Shown in pieces: positions 1 to 64,000 of a stretch of DNA of 64,000 nucleotides (position 1 is its first letter; every line of letters begins with the position of its first letter). Origin of the DNA: an uncultured Prevotella sp. GTDB lineage: Bacteria; Bacteroidota; Bacteroidia; Bacteroidales; Bacteroidaceae. The DNA is taken from assembly GCA_900314995.1 (NCBI GenBank), contig OMXK01000012.1, forward strand, positions 1 to 64,000, given 5' to 3'. The translations under genes were made by a program, and so were the position numbers. Below the pieces are notes generated by a model. It did no database searches and was not told where the DNA came from. It saw only the letters and a program-made list of their open reading frames with translations.

Positions 1-1
1 C

Positions 2-859
2 TACCATATGATAGACATTGCGAGACGAAAGAGAATCTACAAAGAGTTTGAGATAGAAGGGAAGGTGTTTGCCTTCGACTCGACTACCATCGATCTTTGT
101 CTGAGCGTCTTCTGGTGGGCAAGATTTCGCCGTACAAAAGCGGGCATCAAAATGCATACGCTCTATGAAATTCAGACGGATATTCCTACGTTCATACACA
201 TTACCGAGGCGAAAGTCAATGACCAACGCGCAATGGACGAGATTCCCTATGAACAAGGGGCTTACTACGTGTTTGACCGAGGATACTTTGACCTGAAGAA
301 ACTCTATCATATCAATGAGATTGAAGCCTACTTTGTGATAAGGCAGAGAGGAAATCTTCAATATCAAGTCATTAGCGAAAGTGACACCATGCATAATGCT
401 GATGGTATTCTTTCTGACCAGGTTATCAGACTTACGAATTACTTTACCAGACAGAAATATCCTGCCGTTCTTCGTCGCGTCACATACTATGCAACTGACA
501 AGAACAAGACATTTGTCTACCTGACCAACAATATGGAGATACCTGCCACACAGGTTGCTCTCCTTTATAAATATCGTTGGCGCGTAGAGCTTTTCTTTAA
601 ATGGATTAAGCAGCATCTCAAAATCAAATCCTTTTGGGGTACGACAGAGACTGCTGTCAGAATCCAGATATACTCTGCCATCACTGCATATTGCATGGTG
701 GCTATCGTTGAGCACGACATCAAACTGCACAGGAGTACCTACGAAGTGTTGAGAATTTTGAGCGCTTCGCTGTTGGATAAGACTCCTATTAAGGAACTCT
801 TTACCAAGGAACCTGAATATTATGCAGATGACGGTCAATTGACTCTTAATTTTATTTAG
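2..859 (+). CDS. IS4-type transposase, 5' end beyond window
   Basis: This is the C-terminal part of a DDE transposase of the IS4 group. The frame is open to the first base (Tyr-His precede the first visible Met at position 8), so the true start lies before the window. A first catalytic Asp is seen in AFDSTTIDLCLS and a second in YYVFDRGYFDL. The Y-(2)-R-(3)-E-(6)-K signature is met by YKYRWRVELFFKWIK near residue 195, which carries the catalytic Glu. The 3' part of the frame is intact. The right end of the element should lie shortly after the stop, but its terminal repeat cannot be matched because the left end is missing. The element borders an accessory island. Confidence 0.9.
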   Translation, partial: YHMIDIARRKRIYKEFEIEGKVFAFDSTTIDLCLSVFWWARFRRTKAGIKMHTLYEIQTDIPTFIHITEAKVNDQRAMDEIPYEQGAYYVFDRGYFDLKKLYHINEIEAYFVIRQRGNLQYQVISESDTMHNADGILSDQVIRLTNYFTRQKYPAVLRRVTYYATDKNKTFVYLTNNMEIPATQVALLYKYRWRVELFFKWIKQHLKIKSFWGTTETAVRIQIYSAITAYCMVAIVEHDIKLHRSTYEVLRILSASLLDKTPIKELFTKEPEYYADDGQLTLNFI

Positions 860-905
860 TGGACACTAGTGACAAAGAATAATAATATTGCACTAATCTT
901 TTTCA

Positions 906-1373
906 TCATTTCTCTATCTTTTCATAAATCTTTATTTCTGGTTTATAAGGAAACACATCTACATCTGTCGAAGATAGGATCATTTTAAGTTTGGTTCCAT
1001 TTTCAAGAAACTCATATTCGTATTCCGTAAACGGACTTGTCTCCGGCGTCCAATATAATACAATTCTGTTCCCAGAAACAATTGAGTATGGTAAATTAGT
1101 CGGGGTATATCCTTTCACATCTTCAGCGATTGCCTTGTATGTTCCATCAGAATAGAAAACATAGTCAATTACTCCCTCCTTTTTGCCGTCTCTTTTAAGA
1201 GAATACTTAAGACTACCGTCATCTATATTATATAGTTCTACCAATTGCCACCTCCCAACAAAGGGAGATGCCAAACTATTCTCATCATCACTGCTACAGG
1301 CGGTGAAAAACAATCCTATTGCCGCAATGAGCGGCAATAGGAAGATTGATAGTTTTAATTGATTTCTTTTCAT
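906..1373 (-). CDS. Small secreted lipoprotein, lipocalin-like
   Basis: Predicted lipoprotein of 155 residues. A Lys-rich start and hydrophobic stretch end in the lipobox FTAC, followed by SSDDE, typical of Bacteroidetes lipoproteins. The mature part (SPFVGRWQLVELYNI..., DYVFYSDGTYKA) resembles the small lipocalin-like family that begins with a G-x-W strand. I chose the ATG at 1373; the codon before it is GTG. Its first 20 or so codons and upstream region are almost identical to those of the lipoprotein at 2114-2470, although the mature proteins differ. Function unknown. Confidence 0.75.
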   Translation of the reverse strand: MKRNQLKLSIFLLPLIAAIGLFFTACSSDDENSLASPFVGRWQLVELYNIDDGSLKYSLKRDGKKEGVIDYVFYSDGTYKAIAEDVKGYTPTNLPYSIVSGNRIVLYWTPETSPFTEYEYEFLENGTKLKMILSSTDVDVFPYKPEIKIYEKIEK

Positions 1374-1465
1374 CACTAATAATTATTTTTAGAGTTCTCT
1401 ACTGATATAACTGCAAAGTATCAAAAACCCTGCATGGATTCTTTGACTTTAACAGTTATTTAACA
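1315..1465 (-). repeat. Leader repeat, copy A (upstream region plus signal-peptide codons)
   Basis: This block covers the first codons, 5' leader and probable promoter of the lipoprotein gene at 906-1373. It recurs almost unchanged at 2412-2579, and its upstream part again at 4634-4727. The block includes a minus-strand TACTTTGC sequence (forward 1413-1420) that resembles a Bacteroidetes -7 box with one base missing. Beyond the repeat the three loci diverge. Confidence 0.85.
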
Positions 1466-1496
1466 GTATCCTCCATCATTCCACGTTACGACACGA

Positions 1497-1564
1497 GCGC
1501 AGAGGTATCAGGAACCTCTGCGCCCTTTATGTGCAATTCATGGCGGGCAATTACAATCACCTAA
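1497..1564. repeat. Hairpin repeat with conserved tail, copy 1
   Basis: An inverted repeat GCGCAGAGGT-loop-ACCTCTGCGC is followed by about 40 bp ending in ATTACAATCACCTAA. The whole 65-bp block recurs at 3980-4047. Shorter relatives of the hairpin lie at 3166-3196 and 4783-4815. Each lies between genes, so terminator or mRNA-stabilising roles are possible, but no long T-run follows. The same unit next to unrelated genes suggests a small repeated element. Confidence 0.75.
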
Positions 1565-1689
1565 TTAATTTACTATTACTTTTTCATTCAGCACTTCATC
1601 GCCGATGACAGCACGTAGTCATCGGGACAGACATCTTGGCTATACCCATGTACTTGTCCCTGTGACTGTCAAATTAGAATCTTTTTCAT
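1565..1689 (-). pseudogene. Probable remnant of a small secreted protein gene
   Basis: Directly after the stop of the lipoprotein at 1692-2108, the minus strand reads ATGAAAAAGATTCTAATT then TGA, giving MKKILI-stop, the usual beginning of a Bacteroidetes signal peptide. The same frame then continues (GYSQDVCPDDYVLSSAMKC) to another stop. This looks like a disabled gene or a deletion scar. It is too short for a family call and could also be non-coding. Confidence 0.35.
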
Positions 1690-1691
1690 TT

Positions 1692-2108
1692 TTATTTCTT
1701 TTTTAATATGTACTTTGTCGTTGAATCATTAAATGCAGATGCGTCACCGCTTATTGACATAGTGCCGTCAGAGATTATGCAACTACGCATTTTCCCGTTT
1801 ATCTCTATTTCTTGTTTTATCTCATCATAGAAATAGTCATATTCGCCTTCTCCTAGAAAAAACGAATTATCCAAATCGCCCCTAACAACACGAACTTTTC
1901 CATTTGGTCCGAAAAGATACGTCTCTCTTTTTCCTGTCGGTACTTTATAATCACCGCCAAACACGAAGCAAACCGTATCCAATTCCCATTCACCCAAAAT
2001 AGCAGAAGAAGTAGTTACGGTATCAAAATCATCATCACTACTGCATGAAGTCACCATGCTACCGCCTGTTATCATAGCAGCAAACATAACTAGGCATATT
2101 TTTTTCAT
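1692..2108 (-). CDS. Small secreted lipoprotein, lipocalin-like
   Basis: Predicted lipoprotein of 138 residues: MKK start, hydrophobic stretch, lipobox VTSC followed by SSDDD. The mature part includes ILGEWELDTVCFVFGG and ends in a short beta-rich segment, which suggests a small lipocalin-like barrel of the kind common as hypothetical proteins in Bacteroidales. It starts 5 bp after the stop of the lipoprotein at 2114-2470, so the two are very likely co-transcribed from the promoter in leader copy B. Its own leader is unlike the repeated one. Function unknown. Confidence 0.75.
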   Translation of the reverse strand: MKKICLVMFAAMITGGSMVTSCSSDDDFDTVTTSSAILGEWELDTVCFVFGGDYKVPTGKRETYLFGPNGKVRVVRGDLDNSFFLGEGEYDYFYDEIKQEIEINGKMRSCIISDGTMSISGDASAFNDSTTKYILKKK

Positions 2109-2113
2109 AAGCT

Positions 2114-2470
2114 TTATCTGACTGGTTTCACTTTACAAAAAAACTGCGGATTTTCAGGGCCATAATTACCAAATTTATCCTGACTGATAGGTTCATAACT
2201 TACGACAAGAAAACTAATTTGCATGTCCTCATTATACTCAGGAACTGGTAAATCTGTTTTCTCAAAACTAATAACATTGTTTAATAACGGTGAACTCTGC
2301 AATGATTTTGGTATTTCGGAAACCCCTACACACACCTGTTCTGTTCCAACACGAACGACTTTGCCTGTGTAGAATTCATTGCCATCTCCATTACTACATG
2401 CCATAGCCAAACCTATTGCCGCCATAAGCGGCAATAGGAAGATTGATAGTTTTAATTGATTTCTTTTCAT
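2114..2470 (-). CDS. Small secreted lipoprotein
   Basis: Predicted lipoprotein of 118 residues with lipobox AMAC followed by SNGDG. The signal peptide (MKRNQLKLSIFLLPLMAAIG) is nearly identical, at DNA level too, to that of the gene at 906-1373, but the mature part is different. It contains KVVRVGTEQVCVGVS and ends SQDKFGNYGPENPQFFCKVKPVR. I chose the ATG at 2470; the previous codon is GTG. It is first in a two-gene unit with 1692-2108. I do not recognise the mature domain. Confidence 0.75.
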   Translation of the reverse strand: MKRNQLKLSIFLLPLMAAIGLAMACSNGDGNEFYTGKVVRVGTEQVCVGVSEIPKSLQSSPLLNNVISFEKTDLPVPEYNEDMQISFLVVSYEPISQDKFGNYGPENPQFFCKVKPVR

Positions 2471-2579
2471 CACTAATAATTTATTTTAGAGTTCTCTACT
2501 GATATAACTGCAAAGTATCAAAAACCCTGCATGGATTCTTTGACTTTAACAGTTATTTAACATTGTCTAATGCCAAACT
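2412..2579 (-). repeat. Leader repeat, copy B
   Basis: Second copy of the promoter/leader/signal-peptide block, driving the lipoprotein pair 2114-2470 and 1692-2108. It matches copy A (1315-1465) through the signal-peptide codons and the 5' region. It shares with copy C (4634-4727) a further upstream stretch ending ATTGTCTAATGCCAAAC. The shared upstream end marks the boundary of the duplicated unit. Confidence 0.85.
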
Positions 2580-2611
2580 GCGAAATACTTGACATATCAG
2601 GAGGAAACATT

Positions 2612-2719
2612 ATGTTGTGGAAACGACAGGACATCATGAAGATCATGAACCTCTCTGAAGGAGCTTTCCGAACACTTAAATCCAGGACCAAACAGCAACG
2701 GAACTTTCTGTTGAAGTAG
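2612..2719 (+). CDS. Very short ORF, possible gene remnant
   Basis: A 35-codon ORF begins with ATG 7 nt after a strong AGGAGG, unusual for this genome, and ends in TAG. It encodes MLWKRQDIMKIMNLSEGAFR and then a basic tail (KSRTKQQRNFLLK). The pattern W-K-R-Q-D-I-M followed by SEGAFRTLKSR looks like the start of a helix-turn-helix protein. The ORF runs into the large inverted repeat at 2742. It could be a micro-protein or the truncated 5' end of a gene cut by that element. No function can be assigned. Confidence 0.35.
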   Translation: MLWKRQDIMKIMNLSEGAFRTLKSRTKQQRNFLLK

Positions 2720-2741
2720 AATAAAAAAATTGCAAAACGTC

Positions 2742-3107
2742 TTCCACTTCCACTAAAACTTCGGAATCTATAGTGTATAAAGGGGTTTTCAGCGGTGGAA
2801 GATATCTTTTTATCTTCCACTTATCTTCCACCATTTCAATTTTGTGTCTGGTAGGACTATTGATGGAGTTTGCTACCTGCAAACTCCTCTTTTGATGGCA
2901 CTAAACTGGTAGTTACAAGGGAGCAAACTCTGAAATTCTCGAGAGAATTTACGGGTTTACTTACGAGAAACCACCAGTCAGCCGTAATGCGATTACCTGT
3001 TTGCCGTAATGTAAACAAGTGGAAGATAGGTGGAAGATAAAAAGATATCTTCCACCGCTTGGAACACCTTTATTTAAAGGCATTTCAAGAGATTTAGTGG
3101 AAGTGGA
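2742..3107. repeat. Large imperfect inverted repeat with nested palindromes
   Basis: Arms at about 2742-2832 and 3017-3107 are reverse complements of each other. Identity is imperfect overall, but a core of about 30 bp is perfect. Each core is itself a palindrome, GTGGAAGATA-TCTTTT-TATCTTCCAC, followed by a further TATCTTCCAC-type copy. About 185 bp between the arms carry no convincing gene. This could be a MITE, a folded regulatory RNA, or an origin-like site with iterated TATCTTCCAC boxes. The rest of the 2474-3283 gap holds leader copy B, the short ORF at 2612 and the higBA promoter. Confidence 0.8.
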
Positions 3108-3165
3108 GGTAAAATTGAATAAAATTTTTCAAAGACATCAATGAAAGTGTGCAGAGGAACGGCGC

Positions 3166-3196
3166 AGAGGTACCAGAAACCTCTGCGCCCATTATG
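3166..3196. repeat. Short hairpin repeat, partial copy
   Basis: GCGCAGAGGT-ACCAGAA-ACCTCTGCGC is the same inverted repeat as at 1497 and 3980 but without the conserved tail. The sequence before it (CAAAGACATCAATGAAAGTG) recurs before the hairpin at 4783, which shows that the flanks were copied too. Confidence 0.7.
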
Positions 3197-3245
3197 CAAC
3201 CATCATATACCAGTCTTGAAATTCAAAAAATATTTGCAAAATAAT

Positions 3246-3275
3246 TTTGTGTTTTAAAATAATATTGTATCTTTG
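3246..3275 (+). promoter_or_regulatory. higBA promoter
   Basis: TTTG at 3246-3249 and TATCTTTG at 3268-3275 are separated by 18 nt, matching the Bacteroidetes -33/-7 pattern. The higB ATG at 3284 lies only 8 nt after the -7 box, so the mRNA is predicted to be leaderless or nearly so. Confidence 0.75.
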
Positions 3276-3283
3276 CACCCAGA

Positions 3284-3583
3284 ATGAGAATAGTATCACA
3301 TAGGAAATTGGTTGAATTCTATTGCTCAGAAGGGCATGGAGATTCACAGTCAGCTCTTGAGCGATGGTATGATACCGCAGAGCATGCTGAGTGGAAGAAC
3401 CTGTCGGATATAAAGGTGGATTTCCCTGCAACAGACTATGTAGGTAATCAACATTATGTGTTTAACATCAAAGGTAACAAATATAGGCTTATAGTAGTGG
3501 TTAAGTTCACCATCAGCCATGTTTTCATCCGTTTTGTAGGGACACATAGCGAATATGACAAGATTGACGCATCAACAATATAA
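3284..3583 (+). CDS. higB: HigB-type mRNA interferase toxin
   Basis: A 99-residue protein of the HigB toxin family (RelE-like fold, ribosome-dependent mRNA cleavage). Diagnostic features are an N-terminal HRKLVEFY segment, W-x-N-x-x-D-I (EWKNLSDIKVDFPATDYV) in the middle, FNIKGNKYRLIVVVKF, and the C-terminal VFIRFVGTHSEYDKID, where the T-H-x-x-Y-D ending is characteristic. The antitoxin gene follows after 17 nt. In this toxin-first order the HTH antitoxin usually represses the operon. The length is normal for the family and nothing is missing. Confidence 0.92.
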   Translation: MRIVSHRKLVEFYCSEGHGDSQSALERWYDTAEHAEWKNLSDIKVDFPATDYVGNQHYVFNIKGNKYRLIVVVKFTISHVFIRFVGTHSEYDKIDASTI

Positions 3584-3600
3584 TATAAGGAGGAATGATA

Positions 3601-3963
3601 ATGGGTAAGGTTACTAAAGAACAATATGAGTTTGCGCTTGCTAGAATAGAGGAGCTGCTCCCGTTGGTTGACGATAATACGCCGAGCAACGATCGCAATG
3701 CCGTGGAATTGACGATGATGTCTGATGCCGTTATTGAATACGAAAAAGAGCATTTCCCTATAGGGAAACCGTCTGTTGCAAAATTGATAGAGCTTTCGCT
3801 TGAAGAAAAGCAAATGACTCAAAAGCAGTTAGCTGTTGAAATCGGAGTGAGCCCTTCACGTATCAATGATTATATCTCTGGCCGTGCAGAACCCACTCTA
3901 AAGATAGCCCGCCTGCTCTGTGCTACATTAGGAATATCCCCCGCAGCCATGCTCGGGCTTTAG
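3601..3963 (+). CDS. higA: HigA-type antitoxin with Xre HTH domain
   Basis: Antitoxin partner of HigB, about 120 residues. The N-terminal half is helical and acidic, probably the toxin-binding part. The C-terminal half is a classic Xre helix-turn-helix (MTQKQLAVEIGVSPSRINDYISGRAEPTLKIARLL). I chose the ATG at 3601 because AAGGAGG at 3587-3593 is 7 nt away; the in-frame ATG at 3595 is too close. This is one of few clear Shine-Dalgarno sites in the window. It probably neutralises HigB and represses the promoter at 3246-3275. Confidence 0.92.
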   Translation: MGKVTKEQYEFALARIEELLPLVDDNTPSNDRNAVELTMMSDAVIEYEKEHFPIGKPSVAKLIELSLEEKQMTQKQLAVEIGVSPSRINDYISGRAEPTLKIARLLCATLGISPAAMLGL

Positions 3964-3979
3964 CAACATTCTGGAAAGT

Positions 3980-4047
3980 GCGCAGAGGTATCAGGAACCT
4001 CTGCGCACTTTATGTGCAATTCATGGCGGGCAATTACAATCACCTAA
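3980..4047. repeat. Hairpin repeat with conserved tail, copy 2
   Basis: Near-identical to the block at 1497-1564: inverted repeat GCGCAGAGGT/ACCTCTGCGC plus the same 40-bp tail ending ACAATCACCTAA. It lies between the convergent higA and lipoprotein (4103-4597) genes, where the hairpin could act as a terminator in either direction. Confidence 0.75.
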
Positions 4048-4102
4048 GCCTTTTATTCTGCTTTCGTGATGGTGAAAAAACATACATCTGGCATATTAAC
4101 TT

Positions 4103-4597
4103 TTATTTCATAATCTTTATGTATTTTGAGACATCAGTACAATATACCAGTTTCCAATTTGAACTTGTTTGGAGAAAGTTTTCCAAACTTCCTTCAATTT
4201 CAAAACTGAAACATCCCCCCAACAACGAACCGTCTTTATTATATAGTTCACCAAGTATAGTTTGCTGAAGTCCACAGAAGACATAGTAGAAATCATTCCC
4301 CTCCCATTCGCCAGAATATACAGCTGTACTTTCTGTCGGATCATCATCTTCCCATATATTTATCTTTGAGACAAGCCAAGATGGGAGACTGGCTTTTGAA
4401 GTCAACTGAGGCTTGACTTCTGGTGTTATGCCATTGTATGCGAATGGGAAACAGGCGACAACATTTTCCTTTTCATTCAACTGTAAATCTTCTGCCGATA
4501 AATCATAACTGTATGTATCATCACTATTGCTACAAGATGAGAAAGTTAATCCCATTACACTAGTGCATATTAGCACAAACAAAACATTCTTTTTCAT
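4103..4597 (-). CDS. Secreted lipoprotein of unknown function
   Basis: Predicted lipoprotein of 164 residues: MKKNVLFVLICTSVMGLTF then lipobox SSC and SNSDD. The mature part holds an acidic segment (SAEDLQLNEKENVV) and repeated short beta strands (YSGEWEGNDFYYVFCGLQQTI), compatible with a small beta-sandwich. I recognise no named domain. The gene lies downstream of leader copy C, although its immediate start is not the duplicated signal peptide. It is part of the same lipoprotein island. Confidence 0.7.
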   Translation of the reverse strand: MKKNVLFVLICTSVMGLTFSSCSNSDDTYSYDLSAEDLQLNEKENVVACFPFAYNGITPEVKPQLTSKASLPSWLVSKINIWEDDDPTESTAVYSGEWEGNDFYYVFCGLQQTILGELYNKDGSLLGGCFSFEIEGSLENFLQTSSNWKLVYCTDVSKYIKIMK

Positions 4598-4633
4598 AAC
4601 CTTAAACTATCTTAAGTGAGACATATTGTTCAT

Positions 4634-4727
4634 TTAGAGTTCTCTACTGATATAACTGCAAAGTATCAAAAACCCTGCATAGATTCTTTGACTTTAACAG
4701 TTATTTAACATTGTCTAATGCCAAACA
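4634..4727 (-). repeat. Leader repeat, copy C
   Basis: Third copy of the promoter/leader block, upstream of the lipoprotein at 4103-4597. It matches copies A and B from AGAGTTCTCTACTGATATAA through the TTTAACAGTTATTTAAC stretch and, with copy B, further to GTCTAATGCCAAAC. It stops before the signal-peptide codons, so here only the upstream control region is shared. Confidence 0.85.
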
Positions 4728-4814
4728 GAGTAATATAACACATTATCATAGAAACTATAAATTCAAAGACATCAATGAAAGTGTGCTGAGGCTTTAGGTG
4801 CCTCTGCGCACTTT

Positions 4815-5234
4815 CTAACCCACTTTACCCCAAACATGCTTGAGCCACAAATCATGGCCAAAAGTATTCAGCAACATCATGATCACTAGAGACAATATTA
4901 AGATATACAATTTCTTTTTATACCAATAACTCGTAGACAAAACAATAGCTATTAAGACAACGATAGTTACGAATAAACTACCAATTGTACCTGAAAAGTA
5001 ATCTATTCTAATTGGGATTTCCAGGATAATACGTCCCAACATTATCATAAGGACAACAGGAATACCATCAGTATCTTTTTTGGCATATCTTTCTAGCATA
5101 CAATATGTAAACAAGAAAAAGCTAACAGATTCTGCCCACTCAGCAGAAGGGCCACGAAAAGCGGCAGTCCAACACGTCAGCAAAAAAACAAGCAACGACC
5201 CAAAGAATGGTATCAACAAACATTTCTTTTCCAT
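4815..5234 (-). CDS. Small integral membrane protein
   Basis: About 139 residues with four likely hydrophobic spans: LLIPFFGSLLVFLLTCWTAA, an Ile/Leu/Met-rich stretch around VVLMIMLGRIILEI, LFVTIVVLIAIVLS, and LYILILSLVIMMLL. I chose the ATG at 5234 (MEKKC) rather than 5258, because its context AAGGTTATG is the same as at the neighbouring lipoprotein start (4597). The last residues (HDLWLKHVWGKVG) follow the final span. No family recognised. A good promoter lies at 5293-5324. An imperfect hairpin follows the stop (4783-4815). Confidence 0.65.
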   Translation of the reverse strand: MEKKCLLIPFFGSLLVFLLTCWTAAFRGPSAEWAESVSFFLFTYCMLERYAKKDTDGIPVVLMIMLGRIILEIPIRIDYFSGTIGSLFVTIVVLIAIVLSTSYWYKKKLYILILSLVIMMLLNTFGHDLWLKHVWGKVG

Positions 5235-5292
5235 AACCTTATCATTTTTGTGAAACAATAAAAACTGAACGCATCATTGGAATATGTTGCTG

Positions 5293-5324
5293 CAAAGATA
5301 GGAAGAAGATAAATAACTTCCAAA
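5293..5324 (-). promoter_or_regulatory. Promoter of the membrane-protein gene at 4815-5234
   Basis: On the minus strand TTTG (forward 5321-5324) and TATCTTTG (forward 5293-5300) are 20 nt apart, a textbook Bacteroidetes pair. Confidence 0.7.
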
Positions 5325-5510
5325 CATTACGGAAAGATTTTTCAGAAAGCGTTGCATTGTTAAAAAAGTAGCTAATCATCTACATACCAATTTGTTACAC
5401 GACAAGAAAAGCATCAATACACGACATAAAATGAGACGCTTGGAGTACATCGAGTCATTAAGAAATGATAAAAAAAGAAGATGTTTATTACATTTGCATC
5501 TTATTATTTG

Positions 5511-5518
5511 TATCTTTG
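5511..5518 (+). promoter_or_regulatory. -7 box of the TPR/HTH gene
   Basis: TATCTTTG lies 22 nt before the ATG at 5541. The upstream TTTG (5493-5496) is 14 nt away, closer than usual, so the -33 box is uncertain. Confidence 0.5.
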
Positions 5519-5540
5519 TGGGACTATTGAATAATTTAAT

Positions 5541-6722
5541 ATGAGAAGATATTTATACATCTTACTTTTCGGTATTACTTTGACTGCCTGCTCGACATCT
5601 TCAAAGTATCGCAAGCAGTTGAAAGAGGTGGGAACTATCATTGAAGAAAATCCTGATAGTGCAAAGATATTATTAGATAAGATTCCTGCATCTTTGTTAA
5701 GCCAAGAGGGAGAAAGAGCGTTATACTATTTACTGCAGACGAAGGCAGACTACAAACTACACAAACATTTTTCAAACGATTCTACTATCAATTACTGTGT
5801 GAGATATTACCAAAAGACTAACCAAACAATGCGTCTGGCAATAGCCTATTATTATAAGGGAGTTATAAATTATGAGGAGCTTAACCGAAAGGAATATGCC
5901 GTACATTGTCTCAAGAAAGCAGAAGAACTATCAATTGTGAGTGATAATGAAGCATTAAAGAATAAAATATTTGAGTTGTTTCATCATATATACTATAATG
6001 CGCATAATTACAAATTATCCCTCAAATATGCAAATCTCTTCCTTGAAAGTTCTATGAAGATGGGGGATCCCGAGTTGATTTCAAGGGCATATAAACTCTT
6101 ATCTAACGACAGTGACAAAAGAAGGAATGACGCCTATGGTTATTATGCCAACTTATTATTGGAAGAAAATGCTGCCATCACGGAGAAAGCGCTGACGGAG
6201 CGCAAGAACCTGTGGCTGACTATCGCTGTCGCAGCACTCGCAGTATTGATGATGGCATTTCTCGTCGTTGTCTATCTATCGAGAAAAGCCAAGGAGTATC
6301 GGGGCATCATCGACAAGGACATTGAGCAGATCTATCAGGCGGAGCAGAAGATAGAACTGCTGCAATCCACGGGTAAGGACTATGAGCACGAAGTGAAGAG
6401 GCTGAAAGAACAGATAGACAGACTCAGGGAGACAACTGCTATGGAACTGGGATTGGGCAAGAATGTATATGACATGATTACAGGCGGAGAGATGATTAAG
6501 GATTTCACCAAGTCGAAAGAGCAGGCACTCATCAATTATTATGCCTACACATTCAGCAAGCAGTATCACGGGCTTATCCTGCCCTATCGGAAACTGACAC
6601 TGAGGCTGACCACCTATCTGGTGATGCAGCAGATGGGGCTCGACGACAAAAGAATCTGCGAACTGCTGAATATCACCGATTCAACAGTCCGCAATTACCG
6701 TCACAGGCTTCGCAATCCGTAA
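5541..6722 (+). CDS. Membrane-spanning TPR protein with C-terminal HTH
   Basis: 393 residues. Layout: lipobox LTAC (Cys17); helical TPR-like region about 30-205, probably periplasmic; one membrane span 224-247; coiled coil about 250-298; and a C-terminal helix-turn-helix-like domain 325-393 (LDDKRICELLNITDSTVRNYRHRLR). Proteins of this layout in Bacteroides and Prevotella are thought to be one-component membrane regulators, but targets are unknown. The base composition changes sharply near codon 210 (about 6170), from AT-rich like the island at the left to GC-richer like the genes at the right. The TPR region is also short. The gene may therefore be a hybrid or deletion product. It ends 6 bp from the convergent queF stop. 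Confidence 0.7.
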   Translation: MRRYLYILLFGITLTACSTSSKYRKQLKEVGTIIEENPDSAKILLDKIPASLLSQEGERALYYLLQTKADYKLHKHFSNDSTINYCVRYYQKTNQTMRLAIAYYYKGVINYEELNRKEYAVHCLKKAEELSIVSDNEALKNKIFELFHHIYYNAHNYKLSLKYANLFLESSMKMGDPELISRAYKLLSNDSDKRRNDAYGYYANLLLEENAAITEKALTERKNLWLTIAVAALAVLMMAFLVVVYLSRKAKEYRGIIDKDIEQIYQAEQKIELLQSTGKDYEHEVKRLKEQIDRLRETTAMELGLGKNVYDMITGGEMIKDFTKSKEQALINYYAYTFSKQYHGLILPYRKLTLRLTTYLVMQQMGLDDKRICELLNITDSTVRNYRHRLRNP

Positions 6723-6728
6723 TAACCG

Positions 6729-7229
6729 CTATACCGAGTGATGACTGAGCAACCGCTGCTCGGCCAGTTGCTCGTATTTGGTGCCGGGGCGGCCGTAGTT
6801 GGCGTATGGATAGATGCTGATGCCGCCACGAGGCGTGAAGAGGCCGATGACCTCGATATACTTGGGATCCATGAGTCTGATGAGATCCTTCATGATGATG
6901 TTCACGCAGTCTTCATGGAAATCGCCGTGGTTGCGGAACGAGAAGAGATACAGCTTCAGACTCTTCGACTCCACTATCCGCTCGCCGGGGAGATACATGA
7001 TCTTGATCTCAGCAAAGTCGGGCTGACCCGTGATGGGGCAAAGCGACGTAAACTCGGGGCAGTTGAACTGCACCCAGTAGTCGTTCTCAGGATGCTTGTT
7101 CTGAAACGTTTCCAGCACCTCCGGGGCGTAATCCATCCGATACTCGGTCTTCTTGCCGAGCGCCTTCAGCCCCATTCCCGAGCGGGGCTCGCCTACCCGT
7201 TGCCTTTCATTTTCTCTGTCTGTACTCAT
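6729..7229 (-). CDS. queF: NADPH-dependent preQ0 reductase QueF
   Basis: Reduces 7-cyano-7-deazaguanine (preQ0) to preQ1 in queuosine biosynthesis. It is the short (unimodular) type, 166 residues. The catalytic Cys64 lies in [12 protein letters not shown] with Asp71 following. The NADPH/substrate motif ESKS is at 87-90, and the FRNHGDFHE segment (His101, His105, Glu106) completes the active site. The start overlaps the yhhQ stop by 4 nt (ATGA), so the two are translationally coupled. Both lie downstream of the preQ1-I riboswitch at 7922-7968. Confidence 0.96.
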
Positions 7230-7918
7230 AGTTCTTTCACCTTAAATATATTATAAGTCACATCCTTGTCGAACACATCCTCGTGGTCGTGGAGTTTCGT
7301 AAACTTCACCACTCGGATGGTAATCGGCAACACCAATATCTCGTAAAGCGTCTTCAGCGTCACTTGCGTGATCACCAGCGACGGCATCTCCTCCCAGGGA
7401 ATCACGCCACCCAGGGCCAGCGGGAAGAAGATGACAGAGTCGGTCAATTCGCCGAAGATCGTACTCAGCACCGCACGACGGGAGAAGTTACGACCATCTG
7501 ACGAGAGCTTCATCCGGCTCATCACGTAGGCATTCATGAACGAGCCGCAAATAAAGGCCAGGAACGAAGCGCCGGCGATACGCGGAGCCAGACCGAAGAT
7601 CTGGTGGAAGCCCTCTTCTCCGTGCCAATAGGGAGCACCCGGAATCCAGTCGGCGATGGCGCCGAAGGCCACAAACAGGAAGTTCATCGCAAATCCCATC
7701 CAGATGAGCAGGCGGGTGCGGCCATAGCCCCATACCTCGCACACCACATCGTTGATGATGTAACTCACGGGGAACACAATCAGACCTGCCGTCATGTTTG
7801 CCGGTCCAAAAGAGATTTGCTTAGTCTCGAGCACGTTTGCCGTAATCAGGCATACGCAGAACAGTATGCCGTAAAACATAAACAGCACACTGATTTTTTG
7901 TTCAGTTCTATTTTTCAT
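7226..7918 (-). CDS. yhhQ: Queuosine precursor transporter (YhhQ/VUT family)
   Basis: 230-residue inner-membrane protein with about six hydrophobic spans. Family signatures are [18 protein letters not shown] near the N terminus, [21 protein letters not shown], and the C-terminal [20 protein letters not shown]. YhhQ proteins import preQ0/preQ1. Pairing with queF fits salvage of preQ0 that is then reduced in the cell. The ATG (7918) directly follows the A-rich tail of the preQ1-I riboswitch, so translation of this gene should respond to preQ1. Confidence 0.94.
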
Positions 7919-7921
7919 TTT

Positions 7922-7968
7922 CTTGTTTTGTTAAAGGGGGTTAGCCCGAAGGCGTCGCAAGTACCCCT
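7922..7968 (-). promoter_or_regulatory. preQ1-I riboswitch, translational, with extended loop
   Basis: In the minus-strand RNA, AGGGG pairs with CCCCU (P1). CUUG just after P1 pairs with CAAG at the far end of the A-rich tail (P2), forming an H-type pseudoknot. The tail UUAACAAAACAAG is identical to that of the well-studied Thermoanaerobacter preQ1-I aptamer, and an unpaired C after UAA precedes the P1 3' strand, as expected for the ligand-binding C. The loop between P2 and P1 is longer than usual and holds a GCC-UUCG-GGC mini-hairpin. The tail abuts the yhhQ ATG, so ligand binding would hide the A-rich initiation region. No T-run is present, arguing for translational control. Confidence 0.88.
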
Positions 7969-7979
7969 ATGATTATACA

Positions 7980-8963
7980 TTACAATAGCCAGATAAGCCA
8001 GCCCATATAGGCCAGGAAACCGCCAATCAGCACGAATCCCTCCCTACGTGATACCGAATACTTGGTGAAGGCGAAAAGCCACAACAGTCCCACACTCACC
8101 AGCATCATCATCAGGTCGATGATGGTGATACCCATGATGCGCAAGGGATGAACCGCAGCCGTCACACCGAGGATCATCAGGATATTGAAGACATTTGAGC
8201 CGATGACGTTGCCGATGGCAATGGCGGAACGACCCTTATAGGCTGCCACCACGCTCGTGGCAAGCTCGGGCAGCGACGTGCCGCCAGCCACGATGGTCAG
8301 ACCGACAACGCTCGGACGCACACCGAAACGATAGGCCACATAAGTAGCGGCATCAACGAAAAGGTTACTGCCGACGATCAGACAGGCCAGTCCCAGCACG
8401 ATCATCGAGAGATTGCGCCACAACTTTGAATAGTCCTTCGGCATCTCCTTGAGATCCTCGCGCTCCTCCTCCGTGGGCATCAGACCCTCTTTCTTCGCAG
8501 CATTGAACGTGTAGACCATAAAGACCAGGAAGCCTGTCAACAGGATGAAACCGTCGCTACGGCTGATCTCGTTACCCCAAAGGTGAGGCGAGTCCATATC
8601 GTCGAAGCAGAGCATAAACAGCAAGATGGATGCAATCACCGCAAAGGGGATATCCTTCTTGACAGTCGACTTGGCTACTGCCATCGGCGCCACCACAGCC
8701 GAACAGCCCACGATGAGCATCGTATTGAAGATGTTGGAACCTATGACATTACCCACAGCCAGATCAGCCGTTCCCTTGAAGGCCGACACCATACTGACGA
8801 ACAGTTCAGGAGCCGACGTTCCGGCTGCCACGATGGTCAAACCGATGATGATCTCAGGCACGTTCATTCCGCGAGCCAACGAGGCGGCGCCGTCTGTCAG
8901 ACGGTCTGCTCCCCAGATAACGAGGGCTACGCCTACTACAATAAATACAATGTTCAGCAACAT
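7980..8963 (-). CDS. Calcium/sodium antiporter, YrbG-like CaCA family
   Basis: 327 residues, about ten membrane spans in two homologous halves. Each half carries an alpha-repeat: GTSAPELFVSMVSAFKGTAD with GNVIGSNIFNT in the first, and GGTSLPELATSVVAAYKGRS with GNVIGSNVFNILM in the second. The acidic Glu in each PEL motif binds the cation. A charged cytoplasmic loop (EEEREDLKEMPKDY) separates the halves. It lies 19 nt after the S4-protein gene and 61 nt before yhhQ, inside the same operon. Confidence 0.93.
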   Translation of the reverse strand: MLLNIVFIVVGVALVIWGADRLTDGAASLARGMNVPEIIIGLTIVAAGTSAPELFVSMVSAFKGTADLAVGNVIGSNIFNTMLIVGCSAVVAPMAVAKSTVKKDIPFAVIASILLFMLCFDDMDSPHLWGNEISRSDGFILLTGFLVFMVYTFNAAKKEGLMPTEEEREDLKEMPKDYSKLWRNLSMIVLGLACLIVGSNLFVDAATYVAYRFGVRPSVVGLTIVAGGTSLPELATSVVAAYKGRSAIAIGNVIGSNVFNILMILGVTAAVHPLRIMGITIIDLMMMLVSVGLLWLFAFTKYSVSRREGFVLIGGFLAYMGWLIWLL

Positions 8964-8982
8964 ATCTTTTACTTTTAATCAT

Positions 8983-9420
8983 CTAGTCTTCATCATCACT
9001 GTCCCAGTCTTCATCGAAGAAACTGTCGAAGTCGCCCTCCAGCGAGGGACCGACGAAAGCATCCATCGCCCGACGGTCTTTCTTTGTAGGGCGCCCCGTA
9101 CCTCTGGCACGGTTTACGAAACCGCTGATGCGGTTCATCTCCAGCAACTCGTACTGATCGGGAGTTGTCACATTCTCATATACCTCGGGCAGCAGCTTAG
9201 CCCCTACCCGCTGTTCGATAGGCTTCAGAATCTTAAAGGAATAGGTCACCGGCGGCTTGCGCACACAAACGGTCTCACCGGCCTTCACGGTATGCGAAGG
9301 CTTCACGTTCACCCCGCCGATCATCACGCGGCCATTCTTACAGGCATCGGCTGCAATAGAGCGGGTCTTGAAGATCCGCGCTGCCCAGAGCCATTTGTCG
9401 ATACGTGCTACCTCTCCCAT
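8983..9420 (-). CDS. S4-domain RNA-binding protein (Hsp15/HslR-like)
   Basis: 145 residues. The N-terminal S4 domain (RIDKWLWAARIFKTRSIAAD, GRVMIGGVNVKPSHTVKAGE) is that of Hsp15, which binds free 50S subunits carrying nascent chains. The basic segment GRPTKKDRRAMD is followed by a very acidic tail (DFDSFFDEDWDSDDED). The start is 1 nt after the pth stop. The context with pth (peptidyl-tRNA release) and rplY fits a role in rescuing stalled ribosomes. Confidence 0.9.
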   Translation of the reverse strand: MGEVARIDKWLWAARIFKTRSIAADACKNGRVMIGGVNVKPSHTVKAGETVCVRKPPVTYSFKILKPIEQRVGAKLLPEVYENVTTPDQYELLEMNRISGFVNRARGTGRPTKKDRRAMDAFVGPSLEGDFDSFFDEDWDSDDED

Positions 9421-9421
9421 C

Positions 9422-9994
9422 CTATTTCTTGCCTAACTTGTTATACTGGTTCATCGTGACGTCGATGCCTGCCAGCACGAAACTCTTGATGATCTCCACA
9501 GCCGTGTCGATGCTCGGCTGCAACTCTTTCAGTTCTTCTTCACTATACTTGCCCAGCACCCACTCTACCTGCATGCCACGGGGGAAGTCGTTGCCGATCC
9601 CCATACGCAGTCGGGCATAGTCCTGCCCGATGAGCTGCTGGATGTGGCCCAGGCCGTTATGCCCGCCGTTAGAACCGCTGGCCTTCAGGCGGAATGCACC
9701 CAGCGGCAGCGCCACCTCGTCGCTGATCACCAGCAGGCGGCTCTGCTCGATGTTCTCCTTGTTCAGCCAGTAGCGCACGGCATTGCCACTCAGATTCATA
9801 AACGTCGAGGGCTTGAGCAGGAAGACCTTACGCCCCTTGAGCGACGTCTCGGCTACGAAACCGTAGCGACGGTCTTCAAAATGAATATTGGACGCCTCCG
9901 CAAAGGCATCCAATACCATAAACCCTGTATTGTGGCGGGTCATCGCGTATTCATCACCGATGTTTCCCAAGCCGACAATCAAGTATTTGTCCAT
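9422..9994 (-). CDS. pth: Peptidyl-tRNA hydrolase
   Basis: 190 residues, the usual bacterial Pth1 length. It cleaves peptidyl-tRNA released from ribosomes. N-terminal [18 protein letters not shown] contains the catalytic His21; [16 protein letters not shown] and [12 protein letters not shown] are the other family blocks with active-site Asn and His residues. It follows rplY by 24 nt, a gene order widespread in bacteria. Confidence 0.97.
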
Positions 9995-10018
9995 TCCCTA
10001 GACGCGTTTTGAGATTGA

Positions 10019-10621
10019 TTACTCGGCGTCTTCACCTGCAGCAGCTGCAGAACGAGAAGCACGTGTAGCCTTCACAGAGCATACAACAACCTGGGCAGGT
10101 GTTGAGATCTCCAGACCCTCAAACTTCAGGTCAGCCACCTTGATAACCTTGCCAAGCTTCAGCTCGGTAACGTCGATATCAAGCACAGCGGGAATCTGCT
10201 TGTAGGGAGCTGTTACATTCAGCGTACGGACAGCCTGGCTCAGACGACCACCATCGCGAACACCCTGTGCGTGACCGTTCAGCTTCACGGGGATACCGAT
10301 TGTGATGGGCTTCGTCTCGTTTACCTCGTAGAAGTCAACGTGCATCACAGCGTCTGTTGTCGGATGGAACTGCAGCTCCTTCATCACAGCCTTGTGAGCC
10401 TCGCCGTCGACAGTCAGGTTGACAACATAAACGTCGGGAGAATAAACGACCTTGCGGAGCTGGGAAGCGGGAATAGAGAATGCCATTGCCTCGGGCAGAC
10501 CGTTCTCACCTTTCTTCTCACCATACAGATTGCAAGGGATCAAGCCCTGCTTACGCATCTCTTTGCTGGCCTTCTTGCCAGTTGTGGCACGCTTCTGGCC
10601 ACTAACGCTAATTTCTTTCAT
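10019..10621 (-). CDS. rplY: 50S ribosomal protein L25/Ctc
   Basis: 200 residues. The N-terminal L25 domain (5S rRNA binding; KEISVSGQKRATTGKKASKE, GLIPCNLYG) is followed by the TL5/Ctc C-terminal domain (PVKLNGHAQGVRDGGRLSQA). A Ser/Ala-rich acidic end follows. This is the long, CTC-type form normal for Bacteroidetes. It is the first gene of a long minus-strand operon and has a clear promoter at 10711-10742. Confidence 0.97.
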   Translation of the reverse strand: MKEISVSGQKRATTGKKASKEMRKQGLIPCNLYGEKKGENGLPEAMAFSIPASQLRKVVYSPDVYVVNLTVDGEAHKAVMKELQFHPTTDAVMHVDFYEVNETKPITIGIPVKLNGHAQGVRDGGRLSQAVRTLNVTAPYKQIPAVLDIDVTELKLGKVIKVADLKFEGLEISTPAQVVVCSVKATRASRSAAAAGEDAE

Positions 10622-10710
10622 AATTGTGTTACTCTAAATTAAGTTGTTAATACCTTATTGCTTAATTCGCCATCACACGAATAATCGTAGTGCTTTGAGA
10701 AAAAGCGGTG

Positions 10711-10742
10711 CAAAGGTAGTGCTTTTTCCCTTACGAACCAAA
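10711..10742 (-). promoter_or_regulatory. rplY operon promoter
   Basis: Minus-strand TTTG (forward 10739-10742) and TACCTTTG (forward 10711-10718) are 20 nt apart. The 5' leader is about 85 nt. It probably drives rplY through queF, since no other clear promoter is seen between those genes. Confidence 0.75.
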
Positions 10743-10779
10743 TATTTGCCTAAAAAAACTCAATATTTTCCTCTTTTTC

Positions 10780-10810
10780 TTGCATTATCTCAGAAAAATA
10801 ACTACCTTTG
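10780..10810 (+). promoter_or_regulatory. nusB operon promoter
   Basis: TTG at 10780-10782 and TACCTTTG at 10803-10810 are 20 nt apart. The promoter lies back to back with that of rplY. Confidence 0.7.
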
Positions 10811-10867
10811 CACGTACAAAAGCAATTAAAAATAGGTATAATTAGAATCTAAAATGCATCAAGTGAG

Positions 10868-11932
10868 ATGATTAACAGAGAAATTATCAGAATCAAGATT
10901 GTTCAGTTAACCTACGCTTACTATCAAAACGGTAACAAGAACATCGACTCGGCTGAGAAAGAATTATTCTTCAGTCTGTCAAAGGCTTATGACCTTTACA
11001 ATTACCTGTTGGCCCTTATTGTGGCAGTAACCAAGGAAGCCAATCGCCGCAACGAAGTGCTGCAGGCTCGCGCCCAGAGAGAAGGGCTGCCCATGCCCCC
11101 GCAGAAGTTCGTCCTTAACCGATTTGCCCTCCAGCTCAGCGAGAACAAGGCACTCTTGGAGTTCTTGGAGACCCAGAAGTTTGCATGGGCCGACCACGAT
11201 GCCTTCCTCGGGCAGCTCCTGGAGCACATCGAGGCCAGCGCCATCTACCAGGAATACATGGAGAGCGATGAGGACAATTACGAAGCCGACAGGGAACTGT
11301 GGCGAAAGCTCTATAAGACATTCATCGTCGAAAACCAAGACCTCGACGCCATTCTCGAGGAAGCCAGCCTCTATTGGAACGACGACAAGGAGATCGTCGA
11401 CACCTTCGTGCTGAAGACCATCAAGCGATTCAACGAGCAGGAAGGCACAAAGCAGGAGCTGCTGCCCGAATGGGACAGCGAGGACGAGAAGGACTTCGCC
11501 CGCAAGCTCTTCCGTGCCGCCATTCTCAACGCCGACCAATACCAGCGCGCTATGAGCGACACCTCGCGCAACTGGGACTTCTCGCGACTGGCCTATATGG
11601 ATATCATCCTCATGCAGATTGCCATTGCCGAGATGATGACATTCCCCAATATTCCCATCAGCGTGACGATCAACGAATATGTCGATCTGGCAAAGCTCTA
11701 CTCCACCCGCAAGAGCAGCGGCTACATCAACGGCATGCTCGACGGCATCGCCCGCAACCTGATTAAGACAGGCCGCCTGATGAAGCACATGGACCCCAAG
11801 CCCGGCAAGGAGAATGGTGCCCCCGCACCTGAAGACAAGGAAGCCCAAGCCCAGCAGGAACGCCCCGTCAAGATGAGGCATCGCATCAAGAGGCCGTCAA
11901 CAGGCCCCAACCCTAAGAAAAAAGAGGATTAA
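10868..11932 (+). CDS. nusB: Transcription antitermination factor NusB (long form)
   Basis: 354 residues, longer than the 140-150 of most NusB but normal for Bacteroidetes. MINREIIRIKIVQLTYAYYQ opens the protein. The NusB RNA-binding fold is in the second half (FARKLFRAAILNADQY, WDFSRLAYMDIILMQIAIAEM, ISVTINEYVDLAKLYSTRKS, YINGMLDGIARNL). The C-terminal tail is charged, ending PNPKKKED. It binds boxA with S10/NusE in rRNA antitermination. First gene of nusB-yajC-ybbR-coaE-DUF5606. Confidence 0.95.
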   Translation: MINREIIRIKIVQLTYAYYQNGNKNIDSAEKELFFSLSKAYDLYNYLLALIVAVTKEANRRNEVLQARAQREGLPMPPQKFVLNRFALQLSENKALLEFLETQKFAWADHDAFLGQLLEHIEASAIYQEYMESDEDNYEADRELWRKLYKTFIVENQDLDAILEEASLYWNDDKEIVDTFVLKTIKRFNEQEGTKQELLPEWDSEDEKDFARKLFRAAILNADQYQRAMSDTSRNWDFSRLAYMDIILMQIAIAEMMTFPNIPISVTINEYVDLAKLYSTRKSSGYINGMLDGIARNLIKTGRLMKHMDPKPGKENGAPAPEDKEAQAQQERPVKMRHRIKRPSTGPNPKKKED

Positions 11933-11953
11933 TCAAACACATTATTAATATAT

Positions 11954-12271
11954 ATGACAAATATCGTATTAGCGGCTCAGGCTGCACAAGGAGGCGGCAT
12001 GAGTATGATTATCATGATGGTAGCCATCTTCGCCATCATGTGGTTCTTCATGATCAAGCCACAACAGAAGAAACAGAAGGAAATCCAGAAGTTCCAGAAC
12101 GAACTGACTGAAGGTACAGAGGTAGTTACTGGCGGCGGTATCCACGGCGTGGTCAAGAGTATCGACCTCACCAAGAACACCGTCGACGTTAAGATTGCCC
12201 GCGACGTGATCGTCACCGTCGAGAAGACATCAGTCTTCAAGGACATGGCCAGCACCACCGTTCAGAAGTAG
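11954..12271 (+). CDS. yajC: Preprotein translocase subunit YajC
   Basis: 105 residues: one N-terminal membrane span (MIIMMVAIFAIMWFFMI), the invariant KPQQKK motif directly after it, then a small cytoplasmic domain (GTEVVTGGGIHGVVKSID). Accessory subunit of the SecDF-YajC complex. It lies 21 nt after nusB. Confidence 0.95.
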   Translation: MTNIVLAAQAAQGGGMSMIIMMVAIFAIMWFFMIKPQQKKQKEIQKFQNELTEGTEVVTGGGIHGVVKSIDLTKNTVDVKIARDVIVTVEKTSVFKDMASTTVQK

Positions 12272-12283
12272 TACCTGCAGGCC

Positions 12284-13264
12284 ATGAATATCAGGGGAAT
12301 AGGACGTTTCATCAGACTCTTCTTGTTCAGCAGAGGCAACAAGGAGTTTCTGATATTCCTGTTTTTCCTGGCACTATCCGGCGCCTTCTGGCTGTCGCTC
12401 ACGCTCAACGACACTTACGAACAGGAATTTGCCATCCCCGTGGCCGTCGTCGACGTACCCAAGAATGCCGTCCTCACCTCAGATGAGGTCGACACCGTCA
12501 AGATGACGATCCGCGACAAGGGCATCTTCCTGATCAGCTATTACTACGGCGACTATCTGAAGAATATCCGCATCCACTTCCGCAGCCACTCCCACAACAA
12601 CGGCACAGGAACCATCGCGGCGCAGGAACTGCAGAAAATCGTCTATTCACGGCTGTTCAGTTCGTCAAAGATCCTCAGCACCAAGCCCGACAAGCTGGAG
12701 TTCTACTACAGCTACGGTACTAAAAAAAAGGTACCCGTGCGCTGGAGCGGGCGCGTAATACCCGAAGAGCTCTACTTCATCTCGCGTGTGGAATACTCAC
12801 CCGACAGCGTCACCATCTATGCCTCAGAGGAGAAACTCGACAGCATCAACATGGTGTACACAGAGCAGCTCAACTACGCCAACTTCCGCGACACGCTCTC
12901 AGTCTACTGCCGTCTCAGCAAGATCAAGAGCGTGAAGATGGTGCCCGACCATGTGCAAGTCAACTTCTTTACCGACGTGCTCACCGAGGAGCGTATCGAG
13001 GGAATCCCCGTGCAGGGCATCAACATGCCCGAGGGCAAGACCCTCCGCACCTTCCCCGCCAAGGTGGCCGTCAATTTCGTCACGGGTGTCAACGTCTATC
13101 GCAACCTGCGGCCCCAGGACTTCACCGTTGTCGTCGACTACAACGACATCAAGAAGAATCTCTCCGAGAAGTGCGATATCCATCTCAAGAATGTGCCCAG
13201 CGGCATCTCGCGGGCACGATTGGAGACCACCCAAGTAGATTATCTGATAGAATCACAAGAATAA
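12284..13264 (+). CDS. YbbR-like domain protein
   Basis: 326 residues with an N-terminal membrane span (FLIFLFFLALSGAFWLSLTL) and an extracytoplasmic part of YbbR-type beta repeats (AIPVAVVDVPKNAVL..., FTVVVDYNDIKKNLSEK). In Firmicutes, YbbR proteins (CdaR) regulate the diadenylate cyclase CdaA. Whether this holds here cannot be told, since no cyclase gene is adjacent. The stop overlaps the coaE start by one base (TAATG). Confidence 0.8.
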   Translation: MNIRGIGRFIRLFLFSRGNKEFLIFLFFLALSGAFWLSLTLNDTYEQEFAIPVAVVDVPKNAVLTSDEVDTVKMTIRDKGIFLISYYYGDYLKNIRIHFRSHSHNNGTGTIAAQELQKIVYSRLFSSSKILSTKPDKLEFYYSYGTKKKVPVRWSGRVIPEELYFISRVEYSPDSVTIYASEEKLDSINMVYTEQLNYANFRDTLSVYCRLSKIKSVKMVPDHVQVNFFTDVLTEERIEGIPVQGINMPEGKTLRTFPAKVAVNFVTGVNVYRNLRPQDFTVVVDYNDIKKNLSEKCDIHLKNVPSGISRARLETTQVDYLIESQE

Positions 13265-13830
13265 TGAAATTAGGAATCGCCGGAGGTATCGGCAGCGGCA
13301 AAAGCTATGTATCCCAGAAGATCAGGGAATACGGCTATGAGGTCTACGACTGCGATGAGGCTGCCAAACGGCTCATCAGCACCTCGCCCGACATCCGCCA
13401 GCAGTTCATCAGCCTGATAGGTTCTGATGCCTATACTGCCGACGGACAACTCAACAAACCAGTCGTGACCAACTTCCTGCTAGCTTCGAAAGCCAACGGG
13501 AAAGCCATCAACGACATCGTGCATCCAGCCGTTTTCCGCGACTTCGAGGAGAGCGGACTGCAGTTTATGGAGAGCGCCATCATGTTCGAATCGGGCATCT
13601 ACAAGCTCGTCGACCGCGTGCTGGCAGTCGTCGCCCCAAAGGAGGTGCGCATCCAGCGCGTCATGGCCCGCGACGGCATCTCACGCGAGAAAGTGCTGGA
13701 TTGGATGGACAGGCAGATCTCGCAGAAAGAACTTATCCAGAAGTCCGACTTCGTCATCGTGAACGACGGCCAGACAGAAATCGACAAACAATTAAAAAAG
13801 ATTATAGTACAATGCAACAAACAGTTTTAG
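13264..13830 (+). CDS. coaE: Dephospho-CoA kinase
   Basis: 188 residues. It catalyses the last step of CoA synthesis. The P-loop GGIGSGKS is at residues 7-14, followed by YDCDEAAK and the lid/substrate segments IVHPAVFRDF and RDGISREKVLDWMDRQ. I chose the ATG at 13264, which overlaps the YbbR stop and puts the P-loop at the usual distance; the in-frame Met at 13171 is inside the previous gene. It overlaps the next gene by 19 nt. Confidence 0.96.
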   Translation: MKLGIAGGIGSGKSYVSQKIREYGYEVYDCDEAAKRLISTSPDIRQQFISLIGSDAYTADGQLNKPVVTNFLLASKANGKAINDIVHPAVFRDFEESGLQFMESAIMFESGIYKLVDRVLAVVAPKEVRIQRVMARDGISREKVLDWMDRQISQKELIQKSDFVIVNDGQTEIDKQLKKIIVQCNKQF

Positions 13831-14309
13831 CCATCTCCGGCAAACCCGGACTTTACAAGCTCGTATCCAGAGGAAAGAATAATCTCATCGTAGAGGCCCT
13901 CGACGCCACTCATAAGCGTATGCCCGCCTTCGCCACAGACCGCATCACGTCGCTCTCCGACATCGCCATGTACACCGAGACCGACGATGTGCCCCTGATG
14001 GATGTTCTCGAGAACATGAAGAATCTCGAAGGCGGCAAGAAGGCCAGCATCAACGAGAAGAAAGCCTCAGGCCAGGAGCTGCGCGACTATTTCACCAAGG
14101 TGCTGCCCGAATGGGATCAGGAGCGCGTGCAGAACAGCCACATCAAGAAGCTCATCACCTGGTACAACATCCTCGTCGAGGCCGGCATCACCGACTTCAA
14201 GGATGCCGCCGAAGCCCCCGCAGCCGAGGAGACTCCCGCAGCCGAAGAAGCCCCCGCTGCTGAAACTCCCGCAAAGGAAGCCCCCAAAAAGGAGAAAAAG
14301 AAGAAATAA
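13812..14309 (+). CDS. DUF5606 family protein
   Basis: 165 residues, a conserved Bacteroidetes protein of unknown function. The N-terminal domain (MQQTVLAISGKPGLYKLVSR) is small and beta-rich; a helical segment follows (GQELRDYFTKVLPEWDQERV, IKKLITWYNILVEAGI). The C terminus is an Ala/Pro/Glu-rich low-complexity tail (repeats of the type AAEEAPAAE) ending in a Lys run, KKEKKKK. The start lies inside coaE, which fixes their co-expression. A terminator follows at 14334-14372. Confidence 0.85.
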   Translation: MQQTVLAISGKPGLYKLVSRGKNNLIVEALDATHKRMPAFATDRITSLSDIAMYTETDDVPLMDVLENMKNLEGGKKASINEKKASGQELRDYFTKVLPEWDQERVQNSHIKKLITWYNILVEAGITDFKDAAEAPAAEETPAAEEAPAAETPAKEAPKKEKKKK

Positions 14310-14333
14310 CTCCTACCCGCTCCCAAAACCAAA

Positions 14334-14372
14334 TCCCTCAGCAAGTCTCCCGACCGGCTGAGGGATTATTTC
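14334..14372 (+). terminator. Rho-independent terminator of the nusB operon
   Basis: CCCTCAGC and GCTGAGGG form a stem, followed by a T-rich stretch (ATTATTTCT). It lies between convergent genes and may serve both. Confidence 0.75.
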
Positions 14373-14387
14373 TCAATGCGTCTCAAT

Positions 14388-15212
14388 TTACTCCACCTCG
14401 TAGCCTTTAACTTGAATGGCTGGGCAGACGGGGAGTTTCTTGGTCTTTCCCTTCACGGCATTGCGATACAAGCCGTTTTTCATATAGGCATTCAAGTATA
14501 AGAAGCCCTTCTCACCAAAACCATCCACCACACGGATGCTGACATAATAGTCTGTCTTGGGCTTCAGCACAATGTTCTCCTCTGGGCGGATATCTAAGAT
14601 GTATTTGCTCTTTTCGTTGGTGAGTGTCTCGTATATCGGCTTCTGGTGGACATTCACAAACTGATCGCCTTTCCTCTCATAGACATTGATGCTCACCATG
14701 CATTGCTTGAAGGTACAGCCAGATATCTTCACCAGAATATCGCTGATGACATAACTCTTGTTACATGAGAAAGCGACACCGCCCTCAGGCCCCAAGTCCG
14801 ATCCTTGCCCAGAGGTGCCAACGAGTCCTGGGGCGGGAATGCCTTTGCCTACGATGGTCTTGGGCTTATTCTTCTTGCCAATCACCACCTCAGCAAGTTC
14901 AACCACCTTGTCTTTCAGCACTACGGTGAGTTCGTCACTTTTGGAATATTCCTCGTAGGGAATCTCTGTGGTGAGATACGACACGTGGCTGAACGATAGT
15001 TCCCTCTTCAGTCCAGCAGGAATCGTGAGTACAAAGTTTCCCTTTGCGTCTGAGATGACGCCAACACTATCGTTCTCGAATCCGATACTGACGTATTCGA
15101 TGCTCTCGCCCCGTTCGTTGACAACATTACCCTTGACGGTAGTCTGTGCCGATACTGACGATGCTATTGTCATAATGGCTATCAGTATCACAAATAATAT
15201 GTTCTTTTTCAT
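14388..15212 (-). CDS. Secreted protein with carboxypeptidase-regulatory-like domain
   Basis: 274 residues. Signal peptide MKKNILFVILIAIMTIASS ending near SAQ; then a CarboxypepD_reg-like beta-sandwich at about 25-105 (VKGNVVNERGESIEYVSIGF, GVISDAKGNFVLTIPAG). The remaining C-terminal region of about 150 residues (VSINVYERKGDQFVNVHQKP, DIRPEENIVLKPKTDYYVSI) looks like a second beta domain. No barrel or TonB plug follows, so this is not a receptor. It is likely periplasmic or surface-exposed, role unknown. A promoter is at 15283-15315. Confidence 0.75.
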   Translation of the reverse strand: MKKNILFVILIAIMTIASSVSAQTTVKGNVVNERGESIEYVSIGFENDSVGVISDAKGNFVLTIPAGLKRELSFSHVSYLTTEIPYEEYSKSDELTVVLKDKVVELAEVVIGKKNKPKTIVGKGIPAPGLVGTSGQGSDLGPEGGVAFSCNKSYVISDILVKISGCTFKQCMVSINVYERKGDQFVNVHQKPIYETLTNEKSKYILDIRPEENIVLKPKTDYYVSIRVVDGFGEKGFLYLNAYMKNGLYRNAVKGKTKKLPVCPAIQVKGYEVE

Positions 15213-15282
15213 CTTCTATTCTTCACTACTATAGTTCGACATATCTGCCGGAGTACAATCCAAAGCCTTGCAAATTCGGCTG

Positions 15283-15315
15283 CAAAGGTAATCGTGTTTG
15301 TCGAAATACGGCAAA
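15283..15315 (-). promoter_or_regulatory. Promoter of the gene at 14388-15212
   Basis: Minus-strand TTTG (forward 15312-15315) and TACCTTTG (forward 15283-15290), 21 nt apart. Confidence 0.65.
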
Positions 15316-15321
15316 TTATAG

Positions 15322-15639
15322 ATGATTATTAACTATTATTTAGCAGAATTCATACTTCCTGCATGCCCATCCTTGTTGCAATTTCTTCAGCAAAAGGAGT
15401 CCGTAGCCGACATAACTGCAGATGAGAAGCAATGCCTCATCACCTATTATGCCCAGTTGCGTCCGAAGCGCTGGCAGGAGTGGGAACATACCTATGTCTC
15501 GCTCACAACCACACAATACATCTTCCTTATCCTTCAAGAGGATCTGCACTATGATGACGATACCATCGCCCAGATTCTTGGCGTGAAACCAGCCTCCCTC
15601 CGCACCCTGCGATCGAGGATCAAAGGAAGAGAAAAATGA
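15322..15639 (+). CDS. Small orphan HTH protein
   Basis: 105 residues with no signal peptide. The C-terminal half (YDDDTIAQILGVKPASLRTLRSRIKGREK) is a helix-turn-helix. The wider segment KQCLITYYAQLRPKRW... lines up with KEQALINYYAYTFSKQY... at residue 326 of the membrane TPR/HTH protein at 5541-6722. It therefore looks like the DNA-binding end of that family without sensor, membrane span or coiled coil. It is next to the xylan locus but convergent with it. No promoter is obvious. Confidence 0.6.
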   Translation: MIINYYLAEFILPACPSLLQFLQQKESVADITADEKQCLITYYAQLRPKRWQEWEHTYVSLTTTQYIFLILQEDLHYDDDTIAQILGVKPASLRTLRSRIKGREK

Positions 15640-15678
15640 AAATGTCACACGAGGGACTGGCCCTGGTGTGACATTTTG
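15640..15678. terminator. Bidirectional terminator
   Basis: AATGTCACAC and GTGTGACATT form a 10-bp stem with A- and T-rich flanks on both sides. It separates the convergent HTH gene and the xylanase gene. Confidence 0.8.
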
Positions 15679-15697
15679 GGTTGTATGTGGGAGGGGA

Positions 15698-18016
15698 TTA
15701 CTCTCCGGCAAGACCGTCGGCGAAGCCGGCATAGGTGTGCTTGCGGTAGTAGTTATGATCCCAGAGACCTACAGGCTGGTTGGCACGCCAACCGCTGCTT
15801 GCGGGGCTGTCGGTGGCACACCACTGGCAGATACCCCATTGCTGGGATGCCGGGATAATCTCCTTGTACTTCTTGATGATCCAAGTGTAGAGCTCGGCCA
15901 TGGCATGGTGCTGCTCCTCGGTAACGTCGGCAGTATTGACATCGTTGCCTGACTCGTCGACGAGACCCATGTCAAGCTCAGAGATGCGGACGAGCTTACC
16001 CGACTCTGCCATCAGCTTGAACGACTCCTCAATGGCCTTCTTTTTGCTTTCCTGAGTCTGCGGGTTCATATAGCAAGAGATGTGCATCTGAGAACCGATA
16101 CCGTCGATCTTGGTGGTGCCGTCGGCTTCCCACTTCTCAATCCACTTGATCAGGCTCTTCAGCTTCTTGTTCTGATCCCAGTCGCTCTCGAGGTTGTAGT
16201 CGTTGATGAACAGCTTCAGGTCGTTGCCGCCATACTGACGGGCCAGACGAACGACTGTGCGGACATACTCAAGGTCGCCCATGTGATCCTGCCAGAAGAA
16301 GTCGTTGGGGGTATCGGCTGAGCCGTGCTGGAGGTCGTAGATGCCGTCGCCGTCGCTGTCGGCACCCGAGATGGCCTCGTTGACCACATCCCAAGCCTTT
16401 ACCTGCAGCACACCGTCTTCGCTGGTGCAGGCATCCATCATGCCGCTGATCCACAGATCGAGGGCGTAAGTGAGCGTGTCGAGCTTCTCCTCGGGGGTAA
16501 GAGGAATCTTACCGTCGGTACCACCGCCGCCACTGGTCTTCTCGGTGTAGTGGTCGACGATGCGCGAGGGCACGAGGTTACCACGGTCTTCCTTCGTGAC
16601 GAAGCTTGCCTTATTGTTCGGATCCTCACAGTCGCCGTTCTGTATCATCTCTACGCCGTTCAGCTTGAAGCTGATGTCGTCGAAGTAGAAGTTGTTGGCT
16701 GATGCGAAGTCGTTGAGGTTGAAGGCGATAGACCAGCCGCCATCCTGCTCAGCAGAAACAGTTCCGCTGGCTGTGTACTGGGTCCACTGTGGGGTGAAGG
16801 GCACGTTGCCGATAGCTGCCCAATGGATATAGCCGCTGGGCTCCTTGTGGGTCTGAGTGCCGATAGAGCACTCCAAGTCGGCGCGTACGTTCATCGACAC
16901 CTCCCATGAGTCGCCCGTGTGCATCGGGGTGCTCTCGGGGAGCACGAGCCAGAACTGGCTGTCCCATGGGTTCTCAGCCATATCGGCCGTGATCACCTGG
17001 ATACAGTTGCGCTCTACGACTGTTTCTGAGCCCTGACCACCGCTGCCGCCGCCTTCGACTTCCTTCTTGACGATAATCTTATCGACGATGCGAGAGTCGA
17101 CCGTAGCGCCGCGCGACTCCTTGGTGCGGTAGTTAGCCGTGCCGCTGGGGTCATCGCAGTTGCCGTTGGAAATCAGCTCCTGACCGTTCAGCTTGAAGCT
17201 GAGATTATCGAAATAATAGGTATTGGCATCGGCAAAGTCGTTGAGGTTGAAAGCGATGGAGTAACCGCCATTCTGCTCGGCGGTGATAGTGCCGCTGGCT
17301 GTGTAGTCGGTCCACTCGGTAGTGAAATGTACGGTACCGATGGCTGCCCAGTGGATGTACTCACCAGGGGCATTGTGGGTCTGGGTGCCGGCGTCGCACT
17401 CCTTATCGGCACGAACACGCATAGACACTTCCCATGAGTCGCCCTCAGCAAACTTCTGATCGAAGAGGAGCCAGAACTGGGTATCCCAGGCGGCGTCCAC
17501 CATATCCTCGGAAATAACCTTAATGCAGGTGGCTTCCTCTTCTACCTCGATGACCTGCTTCTCGCCAGGCACATAGTCGGGGTCGTCCTTATCGGCAATC
17601 AGGGCGTTGAGCCACTTTACAGGCTGCTGGGCGTGCCAGGCCAGCGTGTGGCCATAGACATTCATGCCGGCAGCAGCGGCCGTGTTCACATACGACTCAA
17701 CGGTGGCAAAGTTCATGTTACCATTCTCATCGACCACGGAACCCATCTTCATGGCATTGCCGGCAACGGTCTCGTTGAAGTTGGCGTTGGTCACCACATA
17801 GGATACACCCTGCTTGGCATAGTCTTCGGCATCAGTACCGACACCCAGATGGAAATTGGGGTCAGAGACATACTCCTTCAGGGCTTTATAGTCCGTCAGA
17901 TAAGCGTACTTCTCCGTCTTGTCAGGTCGTCCTACCTCGAAATGGCGGTCGAACTCGTCGGCACACGAAGCCATCAGCATGGCTCCGAGTGCGATGATGA
18001 TATATTGCTTTTTCAT
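15698..18016 (-). CDS. GH10 endo-1,4-beta-xylanase with two inserted binding modules
   Basis: 772 residues. Lipobox MASC (Cys18) predicts a surface lipoprotein. The GH10 barrel begins at about 40 and carries HTLAWHAQQP at 123-132. It is interrupted by two homologous carbohydrate-binding modules (about 163-310 and 337-490; both contain EYIHWAAIG- or GYIHWAAIG-type and YTASGT segments), each followed by a Gly/Ser-rich linker. The barrel resumes near 508. The acid/base is Glu547 (WDVVNE) and the nucleophile Glu680 (RISELD). The same split layout is known from core xylan systems of Prevotella and Bacteroides. I chose the ATG at 18016; the earlier in-frame codon is TTG. Last gene of the Xus operon. 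Confidence 0.95.
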   Translation of the reverse strand: MKKQYIIIALGAMLMASCADEFDRHFEVGRPDKTEKYAYLTDYKALKEYVSDPNFHLGVGTDAEDYAKQGVSYVVTNANFNETVAGNAMKMGSVVDENGNMNFATVESYVNTAAAAGMNVYGHTLAWHAQQPVKWLNALIADKDDPDYVPGEKQVIEVEEEATCIKVISEDMVDAAWDTQFWLLFDQKFAEGDSWEVSMRVRADKECDAGTQTHNAPGEYIHWAAIGTVHFTTEWTDYTASGTITAEQNGGYSIAFNLNDFADANTYYFDNLSFKLNGQELISNGNCDDPSGTANYRTKESRGATVDSRIVDKIIVKKEVEGGGSGGQGSETVVERNCIQVITADMAENPWDSQFWLVLPESTPMHTGDSWEVSMNVRADLECSIGTQTHKEPSGYIHWAAIGNVPFTPQWTQYTASGTVSAEQDGGWSIAFNLNDFASANNFYFDDISFKLNGVEMIQNGDCEDPNNKASFVTKEDRGNLVPSRIVDHYTEKTSGGGGTDGKIPLTPEEKLDTLTYALDLWISGMMDACTSEDGVLQVKAWDVVNEAISGADSDGDGIYDLQHGSADTPNDFFWQDHMGDLEYVRTVVRLARQYGGNDLKLFINDYNLESDWDQNKKLKSLIKWIEKWEADGTTKIDGIGSQMHISCYMNPQTQESKKKAIEESFKLMAESGKLVRISELDMGLVDESGNDVNTADVTEEQHHAMAELYTWIIKKYKEIIPASQQWGICQWCATDSPASSGWRANQPVGLWDHNYYRKHTYAGFADGLAGE

Positions 18017-18034
18017 TGTTCCCAATTTTTAGCG

Positions 18035-19030
18035 TTATTTTTGATAAACAGGAGAGAATTCGTTGGCAGGAATGACACCACTACGCTGCCATACCAGCTT
18101 CTCACTCGTAGAGAACGACTTGCCATCGGCGAAGGTGACGGTGTAGTCGAGCTCCATACCGTCACGGTCTTTGTCGCCCCAGGCTTTCTTCTCAGAATCG
18201 TCGCCCCAAGAACCGGAACCCGTAGCCGTCACGCCGTTGGTCAGACTGGTGATGGTACACTTCTCGCTACCGTCGAATGTCAGCTGCAGTTCGGCGTTGT
18301 AGATCTTGTCACCGTCCTGGAAGGATACTGCATAAGAACAGGAGCTGAGCGAGAGGGTCTTGATCTCCACCGTCTGAGCATGCTCGATGTCAGCCGTAGA
18401 GGTGGTGTGATGGGTGAGCCACCAGCCAGAATACTTGTTCTGGTACTTCACGCAGTAGAGCACATAGTCCATCGGGAGCACATCCCAAGCCTCGGGATTG
18501 GTGCGCGGACCTGTCTGTCCTTCGTTCAGCTTACCCTCGAGGATACCGGCGAAACCAGTCTGACCGGTCATCACCAGGGGGATCACGTAGGTGGTCTTCA
18601 CGGCGTCGGGGTCGTTGAAGAAAGCGTCGGTGAGCTGAACCTCAGTCACACCCTTCATCGTGCCGTTGTAGGCCAGCGATGTGGTGGAGAGCTGGTAGTA
18701 GCTGCTGGGCATAGCCTTCACAGGAGAACCGTCCTCGAAGAAGAGGTTGTTGCAAAGCGACTCGTCGACAGCGACCTGTACAACACCATTTGAACCATTA
18801 TACGAACCGCCGAAGGTGGCCTGGATCTGGCACTTATGAGCGTGATCGAGCGTCAGATCAGGCTCATCGTCACCCAGAACGATGGTTCGGATGGGATACT
18901 GATAAGCGAAATAGGCCGTCGTACCCTTCTCATAGTCGGGGAAATCGATATCGCCGTTCTTGCAGGCACAGAAACTGCTCAGGATACCTAATCCGCAGAT
19001 AAGATTAAAAATATTACGTTTCATATTCAT
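18035..19030 (-). CDS. xusE: XusE-like surface lipoprotein (DUF1735-type)
   Basis: 331 residues, lipobox CAC followed by KNGD. The N-terminal domain resembles the BT_3987/DUF1735 fold (DFPDYEKGTTAYFAYQYP), often found in glycan-binding lipoproteins. The C-terminal half (KNKYSGWWLTHHTT, VTFADGKSFSTSEKLVWQRS) is beta-rich. Its place between SusD and the GH10 gene matches the fifth Xus gene, a probable xylan-binding surface protein. It lies 18 nt before the xylanase gene. Confidence 0.8.
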   Translation of the reverse strand: MNMKRNIFNLICGLGILSSFCACKNGDIDFPDYEKGTTAYFAYQYPIRTIVLGDDEPDLTLDHAHKCQIQATFGGSYNGSNGVVQVAVDESLCNNLFFEDGSPVKAMPSSYYQLSTTSLAYNGTMKGVTEVQLTDAFFNDPDAVKTTYVIPLVMTGQTGFAGILEGKLNEGQTGPRTNPEAWDVLPMDYVLYCVKYQNKYSGWWLTHHTTSTADIEHAQTVEIKTLSLSSCSYAVSFQDGDKIYNAELQLTFDGSEKCTITSLTNGVTATGSGSWGDDSEKKAWGDKDRDGMELDYTVTFADGKSFSTSEKLVWQRSGVIPANEFSPVYQK

Positions 19031-19056
19031 CTTTCTTTTCTATTATACATTGTTTC

Positions 19057-20838
19057 TTACTTCCAACCGTCATTCTGCGAGAGGTTGTTCCACTTCTTCA
19101 CTTCGCTGTAGGGGATCGGGCCGAAATACATATAATCCTTGTAGTTGCGCGTCTCTACATCGATGGTGTTGTAGTTATTCTTTGTAATGCTGACACCCTT
19201 GGCTGTCTCGTTAAGATTGGCATTCCAGCGGCGGAGATCCCAGAAGCGGTGGTTCTCGAAGCAGAGCTCCAGACGGCGCTCGTTGCGGATCAGCTCACGC
19301 ATCTTCTCCTTATCCTGGGCACAAGCCTCGAGATAGGGATCGTCTTTGCCACCTACGCCAGCACGCTGACGGAGCGCCTTGATCACATCGTAGGCAGAGA
19401 AGTTGGCACCACCCACGTTGGCCTTCGGGCCCTGAGCCTCGTTGGCTGCCTCGGCATAGGCGAGGAAGATCTCGGTATAACGGATACGGGCAGCGAAGTG
19501 GCGCTTGTTGGCAGCAGGATTCAGGTTCACATCGTCGCGCAAGAGCTTACGGAGGTAGTAACCTGTAGTCGTCGACTTACCGTTCTCGCGGTTGAGACCG
19601 TCGAGCGTCTCGGTGTTGTCGGCAGCGGTATTGATCGGGGTGTTGTTAGCACCGATAGGATCGCCATTCACCACGATATAAGCTTTCAGACGGGGATCGC
19701 GATTCTCGTAGGGGTTGCTGGCATCGAAGCCCGACTTGGGGTCAGAGATGGGATAACCATTGGCCATCGGGAAAGCGTCGACGAGGTTCTGTGTGGGGTT
19801 CACACGACCATTACCCAGCAGCGAGGGAGGATAGTTATCGTCCTCGAGGCTGTGGCTGTCGCCCACCGTACCGCGCCAGCAGATCTCTGCGGGATCGGGG
19901 TTATCGAAAGCGAAGCTCTCGATCATAGCCGTGTTGTTGAACCAACGCCAGCCATCGGGATCCATACCAGCCACACCACCGACGTTCTTCAGAGAGGCAG
20001 CCGCATACTGAGCAGCCTGCTCGTAGGTCATCGCACCGGCTGAGGCATAGGCGGGAGAGGCAGCGAAGAGGGCCACCTGAGCCTTGAAGGCGGCAATCAT
20101 GCGGCCGTCGATCTTACCACGCTGCAGCTTACCGAAGGCACGGTTGTACTCATCGGCGGTACCACCCATCTGCGCATACTTGGCAGGAACGGCACCCTCG
20201 CTGATGTCGCCATACTCCTGAGGCAGATACTTCAGCGCCTCATCGAAGTCGGCCATAATCTGATCGATACACTCCTTGAAGGTGTTACGCGGCTGATTGA
20301 AATCAGAGGCTGCATCCTCGGAAGAGAGGTGAATGGGCACACCCAGCAGCTGACCACCGACCATACCGCAATGGGCACGGAGGAGATAAAAGAAATGCAG
20401 ACCGCGCAGAGCGTAGGCATTACCCTTGTAGTTATCCTTGTGCATCTCGCTCAAGGCCTCGGAAGAATAGTCCCAAGCCACCTGATCGGCACCCTCTAGG
20501 AAGAGGTTCAGGTACTGGATGGCATGATAGCGCGTCTCCCATTGGTTGATGGGGTTGGTCTGCGAAGTCCAGTACGTACCGTCGGTCATACGCTTGTAGT
20601 TATTGCTGTTGTCGTTAGAAACGGCATTGTCGGTAGCCAGTTCGGTGGTAGGACTCTCATCGTAGGGGAGCACCAGATTGGCATTGTCCATGATGCCACG
20701 GGCAAACTGCGGATCGGTGTACATCTGCGAGATGTCCTGGTTGTTCTCCAGAGCCGGCTCGAAGAGGTCGTCACAGGCTGCAAGTGCCAGTGTGACAGTA
20801 CCGAACAAAATAATATTCTTAAGTTTCATAATCTTCAT
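19057..20838 (-). CDS. xusD: SusD-like xylan-binding lipoprotein (XusD)
   Basis: 593 residues, lipobox AAC followed by DDLFEPALEN. Typical RagB/SusD features are FARGIMDNANLVLP near the start, helical TPR pairs, and the C-terminal block ELIRNERRLELCFENHRFWDLRRW, which is diagnostic. It would cap the SusC barrel at 20860-23712 and bind xylo-oligosaccharides. ATG codons at 20838 and 20829 are both possible starts. Confidence 0.93.
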   Translation of the reverse strand: MKIMKLKNIILFGTVTLALAACDDLFEPALENNQDISQMYTDPQFARGIMDNANLVLPYDESPTTELATDNAVSNDNSNNYKRMTDGTYWTSQTNPINQWETRYHAIQYLNLFLEGADQVAWDYSSEALSEMHKDNYKGNAYALRGLHFFYLLRAHCGMVGGQLLGVPIHLSSEDAASDFNQPRNTFKECIDQIMADFDEALKYLPQEYGDISEGAVPAKYAQMGGTADEYNRAFGKLQRGKIDGRMIAAFKAQVALFAASPAYASAGAMTYEQAAQYAAASLKNVGGVAGMDPDGWRWFNNTAMIESFAFDNPDPAEICWRGTVGDSHSLEDDNYPPSLLGNGRVNPTQNLVDAFPMANGYPISDPKSGFDASNPYENRDPRLKAYIVVNGDPIGANNTPINTAADNTETLDGLNRENGKSTTTGYYLRKLLRDDVNLNPAANKRHFAARIRYTEIFLAYAEAANEAQGPKANVGGANFSAYDVIKALRQRAGVGGKDDPYLEACAQDKEKMRELIRNERRLELCFENHRFWDLRRWNANLNETAKGVSITKNNYNTIDVETRNYKDYMYFGPIPYSEVKKWNNLSQNDGWK

Positions 20839-20859
20839 TTTTGTTTGTTCAATCTTCTA

Positions 20860-23712
20860 TTAGAAAGCCACTTTCACACCAATATTGTAGAAACGGGCCT
20901 GCGGGGCTGAGCCTGTGTTCATCTCCAGGATCTTGCGCTCCTTAGCCAGCGTCAGCAGGCTGTTGCCGCTGATGTAGGCAGAGAGGCCCTTGACGATACC
21001 ATAGCCGATAATCGACTTCGGGAAGTCGTAGGTCAGCTGAACCTTGGCCAGATCGAAGCGAGAGGTAGAGTAGATCCAGAAATCAGAGGTCGTGTTGTTG
21101 TTGGCACCACTCTGAGTGGTCAGACGCGGATAGCTGGCGGTACTAGCCGTCTCAGGTGTCCAGCGGTCACGCACGACTGAAGAATACTTGTCCTCGCCTG
21201 AGATCCACCAGTAGTTGTCCTCCGAGCCGTTCTTCTGACCCTTGATGCCGTGACCGCCAAAGCCGCCTACACCGAGGATGAACAGCGAGAAGTTCTTGTA
21301 CTTGAATGTGAGGTTGATACCGATCGTTGTGGGAGCGCCATACCAGCCACCCTTAGCAAGGTTCACCTGGTCTTTGCCGTCGATGACGCCATCGCCGTTC
21401 TGATCCTTATACTTCAGGTCACCAGGCTTCACGTTACCGCCAAGAGCCTGCTGAGGCGAGTTGTCGATATCGGCTTGGTCTCTGAAGAAGCCGAGGCACT
21501 CATAACCCCAGATGGCATCCATAGGCTTGCCCTCACGATACTGATATTCGTCAGCATAGTTGTCGTCGTCGCGCTGGGCCGCCTTCGTGGTATAGTACGT
21601 CAGGTTTGCACCACCCTCAAAGCCAAAGTCGCCAAAGTCCTTCTTGTACTTCACAGCCAGGTCGAAACCACTACGGTTGTCCTTGTTGTAGTTCAGGTTT
21701 GAGAGGAAGGACGACTCGGGATAGTAAACCTTGAAGTAGTTAGGCAGCTGATTGGCAGCAGAGATGATGCCACCATCCATCTGGCTGGCGAAGAACGAAG
21801 CGTCGATGGTAAGACTGCGCTGCAGCAGAGAGGCATGCAGACTGGCAGAGATCTCCTTACGCTTGATGTAGGCGAAATCTGAGTTGCCGCCTCGCTTAGA
21901 CTGATAGAGCGAGAAACCGGTCAGGCCGTTCCAGTCGAACCAACCACCACTCTGGTATGTACCCAGATACATGTAGTAATCGCTGATGTCGAGGTCGGTC
22001 TTCAGGTTGCTGGCGCTGACGCTGATGGTCAGGTCGTCGAAGCCAGAACCCTTCATGAAGTTCTCCTTGGCAATCTTCCAACCGAGGGTAGCCGAGGGTG
22101 AGAACCCTGCGCGATGACCTTCAGGCAGACGAGCTGACCAGGGTGCTGCCATCGCGAACTCAGCATAGTACTTCTTGGCAAAGTTATACGACAGGTCGAA
22201 GCCGAGGTTGGCATTGCTGATCTTGTGATACTCACCAGCCAGCGTCTGCTGATAGCCGTTAGCCAGGATCATAGCGCTGACATTATGCAGATTGGCAAAC
22301 GTGCGGTTATAGTCGAAATGGGCATTGAAGGTAATCGTCTGGTTACTGTTTGAGCCGCCCATATTCTGAACACCCGACTTGGTATCAACGGTCTCGTGGT
22401 TGTCGAGCGACAGGATAAGGTCTGGACCATTATAGTTGCTCCATGCGGGTTCGAAGGTCGCATACTCGTTATTATAAGATGTAGAGTAAGACGTTGCGTA
22501 GTCAACACCTACCAGTCCGTGGAAGCTCAGACCTTGCAGCAGCGAGTTGAGGTCGACATTCACGCCGGCGTCAAACTGGAACTGACGGCTTGTCCACTTG
22601 CTCTTTCCGGCTGCATAGTAGTCGGCAAAGATATTGGTACGGTCGGTCAGAGAACCACCGAGGAAGTACTGACCGTCGATGATGTTGCTCGAAGACGACA
22701 GGGCATTCATCGGCTGTGTGGAATTCGGATCGATATAAGAGATCGGAATCAGCGGAGCCACACGGTTCGGACGCCAACTGGTAGCTACCTGCCAGTAGTT
22801 CAGCGTGTTGTCATCACCGTCCTTCTGGTTGGAGATGGCCGACTTCTGGTTATAATAGGTAGCATTGGCATTCACGAAGGCCGTGATGTACTGGTTGATC
22901 TTCATATCAACGTTACCACGCACATTGAAACGATCGGTATAGTTGTTCTTGGCCTGTCCGAAGTTCAGGAAGTCGCCCTGACGATAGTAGCTGACATTCG
23001 AATAGAACTTGGCACGATCGTTACCACCCTCAATCTCCACAGTAGCATCGGTACGATTGTAAGCCTTCTTGATATAGTCGGAACTATAGAAGTCTACATC
23101 GGGATAACGATAGGGGTTAGAGCCGCTGGCAAAGTTATAGATCTGCTCCTGCGTATAGAGAGGATCCATACCGTCGTTGGCACGAGCCTCGTTATAGAGT
23201 GACATATACTCAGCCGAACTGAGATACTCAGGATAAGCCTTGGCTACATTCCAACCAGTATTGATACGACCCGTCACACTCAGTCCGTCGTTCACACGGC
23301 CACGCTTGGTGGTGATCAGAATGACTCCCTTGGCAGCACGGCTACCATAGAGCACTACTGCCTGAGCGCCTTTCAGGAAGGTAATCTCTGCGATTTCCGT
23401 AGGCAGCACATTGTTGGCTTCACGGGGCACACCGTCAATCAGCACGAGTTGGTCTGTGAAACCCCACATACCATTGCCGTTGAAACCAGCCACATAGCCC
23501 TGCATGTTATCAAGGCTATAGGTGTTGTAGTTCTTCTCCGTCAGATCTCTGTAGTTCAAGGAAGAGACACCGCCCATGATGTCTTCCTTGGCCACCTTGC
23601 GGAAGGCCACATTGACGAGTGCAGAGTCTGCTGCGTCAATCTGTGCCTCAGCAGGGGTGACTGCTGATAGTGCCAAGAGAGCTGACAGTACGATATATTT
23701 GTTTTGTTTCAT
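20860..23712 (-). CDS. xusC: SusC-like TonB-dependent transporter (XusC)
   Basis: 950 residues, outer-membrane barrel with a plug. The signal peptide ends near AEAQ. Unlike XusA, it has no carboxypeptidase-like N-terminal extension and goes almost directly into a plug with DQLVLIDGVPREANNVLPTE, LKGAQAVVLYGSRAAKGVI and LITTKRG. The barrel ends FYNIGVKVAF, with the terminal Phe usual for outer-membrane insertion. It forms a pump with the SusD at 19057-20838, 21 nt downstream. Confidence 0.94.
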   Translation of the reverse strand: MKQNKYIVLSALLALSAVTPAEAQIDAADSALVNVAFRKVAKEDIMGGVSSLNYRDLTEKNYNTYSLDNMQGYVAGFNGNGMWGFTDQLVLIDGVPREANNVLPTEIAEITFLKGAQAVVLYGSRAAKGVILITTKRGRVNDGLSVTGRINTGWNVAKAYPEYLSSAEYMSLYNEARANDGMDPLYTQEQIYNFASGSNPYRYPDVDFYSSDYIKKAYNRTDATVEIEGGNDRAKFYSNVSYYRQGDFLNFGQAKNNYTDRFNVRGNVDMKINQYITAFVNANATYYNQKSAISNQKDGDDNTLNYWQVATSWRPNRVAPLIPISYIDPNSTQPMNALSSSSNIIDGQYFLGGSLTDRTNIFADYYAAGKSKWTSRQFQFDAGVNVDLNSLLQGLSFHGLVGVDYATSYSTSYNNEYATFEPAWSNYNGPDLILSLDNHETVDTKSGVQNMGGSNSNQTITFNAHFDYNRTFANLHNVSAMILANGYQQTLAGEYHKISNANLGFDLSYNFAKKYYAEFAMAAPWSARLPEGHRAGFSPSATLGWKIAKENFMKGSGFDDLTISVSASNLKTDLDISDYYMYLGTYQSGGWFDWNGLTGFSLYQSKRGGNSDFAYIKRKEISASLHASLLQRSLTIDASFFASQMDGGIISAANQLPNYFKVYYPESSFLSNLNYNKDNRSGFDLAVKYKKDFGDFGFEGGANLTYYTTKAAQRDDDNYADEYQYREGKPMDAIWGYECLGFFRDQADIDNSPQQALGGNVKPGDLKYKDQNGDGVIDGKDQVNLAKGGWYGAPTTIGINLTFKYKNFSLFILGVGGFGGHGIKGQKNGSEDNYWWISGEDKYSSVVRDRWTPETASTASYPRLTTQSGANNNTTSDFWIYSTSRFDLAKVQLTYDFPKSIIGYGIVKGLSAYISGNSLLTLAKERKILEMNTGSAPQARFYNIGVKVAF

Positions 23713-23752
23713 AATTGATTCTATTTTACCTTATGATTTTCTACTTTAAAGA

Positions 23753-25747
23753 TTACCATCCGGGATTCTGAGGATACTCAGCATAGAGATAAACCTCACT
23801 CTCTTTCAGAGGCAGCAGGTAATGCTTTGTCGACAGGTTACGCTCAACGATAACCGTCTCACCCCAACCCGTAACCTCAGCATAGCGGGGATCCTGGTTC
23901 TCGAAGTCGTAGTTGCCTACGCGCTTGAACTCCTGACGGGTCTTGATGTTAAACGGATACTCTGTGAGCAGGAGCCAACGCTGCAGATCCTGCCAGCGGA
24001 AGCCTTCGAAGGCAAGCTCACAAGCACGCTCACGACGAACCTCATCGATGAACTTCTTCTGGTCGCCGGTGAACTTTGTGGCCACATGGCCAGCGCCTAC
24101 ACGGTCGCGAAGCACGTTGATGGCACCCTCGGCTGTGACAGAACACTTAGCCTGGAAAGAAGCACCACTAGCGGCAGCACCAGCCTCAGCATAGAGCAGA
24201 TAGATATCGGCTACACGCATATAAGGCAGATAGGTCTGAAGCGCACCACCCCAGTTATACATACCATCGTACTTGTTACACTGGTGGGGAACCAGCTTCT
24301 GGCAGAAGTAACCTGTGCGACTGCCATCGGCGTTACGGGCAGGATTGCCTGTGGGCACCATATTGCCGCCAGTATACATCTGGAGATACTGGAATTCCTT
24401 ATCATCGCTGGCCGTCAAGAGGAACTTGAAGCCGTCGAACATAATATCGTGATAGAAACGCGGATCGCGGTTAGCAAACGGATGAGTGGGATCGAAACCT
24501 GAATCGGGATCGTCGAGAGGCAGACCGTTCTCCATACCATAAGCGTAGTTGATATAGTTGGCTGTAGGCATGTGGATGATAGCATCGTGCTCCACCAGGT
24601 TGTTCACCTTCGGGCCCCACAGCTTGGCAAAGTTCCAGTTAGAACCGTTGATATCAGGCATCGGACCACGCATGATAGCCTCTACGCTACCCGGCATTCT
24701 CCAGCTCTGACCCGTCGTACGGAAGATATCTGAATAGTTATTGGCAGAACCCTTGGCTGCAATGTGATCGTAGATACCATAGCCAGGACGGTTAGAGGCA
24801 TCATCTTCAGCATAGTTATAAAGTGCCAGAGAATAGGGCGTAGAACCAGCCTCGATATGAGCAATAGCCTCACCAAGTGCCTCTGCAGCCCTTCTGGCCA
24901 TATCTGCATCGTACTTGTAGGTGTCACCATTCTTTGAGGCCCCCATTTCTGCGCCGACGACATTCAGCGGAGATGCGGCCCAAAGCAGTACCTTACCCAG
25001 ATAACCCAGGGCACAAACTTTCGTGATGCGGAGATCGTTCTTACCAAGCGTCTTCTTACCGATGGTTGAGTTGTCCCAGTTGTCGGGCAGCAAGTCGGCA
25101 GCAGCACGATAATCCTCTGCACATTTCTCTGCACACTCGCGGAAGCTGAGACGCGGCAGATTGAACTCCTCGTCGGCAGCCAGTACGCGGTCGATATAAG
25201 GGATACCACCCCACCACTCCATCTGCTGGTGGTGCCACCAGGCGCGGAAGAAGAGCAGCTGACCCTTGATGAAGTCTTTCTCCTCTTTCGTGGCATCGGT
25301 CATCTTGTCAAGATTCTGCAAGCCGAGGTTTGCCTTACGCACACAGTACCAGGCATGGCCGTTGAGTGAATGGGCAAACTTATCCTTAGAAGTGGGGTTT
25401 GAACCTGGACGGTTCAGCCAGCTCTGCTGTCCACCCTTATCCTGCTCGTCGTACCAATGACGATAGTCGCCCAAGTCAAAGTGAGCTGTGATATGGGTAT
25501 CACCGCCACCCGTGTTCATAATCTCGTCCTCACCCCAGTTAAAGCTCGTACACCAGTAGCAGGACTCTTTATTGGGTATACAGTTGTAGATCTCCTCTAC
25601 AAAGCCCTGGAAGTTGGTAAAGTTCTTAAAGGCTGTCTCAGGGTTCACGTCGGAGTCTGGTGTCTTGTCCAGGTAGTCCGTACATGAAGTCAGTCCCAAG
25701 GCGAGCGACAGGGCTGCTATACCTATTATATTATTAATATGTTTCAT
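23753..25747 (-). CDS. xusB: SusD-like xylan-binding lipoprotein (XusB)
   Basis: 664 residues, lipobox TSC followed by TDYLDKTPDSDVNPETAF, the usual SusD start. The C-terminal RRERACELAFEGFRWQDLQR is the family signature. It is longer than the SusD at 19057. It lies 15 nt after XusA and 40 nt before XusC, so the operon holds two consecutive SusC/SusD pairs. Confidence 0.93.
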   Translation of the reverse strand: MKHINNIIGIAALSLALGLTSCTDYLDKTPDSDVNPETAFKNFTNFQGFVEEIYNCIPNKESCYWCTSFNWGEDEIMNTGGGDTHITAHFDLGDYRHWYDEQDKGGQQSWLNRPGSNPTSKDKFAHSLNGHAWYCVRKANLGLQNLDKMTDATKEEKDFIKGQLLFFRAWWHHQQMEWWGGIPYIDRVLAADEEFNLPRLSFRECAEKCAEDYRAAADLLPDNWDNSTIGKKTLGKNDLRITKVCALGYLGKVLLWAASPLNVVGAEMGASKNGDTYKYDADMARRAAEALGEAIAHIEAGSTPYSLALYNYAEDDASNRPGYGIYDHIAAKGSANNYSDIFRTTGQSWRMPGSVEAIMRGPMPDINGSNWNFAKLWGPKVNNLVEHDAIIHMPTANYINYAYGMENGLPLDDPDSGFDPTHPFANRDPRFYHDIMFDGFKFLLTASDDKEFQYLQMYTGGNMVPTGNPARNADGSRTGYFCQKLVPHQCNKYDGMYNWGGALQTYLPYMRVADIYLLYAEAGAAASGASFQAKCSVTAEGAINVLRDRVGAGHVATKFTGDQKKFIDEVRRERACELAFEGFRWQDLQRWLLLTEYPFNIKTRQEFKRVGNYDFENQDPRYAEVTGWGETVIVERNLSTKHYLLPLKESEVYLYAEYPQNPGW

Positions 25748-25762
25748 ATTGTTTCTGCCAAA

Positions 25763-28700
25763 TTAAAGATTGATCTTAATACCAAGGTTAATACGCTTCA
25801 TGGTAGGATAAGCACCATTGCCTGCGTTACCGTTTGCAGCAAAGTTAGACTCTCGGTCATCAGGCATGCGGGTCCAGAGCCAGAGGTTGTTACCGCTGAC
25901 GAAGACCTTCAGACTGTTGACGCCAGCCTTACGGATCCAAGGCTGTGTGAAGGTATAACCCACCTCAACGTTCTTCAGACGGATGAAGGAGCCGTCACAA
26001 AGATACTGCGTGCCATAATAGCTCTGATAAGGAGTCGTATTGAAACGCGGAGTCACGATGTCGGCATTGAGATGGTCGGTGCTCCACCAGGTACCCTGGT
26101 CGTACACGTTGGCAACCATCACGTCGGCAAAGCTGATCATCGTCACGTCGCGCGTCACGTTCGTCACGCCATAGAACTGAGCGAAGCAGTTGAAGCCCTT
26201 CCACTCGAAACCGATGGTGGCGTTATAAGTATTCTCAGGCGTTGTAGGATGACCGTAAGGCACGAAGTCGTTGACATTGTCGACCTTACCGTCGCCGTTG
26301 AAGTCTACGATATAATAGTCACCTACAAGCTTCTGACTGTCGTTAGCGTCCATCTTCGGTGAACCATAGATATCATCGTAGGTCTGCATCATACCCTTAT
26401 CGATGAAAGCATGCGTCTGGCCGATAGGATAGCCGGCAGCCTTACGATACTCAGGGAGCAGCGGCTGGTCGTCCTTCACCTTCACCTTATTCTCTGCGTG
26501 GGTCATACTCAGGTTAGCCCAGATACGCATCTTGTTGGCAAGCACCTTATTGAAGCGCACCTCGATCTCGTAACCATTGGTAGAAACCTCACCAAGGTTA
26601 GCAGTTACAGGCGACTGTCCGAAGTAAGCAGGAACAGCACGCTCACTACCGCGTACCAGGATGTCGCTACGCTTGTCGTGGAAGAACTCAATGGCACCGG
26701 CGAGCAGACCACCGAAAAGTCCGTAGTCGATACCGATATTGGTCTTCTTCACAGTCTCCCAATGTACATTGGGGTTACCAACGGTCGACTCGCGATACCA
26801 AGTGTAAGGAGAAGTGCCCTGGGTGACATCCAAAGAGGTATTGCCGCCGTAAGCCCACTGGTCCATATACAAGAAACGGGCATTCTGGATGTTATCATCA
26901 CCGATTTCACCATAAGAGGCACGGATCTTCAACATATCGATGATCTTCTTCTCACGGAGATATTTCATAAACGGCTCCTCACTAATCATCCAACCGATAG
27001 CACCAGAGTTAAAGAAGGCGAAACGGTTATCGGAAGAGAACTTCTCTGAACCGTTGTAGGCACCATTGTACTCCAGGAAATACCTACCGCCATAAGCGTA
27101 AGTAGCACGGAACACCCAGTCCTCACGGTAGTTAGGGATCATCGAACCCCAAGCCGTTTCCTGACGTGCAAACACACCCATTGCAGATACATCGTGCTTG
27201 CCGAAGCTGCGGGCATAGTTCAACTGCAGCTGGTAGTTCAGGTTACGGGTTGTTGCATTATTGTTCACCGAACCGCCATTGGTGGTCCACTTGTTACCCT
27301 GGGTATAGTCGAAACGGTCGTATGCCTCATAAGGCTGTTTGTAGACAGTAGCACCGGTTTCAGGGTTAATCCACTTATCCTGAGGATCGTTGTAAAGGTC
27401 GTTGATACCGCGACGAGCCTCCTCGAACACGTTATCCCAGGCAATCATACCGCGAGCAGAGAGACCCTTGGTGATGAAGTCGAGCTGCTGCTCCAACACG
27501 AAGTCGGTATTGATACGTGTAGTCGTCCTTGTTTCAGTACCACCGAGAGCAAGGCTTCGCGCACCGTTGTCCACGTTTGTAGAACCGGGGAGGAATCCCC
27601 AAGAACCATCGCTGTATTTAGGCAGGAACACATCCGGAGAGATGTTATAGATACCATTCCAGCGCTGAGACTCCTGCCAGGGGCTCCATCCATCCTGATT
27701 CCAAGGTGACTTGCGCTTGCCGTTAGTACCGGAGATATTGATCTTCAGGACCGTTGACTTAGTGACATTAAAATCAAGGTTCGAGCGTACGCTCACGCGA
27801 TTATAATTATAACCTGTAGAATACTGGCGTCCGTTTCCGAAGTCTTTATAAAGGTCACCCTCGCTGACGAAGTCGACACCAGCGAAATACTTCACGAACT
27901 TTGTACCACCCGATACATTAAGATTGGCATTATAAGACATGGCATAGTCCTCAAACAAGGCCTTGCGCCAGTCTACGTTAGGATAACGCTCAGAAATAAG
28001 GTTACCAAGGTCGTCCTTTGCATTAGGATCTGAATTACGGTAATTCTCGATGAAGCTAACGGGTTTCACATAGGCGAAACTCTCAGGATAGAGGTTCAAC
28101 TCATGCTCTACAGCCACGTTACGCGCCATCAAGGCATCGTAAGAATCATACTTCTCGGGAATCTTTGAAGGCATCTTCATAATGGCATTGGCAGAGACGT
28201 TGATCTGAGCCTTGCCCTCCTGACCGCGCTTCGTGGTAATCAAGATCACACCGTTTGCACCCTTCACACCATAAACGGCTGTGGCGGAGGCATCTTTCAG
28301 CACGGAGATAGTGGCTACCGACTGGATATCAACACTCGACATCGGACGCTCGATACCATCCACAAGCACCAGCGGAGAGGAGTTGTTCCATGAAGAAGCA
28401 CCTCGAATGATAATCTGGGGCTCTTCCTCACCAGGCATACCTGAAGAAGACATCGTAACGACACCAGGCAAGTTACCCGTCAAGGCCGAGCCGATATCAG
28501 AAATACCTGCGGCACGTTCCAGCACCTCACCTGTGGTCTGGGTGATAGCACCCACCACTGAAGCTTTCTTCTGCTGACCGTAACCAACGACGATCACCTC
28601 GGTAAGCTGCGTATTGTCCGTCAGGACTACGTTGAAAGTACGCTGCTTGCCTACTCTCAATTCCTTTGTGTTCATTCCCACATAGCTCACCACGAGAACC

Positions 28701-28933
28701 GTCTGCTCTGAAGGAACTTTCAGCTGGAAATTACCGTCAAAGTCCGTCACCGTTCCCTGACTGGCATTCCCCTTCACAATGACCGAAGCTCCTATCAAGG
28801 GCTCACCGGCATTGTCAACGACCGTTCCCCGTACATCGATGCCGTTTCCCTGCGCCTGCGCATAAAGCGTAGAACAGAGCAACAACAGAAGAGCAGGAAC
28901 AGCACGTTTAACAAGACTTTCTAGCTGTTTCAT
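25763..28933 (-). CDS. xusA: SusC-like TonB-dependent transporter (XusA)
   Basis: 1056 residues. Signal peptide ending near AQAQ, then a CarboxypepD_reg-like domain at about 33-110 (VRGTVVDNAGEPLIGASVIV), a TonB-box region (LTEVIVVGYGQQKKASV), and the plug with PLVLVDGIERPMSSVD, VLKDASATAVYGVKGANGVI and LITTKRGQEG. The barrel ends MKRINLGIKINL. First gene of the Xus operon. Its -7-like TACCTTTG lies at 28994-29001. Confidence 0.95.
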   Translation of the reverse strand: MKQLESLVKRAVPALLLLLCSTLYAQAQGNGIDVRGTVVDNAGEPLIGASVIVKGNASQGTVTDFDGNFQLKVPSEQTVLVVSYVGMNTKELRVGKQRTFNVVLTDNTQLTEVIVVGYGQQKKASVVGAITQTTGEVLERAAGISDIGSALTGNLPGVVTMSSSGMPGEEEPQIIIRGASSWNNSSPLVLVDGIERPMSSVDIQSVATISVLKDASATAVYGVKGANGVILITTKRGQEGKAQINVSANAIMKMPSKIPEKYDSYDALMARNVAVEHELNLYPESFAYVKPVSFIENYRNSDPNAKDDLGNLISERYPNVDWRKALFEDYAMSYNANLNVSGGTKFVKYFAGVDFVSEGDLYKDFGNGRQYSTGYNYNRVSVRSNLDFNVTKSTVLKINISGTNGKRKSPWNQDGWSPWQESQRWNGIYNISPDVFLPKYSDGSWGFLPGSTNVDNGARSLALGGTETRTTTRINTDFVLEQQLDFITKGLSARGMIAWDNVFEEARRGINDLYNDPQDKWINPETGATVYKQPYEAYDRFDYTQGNKWTTNGGSVNNNATTRNLNYQLQLNYARSFGKHDVSAMGVFARQETAWGSMIPNYREDWVFRATYAYGGRYFLEYNGAYNGSEKFSSDNRFAFFNSGAIGWMISEEPFMKYLREKKIIDMLKIRASYGEIGDDNIQNARFLYMDQWAYGGNTSLDVTQGTSPYTWYRESTVGNPNVHWETVKKTNIGIDYGLFGGLLAGAIEFFHDKRSDILVRGSERAVPAYFGQSPVTANLGEVSTNGYEIEVRFNKVLANKMRIWANLSMTHAENKVKVKDDQPLLPEYRKAAGYPIGQTHAFIDKGMMQTYDDIYGSPKMDANDSQKLVGDYYIVDFNGDGKVDNVNDFVPYGHPTTPENTYNATIGFEWKGFNCFAQFYGVTNVTRDVTMISFADVMVANVYDQGTWWSTDHLNADIVTPRFNTTPYQSYYGTQYLCDGSFIRLKNVEVGYTFTQPWIRKAGVNSLKVFVSGNNLWLWTRMPDDRESNFAANGNAGNGAYPTMKRINLGIKINL

Positions 28934-28993
28934 TGTTTTTGCTTTTGAAGTTGAAAATTAGTTTAGAAAATTTAATATTATTAATTGCGGTTG

Positions 28994-29001
28994 CAAAGGT
29001 A
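28994..29001 (-). promoter_or_regulatory. -7 box of the Xus operon
   Basis: Minus-strand TACCTTTG, about 60 nt before the XusA start. The nearest upstream TTTG is 26 nt away, too far for a standard -33 box. That is compatible with a promoter that needs an activator. Confidence 0.5.
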
Positions 29002-29131
29002 TATATAATTAATAAGGTATGAATTATCAAATGTTACAACTACTTTGCATTTTGTAACATTAGCGTATTTCCCCGTAAAAATAGGGCTTTTCAGTATTAA
29101 ATCAGGCAGGTCTTTTGATTGCCAGCATGGT

Positions 29132-29162
29132 AAGGTCGTCACTTTGCTAAGTGAACGACCTC
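29132..29162. terminator. Hairpin between the beta-barrel gene and XusA
   Basis: AGGTCGT...ACGACCT with an inner ACTT/AAGT pair makes a stable stem near 29132-29162, downstream of the minus-strand stop at 29211. No clear T-run follows, so termination is only a guess. Confidence 0.4.
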
Positions 29163-29210
29163 ATGGATATATGATTCATCAAACAGCTTGCTTCATGACT
29201 TCATCATCTA

Positions 29211-32126
29211 TTAGAACCTGCGAGGTCCTCCAAAGCCTCCGCCTCTAAATCCACCGCCTCGGGGTCGTCCACCGCCAAAGCCACCACGTCCTCCCGGGCC
29301 ACCAGGGCCACCAAAGCCCTTGCCACCACCAAAGAGGTTCAGACGATAGATGACGTGGAGCATGGCGTAACTCGTAACGGCATTATACTCAGTATCGCTA
29401 CGCTGCATAGCCGTCAAGACACTGCTCACAGTAGACTGCTGCCTCAGGATATCGTATAGCTGAAGCGACAGGGTAAGCGCTTTGCCTTTCAGGAAACTCT
29501 GTGATAGCTGGGCATTCCAGATGAGTTCGTTGGTATTCATCGAGTTGTCAGTATAGCCTCGGCGACTCTGCATATTCATGTTTGTCGTCAGCGCCGTGCC
29601 CCACGGAGCGGTGACACCGATCATGCCTCCGTATGAGAACTGCCAGGTATCAAGGTTATTGTTGGGCTGGAGCTCACTACGCGAGTAGTTGTAGTTCAGC
29701 GAACCGTTGAGCTCGACTTCGAGCCATTCGTTGCGATAGCTGGCCGCCAGACGCTCACCAACACCGAGTGACTTGGTGACACTCTTCTGGGAATCTGACC
29801 AAAGGTCGTCACTGACATAGCCCACACGATGATTATAATTGAGATTTGTGAAGGTATTCACGTTGAAGTATCCTGCAGAATCGACGGCGGTGTTGAACAT
29901 AAAGCCAAGATTGCCGTTCCAGTTGCCGTTCACATTCACGGGCTGGGTGATCGTACCGCCAGTCTTGGAGTCGCGAGTCGTCTTCTGCGTCACGGCGTTA
30001 CTGGTGGTCGAGAAGTTCACGAAGGTCATCACGGCACGCTGGTGCTTCTGGAAATAATCATTATAGAAGAGGTTGAAGTTCTGAGTGAACGAAGGGTCCA
30101 GTTCAGGATTACCCGTCGTGATGCGGAGCGGATTGCTGTCGTCCACGATAGGGAGCAGGTCGGTCATGGAAGGCTGCTGAGTCCGTCCACGATAGGTGAA
30201 GCGCAACTGACCAGTCTGCGACTTCTTCCATCGGAAATCAAGCGTCGGGGTGAAGTTCGTCACGTTACGGGTGATATCATAATGACCCTTATAGTCATAG
30301 ATGAAGTGCGACTTCTGGGGGATGACCTGGAAACCGATGTTGAAGTTGTAGGACTTGCGGACGATACGCAGCATCACCTCAGCCGTATGGGTATAGTTCT
30401 TATACTCCGACTTGCGGCACAAAAGAGAATCCACGTAAGTATCGAGCGGATTTGTCAGCATGTTAAGATATGCATCCCAGTTGCGATACTCAGGGACGAT
30501 GCCACTATAGTCGACATCCGTGAGGCTATACGTCTTACGGTCGTTCATTGTATAATTATAGTTATAACGGTAGCTGAACTGCAGATAGACCTGACGGAAG
30601 ATGGGCTCACTATAGGTGAAACGGGCGCTATAGCTCCAGTTATCCTGCGGTGTGTCATTATAGCGATTGGTGAGAATCGTATCCGGGTCTTCAAAATAGT
30701 AGATATAGTTGTTCGATATCGACTTGCCGGTGCCCTTGCTCCAGTTGCCGTTCAACTGCACGGTGATGTTACGACCCGTATTGCTCAGGCGACGGTTGAA
30801 TTGCAGCATACCGCCCAGATTCTTGCTGTCACTATAACTGATACCATTCTGCAAATTGACATTCTTCACAATACCGTATTGCTGGGCCAGCTTCACAACG
30901 TCGCGCAAAGGATCGTCGGAATAGTCATAAGGATTCTGGGTGAAGGTGGCATTCTTGTCGTCGTTCGCGCCGTCGTTGCTGTTATAGCGGAAGTTGGGTC
31001 GGAACATGATGTTCGTCATCGAATCGGGCTGCCACTCCAGTCTCATCTGCCCATTCCATTGGTTCGAACGCGAGTAGCTTTGGTTGACCCTGTTACCATA
31101 TTGAGTGACGGTCTCACTGAAGAAGTCCTGAGTATTGCTTCTCGAGAACACGTCGCCATCAGAGTGGTTCCAGCGTACGCTACCGTCGACCTTCAGTTTG
31201 TTGGTCTTCTCATAGTTGATGTTCACACCTGCCATCTTCATAGCGTTCAGACCCTGACGGTTGGCTCCCCAGCGGCCGCCGCCACCGCCGCCAGGGAAGC
31301 CCATATCATTCGTATTATTTGCATTGGTCATCAGAAACATCTTCAGGTCGTTTTTCATCACGCCGCCAAAAATTCGGCCGGCATAGCGATGTTTGGTGCC
31401 AGCCGCAAGGTCGGCATTCACCATCACGCCCTTATTCATACCCTGCTTGATTCCGAAGTCGAGCACCGTTTCCTCCTCGCCATCCTCAATTCCTGACACA
31501 CGCGACAGATCACTCTGCTTGTCGTAAGCTTTGATACGGTCAATGATATTCGTAGGCAAGTTCTTGATGGCGGTCTTGGTGTCACCCGTCATGAACTCCT
31601 TACCATCAACGAGGATTTTCTTCACCTCCTTGCCATTGATCTTGATGGTACCATCATCGCCCACCTCTGCACCAGGCAAACGCCTGACAAGTTCCTCGAC
31701 AACCGATCCCTCTGGTGTGCGGAAAGCAGATGCATTATATACAAAGGTGTCGGCCTTCAAAGTCACCTTCGAAGCATGGGCTGTCACCGTAGTACCCTTC
31801 AGCATAATGGCATCGGGCTCCATCGAAATTGTGCCGGCATGATAGTCCTTGCCCTCCTTGATATTGATCTTCTTACTGTAGGTCTTGAATCCCACATAAG
31901 TAATCTTCAGGGTATAACTGCCGTCGCGGGGGGCTTTGATGGAAAAAGCGCCATTGGTGTTTGTCACGGCGTTGGCCACTACCTTTTCACCACTGAGCAA
32001 TGCTGCCGTTGCCTGAATAACGGCATCCTGCGTATCCTGTTCTACAACCTTTCCTGATACCGTACGTTGGGCAAATGCCATTACCGCCATCACTAAAGCG
32101 GTCGCTAAGAGTATGAATCGTCTCAT
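29211..32126 (-). CDS. Outer-membrane beta-barrel protein with Gly-rich tail
   Basis: 971 residues. Signal peptide ends at FAQ; a CarboxypepD_reg-like domain follows (VSGKVVEQDTQDAVIQATAA). The plug-like region contains AFRTPEGSVVEELVRRLPGA, TIKINGKEVKKILVDGKEF and KNLPTNIIDRIKAYDKQSDL, characteristic of the outer membrane protein beta-barrel family (TonB-receptor relatives without a SusD partner). The last beta strand (MLHVIYRLNLF) is followed by about 38 residues rich in Gly, Arg and Phe, ending GGPRRF. A second Gly run (FPGGGGGGRWG) lies near residue 280. Substrate unknown. Confidence 0.88.
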   Translation of the reverse strand: MRRFILLATALVMAVMAFAQRTVSGKVVEQDTQDAVIQATAALLSGEKVVANAVTNTNGAFSIKAPRDGSYTLKITYVGFKTYSKKINIKEGKDYHAGTISMEPDAIMLKGTTVTAHASKVTLKADTFVYNASAFRTPEGSVVEELVRRLPGAEVGDDGTIKINGKEVKKILVDGKEFMTGDTKTAIKNLPTNIIDRIKAYDKQSDLSRVSGIEDGEEETVLDFGIKQGMNKGVMVNADLAAGTKHRYAGRIFGGVMKNDLKMFLMTNANNTNDMGFPGGGGGGRWGANRQGLNAMKMAGVNINYEKTNKLKVDGSVRWNHSDGDVFSRSNTQDFFSETVTQYGNRVNQSYSRSNQWNGQMRLEWQPDSMTNIMFRPNFRYNSNDGANDDKNATFTQNPYDYSDDPLRDVVKLAQQYGIVKNVNLQNGISYSDSKNLGGMLQFNRRLSNTGRNITVQLNGNWSKGTGKSISNNYIYYFEDPDTILTNRYNDTPQDNWSYSARFTYSEPIFRQVYLQFSYRYNYNYTMNDRKTYSLTDVDYSGIVPEYRNWDAYLNMLTNPLDTYVDSLLCRKSEYKNYTHTAEVMLRIVRKSYNFNIGFQVIPQKSHFIYDYKGHYDITRNVTNFTPTLDFRWKKSQTGQLRFTYRGRTQQPSMTDLLPIVDDSNPLRITTGNPELDPSFTQNFNLFYNDYFQKHQRAVMTFVNFSTTSNAVTQKTTRDSKTGGTITQPVNVNGNWNGNLGFMFNTAVDSAGYFNVNTFTNLNYNHRVGYVSDDLWSDSQKSVTKSLGVGERLAASYRNEWLEVELNGSLNYNYSRSELQPNNNLDTWQFSYGGMIGVTAPWGTALTTNMNMQSRRGYTDNSMNTNELIWNAQLSQSFLKGKALTLSLQLYDILRQQSTVSSVLTAMQRSDTEYNAVTSYAMLHVIYRLNLFGGGKGFGGPGGPGGRGGFGGGRPRGGGFRGGGFGGPRRF

Positions 32127-32228
32127 CTGTTATTAATATTATTGTCCTTTTGACGCAGAAAAAAAAGAAAAGTTTAACGACTTCTGAAATTTTTTACAAT
32201 TTCCTGCCGTCGTTTCGTTTTTTAGTTG

Positions 32229-32236
32229 TACCTTTG
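32229..32236 (+). promoter_or_regulatory. aroB -7 box
   Basis: TACCTTTG about 40 nt before the aroB ATG. The -33 box is not clear. Confidence 0.55.
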
Positions 32237-32275
32237 CATGCGAAAATATTTAGGCAGACAAATAACCATTAAAAT

Positions 32276-33325
32276 ATGAACCGACAGAAAGTCGTCATTG
32301 CCGAGCATCTTGAGGAGTCTCTTTCAGAGGCTATAATGGCATGTGAGCACGATCGTGTGTTTATCCTTGCCGACGAGATTACGGATAAATGCTGTCTGCC
32401 AGTGGTCGAAGGGTTTCATGCACTACAAGATGCTAAGCGTATCATCATTGGCGCAACAGATACTCACAAAACATTGGAATCGCTGACCCACGTCTGGGAA
32501 GAACTTGGGAAAGGAGGTGCCACTCGCCACACCTTATTAATAAATATAGGCGGCGGTATGGTGACAGACCTTGGAGGCTTTGCAGCCTCTACTTTCAAGC
32601 GGGGTATCAACTACATCAACATCCCCACGACCTTGCTGTCAATGGTAGATGCCTCTGTCGGCGGAAAGACGGGCATCAATTTCAATGGGCTGAAGAATGA
32701 GATCGGTGTGTTCAACAATGCCAGTACGGTCATCCTCGACACACAGTTCTTGAAGACCCTCGACGAAGAGAATATCTGCTCCGGCTATGCAGAGATGCTG
32801 AAACACGGGCTGATTTCTAACGAACAGATGTGGGCATCCTTACTAGGATTCGATTTGGAGCATCCCAATCTCCAGCAACTTCGTGGGATGGTGGCCGACA
32901 GCGTGGCAGTCAAGGAGCGCATCGTCACGGAAGACCCAACGGAGAAAGGCATCCGCAAGGCGCTGAACCTGGGACATACCGTAGGTCATGCCTTTGAGTC
33001 GTTGGCACTCACTAGAACGCCTGTATTACACGGTTATGCCGTTGCATGGGGACTGATATGCGAACTCTATCTGAGTGTGATCAAGACCGGATTCCCTACC
33101 GACAAGATGCGCCAGACGGTCAGTTTCATCAAGGAGCACTATGGCAAGATGACTATCACATGTGATGATTATCCTACCCTTCTGGAACTGATGACACACG
33201 ACAAGAAGAATGTTGCCGGAACGATTAATTTCACGCTATTGGGAGGTATTGGAGATATCCGCATCAACCAGACGGCAACTAAAGAGGAAATATACGAGGC
33301 ACTCGATTTCTATAGAGAGGGCTGA
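32276..33325 (+). CDS. aroB: 3-dehydroquinate synthase
   Basis: 349 residues. It converts DAHP to 3-dehydroquinate in the shikimate pathway. The NAD- and metal-binding blocks are present: NIGGGMVTDLGGFAASTFKR, PTTLLSMVDASVGGKTGIN, GYAEMLKHGLI with active-site Glu/Lys/His, and NLGHTVGHAFE with two metal-binding His. It is a single gene followed by a strong terminator. Confidence 0.96.
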   Translation: MNRQKVVIAEHLEESLSEAIMACEHDRVFILADEITDKCCLPVVEGFHALQDAKRIIIGATDTHKTLESLTHVWEELGKGGATRHTLLINIGGGMVTDLGGFAASTFKRGINYINIPTTLLSMVDASVGGKTGINFNGLKNEIGVFNNASTVILDTQFLKTLDEENICSGYAEMLKHGLISNEQMWASLLGFDLEHPNLQQLRGMVADSVAVKERIVTEDPTEKGIRKALNLGHTVGHAFESLALTRTPVLHGYAVAWGLICELYLSVIKTGFPTDKMRQTVSFIKEHYGKMTITCDDYPTLLELMTHDKKNVAGTINFTLLGGIGDIRINQTATKEEIYEALDFYREG

Positions 33326-33383
33326 CGATATAAGAATTGACCAATCAACTTAATAGACCTAATCATATTACTAACTAATCGCA

Positions 33384-33423
33384 GACAGGACTGCTCGTGA
33401 GAGTAGTCCTGTCTCATTTTTTT
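33384..33423 (+). terminator. aroB terminator
   Basis: GACAGGACTGCTC and GAGTAGTCCTGTC form a near-perfect 13-bp stem around GTGA, followed by a T-rich run. Confidence 0.85.
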
Positions 33424-33458
33424 GCGGCCTTTCTGTTCTTATATCCTTATTATCCAAA

Positions 33459-33716
33459 CTACCATTCGAAATCCTCGACATAGCCGTCGAACTGGGGCTC
33501 TTCCGTCCAGCCGCCAGTCTTGAGGAGGTGGCGGATAAACGCCTCCTCGACTGGCGGGAGGGGACGAGTGCCGTTATGGTACTCGTAGTAGCGCTTACGT
33601 CCGTAGCGGCTGATAAGGTGACCCTTGAACGCCCGCTCCATCCGGCCTGGCATGTCGCTGTAGAGACGAGTCAGGCCGACGGCCATGCGGATAGGCTCGC
33701 TGCTGCGATGTGACAT
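33459..33716 (-). CDS. Small hypothetical protein
   Basis: 85 residues if the ATG at 33716 is used, or 75 from the Met at 33686. The sequence is basic in the middle (FKGHLISRYGRKRYYEYHNG) and ends GGWTEEPQFDGYVEDFEW, with PLPPVEEAFIRHLL in between. It looks like a real folded protein rather than a shadow, but I cannot name the family. Its start overlaps the 5' end of the plus-strand fragment at 33685. Both may belong to a broken mobile locus. Confidence 0.5.
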   Translation of the reverse strand: MSHRSSEPIRMAVGLTRLYSDMPGRMERAFKGHLISRYGRKRYYEYHNGTRPLPPVEEAFIRHLLKTGGWTEEPQFDGYVEDFEW

Positions 33717-34107
33717 CGACTTTGAGACACCCGTGATGTACGACCAGCTCTATGCCCAGCTGAAATACGAGGTGGAGGTGGAGCGACAGCGCTATTTCCT
33801 GACGAAAGAGGAAGAGCTGGAGCTGATGAAGCACAACCTGCGCTACCAGAGGATGAACGGCCTGGGCGAGATGCTGCTCGCGCTCTTCGAGAAGCCGGAG
33901 GGCACCTCGAAGGAACAGCCCGACAACGGCCGATGGGTGGCGGTGAAGGATATATCGGAACGGCTGAAGCAGCGGTTCAAGGGTGCCTTTCAGCCTGATG
34001 CCGGCACGATGGTGAAGATCGGACAGTTCCTCAGCCGTCCGGAATACAAGTTCGAGAGCGAGCGCCGCAGCTATGGCTGGGTCTACTGGGTGAAGGAGAA
34101 GGAATAA
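33685..34107 (+). pseudogene. C-terminal remnant of a VirE/DUF3874-type protein
   Basis: The 140-residue frame (YDQLYAQLKYEVEVERQRYF, TKEEELELMKHNLRYQRMNG, KDISERLKQRFKG, VKIGQFLSRPEYKFESERRS, WVYWVKEKE) resembles the C-terminal DUF3874 region of VirE-like proteins of Bacteroidetes mobile loci. The N-terminal primase-like and ATPase parts are absent, and a stop codon lies just upstream in frame. It is best read as a truncated leftover. A related but different VirE-type locus sits at 60.7-63.1 kb. Confidence 0.55.
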
Positions 34108-34114
34108 GCCCTGA

Positions 34115-35092
34115 CTACACCCCCTGGGCGATACGGGCGGCTTGTTGCCGGGCGGGCTTGCCCGTTTCTGTGAGGGGGAGATGGTCGACGTGGAGATAGT
34201 GACGTGGGAGATGGTACTTGGGAAGGACGCGCTCGCAGACCTGACGAGCCTCATCGACAGAGTCTTCAGTCAGCAGCACGGCCACCTCACCGAATTTCGG
34301 ATCTGGGCGCTTACTTATTAAATAAGGGACGCGTAAAAAGGGACGCAGTCGACTTTCCACTTCCTCAATCTGAATCTTGATGCCTCCGGAGCAGATGACA
34401 TTGTCCTTTCTTCCGAGGATACGGAAGCCCTGGGTGGAAATCTCGGCGATATCGTTGGTGACGAGGCACTCTGGACAGACCTCGGGAGCATCGATGACAA
34501 GACAGCCTTCGTCGGAGAGACTGACCTGAACAGAGGGGAACGGCGTGTACCAGTCTGAGGCTTCAGGGCCGGAAAGACGGCGGAGGGCGATATGGGAGAG
34601 CGTCTCCGTCATGCCATAGGTGCTCCAGACGGCATTGGGAAAGTTCTTGAGTTCTGCGCCCAAAGCGTCGTCGATGGCACCACCGCCGATAATCAGATGG
34701 CGGATACCCATGAGCCGCTCACGTTCTTCCGGAACCTGCAGCGTGTTATAGACCTGCATCGGAACCATAGCGGCGAAATCAATTTTGCAATCGTCAATTG
34801 CCGATTGACAATAATTCAATGGATGACCGCTCGGCTCTACGGTGAGCAGTTTCAGACCACGTTCCATGGAACGAACCACCATCATCTTGCCTGCGATATA
34901 ATCGAGCGACATACAGAGCAAGGCAGTATCGCCTTCATGAAGTCCAAGGAAATCATTGGTGATACGGGCAGAAGCCAGCATACGACGCTTCTCTGCGAGC
35001 ATCGGCTTAGGAGCACCTGTAGAACCACTCGTCTGCACGTGGACAAAAGGGCTGTCGTTATTCCATTCTGAAAGAAATTCCTCTAAAGACAT
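34115..35092 (-). CDS. menE: o-Succinylbenzoate-CoA ligase (short MenE)
   Basis: 325 residues, AMP-forming ligase of menaquinone synthesis. The P-loop TSGSTGAPKPM is very close to the N terminus, the A5-type motif STYGMTETLSHIALR follows, then the hinge region FRILGRKDNVICSGGIKIQ and a C-terminal Lys in TETGKPAR. The N-terminal subdomain present in most MenE (about 450 residues) is missing. This short form seems usual in the Bacteroidales men operon. Last gene of the operon, 4 nt after menC. Confidence 0.9.
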   Translation of the reverse strand: MSLEEFLSEWNNDSPFVHVQTSGSTGAPKPMLAEKRRMLASARITNDFLGLHEGDTALLCMSLDYIAGKMMVVRSMERGLKLLTVEPSGHPLNYCQSAIDDCKIDFAAMVPMQVYNTLQVPEERERLMGIRHLIIGGGAIDDALGAELKNFPNAVWSTYGMTETLSHIALRRLSGPEASDWYTPFPSVQVSLSDEGCLVIDAPEVCPECLVTNDIAEISTQGFRILGRKDNVICSGGIKIQIEEVESRLRPFLRVPYLISKRPDPKFGEVAVLLTEDSVDEARQVCERVLPKYHLPRHYLHVDHLPLTETGKPARQQAARIAQGV

Positions 35093-35096
35093 ATCA

Positions 35097-36113
35097 TCAT
35101 TTCAGGAATAACATATCACCACGGATCTCAAGTGGCATGGGGATATTATCGGTGAAGAGTTGGCCAGTGCCAAGCCCCTGCGGCATGGTGATCTGAGGAC
35201 CATATACGTCGGAGGCATACTGCGCGATGGCATTCAGGCCAATATTACTTTCAAGAGCAGAAGTGATCCATGAGCCAACCCCCAGTTCACGTGCCGCATC
35301 AATCCACTCCCTGCAACCCGTCATTCCTCCATGAAGTGATGGTTTGAGGATGATATAGCGAGGCTTGATGATGTTCAACATGTGCGTCTTCATCTCGGGA
35401 TCGTTCACTCCGATGAGTTCTTCGTCCAGGGCAATAGGAAGGGGAGACTCGCGACAGAGTTCGGCCATATAGGCCCATTGTCCCTGCCGGATGGGCTGTT
35501 CGATAGAGTGAATGGCGTATTGCGAGAGTAGTTCGAGCTTATAGAGAGCTTCCTCGTATTTGAAGGCGCCATTGGCATCGAGGCGCAGTTCTACTTCGTG
35601 GAAAGAGAAACGATCGCGGATACGCTTGATGAGGTCGAGTTCCTGTTCAAAGTCGATGGCACCGATCTTGAGTTTCACGCAACGGAAGCCTTTCTCGAGT
35701 TTCTCCTCCATGCGCTGCAGCATCTCGTCGTAGTTGCCCATCCATACAAGACCGTTGATGGGGATGCCCTCCTCGCCACGACTAAAGGCTGTATCAAACA
35801 ACTTTCCTCCATTCCGCAAATTGAGCAGGGCAGTCTCGAGACCGAAGAGCATGGAGGGGTAGTCGCGCAAGGCCTCAACATCGATCTCTCCTGTTTCGCA
35901 GAGGTCTCGACAGAATACATTGAGTTTTGATACGTATAGTTCATCGGGCAGGGCATCACAACTCAAGTCAGGCAACGGAGCACACTCTCCTACTCCCGTC
36001 CGATTTCCGTCAGACAGGCTAACAAGCCACATCTTACGTGTCGTATAGACCCCACGGGATGTTCCCGCAGGTTGTTTGAAATGGAGCACACGCTCCTCTA
36101 TCTCGTAGGTCAT
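35097..36113 (-). CDS. menC: o-Succinylbenzoate synthase
   Basis: 338 residues, enolase superfamily. It dehydrates SHCHC to o-succinylbenzoate. [14 protein letters not shown] carries the catalytic K-x-[12 protein letters not shown] the first metal-binding Asp, then SIEQPI (Glu) and ALDEEL (Asp), with ILKPSLHGG as the C-terminal catalytic Lys block. It overlaps menB by 4 nt. Confidence 0.94.
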
Positions 36114-36961
36114 GGGAGTTTGGGATATTTCTTGAAGTCGGGCTTACGTTTCTCGAGGAAGGCCTTGCCACCCTCCTGGGCTTCGTCGAGGAAATAGTAG
36201 AGCATCGTGGCATCGCCGGCCAGTTCCTGAATACCAGCCTGTCCGTCGAGTTCGGCATTGAGACCTGCCTTGATCATACGCAGGGCCAACGGCGAACGTT
36301 CCATCATGATCTCCGCCCACTCAACGCACTCATCCTCCAGGCGCTCGATAGGGACAACCTTATTCACCATACCCATTTCCTCTGCCTCCTTTGCAGAATA
36401 CTGGCGACAGAGGAACCATATCTCACGGGCCTTCTTCTGCCCGACGATACGGGCGAGATAAGACGAGCCGAAACCTGCATCAAACGATCCCACCTTAGGC
36501 CCCGTCTGTCCGAAGATGGCATTCTCGGAGGCGATGGTCAGATCACAGACAAGATGGAGCACATGCCCCCCGCCGATGGCATAGCCGTTGACCATCGCAA
36601 TGACCGGTTTTGGCAAACGACGGATCTGCATCTGCACATCAAGTACACTCAGACGGGGAACGCCCTCCTCGTCGACATAGCCGCCGCGCCCTTTCACATG
36701 CATGTCACCTCCTGAGCAGAAAGCGTGTTTGACGTCGGCAAGTGTCTTACCCTCCGGCACTTCTGACATAGCCCCGGTGAGGAGCACCACACTGATATCC
36801 TGCATCTCCCGACACATCGAGAATGCCTGCGACAATTCCCATGTCGTCTTCGGAGTAAAGGCATTACGATACTTCGGCCGGTTGATGGTAATCTTGGCAA
36901 TACCATTGTATGCCTCAAAGAGTATCTCCTCGAACTTACGGATTTCTTTCCAGTTTCTCAT
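36110..36961 (-). CDS. menB: 1,4-dihydroxy-2-naphthoyl-CoA synthase
   Basis: 283 residues, crotonase fold. [16 protein letters not shown] is the N-terminal CoA-binding block; [18 protein letters not shown] and [20 protein letters not shown] form the oxyanion hole; [20 protein letters not shown] contains the MenB-specific active-site Asp/Ser loop. It closes the ring of o-succinylbenzoyl-CoA. It overlaps menD by 4 nt. Confidence 0.95.
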
Positions 36962-38499
36962 ATCTTGAATGATTTATAATAGTCTTTTAATACTTGTTCG
37001 TCTTCATAAGGATCGGTGAATACCTCAAGGAGCACGGGGCTAGAACTCTCCATATATAATAAGGTTTCTATGCGTGCGCGAAGCTGAGGCATGTCGGAGG
37101 CCGAGAGATAGACGATATCGTTCTGCTGACAGATTCCCTCGGCTGAGGTATGATGGGCAGCGGCGACATACTGATCGCGCGCCGGACTCTGCTCCAGTCC
37201 TGGGAGCATGTTGAAAATGCCGCCACATCCATTGTTGAGTAATAGGATCCGGAAATTGCCCTGTAGGTTCTGGTTCCACAGCGCATTCTGATCATAGAAG
37301 AAACTGAGGTCACCAATGACACAGTAGACGCGTTTGTCAGTGACACATGAGAAGCCTGCTGCGGTAGAGAGCGAACCCTCGATTCCGTTCACACCACGGT
37401 TACACCACACAGGGTGCTGGGCGAAGCTGTTGGCCAGACGGATGGCAGAACTATTGGCATAATGCACTTCAGCATCACCTACATAATGTTCAAAATACTT
37501 CACGGCAGCCAGTTCTGAATATGCAGGCTCATAGGACTCTGCCTGAAGGCGTATACGAGCCAGCAGGTCGTCCCACTTCTGTATAAAGGGATGGGGTTCC
37601 ATCACCATCATGAATCGGATATGATCAGCCACCGCCTCACCGTCGCCCTGAAATACATGAGTGAGATTCATAAAGGTATCAGCAATCTCACCCGTATTGT
37701 TCACCACCCAGGTCTCCTTAGCCTTTCGAAGGAAACGTTTCAAACGTTTGCTTACAATAGAACCGCCGATATAAAGTACAAAATCCGGGACATATTCCTC
37801 ATCATCCCCCACGATGCTTACTGCTTCATCGAGCAAAGGATTCATAGGCTGTCCGCTTATCAGCATAGGACGCGTTGCAGAAAGAAACATCCGCGTAACA
37901 TGACTCAACGTGGCAGGCGACATATCGGCAGCAGCATATGCTATCTTTCGCTCAGCTGGCAGTTCGTCAACACTATACTCGAAAAGAGGTTCGGTAATAG
38001 GCACGTTGATATGTACGGGTCCACCTTGCATCGCAGCCAAAAGAGCCTCGTTCACCAGACGGTTACAGTACCATTTCTCTTCTACATCACGAGGCTCGGG
38101 CAAAGACACAGCCTTTTTAACGAATCGCCCGAGAGCATCAGACTGCGGCAACGTCTGTCCATCTAGCTGATCTATCCACTGTTGAGGACGATCAGCGGAA
38201 ATCGCCACAAGAGGAATATGCTGATAAAAAGCCTCTGCAATAGCAGGTGCGAGATTCAGCAAGGCCGTGCCGCTGGTGACACATACCACTACAGGCTGTT
38301 TCAGCGCCTGGGCCATACCCATGGCATAAAACCCTGCCGAACGTTCGTCGGTCACCGGATAGCATTGGATAAAGGGACATTCATTAAAATTATGCACGAT
38401 GGCAGAATTACGGCTACCAGGACACACTACTGCATGCCTAACACCATGAGCCACGAGCAAGGCCGTCAGTATGTTTACATTTTCTTTGCTACAATACAT
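36958..38499 (-). CDS. menD: MenD, SEPHCHC synthase
   Basis: 513 residues, thiamine-diphosphate enzyme joining isochorismate and 2-oxoglutarate. The N-terminal half has [12 protein letters not shown] and the Glu-bearing [32 protein letters not shown] is MenD-specific; the C-terminal [17 protein letters not shown] is the GD-motif that binds ThDP-Mg. It is slightly shorter than the 550-residue norm. The start overlaps the menF 3' end by 25 nt. Confidence 0.94.
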
Positions 38500-39560
38500 C
38501 GTCTCATTGTTTCTAATTTGGCTTCAGTCTCCTGCCACTCCTGTTCCAAAACACTATCCTTCAACAAACCGCCACCCGCATAGAGATGGCAACAACGGCC
38601 TTCGAGATTCATACAGCGTAACGACACGTACAGATGAGTCTCACGCTCAGGATCCAGCATCCCTGCGAACCCGCTGTAATAACGACGCGGTGTATGTTCA
38701 TTACTAATAATAAACTGAAAGGTCTCACGCTTAGGGAGGCCGCATACGGCTGGTGTGGGATGTAAGGCGTGGAGGAGGTCACCTATACAACTATAATCAG
38801 GCAACGTAAACGTGAAATCACTTCGCAGATGCACAAGATCAGCAGCCCGGACTGTGAATGGTCCTTCCTCGTGGAAATCGTTCGTAAACTGTTCCAGACA
38901 TTCCGCAATATAGGTAGCCACATAACGCTGCTCCTGAATATTCTTCGTACTCCAACTGACACTCTCGCCTTCGCCCTGCAACTGATCGCCCTCCAACTTC
39001 ATCGTACCCGCCAGAGCAATGGTACACCACGTACCATCTTCCTTTCCCTCCAACAGGATTTCCGGTGTCGCCTGGAGCCAGCAACCACTTTTTGCCGTAT
39101 CCACCAAAGAGATAAACATACGAGGATAGAGCGAACAAGCACGACAGAAAAGATCTATAGGGGAAAGGGCGCTATCTATCTGTTCATCGGCACATCGCGA
39201 CAGGACAATTTTCCTGAAAGTGCCCTGTTGCAGTTGTGAATGAAAATTAGCAAAGTCAATGGAATAGTACATTGCTGGTTTCTCCCCGACTACAGAGGAG
39301 GATACTGGGCCACGTGGCACAACCGACTTCTGCATCGGAAGTTGGATGGAGGGGAGTTCGACAACCGGAATCCGCTTTACTATATCCGGACGTATCAATA
39401 AAATAGGTTGGTCGTTTCTAACCTCAAAGGGTGCCACAACGAAACCCCGTTTGCCATTGAGTTCTGTACATGAAAGCAACTCCGCCGGTTCTCCTTTTGT
39501 CTGTTGAACCAGCGTAGCATGTGTCTCATGCGGCAATCGATAGATAGCATACCCCGACAT
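38475..39560 (-). CDS. menF: Isochorismate synthase
   Basis: 361 residues, chorismate-utilising family. The conserved C-terminal catalytic half is complete: FRKIVLSRCADEQI, WLQATPEILLEG, ALAGTMKLEGD, HPTPAVCGLPKRE, YYSGFAGMLDPE and THLYVSLRCMNLEG. It makes isochorismate for menaquinone. The start overlaps the thioesterase stop by one base. Confidence 0.93.
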   Translation of the reverse strand: MSGYAIYRLPHETHATLVQQTKGEPAELLSCTELNGKRGFVVAPFEVRNDQPILLIRPDIVKRIPVVELPSIQLPMQKSVVPRGPVSSSVVGEKPAMYYSIDFANFHSQLQQGTFRKIVLSRCADEQIDSALSPIDLFCRACSLYPRMFISLVDTAKSGCWLQATPEILLEGKEDGTWCTIALAGTMKLEGDQLQGEGESVSWSTKNIQEQRYVATYIAECLEQFTNDFHEEGPFTVRAADLVHLRSDFTFTLPDYSCIGDLLHALHPTPAVCGLPKRETFQFIISNEHTPRRYYSGFAGMLDPERETHLYVSLRCMNLEGRCCHLYAGGGLLKDSVLEQEWQETEAKLETMRRCIVAKKM

Positions 39561-39973
39561 TACCTTCGATGGCTTATAACATAATTGGTGACCCGTACAT
39601 TCGAAATGAGTTCTCCCGACGTGTCCTTAATATCCACATTCCAGACATGCAGGGTTGTTCCCTTATGAAGAAGACGGGCATAGGCCGTTACTGTGTCTCC
39701 TTCTGCTACAGCTTTCACATGACTGCCACTAACCTCAATACCTACACAGGCACAGCCTGGACATAATGAAGACGATCCTACACCAGCCACGTTCTCAGCC
39801 AACGCCAGGGATGCACCTCCACTCAGGAAACCAAATGGCTGACGGTTGCGCTCATCGACTTTCATCCGTGCCATACAAGTATCGTCCTCGGGTGTAGAGA
39901 TAAACTCCATCCCGAGGGCGGTACTCAGATTCGGCTTGTCGTTAATGATATCTCTTATCTTTTCTACATCCAT
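39560..39973 (-). CDS. Hotdog-fold thioesterase, probable DHNA-CoA hydrolase
   Basis: 137 residues, PaaI/YbgC-like hotdog. NRQPFGFLSGGASLALAENV is the central helix block, with the Glu and Gly residues of the 4HBT family; VGIEVSGSHVKAV and LHVWNVDIKDTSGELIS follow. Its place ahead of menF-D-B-C-E points to hydrolysis of 1,4-dihydroxy-2-naphthoyl-CoA (the MenI step); the substrate is inferred from context only. Confidence 0.85.
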   Translation of the reverse strand: MDVEKIRDIINDKPNLSTALGMEFISTPEDDTCMARMKVDERNRQPFGFLSGGASLALAENVAGVGSSSLCPGCACVGIEVSGSHVKAVAEGDTVTAYARLLHKGTTLHVWNVDIKDTSGELISNVRVTNYVISHRR

Positions 39974-39975
39974 CT

Positions 39976-40959
39976 CTATTTGAACAATGAATATTCAGGA
40001 ACGCTCCATGCCAGAGCACTGGCTCCAAGCACATCGCGCTCGCGATCATTTAATTGTGATGTGAGTATCTTCACCTTTCCACGGAGGTTGCCAAACACGT
40101 GATCCTCAAAAGATTCGTAGGCAGGAGCAACAATCCACTTGCCTGCATGAGAAATACCACCCGTCAGGATGATTGCCTCTGGATCCACAATCGACGCATA
40201 GTTAGCCAGACCAAGACCTAGCACATGGCCTGTACGTCGGTACACCTCAATGGCTAGTTCGTCGCCCTTATCGCAACATTCAGCAATCGTTCGAGGTGAC
40301 AATTTCTCCAATTCGCGCATCAAGGTCGTCTTGTCTGATTCCTGCATCACTTCCTGTGCTGTCAGTACGATGCCCTTGGCACCGACGTATGCCTCCAAAC
40401 AGCCACGATGGCCACACCCACAAAGGCGCCCACTGTCAGGTGCAACACAGGTATGACCGAATTCACCCGCATAACCGGAATGACCCTGATGCTCATCACC
40501 CTCTGCAAAGAAACAACTGCCAATACCGACACCCAGACTGACGATAATGAAGTTACGCATACCGTGTGCGCTGCCAAAAGTATATTCGCCCAGAGCTGAC
40601 ACATGGGCATCGTTGGAGAGTCCGACTGCCAGTCCGATACGGTCACGGAGCATAGCAGAAAGCGGAACGACACCCTTCCAGGGCAGATTAGCCGCATTCT
40701 CTATACAACCAGATACGGAACTCGCACTCGGAGAACTGACACCAATAGAGCGGATGGTTTCATAACCGCCATTCGCCTCTACTAACATCACGATTTTCTC
40801 ACTTAAAGAGGTTACGAAATTATTAACATCTGGATAATCCTGAGTAGGAAAAGAATCCTCAGCAAGAATATTTCCACGCACATCAACAATGGCATAGGTA
40901 GTAAGCTCATTACTAATATCTACACCTACAACTTTTGTTTTAATGTTACACTGTTCCAT
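39976..40959 (-). CDS. ROK-family sugar kinase or regulator
   Basis: 327 residues. N-terminal VVGVDISNELTTYAIVD is the phosphate-binding loop; SLGVGIGSCFFAEGD and the ROK signature GEFGHTCVAPDSGRLCGCGH follow, with the zinc-binding CGCGHRGCLE. No winged-helix domain is present, so an enzyme (glucokinase-type) is more likely than a repressor. It is the first gene of the men operon, 2 nt before the thioesterase, an unexpected partner. It has a strong promoter at 41062-41093. Confidence 0.88.
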   Translation of the reverse strand: MEQCNIKTKVVGVDISNELTTYAIVDVRGNILAEDSFPTQDYPDVNNFVTSLSEKIVMLVEANGGYETIRSIGVSSPSASSVSGCIENAANLPWKGVVPLSAMLRDRIGLAVGLSNDAHVSALGEYTFGSAHGMRNFIIVSLGVGIGSCFFAEGDEHQGHSGYAGEFGHTCVAPDSGRLCGCGHRGCLEAYVGAKGIVLTAQEVMQESDKTTLMRELEKLSPRTIAECCDKGDELAIEVYRRTGHVLGLGLANYASIVDPEAIILTGGISHAGKWIVAPAYESFEDHVFGNLRGKVKILTSQLNDRERDVLGASALAWSVPEYSLFK

Positions 40960-41061
40960 GATGTCTAGTACGACCTTAGTTATTACTATCTAAACATTTT
41001 TATCTCATCTATTGTTTCAAAACCTTCTTCACTCATTATTCAAAAAGTCGGTTAGATGTTG

Positions 41062-41093
41062 CAAATATAAACATTTTTTCTATACCATGCAAA
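41062..41093 (-). promoter_or_regulatory. Promoter of the ROK-men operon
   Basis: Minus-strand TTTG (forward 41090-41093) and TATATTTG (forward 41062-41069), 20 nt apart. The leader before the ROK start is about 95 nt. It is divergent from the lysS promoter 35 bp away. Confidence 0.75.
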
Positions 41094-41129
41094 TCTTTGC
41101 ACTTTTTTTTGCAAATATTTACCCTATCC

Positions 41130-41160
41130 TTGCTTTTTTCGCAAGAATTTCGTAACTTTG
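41130..41160 (+). promoter_or_regulatory. lysS operon promoter
   Basis: TTGC at 41130-41133 and TAACTTTG at 41153-41160, 19 nt apart, followed by a leader of about 25 nt. This fixes the lysS start at 41193. Confidence 0.75.
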
Positions 41161-41192
41161 CAGCCACAAATGTCAATATTGATAAGAAAAAG

Positions 41193-42980
41193 ATGAACGT
41201 TTTAGAATTAAGCGAACAAGAAATCGGAAGGCGCCAGAGCCTTCAGGAGTTGCGTTCGATGGGTATCGATCCTTACCCCGCTGCAGAGTTTCCCGTAACA
41301 GCATGGAGCACAGATATCATTAACGAATTCGAGGATCTTCCCGTCATTGGTAAAGATGAGAATGGCAACGATGTACGCGAGACAGCGACACCAGAAAACA
41401 GTCGTATGGTGAGCATTGCCGGACGCATCATGAGCAAGAGTGTCATGGGAAAGGCAGCCTTTGCAAAGTTGCAGGACTCCAAGGGACGTATTCAGATATA
41501 TATACAGCGTGACTCTATCTGTCCAGGCGAAAACAAAGACTTATATAATATTGTATATAAGAAGCTCCTCGACTTAGGAGACTTCATCGGCGTAAAAGGC
41601 TACGTGTTCCGTACAAAGACGGGTGAGGTCAGCGTTCACGTGATGGAGATGAAGGTATTGAGCAAGAGTCTTAAGCCACTGCCTGTGGTTAAGACAGATG
41701 CTGACGGTAAGGTTTACGATGCCTTCGACGATCCTGAGTTGCGCTATCGTCAGCGCTACGTTGACCTCATCGTGAATGCAGGTGTAAAAGATACATTCCT
41801 TAAGCGTGCAACCATCATCCGCACCTTGCGTAACATTCTTGATAATGCAGGTTACACAGAGGTTGACACTCCAATTCTGCAGAATATTGCAGGTGGTGCT
41901 TCAGCCCGCCCATTCATCACCCACTTCAATGCGCTCAATCAGGATATGTACATGCGTATCGCTACCGAGCTATATCTTAAGCGCCTCATCGTAGGTGGTT
42001 TCGAGGGCGTTTACGAGATGGGTAAGAACTTCCGCAACGAGGGTATGGACAAGACCCACAATCCTGAGTTCACCTGCATGGAGCTCTACGTGAGCTATAA
42101 GGATCTGCTGTGGGGTATGACTTTCACAGAGCAGATGCTGGAGCAAATCTGTACAGCCGTGAACGGTAAGCCCGAGGTGGAGATTGATGGTAACATCATC
42201 TCTTTCAAGGCTCCATTCCGCCGCCTGCCTATCCTCGATGCCATCAAGGAGAAGACCGGTTTCGACTGCGACGGTAAGAGTGAGGACGAGATTCGCGCCT
42301 TCTGTCTCTCCAAGGGTATGGAGGTTGACGAGACCATGGGTAAGGGCAAGCTCATCGACGAACTCTTTGGCGAGTTCTGCGAGGGCACCTTCATCCAGCC
42401 GACCTTCATTACCGATTATCCCGTTGAGATGTCACCTCTCACCAAGATGCATCGCTCTAAGCCAGGACTCACCGAGCGTTTCGAGCTGATGGTAAATGGT
42501 AAGGAGTTGGCTAACGCTTATTCTGAGCTCAACGATCCAATCGATCAGGAAGAGCGTTTCATCGAGCAGATGAAACTTGCTGATAAGGGTGACGATGAGG
42601 CAATGATTATCGATCATGACTTCCTGCGCGCGCTGCAATATGGTATGCCTCCAACGTTTGGTATCGGTATTGGCATCGACCGTTTGGTGATGCTTCTCAC
42701 AGGTAAGTTTGCCATTGGCGAGGTGATGCTGTTCCCACAGATGAAGCCAGAGAAGAAGATTCCACAGAGCACACCTGCCGAGTGGGCTGAGATTGGCGTA
42801 GCTGAGGAATGGGTACCCGTGCTCCGCAAGGCTGGCTTCAACCTCATCCAGAACATCAAGGACGAAAAGCCTCAGGGCTTGCAGCAGAAGATTGGCGACA
42901 TCGTCAAGAAGTACAAACTCGAGATGACCAAACCGTCAGTCGATGAAGTCGCTGCTTGGATTGAGAAGGCTAACGCCTAA
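41193..42980 (+). CDS. lysS: Lysyl-tRNA synthetase, class II
   Basis: 595 residues. The OB-fold anticodon-binding domain is at about 75-190 (VSIAGRIMSKSVMGKAAFAK). The class II core has motif 1 (RATIIRTLRNILDNAGYTEV), motif 2 (NFRNEGMDKTHNPEFTCMEL) and motif 3 (FGIGIGIDRLVMLLT). An extension of about 75 residues follows motif 3 (WVPVLRKAGFNLIQNIKDEK...), as in other Bacteroidetes LysS. I chose the ATG at 41193; a start at 41097 would lie upstream of the promoter. Confidence 0.97.
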   Translation: MNVLELSEQEIGRRQSLQELRSMGIDPYPAAEFPVTAWSTDIINEFEDLPVIGKDENGNDVRETATPENSRMVSIAGRIMSKSVMGKAAFAKLQDSKGRIQIYIQRDSICPGENKDLYNIVYKKLLDLGDFIGVKGYVFRTKTGEVSVHVMEMKVLSKSLKPLPVVKTDADGKVYDAFDDPELRYRQRYVDLIVNAGVKDTFLKRATIIRTLRNILDNAGYTEVDTPILQNIAGGASARPFITHFNALNQDMYMRIATELYLKRLIVGGFEGVYEMGKNFRNEGMDKTHNPEFTCMELYVSYKDLLWGMTFTEQMLEQICTAVNGKPEVEIDGNIISFKAPFRRLPILDAIKEKTGFDCDGKSEDEIRAFCLSKGMEVDETMGKGKLIDELFGEFCEGTFIQPTFITDYPVEMSPLTKMHRSKPGLTERFELMVNGKELANAYSELNDPIDQEERFIEQMKLADKGDDEAMIIDHDFLRALQYGMPPTFGIGIGIDRLVMLLTGKFAIGEVMLFPQMKPEKKIPQSTPAEWAEIGVAEEWVPVLRKAGFNLIQNIKDEKPQGLQQKIGDIVKKYKLEMTKPSVDEVAAWIEKANA

Positions 42981-43002
42981 TTGTCGATTATCAACTTGAA
43001 AA

Positions 43003-43998
43003 ATGTACGACTGTGGTAAGATAGCAATTATTGGTGGTGGCAGCTGGGCAACAGCCATAGCCAAGATTGTGGTGAGTCACACCCACCACATTGGATGGTA
43101 TATGCGCCGCGACGACCGTATCGAGGATTTCCGTCGTATGAGCCATAACCCGGCTTACCTTACCAGTGTTCACTTCAATATCGATGAGATTCATTTCGAC
43201 AGCGACCTGAACCGTATTGTCCAGCAGTACGATACGCTCGTATTCGTAACCCCATCGCCCTATCTCAAGAGTCACCTCAAGAAACTGAAGACCCGTATTC
43301 GCGATAAGTTTATACTAACAGCCATCAAGGGTATCGTGCCCGACGAGAATCTCGTATGTAGTGAGTATTTTCATCAAGTCTATGATGTCCCTTACGAGAA
43401 CCTCGCCTGCATCGGCGGTCCTTCCCATGCCGAGGAGGTGGCACTTGAGCGTCTCAGCTATCTTACTGTAGGCTGTGCTGACCGCGACAAGGCGCAGGCT
43501 TTCTGTGATGTGCTTAGCAGCGAATACATCAAGACAAAGACCTCTACTGATGTCATTGGCATCGAATACTCTTCCGTACTGAAGAATGTTTATGCTATCG
43601 CTGCCGGTATCTGTAGCGGACTGAAATACGGCGACAACTTCCAAGCCGTACTGATGTCCAATGCCGTACAGGAGATGAACCGTTTCCTTACCGCCGTTCA
43701 TCCTCAGGAGCGCAGCATCTACGACAGTGTCTACCTCGGTGACCTGCTGGTGACAGGCTATTCAAACTTCTCACGCAACCGAACTTTTGGAACGATGATA
43801 GGAAAAGGCTATAGCGTGAAATCTGCACAGATAGAGATGGAGATGATTGCCGAAGGCTATTTCGGCACGAAGTGCATGAAGGAAATCAACCGTCACTGCC
43901 ATGTCAACATGCCCATTCTCGATGCTGTCTACAATATTCTTTACGAGCGCATCTCCCCGCAGATCGAGATCAAGCTATTAACAGACTCATTCAGATAA
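43003..43998 (+). CDS. gpsA: Glycerol-3-phosphate dehydrogenase
   Basis: 331 residues. It makes sn-glycerol-3-phosphate for phospholipids. The nucleotide-binding loop IIGGGSWATAIAKIV is at the N terminus, ACIGGPSHAEEVALE in the middle, and the catalytic Lys is in SSVLKNVYAIAAGICSGL, followed by GDLLVTGYSNFSRNRTFG. It lies 22 nt after lysS and 21 nt before pgi. Confidence 0.95.
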   Translation: MYDCGKIAIIGGGSWATAIAKIVVSHTHHIGWYMRRDDRIEDFRRMSHNPAYLTSVHFNIDEIHFDSDLNRIVQQYDTLVFVTPSPYLKSHLKKLKTRIRDKFILTAIKGIVPDENLVCSEYFHQVYDVPYENLACIGGPSHAEEVALERLSYLTVGCADRDKAQAFCDVLSSEYIKTKTSTDVIGIEYSSVLKNVYAIAAGICSGLKYGDNFQAVLMSNAVQEMNRFLTAVHPQERSIYDSVYLGDLLVTGYSNFSRNRTFGTMIGKGYSVKSAQIEMEMIAEGYFGTKCMKEINRHCHVNMPILDAVYNILYERISPQIEIKLLTDSFR

Positions 43999-44019
43999 CA
44001 GTATAACAAAACGACAATT

Positions 44020-45375
44020 ATGAGCAACATTAAGTTAGACATCACCAAAGCCGCCTGCTTCCTTGAAGCTGGCGCAGTAGAGGCTTTTGAGCCTCAGGTT
44101 AAAGCCGCTCAAAAGGCATTGGAAGAGGGCACCTGCCCCGGTAACGATTTCCTCGGCTGGCTCCACCTCCCATCAAGCATCACCCCCGCTTTCCTCGATG
44201 AGCTCCAGGCTTGTGCCAACGTACTCCGCGAAAACTGCGAGGCTATCGTAGTGGCCGGCATCGGCGGCTCTTATCTTGGTGCCCGTGCCGTCATTGAAGC
44301 CCTGAGCAATTCATTTGCCTGGCTGGTGGCCGACAAGAAGAACCCCACCATTCTCTTTGCAGGTAACAATATCGGTGAAGACTATCTCTTCGAACTCACT
44401 GAGTATCTCAAGGGTAAGAAGTTTGGCGTCATCAATATCTCTAAGAGTGGTACTACTACTGAAACCGCTCTCACCTTCCGTCTGTTGAAGAAACAGTGCG
44501 AAGCTCAGCGTGGCAAGGAAGAGGCCAAGAAGGTCATCGTAGCCGTTACCGACGCTAAGCGAGGCGCAGCCCGCACCTGCGCTGACAAGGAAGGCTACAC
44601 TTCATTTATCATCCCCGACAATGTAGGTGGTCGTTTTTCTGTTCTTACGCCGGTTGGTCTGCTCCCCATCGCCTGTGCAGGTTTCGACATCAAGGCACTC
44701 GTTGGCGGTGCCCAGGAAATGGAGAAGGCATGTGGCAAGGATGTTCCTTTTGCAGAGAACCCCGCTGCACAGTATGCTGCCCTGCGTAATGGTCTGTACC
44801 AGAACGGCAAGAAGATCGAGATTATGGTGAACTTCCAGCCAAAGCTCCACTTCATGAGCGAATGGTGGAAGCAGCTCTATGGTGAGTCTGAGGGTAAGGA
44901 CAAGAAGGGTATCTTCCCGGCATCAGTTGATTTCACCACCGACCTCCACTCCATGGGACAGTGGATTCAGGACGGCGAGCGTACCATCTTTGAGACTGTC
45001 ATCAGCATTGAGGAGCCTGAGAAGAAATTGCTTTTCCCTGACGACGAGGAGAATCTTGACGGACTGAACTTCCTCGCTGGCAAGCGCGTAGACGAGGTCA
45101 ACAAGATGGCCGAGCTCGGCACTCGTCTGGCTCATGTAGACGGTGGTGTGCCCAACATCCGCATCACCATGCCTCGTCTGAACGAGCAATATCTTGGACA
45201 GCTCATCTACTTCTTCGAGATTGCCTGTGGCATCAGCGGCAACATACTCGGCGTGAACCCCTTCAACCAGCCTGGTGTGGAAGCTTACAAGAAGAATATG
45301 TTCGCCCTGCTCGACAAGCCTGGTTACGAAGAAGACTCTAAGGCAATCAAGGCTCGCTTGGCTAAAGAAGCATAA
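44020..45375 (+). CDS. pgi: Glucose-6-phosphate isomerase
   Basis: 451 residues, the short bacterial form. It interconverts glucose-6-P and fructose-6-[19 protein letters not shown] and [16 protein letters not shown] are the sugar-phosphate-binding SIS blocks; [14 protein letters not shown] matches PROSITE-type signature 1; the C-terminal [16 protein letters not shown] carries the catalytic Lys. Its stop overlaps the start of the HAD gene. Confidence 0.96.
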
Positions 45376-46097
45376 TGTATTGTCTCGCTATTAAGAAATA
45401 TTTAGAAGACTGCGGCTTTGAGGCTTTTAGCCCCAAAGCCGTGCTTTTCGACATGGACGGTGTACTCTACGACTCCATGCCCAATCACGCTATTGCCTGG
45501 CAGGAATCGATGGCAAAGTGTGGTCTGCAAATGACGGCCGATGATGCTTATGCCACAGAAGGCGCCCGTGGCATCGACACCATTCGAGAGATGGTTAAGC
45601 GCCAACAGGGCCGTATCATCGACGAGGTTGAGGCGCAGCGCATGTACGACATTAAGACACAGATCTTTCATTCCCTTCCTGAAGCACCTATCATGCCAGG
45701 GATTCTTTCACTCATGACCCAAATTCATGGCGACGGTCTCACCATCGGTGTTGTTACGGGCAGCGGACAGCGTCCACTCATCCAACGTATCCTTAAGGAT
45801 TTCGGAAGATTTGTTGATGAGGCTTGCATCACTACTGCGTATGATGTAACCCAAGGGAAGCCCGCCCCTGACCCTTATCTCATGGGATTGCAGAAAGCGG
45901 GGGCGCTTATGCCTTACGAGGCGATTGTTGTCGAGAATGCACCGTTAGGAGTACGGTCTGGTCATGCCGCCCGCATTCTCACGGTGGCTGTTAATACAGG
46001 GCCTTTGCCCGACGAAGAATTACTGGTTGCCGGTGCCAATCTTATCTTCCCCGATATGCAGGCATTCAGCGACCATTGGCACGACTTAATCTTCTGA
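45375..46097 (+). CDS. HAD-family phosphatase (beta-phosphoglucomutase-like)
   Basis: 240 residues, HAD subfamily IA. Motif I VLFDMDGVLYDSM with nucleophile Asp, motif II VVTGSG, motif III Lys in TQGKPAPDPY, motif IV VVENAPLGV. The helical cap lies between motifs I and II. Translational coupling to pgi (TAATG) suggests a phosphorylated sugar as substrate. The first 23 residues ([15 protein letters not shown]...) precede the usual start, so an internal start is possible. Confidence 0.88.
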   Translation: MYCLAIKKYLEDCGFEAFSPKAVLFDMDGVLYDSMPNHAIAWQESMAKCGLQMTADDAYATEGARGIDTIREMVKRQQGRIIDEVEAQRMYDIKTQIFHSLPEAPIMPGILSLMTQIHGDGLTIGVVTGSGQRPLIQRILKDFGRFVDEACITTAYDVTQGKPAPDPYLMGLQKAGALMPYEAIVVENAPLGVRSGHAARILTVAVNTGPLPDEELLVAGANLIFPDMQAFSDHWHDLIF

Positions 46098-46103
46098 CTC
46101 CAC

Positions 46104-46676
46104 TTATACACCTTCTTCAGAAGATGTCTCTGGTTCTAATGAGCCTGTAGTATCCATCAGTTCATCGCGCTTGATGCTCACATCGCCAAAGTTCGACACC
46201 GTCACAACAAGCGGGATGTATTCATCTGTCTGCGGATGACTCACACTACCGGCGAACACTAAGTTATTGCCGTCGACTTTGTCGAAAACGATTCCCTCTA
46301 GAATGCCTGTCTTCCGATAATCTTCGTCCAATTGTGCATCAAACGACATCTTGGTGAACGTACGAGTGAAAAAAGAACTGCCATCCGAACGAATCACTCT
46401 AAGGGTGATCCGGTTGTCAACGAACTGCTGTCCTGTCTCGTCCTTCACCATTCGCAGGCTATCGTCGGCCACACGGTCAATAGCCACCTGATAGTCCTTA
46501 CCCAACCACTGAATATCCTTCTTCTGGCTATAGGACTGCATTTTTATCGGCCCTTGGGGCTTAGGTGTCTCTACTGTCTTTACGATAATATCATCGTGTT
46601 GCTTCTTCTTGGTACAGCCTGTTGTCAGCACTACAGCCAGACCTACGATAACTAGTTGTAACAGATTCTTCATCAT
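46104..46676 (-). CDS. DUF4738-type lipoprotein
   Basis: 190 residues, lipobox TTGC followed by TKKKQHDD. The mature protein is a small beta-rich domain (DYQVAIDRVADDSLRMVKDE, FTKMSFDAQLDEDYRKTGIL, VTVSNFGDVSIKRDELMDT), matching a Bacteroidetes family of unknown function. I chose the ATG at 46676; the earlier frame codon is TTG. The stop is 6 nt from the convergent HAD gene. Confidence 0.75.
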   Translation of the reverse strand: MMKNLLQLVIVGLAVVLTTGCTKKKQHDDIIVKTVETPKPQGPIKMQSYSQKKDIQWLGKDYQVAIDRVADDSLRMVKDETGQQFVDNRITLRVIRSDGSSFFTRTFTKMSFDAQLDEDYRKTGILEGIVFDKVDGNNLVFAGSVSHPQTDEYIPLVVTVSNFGDVSIKRDELMDTTGSLEPETSSEEGV

Positions 46677-46696
46677 CAAAATCTTTAAATCCGGGA

Positions 46697-46704
46697 CAAA
46701 GGTA
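46697..46704 (-). promoter_or_regulatory. -7 box of the DUF4738 gene
   Basis: Minus-strand TACCTTTG directly after the T-run of the terminator at 46704-46738; the two signals are fused. Confidence 0.55.
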
Positions 46705-46738
46705 TAAAAAAAAACTGAAAGTCACTGCAACTTTCAGT
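46704..46738 (-). terminator. Terminator of the DUF4890 gene
   Basis: ACTGAAAGT and ACTTTCAGT form a perfect 9-bp stem with a 7-nt loop, followed on the minus strand by about ten T. It lies just after the stop at 46754. Confidence 0.85.
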
Positions 46739-46753
46739 CTTTTTTCCAAATTA

Positions 46754-47278
46754 TTACTTCTTTGGTGCGCCACGTCCTGGACCACGATGGTGATGACGAT
46801 GCTTTTTCTGGTCGGCCTGCCAGGATTCAAACTGTTCAGAGGTCATAATCTTCTTTAGTTCACTTTCGTAAGCCTGACGGTTTGCCTCGCGTTCCTTGCG
46901 CTCCGCTTCAAATTTGGCTTTCTGCTCCGGCGTTAGTTCCGGGCGCTTCTTACCGTCCTTAGGGGGCTGCTTATCGCCCATCGGCTCCTGGGGCGTAGCG
47001 CCTGTTGTAGCATCGGGACCTTTGCCTCCTTTCTTTCCATGATGATGGTGATGGCGAGGACCACCCATCTTATCGGCATACTTGGTGTTCAGTTCGAGCA
47101 GGTCGGCTGCCTGTTTGTCATTCAGTCCATAACGCTTGACATCCTCGTTGGTGCGGTGACGAATCATCTCCTGCTTATCGAATTTCTTTTCAGGTCGCTT
47201 GTCGGCCTGTTTGTCCTGTGCTGTAGCGGCCGCACAAATCAGAACGGCGGCTATCATTGTCATCATTTTCTGTTTCAT
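46754..47278 (-). CDS. DUF4890/Spy-like periplasmic protein, His- and Lys-rich
   Basis: 174 residues. The signal peptide ends near AAATAQ. Two helical segments resemble the LTxxQ repeats of Spy/CpxP: YGLNDKQAADLLELNTKYAD and LTPEQKAKFEAERKEREANR. They are separated by a His/Gly/Lys-rich linker (GGPRHHHHHGKKGGKGP) and followed by a basic His-rich tail (KKHRHHHRGPGRGAPKK). A periplasmic chaperone or metal-buffering role can be imagined but is not shown. Confidence 0.8.
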   Translation of the reverse strand: MKQKMMTMIAAVLICAAATAQDKQADKRPEKKFDKQEMIRHRTNEDVKRYGLNDKQAADLLELNTKYADKMGGPRHHHHHGKKGGKGPDATTGATPQEPMGDKQPPKDGKKRPELTPEQKAKFEAERKEREANRQAYESELKKIMTSEQFESWQADQKKHRHHHRGPGRGAPKK

Positions 47279-47387
47279 TGTTGTCGATTTTTAATTGTGA
47301 TACATACTGTTATTATTTCGTTGCAACTACTTATTTGATGGTGTTTTCAGAAAAAAGTTTAAGGAAAAAACAAAAAATCGGAGGAAC

Positions 47388-47420
47388 TTTCAGCGAACTG
47401 ACATTTTTTTAGTATCTTTG
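47388..47420 (+). promoter_or_regulatory. Promoter of the DUF4230 operon
   Basis: TTTC at 47388-47391 and TATCTTTG at 47413-47420 are 21 nt apart, with an ATG 22 nt further. Confidence 0.65.
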
Positions 47421-47442
47421 CCGAAAAGTTTTCAACGAACAG

Positions 47443-48132
47443 ATGAAAAAGTTTTGGATCATCATTGTAATCCTGGCGTTGGCGGCTGGCGGATTGTGGT
47501 TATGCAGCGACTGGCACATGCAGAGCGACGACCAGTCTGAGGAGGTGCCGGAGGTGGCACAAGGCATCGACACAGTTCCGATGCTTGTCACACATATACA
47601 ACAATGTGCGAAGCTCTATACGACAGAATATAGAGTGCACAAGATCATAACCCATGAGGATGCGCTTCGCCTGAAAGGATCCCTGTTAAAGAAGGACTTC
47701 AACATCAAGATGCCGTTAGGCGACCGTAAGATTGCCATTCCAATGGATGCTAAATTAAAAGCCTATATTGACTTCAGCGATTTTTCCGAGAAGAACATCG
47801 AACGTGAGGGTGAATGCATCACTATTGTGTTGCCTGACCCAAAGGTGACGATGACGAGTTCAAAGGTCGACCAGAAAAATATCCGTCAGTATGTGGCGCT
47901 TACCAGGTCGGACTTTAGCGATGCAGAAATGACCAGTTACCAGGAACAGGGACGTGCGGCCATCATTGCTGATATTCCAAAGATGGGTATTCTCGAAAAA
48001 GCCCAGCAGAACGCAGCAAAGGTACTCGTGCCCATGCTGACAGAACTAGGCTACAAGGAGCAGAACATCACTATTGCCTTCCGTAAGCAATACAACTCAA
48101 ATGATATCGTTAGGATGATTGAAGAGCTATGA
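47443..48132 (+). CDS. DUF4230 family protein, first copy
   Basis: 229 residues. An N-terminal membrane anchor (FWIIIVILALAAGGLWLC) is followed by an extracytoplasmic DUF4230 domain (IQQCAKLYTTEYRVHKIITH, MPLGDRKIAIPMDAKLKAYI, ECITIVLPDPKVTMTSSKVD, LTELGYKEQNITIAFRKQ). Function unknown; such genes are common in Bacteroidetes. It overlaps the next gene by 4 nt (ATGA). Confidence 0.85.
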   Translation: MKKFWIIIVILALAAGGLWLCSDWHMQSDDQSEEVPEVAQGIDTVPMLVTHIQQCAKLYTTEYRVHKIITHEDALRLKGSLLKKDFNIKMPLGDRKIAIPMDAKLKAYIDFSDFSEKNIEREGECITIVLPDPKVTMTSSKVDQKNIRQYVALTRSDFSDAEMTSYQEQGRAAIIADIPKMGILEKAQQNAAKVLVPMLTELGYKEQNITIAFRKQYNSNDIVRMIEEL

Positions 48133-48719
48133 AAACAGTGACATATATTAAAATAGGTGTGGCGATTGCTGTTGTACTGATGGTGATGGCCGGCATATTA
48201 TGGTTACGCAGTGCAACGGAGGGTGACCATGTGGACTTTGGCACGGAAGCATCCATTGACATGACACCTACACAGGTACATAGCATTAAGGCCATCGGCG
48301 AATGGGAATTTCTATCCGTAAGTGCAGAGGAACTGGTAGACACTATCAGGAAGGGCATTTTCAGAGACGACGAGTTGGTACGCATCTATAACGGAACTCT
48401 CAGACTCGGCATTAACATGCACAAGGTAAAGCCCGGGTGGCTGCAGGCAGCAGGAGATTCGGTAAAAGTCACACTGCCTGCAGTAGGCCTGCTCGATAAA
48501 GACTTCATCGACGAAGCACGTACAAAACCTTTCTACGAAGTCGGTAGTTGGAAGCCTGCAGACAGAGAAGCGCTTTATAAGAAGGCCCGCCGCCAGATGC
48601 TTACCCATTGTCTGACAAAAGAGAACCTACAGGCTGCCCAGGTAAACGGTGAAGCGCAGTTCCGCAGCATGATGCGTTCAATGGGCTACAAACACGTAAC
48701 AATCACATTCGAAAAATAA
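48129..48719 (+). CDS. DUF4230 family protein, second copy
   Basis: 196 residues, a diverged relative of the upstream gene: membrane anchor (IGVAIAVVLMVMAGILWL), IGEWEFLSVSAEELVDTIRK, LRLGINMHKVKPGWLQAAGD, VKVTLPAVGLLDKDFIDEAR, and RSMGYKHVTITFEK at the end, matching the end of the first copy. The order anchor-domain is kept in both. They may form a pair at the membrane. Confidence 0.82.
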   Translation: MKTVTYIKIGVAIAVVLMVMAGILWLRSATEGDHVDFGTEASIDMTPTQVHSIKAIGEWEFLSVSAEELVDTIRKGIFRDDELVRIYNGTLRLGINMHKVKPGWLQAAGDSVKVTLPAVGLLDKDFIDEARTKPFYEVGSWKPADREALYKKARRQMLTHCLTKENLQAAQVNGEAQFRSMMRSMGYKHVTITFEK

Positions 48720-48742
48720 GGACTTAAAAGAGCAGAACGACA

Positions 48743-50092
48743 ATGGACACACTCAACGAGATACTGACAGAGGTGAGTGGCTTCCTATGGGGATGGCCGA
48801 TGATTATCCTGTTGCTAGGCACACACCTGTTTCTGACCATCCGTCTGAAGTTTCCACAAAAGCATATCTTCAAGGCCATCAAGCTGTCTGTGCAGAAAGA
48901 TCCTGATGCAACAGGCGATGTATCACAGTTTGGATCTCTGGCCACAGCCTTGGCGGCAACAATCGGAACGGGTAACATCATCGGTGTAGCAACAGCCATT
49001 GCACTGGGAGGCCCCGGTGCAGTATTATGGTGCTGGCTCACGGGTGTGTTCGGCATTTCCACAAAGTATGCAGAAGGTCTGTTGGCCATCAAATACCGTG
49101 TTCAGACAGCTGACGGGAAGATGCTTGGTGGACCCATGTATGCGTTGGAGCGCGGACTTGGCTGGAAATGGCTGGCGGTACTCTTTGCACTCTTTACAGC
49201 CCTTGCGGCTTTCGGCATCGGAAATACCGTACAGGCAAATGCCATCGCGACAGTAGCCCATGAGTCGTATGGCATCTCACCCTATATCACCGGAGCGTTC
49301 GTCTGTCTGCTCACAGCTGCCGTAGTATTAGGAGGCGTGAAGAGTATCGCCAAGGTTTGTAGCATGCTCGTACCGTTTATGGCTTTCTTCTACGTATTAG
49401 GCTGTGTATATATCCTTATCGTCAATGCGCCTTATCTATGGCCGGCGCTGAAGCTGATCTGCCACGCAGCCTTCTCACCAGAAGCAGCTGGCGGCGGTTT
49501 TATCGGATCAACAGTCATGATGGCGGCGCGTTTCGGTATAGCCCGTGGACTTTTCTCCAACGAGAGCGGTATGGGTTCGGCACCTATTGTGGCAGCAGCA
49601 GCAAGAACCAGAAACCCAGTCAGACAGGCACTGGTATCATCGAGTGGCACCTTTTGGGACACAGTCGTCATCTGTGCGCTGACAGGACTGGTCATCGTGA
49701 GTAGTGTGCTTGCCTATCCGGACATTGACTTCTCCAACGGCGCAACACTCACAAAGGACGCTTTTTCAAAGATTCCCGTCATCGGAAGACCGCTACTGAC
49801 ATTCGGACTACTGACCTTTGCTTTCTCCACAATCCTCGGATGGTGCTATTATGGTGAACGGGCAGTAGAATACCTGAAAGGAAAACAATGGGTAAAGGGT
49901 TATCGCGTCATCTATATCATTGCCGTTTTCTCTGGCAGTGTCATGAATCTGACGCTGGTATGGAATCTGGCAGACTGCATGAATGCACTAATGGCCATAC
50001 CAAACCTGATATCGCTGTTAATGCTGAGCGGAATCATTGTCCATGAGACACGAAAATTCTTGTGGAGAGACCGACTCGACAAGGAGAATTAA
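48743..50092 (+). CDS. AGCS-family sodium:amino-acid symporter
   Basis: 449 residues, ten or eleven membrane spans. The AGCS signatures ATIGTGNIIGVATAIALGGP and GVFGISTKYAEGLLAIKYR are clear, as are GGPMYALERGL and GLFSNESGMGSAPIVAAAAR. It imports alanine, glycine or a related amino acid with Na+; the substrate cannot be read from the sequence. It lies 23 nt after the DUF4230 pair. Confidence 0.94.
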   Translation: MDTLNEILTEVSGFLWGWPMIILLLGTHLFLTIRLKFPQKHIFKAIKLSVQKDPDATGDVSQFGSLATALAATIGTGNIIGVATAIALGGPGAVLWCWLTGVFGISTKYAEGLLAIKYRVQTADGKMLGGPMYALERGLGWKWLAVLFALFTALAAFGIGNTVQANAIATVAHESYGISPYITGAFVCLLTAAVVLGGVKSIAKVCSMLVPFMAFFYVLGCVYILIVNAPYLWPALKLICHAAFSPEAAGGGFIGSTVMMAARFGIARGLFSNESGMGSAPIVAAAARTRNPVRQALVSSSGTFWDTVVICALTGLVIVSSVLAYPDIDFSNGATLTKDAFSKIPVIGRPLLTFGLLTFAFSTILGWCYYGERAVEYLKGKQWVKGYRVIYIIAVFSGSVMNLTLVWNLADCMNALMAIPNLISLLMLSGIIVHETRKFLWRDRLDKEN

Positions 50093-50095
50093 CCC

Positions 50096-50869
50096 TCAAC
50101 GCACCGGCAGGACAAACTCCATACGAGTGCCACGCGTGTAAGTCTCGTCGTAGCGCAGATAGCCGCCAATCTTGGAGGCTAACCGCTGGGCAACACTGAG
50201 ATCAAACTCCGTCTCCTCAGCCATAACATCCGGATTCTCAAACCACCGGAACACATAAGCTTTACGAGCCTCAGGAATGCCCCCACCCGTATCTTGAACA
50301 TAGAAAGTCAGCTGATGGCGGGTATCGTCGCAATGGCAACCTACGCTTATCTCACCTTGCTTCGTAAAACGGCAGGCACAGTACACCAGTTTGTTAAGTA
50401 CTAATTCTACCATGTGCCGATCGGCAGAAACAAAGAACTCATCACCTAGTTCGTGAACAAACGACAGGCGCACGCCCTTTGCCATACAAGGGAGATTTGC
50501 ATCAATGCATGCCTGGCACAGACGATTTGGGCTGAAACGCTCGTCTTCCAACTGATGCCCGCGGCTCCCGTCTTCAGAATAGATGGATACCTCGTCGAGC
50601 AAGGTTGAGATCATACGGGCATTATACTGTATCTGTTCGGAGATATTGCGTTTTTCACCTTTTGAGAGATAAAGATCCTCTTTTGAGATAACCTCGGCCA
50701 AACCCGAAACAGAGTGTAGCGGTGTGCGTATCTCACGCGCCATTGACCTGATAAAGGCAGCCTTCAACTTATCTGACCTATGGAGATCCGACAACTGCGT
50801 CTGGACTGCCTTCAGCCGAAGCACTAATGCCAGACAAATAACAATCAGAATAATAACGACCCATATCAT
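50096..50869 (-). CDS. Degenerate histidine kinase (predicted pseudokinase)
   Basis: 257 residues: one membrane span (2-18), then HisKA- and HATPase-like regions, no sensor domain. The H-box reads FIRSMAREIRTPL, with Arg45 where the phospho-accepting His should be. The N-box reads LNKLVYCACRFT, with Cys164 instead of the Mg-binding Asn. The G1 box DTGGGIP (193-199) is kept, but the usual GLGL of the G2 box is replaced by EFDLSVAQRL. Autophosphorylation seems impossible by the normal route. I chose the ATG at 50869, which has GGAGG upstream. It is convergent with the AGCS gene. Confidence 0.85.
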   Translation of the reverse strand: MIWVVIILIVICLALVLRLKAVQTQLSDLHRSDKLKAAFIRSMAREIRTPLHSVSGLAEVISKEDLYLSKGEKRNISEQIQYNARMISTLLDEVSIYSEDGSRGHQLEDERFSPNRLCQACIDANLPCMAKGVRLSFVHELGDEFFVSADRHMVELVLNKLVYCACRFTKQGEISVGCHCDDTRHQLTFYVQDTGGGIPEARKAYVFRWFENPDVMAEETEFDLSVAQRLASKIGGYLRYDETYTRGTRMEFVLPVR

Positions 50870-50908
50870 AAGCACATCCTCCCTCCTATTTCGGTTGATT
50901 AAGGACTG

Positions 50909-50940
50909 CAAATATATGCAATTATTCTTATGAATGCAAA
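50909..50940 (-). promoter_or_regulatory. Promoter of the degenerate kinase gene
   Basis: Minus-strand TTTG (forward 50937-50940) and TATATTTG (forward 50909-50916), 20 nt apart. This excludes the upstream TTG start at 50911. Confidence 0.7.
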
Positions 50941-50969
50941 CTTTTGGGCCAATTTTTACGGATTAGCAA

Positions 50970-51647
50970 TCACTTTTTGATGATTTCGACTATTTTCAGG
51001 ACGGATTTCTCCACTTTAAACCGGATATCAAGGTCGAGGAATGGCATCCCATAGACACGTTCCGGATCATCGTGATAGCGGGGACGGGGATCCTGGGCAA
51101 GCACAGATTTCAGGACTTCGACAGAATCTGCGGGAACCTTGGATGCCAACGACTGAGGCAGCTCAACACTAAGCGGTTCCCATACGGTTTCGTCCACAAA
51201 CCCGCTTCTAGCATCAGGGTGAGCATCGGCATAGGCGACATACGGCTTGATGTCATAGATTGGGGTACGGTCCATCAGGTCGGCACCCAACACATGAATG
51301 ACAGGGCCTGCTTCCGCATCGAACGCTATATGGTCAAGACGCACACAAGACAGTCCGAGGTTATTGGGACGAAAAGGTGAACGAGTGGCGAATACACCTA
51401 GTCGACGGTTACCGCCCAAACGAGGAGGACGGACCGTAAGACTCTTCTTGGCGTCGCTGTTGGCAGAGAATCCCCACACGAGCCACAGATAATCAAAATC
51501 CTCCATCCCGCGAACGGCTTCCGCCTTACGATAAGGGGGCTCAAAGACGATACGGCCTGTCAGCATCGGCGCAAGTCCGCTCTGTCGTGGAATACCAAAT
51601 TTCGTCTTCAATGGCGACTCAAAATAGGCTATCGGGTGTATCTCCAT
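50970..51647 (-). CDS. trmO: tRNA m6t6A37 methyltransferase TrmO
   Basis: 225 residues, UPF0066/TsaA family; it methylates N6-threonylcarbamoyladenosine at tRNA position 37. MEIHPIAYFESPLKTKFGIP opens the protein; DYLWLVWGFSAN, GVFATRSPFRPNNLGLSCVR and DLMDRTPIYDIKPYVAYADA are the SAM-binding and catalytic family blocks. I chose the ATG at 51647, which lies 5 nt after the promoter -7 box, so the mRNA would be leaderless. Confidence 0.93.
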   Translation of the reverse strand: MEIHPIAYFESPLKTKFGIPRQSGLAPMLTGRIVFEPPYRKAEAVRGMEDFDYLWLVWGFSANSDAKKSLTVRPPRLGGNRRLGVFATRSPFRPNNLGLSCVRLDHIAFDAEAGPVIHVLGADLMDRTPIYDIKPYVAYADAHPDARSGFVDETVWEPLSVELPQSLASKVPADSVEVLKSVLAQDPRPRYHDDPERVYGMPFLDLDIRFKVEKSVLKIVEIIKK

Positions 51648-51652
51648 GGGTG

Positions 51653-51683
51653 CAAAGGTACATATAAACACAGAAAACACAAA
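51653..51683 (-). promoter_or_regulatory. trmO promoter
   Basis: Minus-strand TACCTTTG (forward 51653-51660) with a TTG-containing box about 19 nt upstream. The ATG at 51647 is at or next to the expected transcription start. Confidence 0.7.
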
Positions 51684-51699
51684 AAATGTTCCGAAATAT

Positions 51700-51730
51700 T
51701 TTGCAGAATAAAATAAAAATAGTACATTTG
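51700..51730 (+). promoter_or_regulatory. Promoter of the TPR histidine kinase
   Basis: TTTG at 51700-51703 and TACATTTG at 51723-51730, 19 nt apart; ATG 34 nt further. Confidence 0.7.
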
Positions 51731-51764
51731 CAAGCAGTAATCAACTACTACTCCATCCTACAAG

Positions 51765-53510
51765 ATGAAACGATTATTACTACTTTTGACCGCAACGCTT
51801 CTAGTCAGTTTCTGCAAGGCTGCAGAAAGTGATTATAAAACCAGTGAGGGATTTCTTGCTCTGCGTGACTCTATGTACCATGCTTTCAACGATGGCGACA
51901 GTGCGAGGTTTTTCCCTGCCATCAAGAGTTTGCTCAGTTATCTTGAGAAACAGAATGATCCCCATGCCTACTATACGCAACGCTGTAACGTGATTGTATT
52001 CCTCATGAACCAACAGAGAATTTACGAAGCCTACAAACTGGCCCGTGAACTCTCTGCAGAACTGCGTGAAAAGAAGTTGGATAAGGAAATGTATATGGCC
52101 ACGAACATGTTGGGACATATCAACAGCTACTGTGGCAATGATGAAGAGGCAAAAGAGAATTGGCGCGAGGCACTTCAGATGATGGAGGAAGCAGGCTACT
52201 ATTCCAGTATGCCGCCTATCTACATGAATATCGTGAACGTAACCACGGAAGACAGTATAGAAGAGACCGACAGTCTGCTGGCAAAGGCTCTTGAGATAGC
52301 CAGGAAATATTCGCCAGACCGGGTGTTCGACATCGAAACCCGACAGACAATCAGCTATTTTTACCGTGGGGACTATCCTAAGTTTGTAGAAGGCTACAAG
52401 GCTTATAAGGCCGGCGAAGCCGAAGGCAAATCCTCTGTTCACGGCAGAGAGATGGAAGTGTTCTATCTGTCCTATCTCGGGAAGACCGACGAGGCCATCA
52501 ATCTGGCTAGAAAAGAGTTGGGCGACGAAGGTAAAGATGCCATTGTGATTTTACTGGAAAAAGCGGGCAGATGGAAGGATGCATTCCTAGCCCTGAAAGA
52601 GCAGACGGCTTCGAAAGACTCTATAGACAATGTCGTGCTGATAAACAGCATGAAAGGAATCCGCGATGAGCTTGTGCTTTACGAGGCCTACCGCCAGAAC
52701 CATCGCACCAAGATGATCGGACTGACGGCAGCCCTCGCACTCATGAGCCTGCTGATCTTCGCCCTCTTCTATATCGTGCAATCCAGGCGCAAACACATGA
52801 AGGAGCTGCAAAAGGCCTATCGCCGTGCTACCGAATCGGAGAAGATGAAAGCAGCCTTTATCCAGAATGTGAGTCACGAGGTGCGCACGCCACTCAACAT
52901 CATCAGCGGCTTCTCCCAGGTAATCGCTGACCCAGAACTGACAGACAGCGTGGAAGAGCGCCAGCACATGTCGGCCATGATGCAGAAGAGCGCCCATCAG
53001 ATTACGTCGCTTATTGATGAGATCATTGGCCTTTCACTGATTGAATCGACAGAGAAGATGCGCAGAGACGATTCACCATGCATCAACCGTCTTTTAAAGG
53101 ATTTCCAGCACAATTATCAAGACTTGGCAAAGAGGGGGGTCAGCGTGAAAGTAGAGACATCACTGGCCGACGACTTCACGATAAAGACCAATGAAAACAT
53201 GCTGAAGCGTATCATCACTGCCCTCATGGAGAATGCCGTAAAATACACGGAAGAGGGCTGCATCACCCTCAAGGCCTCTGCCGACGAGAAGCAACTGCGG
53301 GTCACGATAGAAGATACCGGCTGCGGCATTCCTGCTGACCAGGCAGAGAATATCTTCGGACGATTTGTGAAACTCGACTCTTTCAAGGAAGGTATCGGCC
53401 TGGGGCTGCCGCTCAGCCGCAAGTTGGCCGAACAGTTGGATGGCAACGTCATCTTAGATACGAAATACACACAAGGTGCAAGATTCATTGTAACATTACC
53501 TATCATATAA
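51765..53510 (+). CDS. TPR sensor histidine kinase
   Basis: 581 residues. Signal peptide, TPR-like periplasmic region about 25-310, membrane span 317-338, then HisKA with His371 in FIQNVSHEVRTPLN, N-box ITALMENAVKYT, G1 EDTGCGIPADQ and G2 GIGLGLPLSRKLAEQL. All catalytic elements are present, in contrast to the kinase-like gene 0.9 kb away. No response regulator is adjacent, so the partner must be encoded elsewhere. The next gene starts 3 nt after the stop. Confidence 0.92.
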   Translation: MKRLLLLLTATLLVSFCKAAESDYKTSEGFLALRDSMYHAFNDGDSARFFPAIKSLLSYLEKQNDPHAYYTQRCNVIVFLMNQQRIYEAYKLARELSAELREKKLDKEMYMATNMLGHINSYCGNDEEAKENWREALQMMEEAGYYSSMPPIYMNIVNVTTEDSIEETDSLLAKALEIARKYSPDRVFDIETRQTISYFYRGDYPKFVEGYKAYKAGEAEGKSSVHGREMEVFYLSYLGKTDEAINLARKELGDEGKDAIVILLEKAGRWKDAFLALKEQTASKDSIDNVVLINSMKGIRDELVLYEAYRQNHRTKMIGLTAALALMSLLIFALFYIVQSRRKHMKELQKAYRRATESEKMKAAFIQNVSHEVRTPLNIISGFSQVIADPELTDSVEERQHMSAMMQKSAHQITSLIDEIIGLSLIESTEKMRRDDSPCINRLLKDFQHNYQDLAKRGVSVKVETSLADDFTIKTNENMLKRIITALMENAVKYTEEGCITLKASADEKQLRVTIEDTGCGIPADQAENIFGRFVKLDSFKEGIGLGLPLSRKLAEQLDGNVILDTKYTQGARFIVTLPII

Positions 53511-53513
53511 GTC

Positions 53514-54248
53514 ATGAAACAAATCATTTGCTGTATCACACTTGCCTGTCTGACAGCGCTTGGGTGTCGTGCCGCTCAGAAGGTGGACGAGTTTACCACC
53601 AAAAGCGGAAAGAAAGTAACCATCACGTGCATCAAGCACGCCAGTATGGAAATCAACTACAACGGTGTGGAAATTCAGGTGGACCCCGTTGGTATGTGGC
53701 TGAAACCAGAGACTGACTATGCCACCTTCCCCAAGGCAAACATCATCCTCATCACCCACGAACACAAGGATCACTTCGACCGCGAAGCCATCCACCAGAT
53801 ACGCACACCGGCTACAGCCATATACGTGAACCAGGCTGTGTTCGGACATTTCAAGAACGGGCTGGTCATGAGAAATGGCGACAAGGTGCAATATGCCGAT
53901 GACATCAGCATCGAGGCTGTACCTGCCTATAACACGACGCCAGGTCGCGAACAGTTCCATCCCAAAGGTCGTGACAATGGCTATATACTCACCCTCGACG
54001 GACTACGCATCTACATCGCCGGCGATACTGAAGACATTCCTGAAATGGCAGACATCAAGGATATCGACATTGCATTCCTGCCCTGTAACCAGCCCTACAC
54101 GATGACGGTAGACCAAGTGGTGAATGCAGCCAAGATTATCAAGCCCAAGATTCTCTTTCCCTATCACTACAACGACACACCTGTACATAAAATCGCCATG
54201 TTACTAGCCGGTAGCGGCACAAAAGTCATCATCAGAGATTACAAATAA
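53514..54248 (+). CDS. Secreted MBL-fold metallo-hydrolase (UlaG-like)
   Basis: 244 residues. The signal peptide ends near GCRAAQ. Metal-binding motif ITHEHKDHFD is of the HxHxDH type; IYIAGDTEDIPEM gives the bridging Asp, and LFPYHYND the C-terminal His. The CIKHASMEINYNG start is that of the UlaG/ComEC-like subgroup of unknown substrate. It is co-transcribed with the histidine kinase. Confidence 0.88.
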   Translation: MKQIICCITLACLTALGCRAAQKVDEFTTKSGKKVTITCIKHASMEINYNGVEIQVDPVGMWLKPETDYATFPKANIILITHEHKDHFDREAIHQIRTPATAIYVNQAVFGHFKNGLVMRNGDKVQYADDISIEAVPAYNTTPGREQFHPKGRDNGYILTLDGLRIYIAGDTEDIPEMADIKDIDIAFLPCNQPYTMTVDQVVNAAKIIKPKILFPYHYNDTPVHKIAMLLAGSGTKVIIRDYK

Positions 54249-54256
54249 GCAGAAAT

Positions 54257-54289
54257 AATAAATCCCTCGCTGTCGGCGGGGGATTTATT
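54257..54289. terminator. Bidirectional terminator before rpoD
   Basis: AATAAATCCC and GGGATTTATT form a 10-bp stem with extra GC pairs inside, between the convergent metallo-hydrolase and rpoD genes. Confidence 0.8.
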
Positions 54290-54296
54290 GTATGGT

Positions 54297-55169
54297 TTAG
54301 CCCAGATATTTCATCAGGATACGGGCATGGCCGCTGTCGTGCAGCTTGGCAATGCTCTTCTCACGGATCTGACGGACACGCTCACGGGTAAGCCCCATCT
54401 CAGCACCAATCTCCTCCAGACCGCGCTCCTGGCAACCTATGCCGAAGCACTCACGAACGATTTTCAGTTCACGGTCCTTCAATACACTGCGCAACACGTT
54501 CTCCAGATCAGAAGTCAGCGACTCATAGTCTACCTGCTTGTCGGTACGAGAGTCATCGCCAGAACTCAGCATATCAGCCATCGAGTTGTCATCGTCCTCA
54601 CCGAAGGGAGCATCGATACTCATGTGGTGGCTGTCAGCCTTTGCCGTCTGTTCAATCTTCGACTCCTCGATATTCGTCAGCTCAGCCAGCTCCGTAACAG
54701 AGGGGCGGCGCTGATGGATCTGCTCAAACTTATTGATCTCCTGATTGATCTTGCTCAGGGCACCGCTCTGGTTCAGCGGCAGACGTACGATACGGCTCTG
54801 CTCTGCAATAGCCTGAAGGATACTCTGGCGAATCCACCATACGGCATAGGAGATGAACTTAAAGCCGCGCGTCTCATCGAATTTCTCTGCAGCCTTAACC
54901 AATCCGATATTTCCCTCATCGATCAAGTCGGTCAGCGTCAGTCCCTGATGCTGGTATTGCTTGGCAACGGAAACGACAAAGCGGAGGTTGGCTGTTACCA
55001 GACGCTCCTTAGCTCTTTCGCCCTCCGGGCCTCCCTTACGGATGGCCTGAGCCAATTCAATCTCCTCATCAATGGTTACTAGGGGTTGACGACCAATTTC
55101 TACTAGATACTTGTCAAGTGCTTCACTTGATCGGTTGGTAATACTTTTTTGAATCTTTAACTGCCTCAT
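54297..55169 (-). CDS. rpoD: Primary RNA polymerase sigma factor
   Basis: 290 residues. Sigma-70 region 1.2 (SEALDKYLVEIGRQPLVTID), region 2 (RFVVSVAKQYQHQGLTLTDL, FISYAVWWIRQSILQAIAEQ), region 3 and region 4 (LKIVRECFGIGCQERGLEEI, LTRERVRQIREKSIAKL). Region 1.1 is absent, which is the normal short Bacteroidetes primary sigma that reads TAnnTTTG promoters. I chose the ATG at 55169; upstream codons lie next to the promoter. Confidence 0.95.
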   Translation of the reverse strand: MRQLKIQKSITNRSSEALDKYLVEIGRQPLVTIDEEIELAQAIRKGGPEGERAKERLVTANLRFVVSVAKQYQHQGLTLTDLIDEGNIGLVKAAEKFDETRGFKFISYAVWWIRQSILQAIAEQSRIVRLPLNQSGALSKINQEINKFEQIHQRRPSVTELAELTNIEESKIEQTAKADSHHMSIDAPFGEDDDNSMADMLSSGDDSRTDKQVDYESLTSDLENVLRSVLKDRELKIVRECFGIGCQERGLEEIGAEMGLTRERVRQIREKSIAKLHDSGHARILMKYLG

Positions 55170-55197
55170 ATATGTCTTGTTACTCTGAAAAAGCGTG

Positions 55198-55205
55198 CAA
55201 AAGTA
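55198..55205 (-). promoter_or_regulatory. rpoD -7 box
   Basis: Minus-strand TACTTTTG starting right after the T-run of the upstream terminator. No clear TTTG box lies at the right distance, because the hairpin occupies that region. Confidence 0.5.
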
Positions 55206-55240
55206 CAAAAAAAAACGATACGTTGTAACCAACGCACCGT
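55206..55240 (-). terminator. Terminator of the GH2-GH31 operon
   Basis: On the minus strand ACGGTGCGTTG pairs over 11 bp (two G-U) with CAACGTATCGT around GTTA, followed by nine or more T. It directly precedes the rpoD -7 box. Confidence 0.85.
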
Positions 55241-55264
55241 TTTTTTAAGTCAATTTAACCAAAA

Positions 55265-57589
55265 TCAACGCTCTATCAGCTCAATCTTGCTATCTCCGGG
55301 CCTGAAAAGCAGTCCCTTACAGGTTTTAGCGTCTGCCTTGTAAGCCTTCCACTCTATGGCATTCCAGTCAATCTCGTCCGTACGCTGAGCGAGAGGCACA
55401 TGGGGAATCAAGGCTCCGTCGCGAACAAGGATGACGGCAGGAATCTGACCTGCCTCGATGGTCTGATAACCACCTTCGTAGACCTTGCCCGTCTGGTAGT
55501 CAATCCACTTGCCCTTAGGCAGGTAGACCGTACGTCCGCTACCGCTTTCCATCAGCGGCGCCACGAGTATCTGAGAGCCGAACATATACTCATCCTCTAC
55601 AAGCCAAGCGCCTGGATCCTGCGGGAATTCCACCAGCAAGGCACGTACCATCGGCAGGCCGCGCTCAGAGCAGTCCTTCGCCTGGGCATAGACGTAAGGC
55701 ATCAGCTTATACTTCATCTCGGCACAGGCACGGAAGGCATCCGTGAACGACTCGCTGATAAGCCAAGGCTCTGTAGGAGGTGCACCATGGGCACGGGTAT
55801 GAGAGCTGAGGAATCCGAAAGGCAGCCAACGACGGTAGATATCCTCAGGCGAGGCTGTCACAAAACCGCCCATATCGTGACTCCAGAACGAGAAGCCGCT
55901 CAGTCCGAAACTCAGGCCTCCACGCAGATCACCCATCATACCGGTGTTCGTGGTAGCAGCATCACCTCCCCAATGCAGGGCATAGCGCTGAGAGCCTGCC
56001 CAGGCCGAACGTGCCCAGATGATTCCCTCACCGGGATGGTTCTTCTCGACCACCTCCCACAAGGCTTTGTTATAACGCAGCGGATAGAGGTTGTGCTCAT
56101 AGAGGCCACCCTTTCCACTATGATAGAAACCATTATAGGGTGCTGCCTCACCAAAGTCGCACTTGATGGTAGAAACGCCCTGCTTCAGCAGTCCCTCGAT
56201 CTTCGACTGATACCAGCTGACGGTCTCGGGATTCGAGAAGTCGAGGATGGCATCCTCCACAGGCATGCCGCCCGTAGCATTCACCACGTGCATACCCTTC
56301 TCGATGATCTCGGGGAAGAAGCGGTTCTTCGGCGTGAAATAAGGCAACTGCCACAGACAGGTGTGGAAACCGTCCTTCGAGAACTGTTTCAGCATCTTCA
56401 CGGGATCCTCGAAACGATCCTTCGCAAACTGATAGTCGCACTGCCAGTCGACGCCAAACCAACCTGTATCGAAGTGGATGACATCGCTGGGAATCTTATG
56501 GGCGCGCAACTGGCGGGCAATCTCCAGACCTTCCTTCTGCGAGAAGTAGGTGATGCGGCTCATCCATGTGCCGAAACTCCAGAGCGGCAGCATGGGGCTC
56601 TTGCCTGTGATATTGGTATATTCGTCGAGGATATCCTTCGGTTCTCCGAGGAAGATGAAGAAGTCCATCTGCTCATCGGCCATAAACAGACGATCGGCCC
56701 CAATGTAAGAGGCACCGAAGTCGCAGGTCACAGGGGCTGAGGTATGCATGAAGATGCCATAGCCACGATTCGAGAAGAAGAAGGGCACGGGCTTATACTG
56801 TCCGTCGGTCTCTGGTCCCTGAGGGTCAGTCACGCTCAGGTGTACCTTCTGCCCTACCTTATTCAGCGAGGTGAACGACTCACCGCAACCGTAGATGCGC
56901 TCTCCGGGAGCCAGCGACCATACCGGATTGATGCTGCGCGAGTTGTCGCTTCCACGCTTGATAAACGAGAAGGGCAACAGCTTCACCTGACTTGAATCAT
57001 TATCGGCGATATGGCGCGTCTGCGTCAGGATCTTACCCTTGGCATCCTTCACGACGATGCGCCAAGGGAACTTGTGTATCTCTATCGTACCGTAATCAGA
57101 ACTGTAGGCAATGCCATTAGCCGTCAGCGCACTCTTCCACATGGCACCGGCACCTTTCTGCTTGAAACCGTCACAGAACATCACGTCGTCCTGATCCGAA
57201 CATTTCGGCTCGATAGGCGTTGTCAGCATGCGGATACGGGCTGTCCTCGGCGAGATGAACTCCACCTTGATCTTCAGCTCGGGGTCATTCACGTAAGCCG
57301 CATCGGGAAAATCGAGCATCTGCATGCGGACAGGCCAGTAGCCGTTCAGGTTAAAGGCCTGTCGGGGCGTCAGTCGGTAACGCTTCCACTGCACCAGTCC
57401 CTCGCCCTTCTTGGCATCGAAACTCACGATGGAATCAGCCAGGAAATAAGTGTTCGAGAGGTCATAGAAATCCGTTGACACGTCTTTCTGCATTGCCTGC
57501 AGGTACTGAATGCCTGCATTCGTCTGAATCTGGGCGTTGGCAGCCATCGAGCCGCCAAGCATCAGCATCGCACATAGAATCTTTTTCAT
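55265..57589 (-). CDS. GH31 glycosidase, probable alpha-xylosidase
   Basis: 774 residues, signal peptide ending near AANAQ. The GH31 catalytic barrel spans about 330-650. The nucleophile is Asp478 in IKCDFGE, which resembles the KTDFGE of YicI-type alpha-xylosidases rather than the WxDMNE of alpha-glucosidases. The acid/base is Asp543 in HWGGDAAT. FGLSGFSFWSHDMGGF is another family block. N- and C-terminal beta domains flank the barrel. It lies 24 nt after the GH2 gene, so the pair probably acts on the same glycan in the periplasm, with xyloglucan most likely. Confidence 0.9.
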   Translation of the reverse strand: MKKILCAMLMLGGSMAANAQIQTNAGIQYLQAMQKDVSTDFYDLSNTYFLADSIVSFDAKKGEGLVQWKRYRLTPRQAFNLNGYWPVRMQMLDFPDAAYVNDPELKIKVEFISPRTARIRMLTTPIEPKCSDQDDVMFCDGFKQKGAGAMWKSALTANGIAYSSDYGTIEIHKFPWRIVVKDAKGKILTQTRHIADNDSSQVKLLPFSFIKRGSDNSRSINPVWSLAPGERIYGCGESFTSLNKVGQKVHLSVTDPQGPETDGQYKPVPFFFSNRGYGIFMHTSAPVTCDFGASYIGADRLFMADEQMDFFIFLGEPKDILDEYTNITGKSPMLPLWSFGTWMSRITYFSQKEGLEIARQLRAHKIPSDVIHFDTGWFGVDWQCDYQFAKDRFEDPVKMLKQFSKDGFHTCLWQLPYFTPKNRFFPEIIEKGMHVVNATGGMPVEDAILDFSNPETVSWYQSKIEGLLKQGVSTIKCDFGEAAPYNGFYHSGKGGLYEHNLYPLRYNKALWEVVEKNHPGEGIIWARSAWAGSQRYALHWGGDAATTNTGMMGDLRGGLSFGLSGFSFWSHDMGGFVTASPEDIYRRWLPFGFLSSHTRAHGAPPTEPWLISESFTDAFRACAEMKYKLMPYVYAQAKDCSERGLPMVRALLVEFPQDPGAWLVEDEYMFGSQILVAPLMESGSGRTVYLPKGKWIDYQTGKVYEGGYQTIEAGQIPAVILVRDGALIPHVPLAQRTDEIDWNAIEWKAYKADAKTCKGLLFRPGDSKIELIER

Positions 57590-57613
57590 ATCTCAGTATC
57601 TTGGTTTTATTGG

Positions 57614-60046
57614 TCAAAATGTAAACTCAATCACATCCGGCTGAAGTGTCGCAGATTTGGCCGTAATCGAGCCGTTGCCCGTTGCCACTACCATACACTT
57701 GCCGAAGAAAGCCTTGCGCTGGGGCGATGTGAAGCGCTCCATCGAGGTCTGGCAGCCGTTGTCGGTACCAAGGATGCCGCCTTCACCCTCATAGATGAAA
57801 CAGATATCATCGTCAGCCCAGGGACAGAGGTTGCCGTCCTTATCCACCACCTCGGCAGTAATGAAGGCGGTGTTCTTGCCCTTATAGTCCACCGAGAGCC
57901 TTATCTTCGCCGGCGCACCGGCAGTCTTGATCACCTGCTCACACACCACCTTACCGTCCTTTCGGCTGACGGCCTTCACCTCACCCGGGTCGAACGTGAC
58001 GCGCCAGCCCACGTGATACTCCGTGCAGAGTCCCGGTTTCCAGCCTTCCGGCTGATGGCCGGTCTTACGGCGCACGCCCTGACTCTGGCCGTTGATGAAG
58101 AGCTCCACCTCGTCGGCACCACTATAGTAGCACCACATGTCGATATAGTCGCCCGGCACCCAGTTCCAGTGGGGGAACAGGTGCAGCATGGGTTTCTGCG
58201 TCCACTCACTCTGATACATATAATAGGCATCCTTGGGGAAGCCCGCCAGGTCGATGATGCCGAAGTAGCTCGAGCGTGCAGGGAATCCGTAGGGCGTAGG
58301 CTCGCCGATATAGTCGAAGCCTGTCCAGATATACTGTCCGCCGACGAATGGGTTGTGCTTCACCACGTCCCAGGTCTCCTCATGGGTACTCGACCATGAA
58401 GCATGCATATTGTCGTAGGCCGAACACATATACGTCGGGTCGGTATAGGGCAGCCACCACTCCTTCGGTGCCTTGAATACGGTATCGGAGGGCATCTTAT
58501 AGAAGCCGCGTGTCTGCAAGGCCGATACACTCTCCGAGAAGATAAACGGCTGGCCGGGGAAATTCTTCGGCACATCCTTCACCCACTCATGGTGGTAGTT
58601 GAAGCCGACGAGATCGATGGCGCCGCTCTTGAAGAGGTGGTTATTAGGCGACGGCTCATTGCAGCCGGCCGTGACGGGGCGCGAGGTGTCGTAACGCTTC
58701 ACGATCTCTGCCAGATGCCGGGTGAGCAGACTCTGCACGGAGAGTTCCCCGTCCTTCGCCAGCGTCGAGGCGTCGTGGCCTGCGTTCAGGATCAGGTTAG
58801 CCTGTTCCAGCGTCAGCGTGTCAGCTTCGGCCGACGACCACTGCTCGAGCACCTCGTTGCCGATCGACCACATCAGGATGCTCGGATGGTTACGGTCGCG
58901 CAGAATCAGATCCGTGAGGTCACGCTCGTGCCACTCGTCGAAGAACCGCGCATAGTCGTTCTGCGTCTTCTTGCGGCGCCACATGTCGAAGCTCTCGTCC
59001 ATCACGATCAGTCCCATCGTGTCGCACATGTTCAGCAACTCTGGTGCCGGGGGATTATGCGACGAACGGACGGAGTTCACACCCATCGCCTTCAGCTTCG
59101 TCAGCTTGCGGTGCAGGGCATCCTCGTTGAGCGCAGCACCCAGACAGCCGAAGTCGTGATGCTCACACACGCCGTTCAGCTTGAAGTTCTTGCCGTTCAG
59201 CCAGAAGCCCGTCTTGGCATCAAACTTAAAGTCGCGGAAGCCACAGGTGGTCTCGTAGGTGTCCACCACCTTGCCCCCGACGGTCACCTCCGTCAGCACC
59301 TTATACACATTCGGCTGCTCACACGACCAGAGCATCGGCTTGGCTACGGTGATTGCCGACTTTGCCCCTTTCGACTTTCCGACGACCTTTCCGTTCGGAT
59401 CGATGAGCGTATTCTGGATCAGAGGCGCTGCGCCCTCCACCGTCACTTCGATACTGAGGCGGCCTTTCCCCTTCACGACACGGGCATCAGCAAACACGCC
59501 CCAGTGCTTGACGTGTACCGGACTGGTCTTGGTGAGCCACACGTGGCGATAGATGCCGCAGCCCGAATACCAGCGCGAGTTGGGCTGGTCTGAGTTATCC
59601 ACTCCCACAGCCACGATATTCTCACCCTCCCTTACGTAAGGCGTAATGTCATATTCGAAACTCGAATAGCCGTATGGACGGAAGCCCACCTTCTGACCGT
59701 TCACGTAGACAGTTGAGTTCATATACACGCCGTCAAACTCCAGGAACACCTTTTCAATCTTATCCAGAGAGAAATGCTTCCTGTACCACCCGATTCCGCC
59801 GGGCAGGGCTCCCCCACCCGCTCCGCTGGGATTCCCCACGTAGAAGTCGCCCTCGCGAGCCCAGTCGTGGGGCACGTCGAGCTGCCGCCACCACGAGTCG
59901 TTATAGTCTGCCTTCGCCATCTGCGCCGAGTCGCCCAACACGAACCGCCAGTCCTTGTCGAAGCTCTGTCGCTCCCTCGCCTGTGCCGACACTCCCATGA
60001 GCGCCAGCAGCAAACCCATACAAAAAGATAATTTCCTGTTATTCAT
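57614..60046 (-). CDS. GH2 beta-galactosidase-type glycosidase
   Basis: 810 residues, signal peptide ending near SAQAR. Domains in order: sugar-binding jelly roll (DWRFVLGDSAQMAKADYNDS...), Ig-like domain, TIM barrel from about 285, then C-terminal beta domains. The acid/base is Glu398 (WSIGNEV) and the nucleophile Glu505 (FIFSES). RSSHNPPAPELLNMCD is the usual GH2 block. Beta-galactosidase is most likely, but beta-glucuronidase or other GH2 specificities are not excluded. I chose the ATG at 60046; the upstream frame codon is TTG. Confidence 0.9.
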   Translation of the reverse strand: MNNRKLSFCMGLLLALMGVSAQARERQSFDKDWRFVLGDSAQMAKADYNDSWWRQLDVPHDWAREGDFYVGNPSGAGGGALPGGIGWYRKHFSLDKIEKVFLEFDGVYMNSTVYVNGQKVGFRPYGYSSFEYDITPYVREGENIVAVGVDNSDQPNSRWYSGCGIYRHVWLTKTSPVHVKHWGVFADARVVKGKGRLSIEVTVEGAAPLIQNTLIDPNGKVVGKSKGAKSAITVAKPMLWSCEQPNVYKVLTEVTVGGKVVDTYETTCGFRDFKFDAKTGFWLNGKNFKLNGVCEHHDFGCLGAALNEDALHRKLTKLKAMGVNSVRSSHNPPAPELLNMCDTMGLIVMDESFDMWRRKKTQNDYARFFDEWHERDLTDLILRDRNHPSILMWSIGNEVLEQWSSAEADTLTLEQANLILNAGHDASTLAKDGELSVQSLLTRHLAEIVKRYDTSRPVTAGCNEPSPNNHLFKSGAIDLVGFNYHHEWVKDVPKNFPGQPFIFSESVSALQTRGFYKMPSDTVFKAPKEWWLPYTDPTYMCSAYDNMHASWSSTHEETWDVVKHNPFVGGQYIWTGFDYIGEPTPYGFPARSSYFGIIDLAGFPKDAYYMYQSEWTQKPMLHLFPHWNWVPGDYIDMWCYYSGADEVELFINGQSQGVRRKTGHQPEGWKPGLCTEYHVGWRVTFDPGEVKAVSRKDGKVVCEQVIKTAGAPAKIRLSVDYKGKNTAFITAEVVDKDGNLCPWADDDICFIYEGEGGILGTDNGCQTSMERFTSPQRKAFFGKCMVVATGNGSITAKSATLQPDVIEFTF

Positions 60047-60078
60047 TATCAATTATTTTAGTTATTGTTTTTATGGTG

Positions 60079-60110
60079 CAAAGATAAACAATCATCCCGA
60101 CTTATACAAA
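60079..60110 (-). promoter_or_regulatory. Promoter of the GH2-GH31 operon
   Basis: Minus-strand TTTG (forward 60107-60110) and TATCTTTG (forward 60079-60086), 20 nt apart. Confidence 0.75.
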
Positions 60111-60136
60111 CTTTACCGGATAAAAAATTAATTTTT

Positions 60137-60215
60137 TGCTTCTGGGGCCAGGCCCCGAAGTAAAGTTTTACCTCTAGGGCCAGGCCCCAAAATAAAGTTT
60201 TGGGGCTTGCTAAGG
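60137..60215. repeat. Tandem palindromic repeat
   Basis: Two units of about 35 bp, each with a GC-rich palindrome (GGGGCCAGGCCCC at 60144-60156; GGGCCAGGCCCC at 60177-60188) followed by A/T-rich AAAATAAAGTTTT-type sequence. A further GGGGC follows the second unit. It marks the border between the GH2-GH31 operon and the mobile module. Terminator, RNA-stability or attachment-site roles are all possible. Confidence 0.7.
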
Positions 60216-60238
60216 CTCGGTAGATTGATCAAGATCAT

Positions 60239-60736
60239 CTACCCTCGCAAAAACGCAACCTTCATCCTATTCCCCTCCTTCCTAACCGCGAAATGCACCC
60301 AATAAGTTCCCTTCTTCGAACGCTCAATCAGCAATTCATCAAACTCCTGATCCGTATCATCCGCATAATTCAGCAGAATCACCGCATACCTCAATGCCTG
60401 CTCAATCCCAAACACCCGAATATCCGCCGCACACCCCGTCAGATGATTTGAATTGGGCGCACCGCCAACCTTCCTATTCACCTCCTCCGAGCGATACCCG
60501 CTGTTGATCACAATCGGATGCGACCCGTCATCATACAGCAGATTATACTGCCCCCGCAGATGCTCCAGCCATTTGCACAACCGCTTCAAATTCTCAATCG
60601 CCACATGACTCGGGATGTTCTTATCCGCAGTCTTCACACTCGTCACCGTCAACTCCCCGAGCGTAAAGTGAGGCGATAAGTGAACGCCATTGAGCTCGCT
60701 CAAATGGCTGAGCGCAGCCTCACTCGGCAAAGCCAA
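60239..60736 (-). CDS. Phage-type M15 peptidase (endolysin-like)
   Basis: About 165 residues, D-Ala-D-Ala carboxypeptidase/peptidase M15A family. LSPHFTLGELT opens the domain; INSGYRSEEVN is the usual substrate loop; zinc ligands are His98 and Asp105 in SNHLTGCAADIR and His148 in TYWVHFAV. No signal peptide, as in phage lysins. The longest frame begins with TTG at 60736, 6 nt after the primase stop; no in-frame ATG precedes the domain, so the start is uncertain. Last gene of the mobile module. Confidence 0.85.
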   Translation of the reverse strand: MALPSEAALSHLSELNGVHLSPHFTLGELTVTSVKTADKNIPSHVAIENLKRLCKWLEHLRGQYNLLYDDGSHPIVINSGYRSEEVNRKVGGAPNSNHLTGCAADIRVFGIEQALRYAVILLNYADDTDQEFDELLIERSKKGTYWVHFAVRKEGNRMKVAFLRG

Positions 60737-60742
60737 GTTTTA

Positions 60743-63109
60743 TTAACTTCTACCATATCCATTCCTAGAATATTTAAGTTTGTAAGATTCTGTTTTGCAG
60801 TAGTGAGCACTGACATCATCATACACAATATGACCGCGCTTTACCCAAGTACGAAGAGTTTCTGTACCGTCGCCCGGGCGCCCCTGACTGCTCCGCATCT
60901 GCCGGAACTGTTCTTTGGTGAACTCATCGGGTAACAAATCCAGAAGATTCTGAGGCCCCGACTGTCTTTGGATCTCAACCTCTTCGCGCATCTCTTTCTC
61001 CAGCTGCTGACCGAAATAGAGCATCTTGCACCAGAGGTTATAATTTGCCGACCAGCGCACAAATTCAGCAATCTCCCTGCTCCACTTGTACCCATGAGCC
61101 ACATAGAGCACCATACCCTTCAACCAGGCGATGACGTTGGCACGATAAGAGAGCACACGATATGCCTCAGAGTCATAGAGACGGGCGGTGTCAGCGTTCT
61201 CCGTCTTCATCTCCATTGCCAGCTTCCTGGCCTGCGGACATTCAATGAGTCCGTTGGCAGCGTCCAGCCTATCGATATAAGGCTTCAGCTCGTCGGCAAA
61301 CGCTTGGTCGTAGATGCCCAGAATGGGATCAGAGTCGTCATCATTATTACGGATGATGGTTGCAATATCCAGTCGGCTCAGCGTTCCGTCGTTCACCATC
61401 TTATAAAAGAATTTACGAGCATTTGGCGGCGTAGTAGAGGCGTTGAAGTTCCACCTTAAGGGTGCTATGCCTGAAACAGAGTCTGCCCCTACGCGCTCCT
61501 GTCCTGCCAGTGAGTTGTCGAAGGCCTTACGAATCAGCAAGCCCACATCATCGGAGGTATGCTTCGAAGTCACCTTCTTCAGCGCCTCGATTTCATCCAC
61601 CTTGGTGTAGATATATCGCTCACCGTTATTGTTGACATCGACGATACGCTGATTAAACACAGCGTCGGTCAGGTTGTCAATCAGCATCTGGATACAGATG
61701 TCCGTCGGCCTCGGATCCTTCTTCTGCTTGGCATTCGGATTCTTCTGCTTCCATTCCGCCTCGCGCTGACGATTGGGAATATCCCTTTGACGGATGTCCT
61801 CCATGATATACTCGATGGGCTTATTGATGGAGCCCTTACCGATGGACTGAATACCGACTAGTACACCCATGAATGTCGGCTCATGGATAACGTTGTCCCA
61901 ATAGCGGAACTTGGCACCGTGCATGTGAGAGCCGAGAGCCGGGAACACCTGACTAGCCACAGCGGGCTTATACAGCGGCGGTACATTCTTCGTCAGCAGC
62001 CTGATCAGCGGCGGCAGACGCGTGGGGAGAGGAGGCGGCGCGGTCATAGAACCGCCACAAGCCTTAACGACCGAAGTAGATTTGAGCGCAGCCAGAATCT
62101 GTTTGAGTCTGAGCGACATACCCTTACGGGGTTCCTTCAGCGCGTTCTCAATGGTCTGTCGCCACTCTCGATTGTTCTCCTGCCTAACATCTTCAGGATC
62201 ATCCTTCTTATTCCAGTAGTTAGGAATCACCGAAAGAAGCTTCTCCAGCTTATAGCCGCAGATGCTGCGCAGCGTGAGAACTAGTTCAAAGGTAAGTGCA
62301 TTTCGGTCACCCTCTACAGGAGCCTTCCCGTCGTTGAACAGTTCCCAATACTTCTCGATGATCTCTTTGAAAGAGTACCCATTATACGAAGCATTAGGGT
62401 CATGCTCCACATCAGATATAGGATTCTGGGAACTGAACCACTGAACCAGTGAACCATCCTCATCCTCCCAAGGCCTATAGTGCTTGTTGGATTTTTTAGC
62501 ACCCGGAGGCATTTCCTCCTGACCTCTGGCCTCGCGCTCCTTCAGCAGTTCATACTCTTTTTCGCATTGCTCAGGCGTCATCGGCTCCCCGAAGAGTGCA
62601 TCGTCCAGATAGATCAGGTCGTCTTCATGGCCGCTGGTTGAATAGCAAACGCGCTGCAGGTCGTGGGCCGATGTGTCCATTTCCAGCTGCAGGATGCAGG
62701 CTACCCTCACCTGATTCTCCAAGATAGTAGTACCGGGCACGCGCTTGCACACAAGATGATAACCGCCTCCGGCACTCTTCTCCAGCATCATCAGCCCGAT
62801 CTCGTCCTTCTTCGAGAGCACCAGCTGCCTGATCTGTTCCGACTGTTTGGCATCATAGCAGTCCACATCGTGGAAGAAATAGCTGCCGATGCTCTTGCAG
62901 CCAGCCAGCTGTCCGTCCACATATCCGAGGTTATATGCCAGCTGCATCAGCTTGGCCTTAGCCTTAGCGTCGCCGTTGCGGGCCTTTGTCAGATAGCCGA
63001 GATTCTTCTTGGAGTCCCTTTTCGCCATCAGCGCCGCACGGTCTTTTACGGGGTGGGCCATTTTCTTCTTGCCCTTGCCCTCCCCCGCATAAGTTATCTC
63101 ATAGATCAT
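60743..63109 (-). CDS. VirE/BT4734-type primase with DUF3987 helicase-like domain
   Basis: 788 residues. The N-terminal region (about 20-180) is BT4734/VirE-N-like, related to archaeal-eukaryotic primases, with acidic residues in FHDVDCYDAKQ (Asp81, Asp83) and KSAGGGYHLVCKRV. The C-terminal DUF3987 domain has a degenerate P-loop GIQSIGKGS (419-427). Such proteins occur in Bacteroidetes prophages, plasmids and integrated elements and probably prime and unwind DNA. The start overlaps the upstream stop by 4 nt (ATGA). Confidence 0.85.
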   Translation of the reverse strand: MIYEITYAGEGKGKKKMAHPVKDRAALMAKRDSKKNLGYLTKARNGDAKAKAKLMQLAYNLGYVDGQLAGCKSIGSYFFHDVDCYDAKQSEQIRQLVLSKKDEIGLMMLEKSAGGGYHLVCKRVPGTTILENQVRVACILQLEMDTSAHDLQRVCYSTSGHEDDLIYLDDALFGEPMTPEQCEKEYELLKEREARGQEEMPPGAKKSNKHYRPWEDEDGSLVQWFSSQNPISDVEHDPNASYNGYSFKEIIEKYWELFNDGKAPVEGDRNALTFELVLTLRSICGYKLEKLLSVIPNYWNKKDDPEDVRQENNREWRQTIENALKEPRKGMSLRLKQILAALKSTSVVKACGGSMTAPPPLPTRLPPLIRLLTKNVPPLYKPAVASQVFPALGSHMHGAKFRYWDNVIHEPTFMGVLVGIQSIGKGSINKPIEYIMEDIRQRDIPNRQREAEWKQKNPNAKQKKDPRPTDICIQMLIDNLTDAVFNQRIVDVNNNGERYIYTKVDEIEALKKVTSKHTSDDVGLLIRKAFDNSLAGQERVGADSVSGIAPLRWNFNASTTPPNARKFFYKMVNDGTLSRLDIATIIRNNDDDSDPILGIYDQAFADELKPYIDRLDAANGLIECPQARKLAMEMKTENADTARLYDSEAYRVLSYRANVIAWLKGMVLYVAHGYKWSREIAEFVRWSANYNLWCKMLYFGQQLEKEMREEVEIQRQSGPQNLLDLLPDEFTKEQFRQMRSSQGRPGDGTETLRTWVKRGHIVYDDVSAHYCKTESYKLKYSRNGYGRS

Positions 63110-63468
63110 CGGCTGTATCCTTTCTTTTGCAGATACTTGATAATCTCCTTCATACCCTTGTTCAACAGTATCGGCAGCTTGTCGCGAAGCTCAGAGGGTA
63201 CCGTAAAGATCACACGGTCGTTACCGTCATTGCTGAACGACAGACTGCCGTAGTCCACCCTGAACTCAGGCTTGCCCCGCGTTCGCTTCTTGCGGATGAA
63301 GTCGAACGTGCCGTTGTTCAGCATCTGGCCGTAGCCCATGCCGTGAAACGGCTCCACCAGTCCCACACGCGGATTGTCGGGCATCACCTGCACATAATCC
63401 ATTCCAGTCTCTGTCTTGCTGACTGCCACCTGGGCGTTCAGCGTAATAGTCTTAATTTTCTTTGCCAT
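63106..63468 (-). CDS. Small DNA-metabolism-associated protein, unknown
   Basis: 120 residues, no signal peptide. It has an N-terminal beta segment (KIKTITLNAQVAVSKTETGM), basic middle (FIRKKRTRGKPEFRVDYG), and helical end (LPILLNKGMKEIIKYLQKKG). It is translationally coupled to the primase, which suggests a replication accessory role. I do not recognise a family. Confidence 0.65.
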   Translation of the reverse strand: MAKKIKTITLNAQVAVSKTETGMDYVQVMPDNPRVGLVEPFHGMGYGQMLNNGTFDFIRKKRTRGKPEFRVDYGSLSFSNDGNDRVIFTVPSELRDKLPILLNKGMKEIIKYLQKKGYSR

Positions 63469-63565
63469 TTAGTTGAGTTGTATTTGCGAGAAGAAGTTTC
63501 CGAGTTCCGATGGCCATCTTTAATCACGTGAAGACCTCTTCCGCTCCAACTCAGGTTAATAGATT

Positions 63566-63841
63566 TTACTTTTTAATCAGTTCGGTTGCCACTACGTCCA
63601 TAAACATCTGTCCGTTGTACTCGCGGCTGCTGAACCGCAGCGTCGCTATGACGAGGTCTCCCTCCTGGAACTCCAGCGTAGCCAGCGACCCGAGGACACT
63701 CACCACATAGGTTGGCTCATACTTGCCGCCCAGCTCCTGCAACACGAGTGTTCGCTTGTTCAGCATGCCACCCTCACTTTTCTCACTCTTTACCGTAAAG
63801 CACTCACCGCACTTCACGACTCTTAAAATCTGTTCTTTCAT
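63566..63841 (-). CDS. OB-fold-like protein (DUF3127-type)
   Basis: 91 residues from the ATG at 63841. The strand pattern and SVLGSLATLEFQEGDLVIAT followed by SSREYNGQMFMDVVATEL resemble DUF3127, an OB-fold family related to single-strand DNA-binding proteins. This fits its place upstream of a primase. Family membership is by eye only. The gap to the next gene (about 100 bp) holds nothing clear. Confidence 0.65.
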   Translation of the reverse strand: MKEQILRVVKCGECFTVKSEKSEGGMLNKRTLVLQELGGKYEPTYVVSVLGSLATLEFQEGDLVIATLRFSSREYNGQMFMDVVATELIKK

Positions 63842-63854
63842 TTTGTTTGTAAAA

Positions 63855-64000
63855 TTAAATGTTAATATAAATGGAGCCATGCTCCTGTTCAAATTCTCTT
63901 CTTATCGCGTCCACAGACTTGGGCATGATCTTCAGCCCGTTCTGCTTGGCGATATTCTCGTCGCCTCTGACCAAAGCCAGATACTTGAGGTATTCACGGC
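63855..64000 (-). CDS. Partial gene of the mobile module, continues past window
   Basis: The last 47 codons of a minus-strand gene end at TAA (63855-63857) and stay open to the window edge. They encode REYLKYLALVRGDENIAKQN and end HGSIYINI. The gene precedes the OB-fold gene by 13 nt in the same direction. Function cannot be told from this fragment. Confidence 0.65.
   Translation of the reverse strand, partial: REYLKYLALVRGDENIAKQNGLKIMPKSVDAIRREFEQEHGSIYINI

Follow-up and report, generated by a model that had tools for sequence, protein, structure and literature searches.

On the minus strand of the window (the whole 64,000-nucleotide stretch of uncultured Prevotella sp. DNA that was analysed), directly ahead of yhhQ, we identified what is probably a class I, type II preQ1 riboswitch controlling translation without a Shine–Dalgarno (SD) sequence. 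The 61 bases between the stop codon of the upstream exchanger gene (7982–7980) and the yhhQ AUG (7918–7916) hold the whole element, which reads, from 7968 to 7916, AGGGG-UA-CUUG-CGACGCCUUCGGGCUAA-C-CCCCU-UUAACAAAA-CAAG-AAA-AUG. Two perfect helices make up an H-type pseudoknot, P1 (AGGGG, 7964–7968, with CCCCU, 7935–7939) and P2 (CUUG, 7958–7961, with CAAG, 7922–7925), at the positions where an earlier note on this DNA had placed them; both are backed by covariation among relatives. Between them lie L1 (UA, 7962–7963), the U of which is invariant in two alignments of relatives, A1 (34 rows) and A4 (54 rows), an expanded L2 (7941–7957) and an A-rich L3 (7926–7934). L2 is 17 nt long, in keeping with the length of about 17 given previously, and contains a mini-hairpin at 7944–7953 composed of GCC (7953–7951), UUCG (7950–7947) and GGC (7946–7944). 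The C expected to read preQ1 (7940), with an A before it, immediately precedes the P1 3′ strand. Relative to the start codon, L3 spans −16 to −8 and CAAG −7 to −4, with AAA separating CAAG from the AUG.

Comparative sequence analysis confirms that this element is real. A loose anatomical matcher recognized only one of the 91 ORF starts in the window, namely the element itself, whilst the controls gave 5 acceptances among 437 further ORF starts at the named loci and, for shuffled leaders scanned without the 30-base slack, 13 among 1380; much the same matcher recognized 92 of 99 yhhQ leaders from the genus, compared with ∼1 % in controls. Were there no riboswitch at all, and an A-rich initiation region simply lay beside a GC-rich hairpin by chance, one might expect the ordinary minimum free energy that RNAfold returns for this stretch (z = −0.12, for nested folds only, in which a pseudoknot is not representable), as well as the recurrence of A-rich tails on their own, such as that at G000:C49:47860–47927 (22.6 bits). 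Such a coincidence is nevertheless extremely improbable given the ∼1 % control rate, the compensated changes in P1 and the placement of the element before four different Q-pathway genes.

Conservation and helix covariation across the genus

YhhQ was present in 99 of the 150 genus genomes searched, and its closest named relatives among the best matches listed belong to Prevotella MAGs and isolates, at 90–93 % identity. Our leader survey covered 99 places in 98 genomes (30 from loci and 69 fetched leaders), leaving out G027, the gene of which is fragmentary, and, for the split gene of G083, its second piece. The element was found in 92 of these leaders, counting one (L220) in which it is only probable. 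The 5′ strand of P1 was GGGG in 43, AGAG in 29, GGAG in 11, CGAG in six and UGGG in three, and P1 covaries as GGGG/CCCC, AGAG/CUCU, GGAG/CUCC, CGAG/CUCG and UGGG/CCCA; that the partners pair in all 92 (G–U allowed) is a requirement of the matcher.

Covariation was assessed in A4, an alignment of 54 sequences, most of which had been chosen by a matcher demanding four P1 pairs and AC, and therefore the absence of broken pairs in P1 is partly a product of selection. Two UGGG-type sequences misaligned by MAFFT (L181 and L203) and one other sequence (L130) were dropped before pairs were counted, and L200, likewise UGGG-type, never entered. Overall, 93.0 % of helix cells pair, with one P1 pair being GC in 24, AU in 23 and CG in seven of the 54 sequences, and another AU in 39 and GC in 15. 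The covariation score was 0.263, vs 0.093 for shuffles (none of 500 reaching the true value) and ≤ 0.135 in slid registers. Compensation in P2 was seen as UA to AU in one of 54 sequences and CG to AU in two; the compensated variants include CUAG/CUAG in L210 and AUAG/CUAU in L220, which lies outside A4. Of the 54, 26 lack the fifth P1 pair, six the outer P2 pair and two the next P2 pair, and the measure based on further pair types is not above the shuffled level (190 of 500). Among the rows of A4 that the matcher did not pick are three relatives from this and other genera of the family (L127, L128 and L129), found by the covariance model R1, which carry AGAG/CUCU, GGAG/CUCC and CGAG/CUCG. The earlier note had held that a lack of P1 and P2 covariation would speak against a riboswitch; across the 54 sequences covariation is present, strong in P1 and confined to three cells in P2.

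No accepted element was present in seven of the 99 genus yhhQ leaders and in 14 of 80 named loci, L087 (with a degenerate loop) and L058 (a remnant) being counted amongst the latter; the element is thus dispensable. The L058 remnant, at about 1470–1503 and ahead of yhhQ, consists of AGGGG followed directly by AACAAAACAAG, as if the loop and the P1 3′ strand had been lost.

Type assignment, family models and associated genes

The two letters before the P1 3′ strand set the type of a class I element, with AC marking type II and UC type I, according to the cited passages of PMC11625349, which take their types from McCown et al. (2014). AC is found in the window and in all 34 rows of A1, which were picked without requiring it; the leader matcher demands AC, and its 92 elements are no independent support on this point. 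Exceptions are L259, a queF element from G059 reading CAUCCCC (AU or UC), and the degenerate L087. The A-rich L3 and tail typical of type II are likewise present, as UUAACAAAACAAG is identical over 13 nt to the tail of the Thermoanaerobacter (Tte) type II aptamer, CUGGGUCGCAGUAACCCCAGUUAACAAAACAAGGG, as printed in the cited part of PMC10639078, a likeness already pointed out in the earlier note. Judged by its sequence relationships, the element belongs with the class I preQ1 riboswitches of type II and lies under the Rfam cut-off; the original proposal of a preQ1-I riboswitch is supported by the P1 and P2 covariation, and type II is the subtype to which it should be assigned. Type I (UC) preQ1-I-like elements, GACAGUUCG..AUCCUGUC..AAAACUAG, occur below the Rfam cut-off in other Bacteroidales families (L132, L137 and L140, at about 1501–1547), where they precede queC (by NCBIfam in L132, by reading in the others). 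L134 and L146 look like L132-type (UC) elements; no ORF was parsed there.

In the RF00522 covariance search proposed in the earlier note, run over 301 bases (7800–8100), the model aligns full-length to the element, but at 21.1 bits (E = 0.036) vs a cut-off of 39 bits, and at the gathering threshold Rfam calls nothing in the window, a gathering score being an operating cut-off and not a structural definition. RF00522 also found no match at E = 0.001 over the organism's own genome, stayed below its cut-off of 39 bits at each of the 19 loci to which it was applied (best score 29.6), gave no match up to E = 10 at 11 of these and exceeded the cut-off in none of 295 genomes of the order. Four insert-free elements (L175, L074, L053 and L142) score 24.4–29.6 bits with this model. 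As there are related species without the insert, the long L2 does not argue for another family, and preQ1-II (RF01054) and preQ1-III (RF02680) were rejected, since only RF00522 among the preQ1 families appears at E ≤ 10 in 7800–8100.

Our first covariance model, R1, was built mostly on GGGG-type sequences and recovered a small number of relatives: 15 of 301 in the family and three of 395 in the phylum, these being the window, L116 and L117, of which the last two were rejected as elements because no P1 is visible in either. Over the organism's own genome it found no further strong element; the one match (L115, 22.6 bits, E = 0.19), at the G000:C49 position given above, precedes an unrelated protein that reads as secreted and is probably chance. 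Because R1 missed many AGAG, CGAG and GGAG types, a second model, R2, was built on the 54 relatives of A4, with the window left out. R2 scores the window element at 40.7 bits (E = 1.7 × 10−7 for the genome) and at E = 0.1 has matches in 224 of the 299 genomes of the genus, although the weak matches include chance ones, as which we read G1167:C13 and G1212:C36. The viral contigs searched held no matching stretch.

The genes downstream belong to the preQ1 pathway, as had been claimed: yhhQ (7226–7918, minus strand; PF02592, TIGR00697) encodes a queuosine precursor transporter and queF (6729–7229, minus strand; PF14489, TIGR03139), which overlaps it by 4 bases, the preQ1 synthase QueF-II, both over their family cut-offs. 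The genome also encodes QueC and TGT. Elsewhere, the element stands directly before queF in L254, L256 and L259 (by NCBIfam) and in L255, L257, L258 and L263 (by reading), before queD in L251 (TIGR03367) and before queC in L142 (TIGR00364), a genome of another Bacteroidales family; yhhQ, queF, queD and queC all score over the NCBIfam cut-offs. Six genomes with queF elements (G057, G059, G096, G127, G129 and G140) are among the 150 searched and not among the 99 with YhhQ, several being incomplete assemblies. One regulator ahead of four genes of one pathway is hard to explain except by a metabolite of that pathway, and the element very probably senses the tRNA-modification precursor preQ1. The gene set would fit any Q-pathway signal, so that a conserved pseudoknot sensing a related compound (preQ0 or queuine) or a protein might be envisaged instead, and for the Tte aptamer the preference for preQ1 over preQ0 amounts to no more than 17-fold (PMC10622847, cited passage). 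However, the letters that read preQ1 in known class I aptamers are kept, with the U after P1, the AC before the P1 3′ strand and the A-rich L3 all invariant in A1, and we consider a different ligand improbable, preQ0 being the one that could take the place of preQ1.

Hairpin inserts and tandem copies

In CUUG-type elements L2 measures 3–5 nt without an insert and 16–51 nt with one. Inserts were present in 17 of the 92 genus elements and in 24 of 66 elements at the 80 named loci, two sets that overlap. The 3 bp UUCG hairpin of the window is not significant alone (P = 0.14 vs dinucleotide shuffles), and its support thus comes from relatives: for 20 representatives of 29 distinct inserts, the combined P-value against such shuffles was 1.7 × 10−10 (the inserts not being fully independent). 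Stems vary in their letters, examples being GCC/GGC, GUC/GAC, CCUAA/UUAGG and GCCGGUGA/UCACCGGC. When 3′ halves were permuted among species for 18 single-hairpin inserts (20 distinct ones less the near-copies L059 and L005), none of 2000 permutations reached the true summed stem length (80, vs a permuted mean of 62), and likewise none the true duplex energy; the insert's own half ranked first in only five of 18 cases, and that of the window ninth. Of nine distinct inserts of at least 32 nt, eight fold as two hairpins in a row. The L2 hairpin noticed in the window is thereby real as a class, its own insert being one of many different ones.

When the insert label is mapped on a YhhQ tree of the 80 named loci, 17 changes are required (shuffled mean 21.0), of which well-supported branches force 11 or more, and the close sisters L047 and L059 differ in the presence of the insert. 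By these sequence comparisons, L2 inserts are gained and lost many times, and the hairpin appears to be an insertion that is tolerated, and used again and again, at the point separating P2 from the AC pocket bases. L3 also carries inserts, in L009, L027, L050/L054, L060, L092 and L176 (L027 having them in both loops), which fold as hairpins as judged by eye. Those of L009, L050, L060 and L176 start alike, with TTTCGCT or TCTCGCT, three contain GCTCGCG, and they resemble a short palindromic repeat element. Neither L2 hairpins nor Prevotella preQ1-I elements turned up in our search of the open-licence literature.

Furthermore, by eye, three complete elements stand in a row before yhhQ in L178 (G012; within the last 110 bases) and L261/L268 (G1265), and two in tandem in L188 (G108) and L253 (G1136), each copy keeping four P1 pairs, CUUG/CAAG and AC; the model search scores three copies in G012, two each in G1265 and G1136, and one in G108. 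In this they resemble the tandem riboswitches surveyed in PMC9481103 (2022), but Table 3 of that survey places preQ1-I, II and III among the classes not found in tandem.

Operon position and initiation without a Shine–Dalgarno sequence

The element sits within a run of six genes on the minus strand, its P1 beginning 11 nt past the stop codon of the Na/Ca exchanger family gene (7980–8963), which is itself preceded by genes for an S4-domain protein, peptidyl-tRNA hydrolase and ribosomal protein L25 (8983–10621). A TAnnTTTG box (TACCTTTG, 10711–10718, minus strand; consensus as given in the cited part of PMC7366714) lies ahead of the L25 gene and is the only exact one on the minus strand between 5670 and 15282, making it the probable promoter of the run; there is none near the element in the stretch scanned. 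A scan for Escherichia coli type promoters gave matches no better than shuffles. A simple scan of 6700–11000 found one terminator-like site (8351–8335, inside the exchanger gene), fewer than in shuffles. The mid-operon position described in the earlier note therefore stands, and, with neither a TAnnTTTG box nor a terminator-like site adjacent, control would be local to the last two genes, as that note proposed; a terminating ribosome may also cover P1, given the 11-base distance. Elsewhere the arrangement differs: a TAnnTTTG box lies ≤ 70 bases upstream of P1 in 53 of the 92 leaders (at 14–20 bases in 37), compared with two of 90 control windows, so that there the switch would open its own transcript. 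Elsewhere in the window, a HigB-family toxin gene (PF09907) is followed by a helix-turn-helix gene (PF01381) at 3284–3963 (plus strand), which is likely a HigBA-type toxin–antitoxin pair, and a transposase with a DDE domain (PF01609) occupies 8–859 (plus strand) at the window edge.

As the earlier note had recognized, the start site is SD-free: the leader contains no AGGA, GGAG or GAGG. The same holds for the last 18 bases of 82 of the 92 leaders, the other ten having AGGA-like letters. Expression in Prevotella bryantii TC1-1 does not change when an SD is added or removed, whilst structure at the site lowers it (PMC3155529, cited passages), and in Flavobacterium the initiation rate is tuned by structure and by which bases occupy −3, −6, −12 and −13 (PMC6847099, likewise). 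The window has A at −3, −6 and −13 and C at −12; as −6 falls within P2 and −13 within L3, closure of the pseudoknot would hide what Bacteroidota ribosomes use. Translational riboswitches have a precedent in Bacteroides, in a cited preprint on TPP. We thus envisage that plentiful preQ1, the product of QueF, would dock in the pocket at C7940; that CAAG would then pair with CUUG, closing the pseudoknot (a structure supported by comparison) and laying L3 along P1; and that the unstructured, A-rich SD substitute would thereby be withdrawn from the ribosome, repressing yhhQ and the overlapping queF from a position inside the six-gene run. The point at which the UUCG hairpin exits the pseudoknot would lie after P2 and ahead of the AC pocket bases, where relatives carry hairpins of various kinds.

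The same riboswitch might instead act mainly on transcription, through pausing or through exposure of untranslated RNA to Rho. The pseudoknot forms close behind the polymerase, and preQ1-dependent pausing is described for the Bacillus subtilis riboswitch (PMC11625349, cited part). Terminator-based control was rejected, however, as the simple scan found no terminator-like site beside the element, and P2 ends 3 nt before the AUG in 51 of the 92 leaders, which is the geometry of an initiation block. A block of translation could itself be followed by Rho effects of similar appearance downstream; we therefore regard a mainly transcriptional action as improbable and favour control of translation.

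Compared with characterized systems, the element is most readily set beside the translational type II switch of Thermoanaerobacter tengcongensis, with which it shares a five-pair P1, AC, the UUAACAAAACAAG tail and a place beside the start codon. However, the Tte element buries two SD nucleotides where this one has no SD, and its P2 is separated from the reading C by 3 nt (UAA) in place of a 17 nt L2 with a hairpin; some relatives with UCGAUG loops (e.g. L053 and L064) have a weak, Tte-like P2. Four Watson–Crick P2 pairs, AC and an A-rich tail are shared with the type II element of B. subtilis, which, in contrast, uses transcription termination. The E. coli type III element resembles it as a class I pseudoknot controlling yhhQ at the start site, but its P1 is flanked by UU and its AAGG tail serves as the SD, features that are both missing here.

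According to a regulon survey of 2013, preQ1 riboswitches are for the most part confined to Firmicutes (PMC3766115, cited passage), whilst the 2024 review PMC11625349 already lists Bacteroidota for types I and II, a range drawn from McCown et al. (2014) and another paper; Bacteroidota as a phylum are thus not new for preQ1-I. More tentatively, and with less confidence than doubt, we suggest that the Prevotella riboswitch could be a modular SD-free initiation switch in which the L2 port gains, replaces or loses one or two hairpins (for tuning or as a second input), L3 accepts hairpins, and aptamers are chained two to three deep, upstream copies closing the ribosome standby site and sharpening the response. 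The cited part of the 2024 review predicts riboswitches on SD-free mRNAs and calls finding them a future challenge; the Prevotella elements would be a family of that kind, in which three bases usually separate P2 from the start codon, and their hosts are related to a Prevotella strain where the SD has been shown not to matter. They would make the indirect-occlusion model testable with natural constructs that are SD-free, with or without L2 and L3 hairpins, and single, double or triple, and the natural insertions at the edge of the ligand pocket would provide a set for aptamer engineering. Common as the riboswitch is in this genus, the Rfam model misses it at every locus tested.
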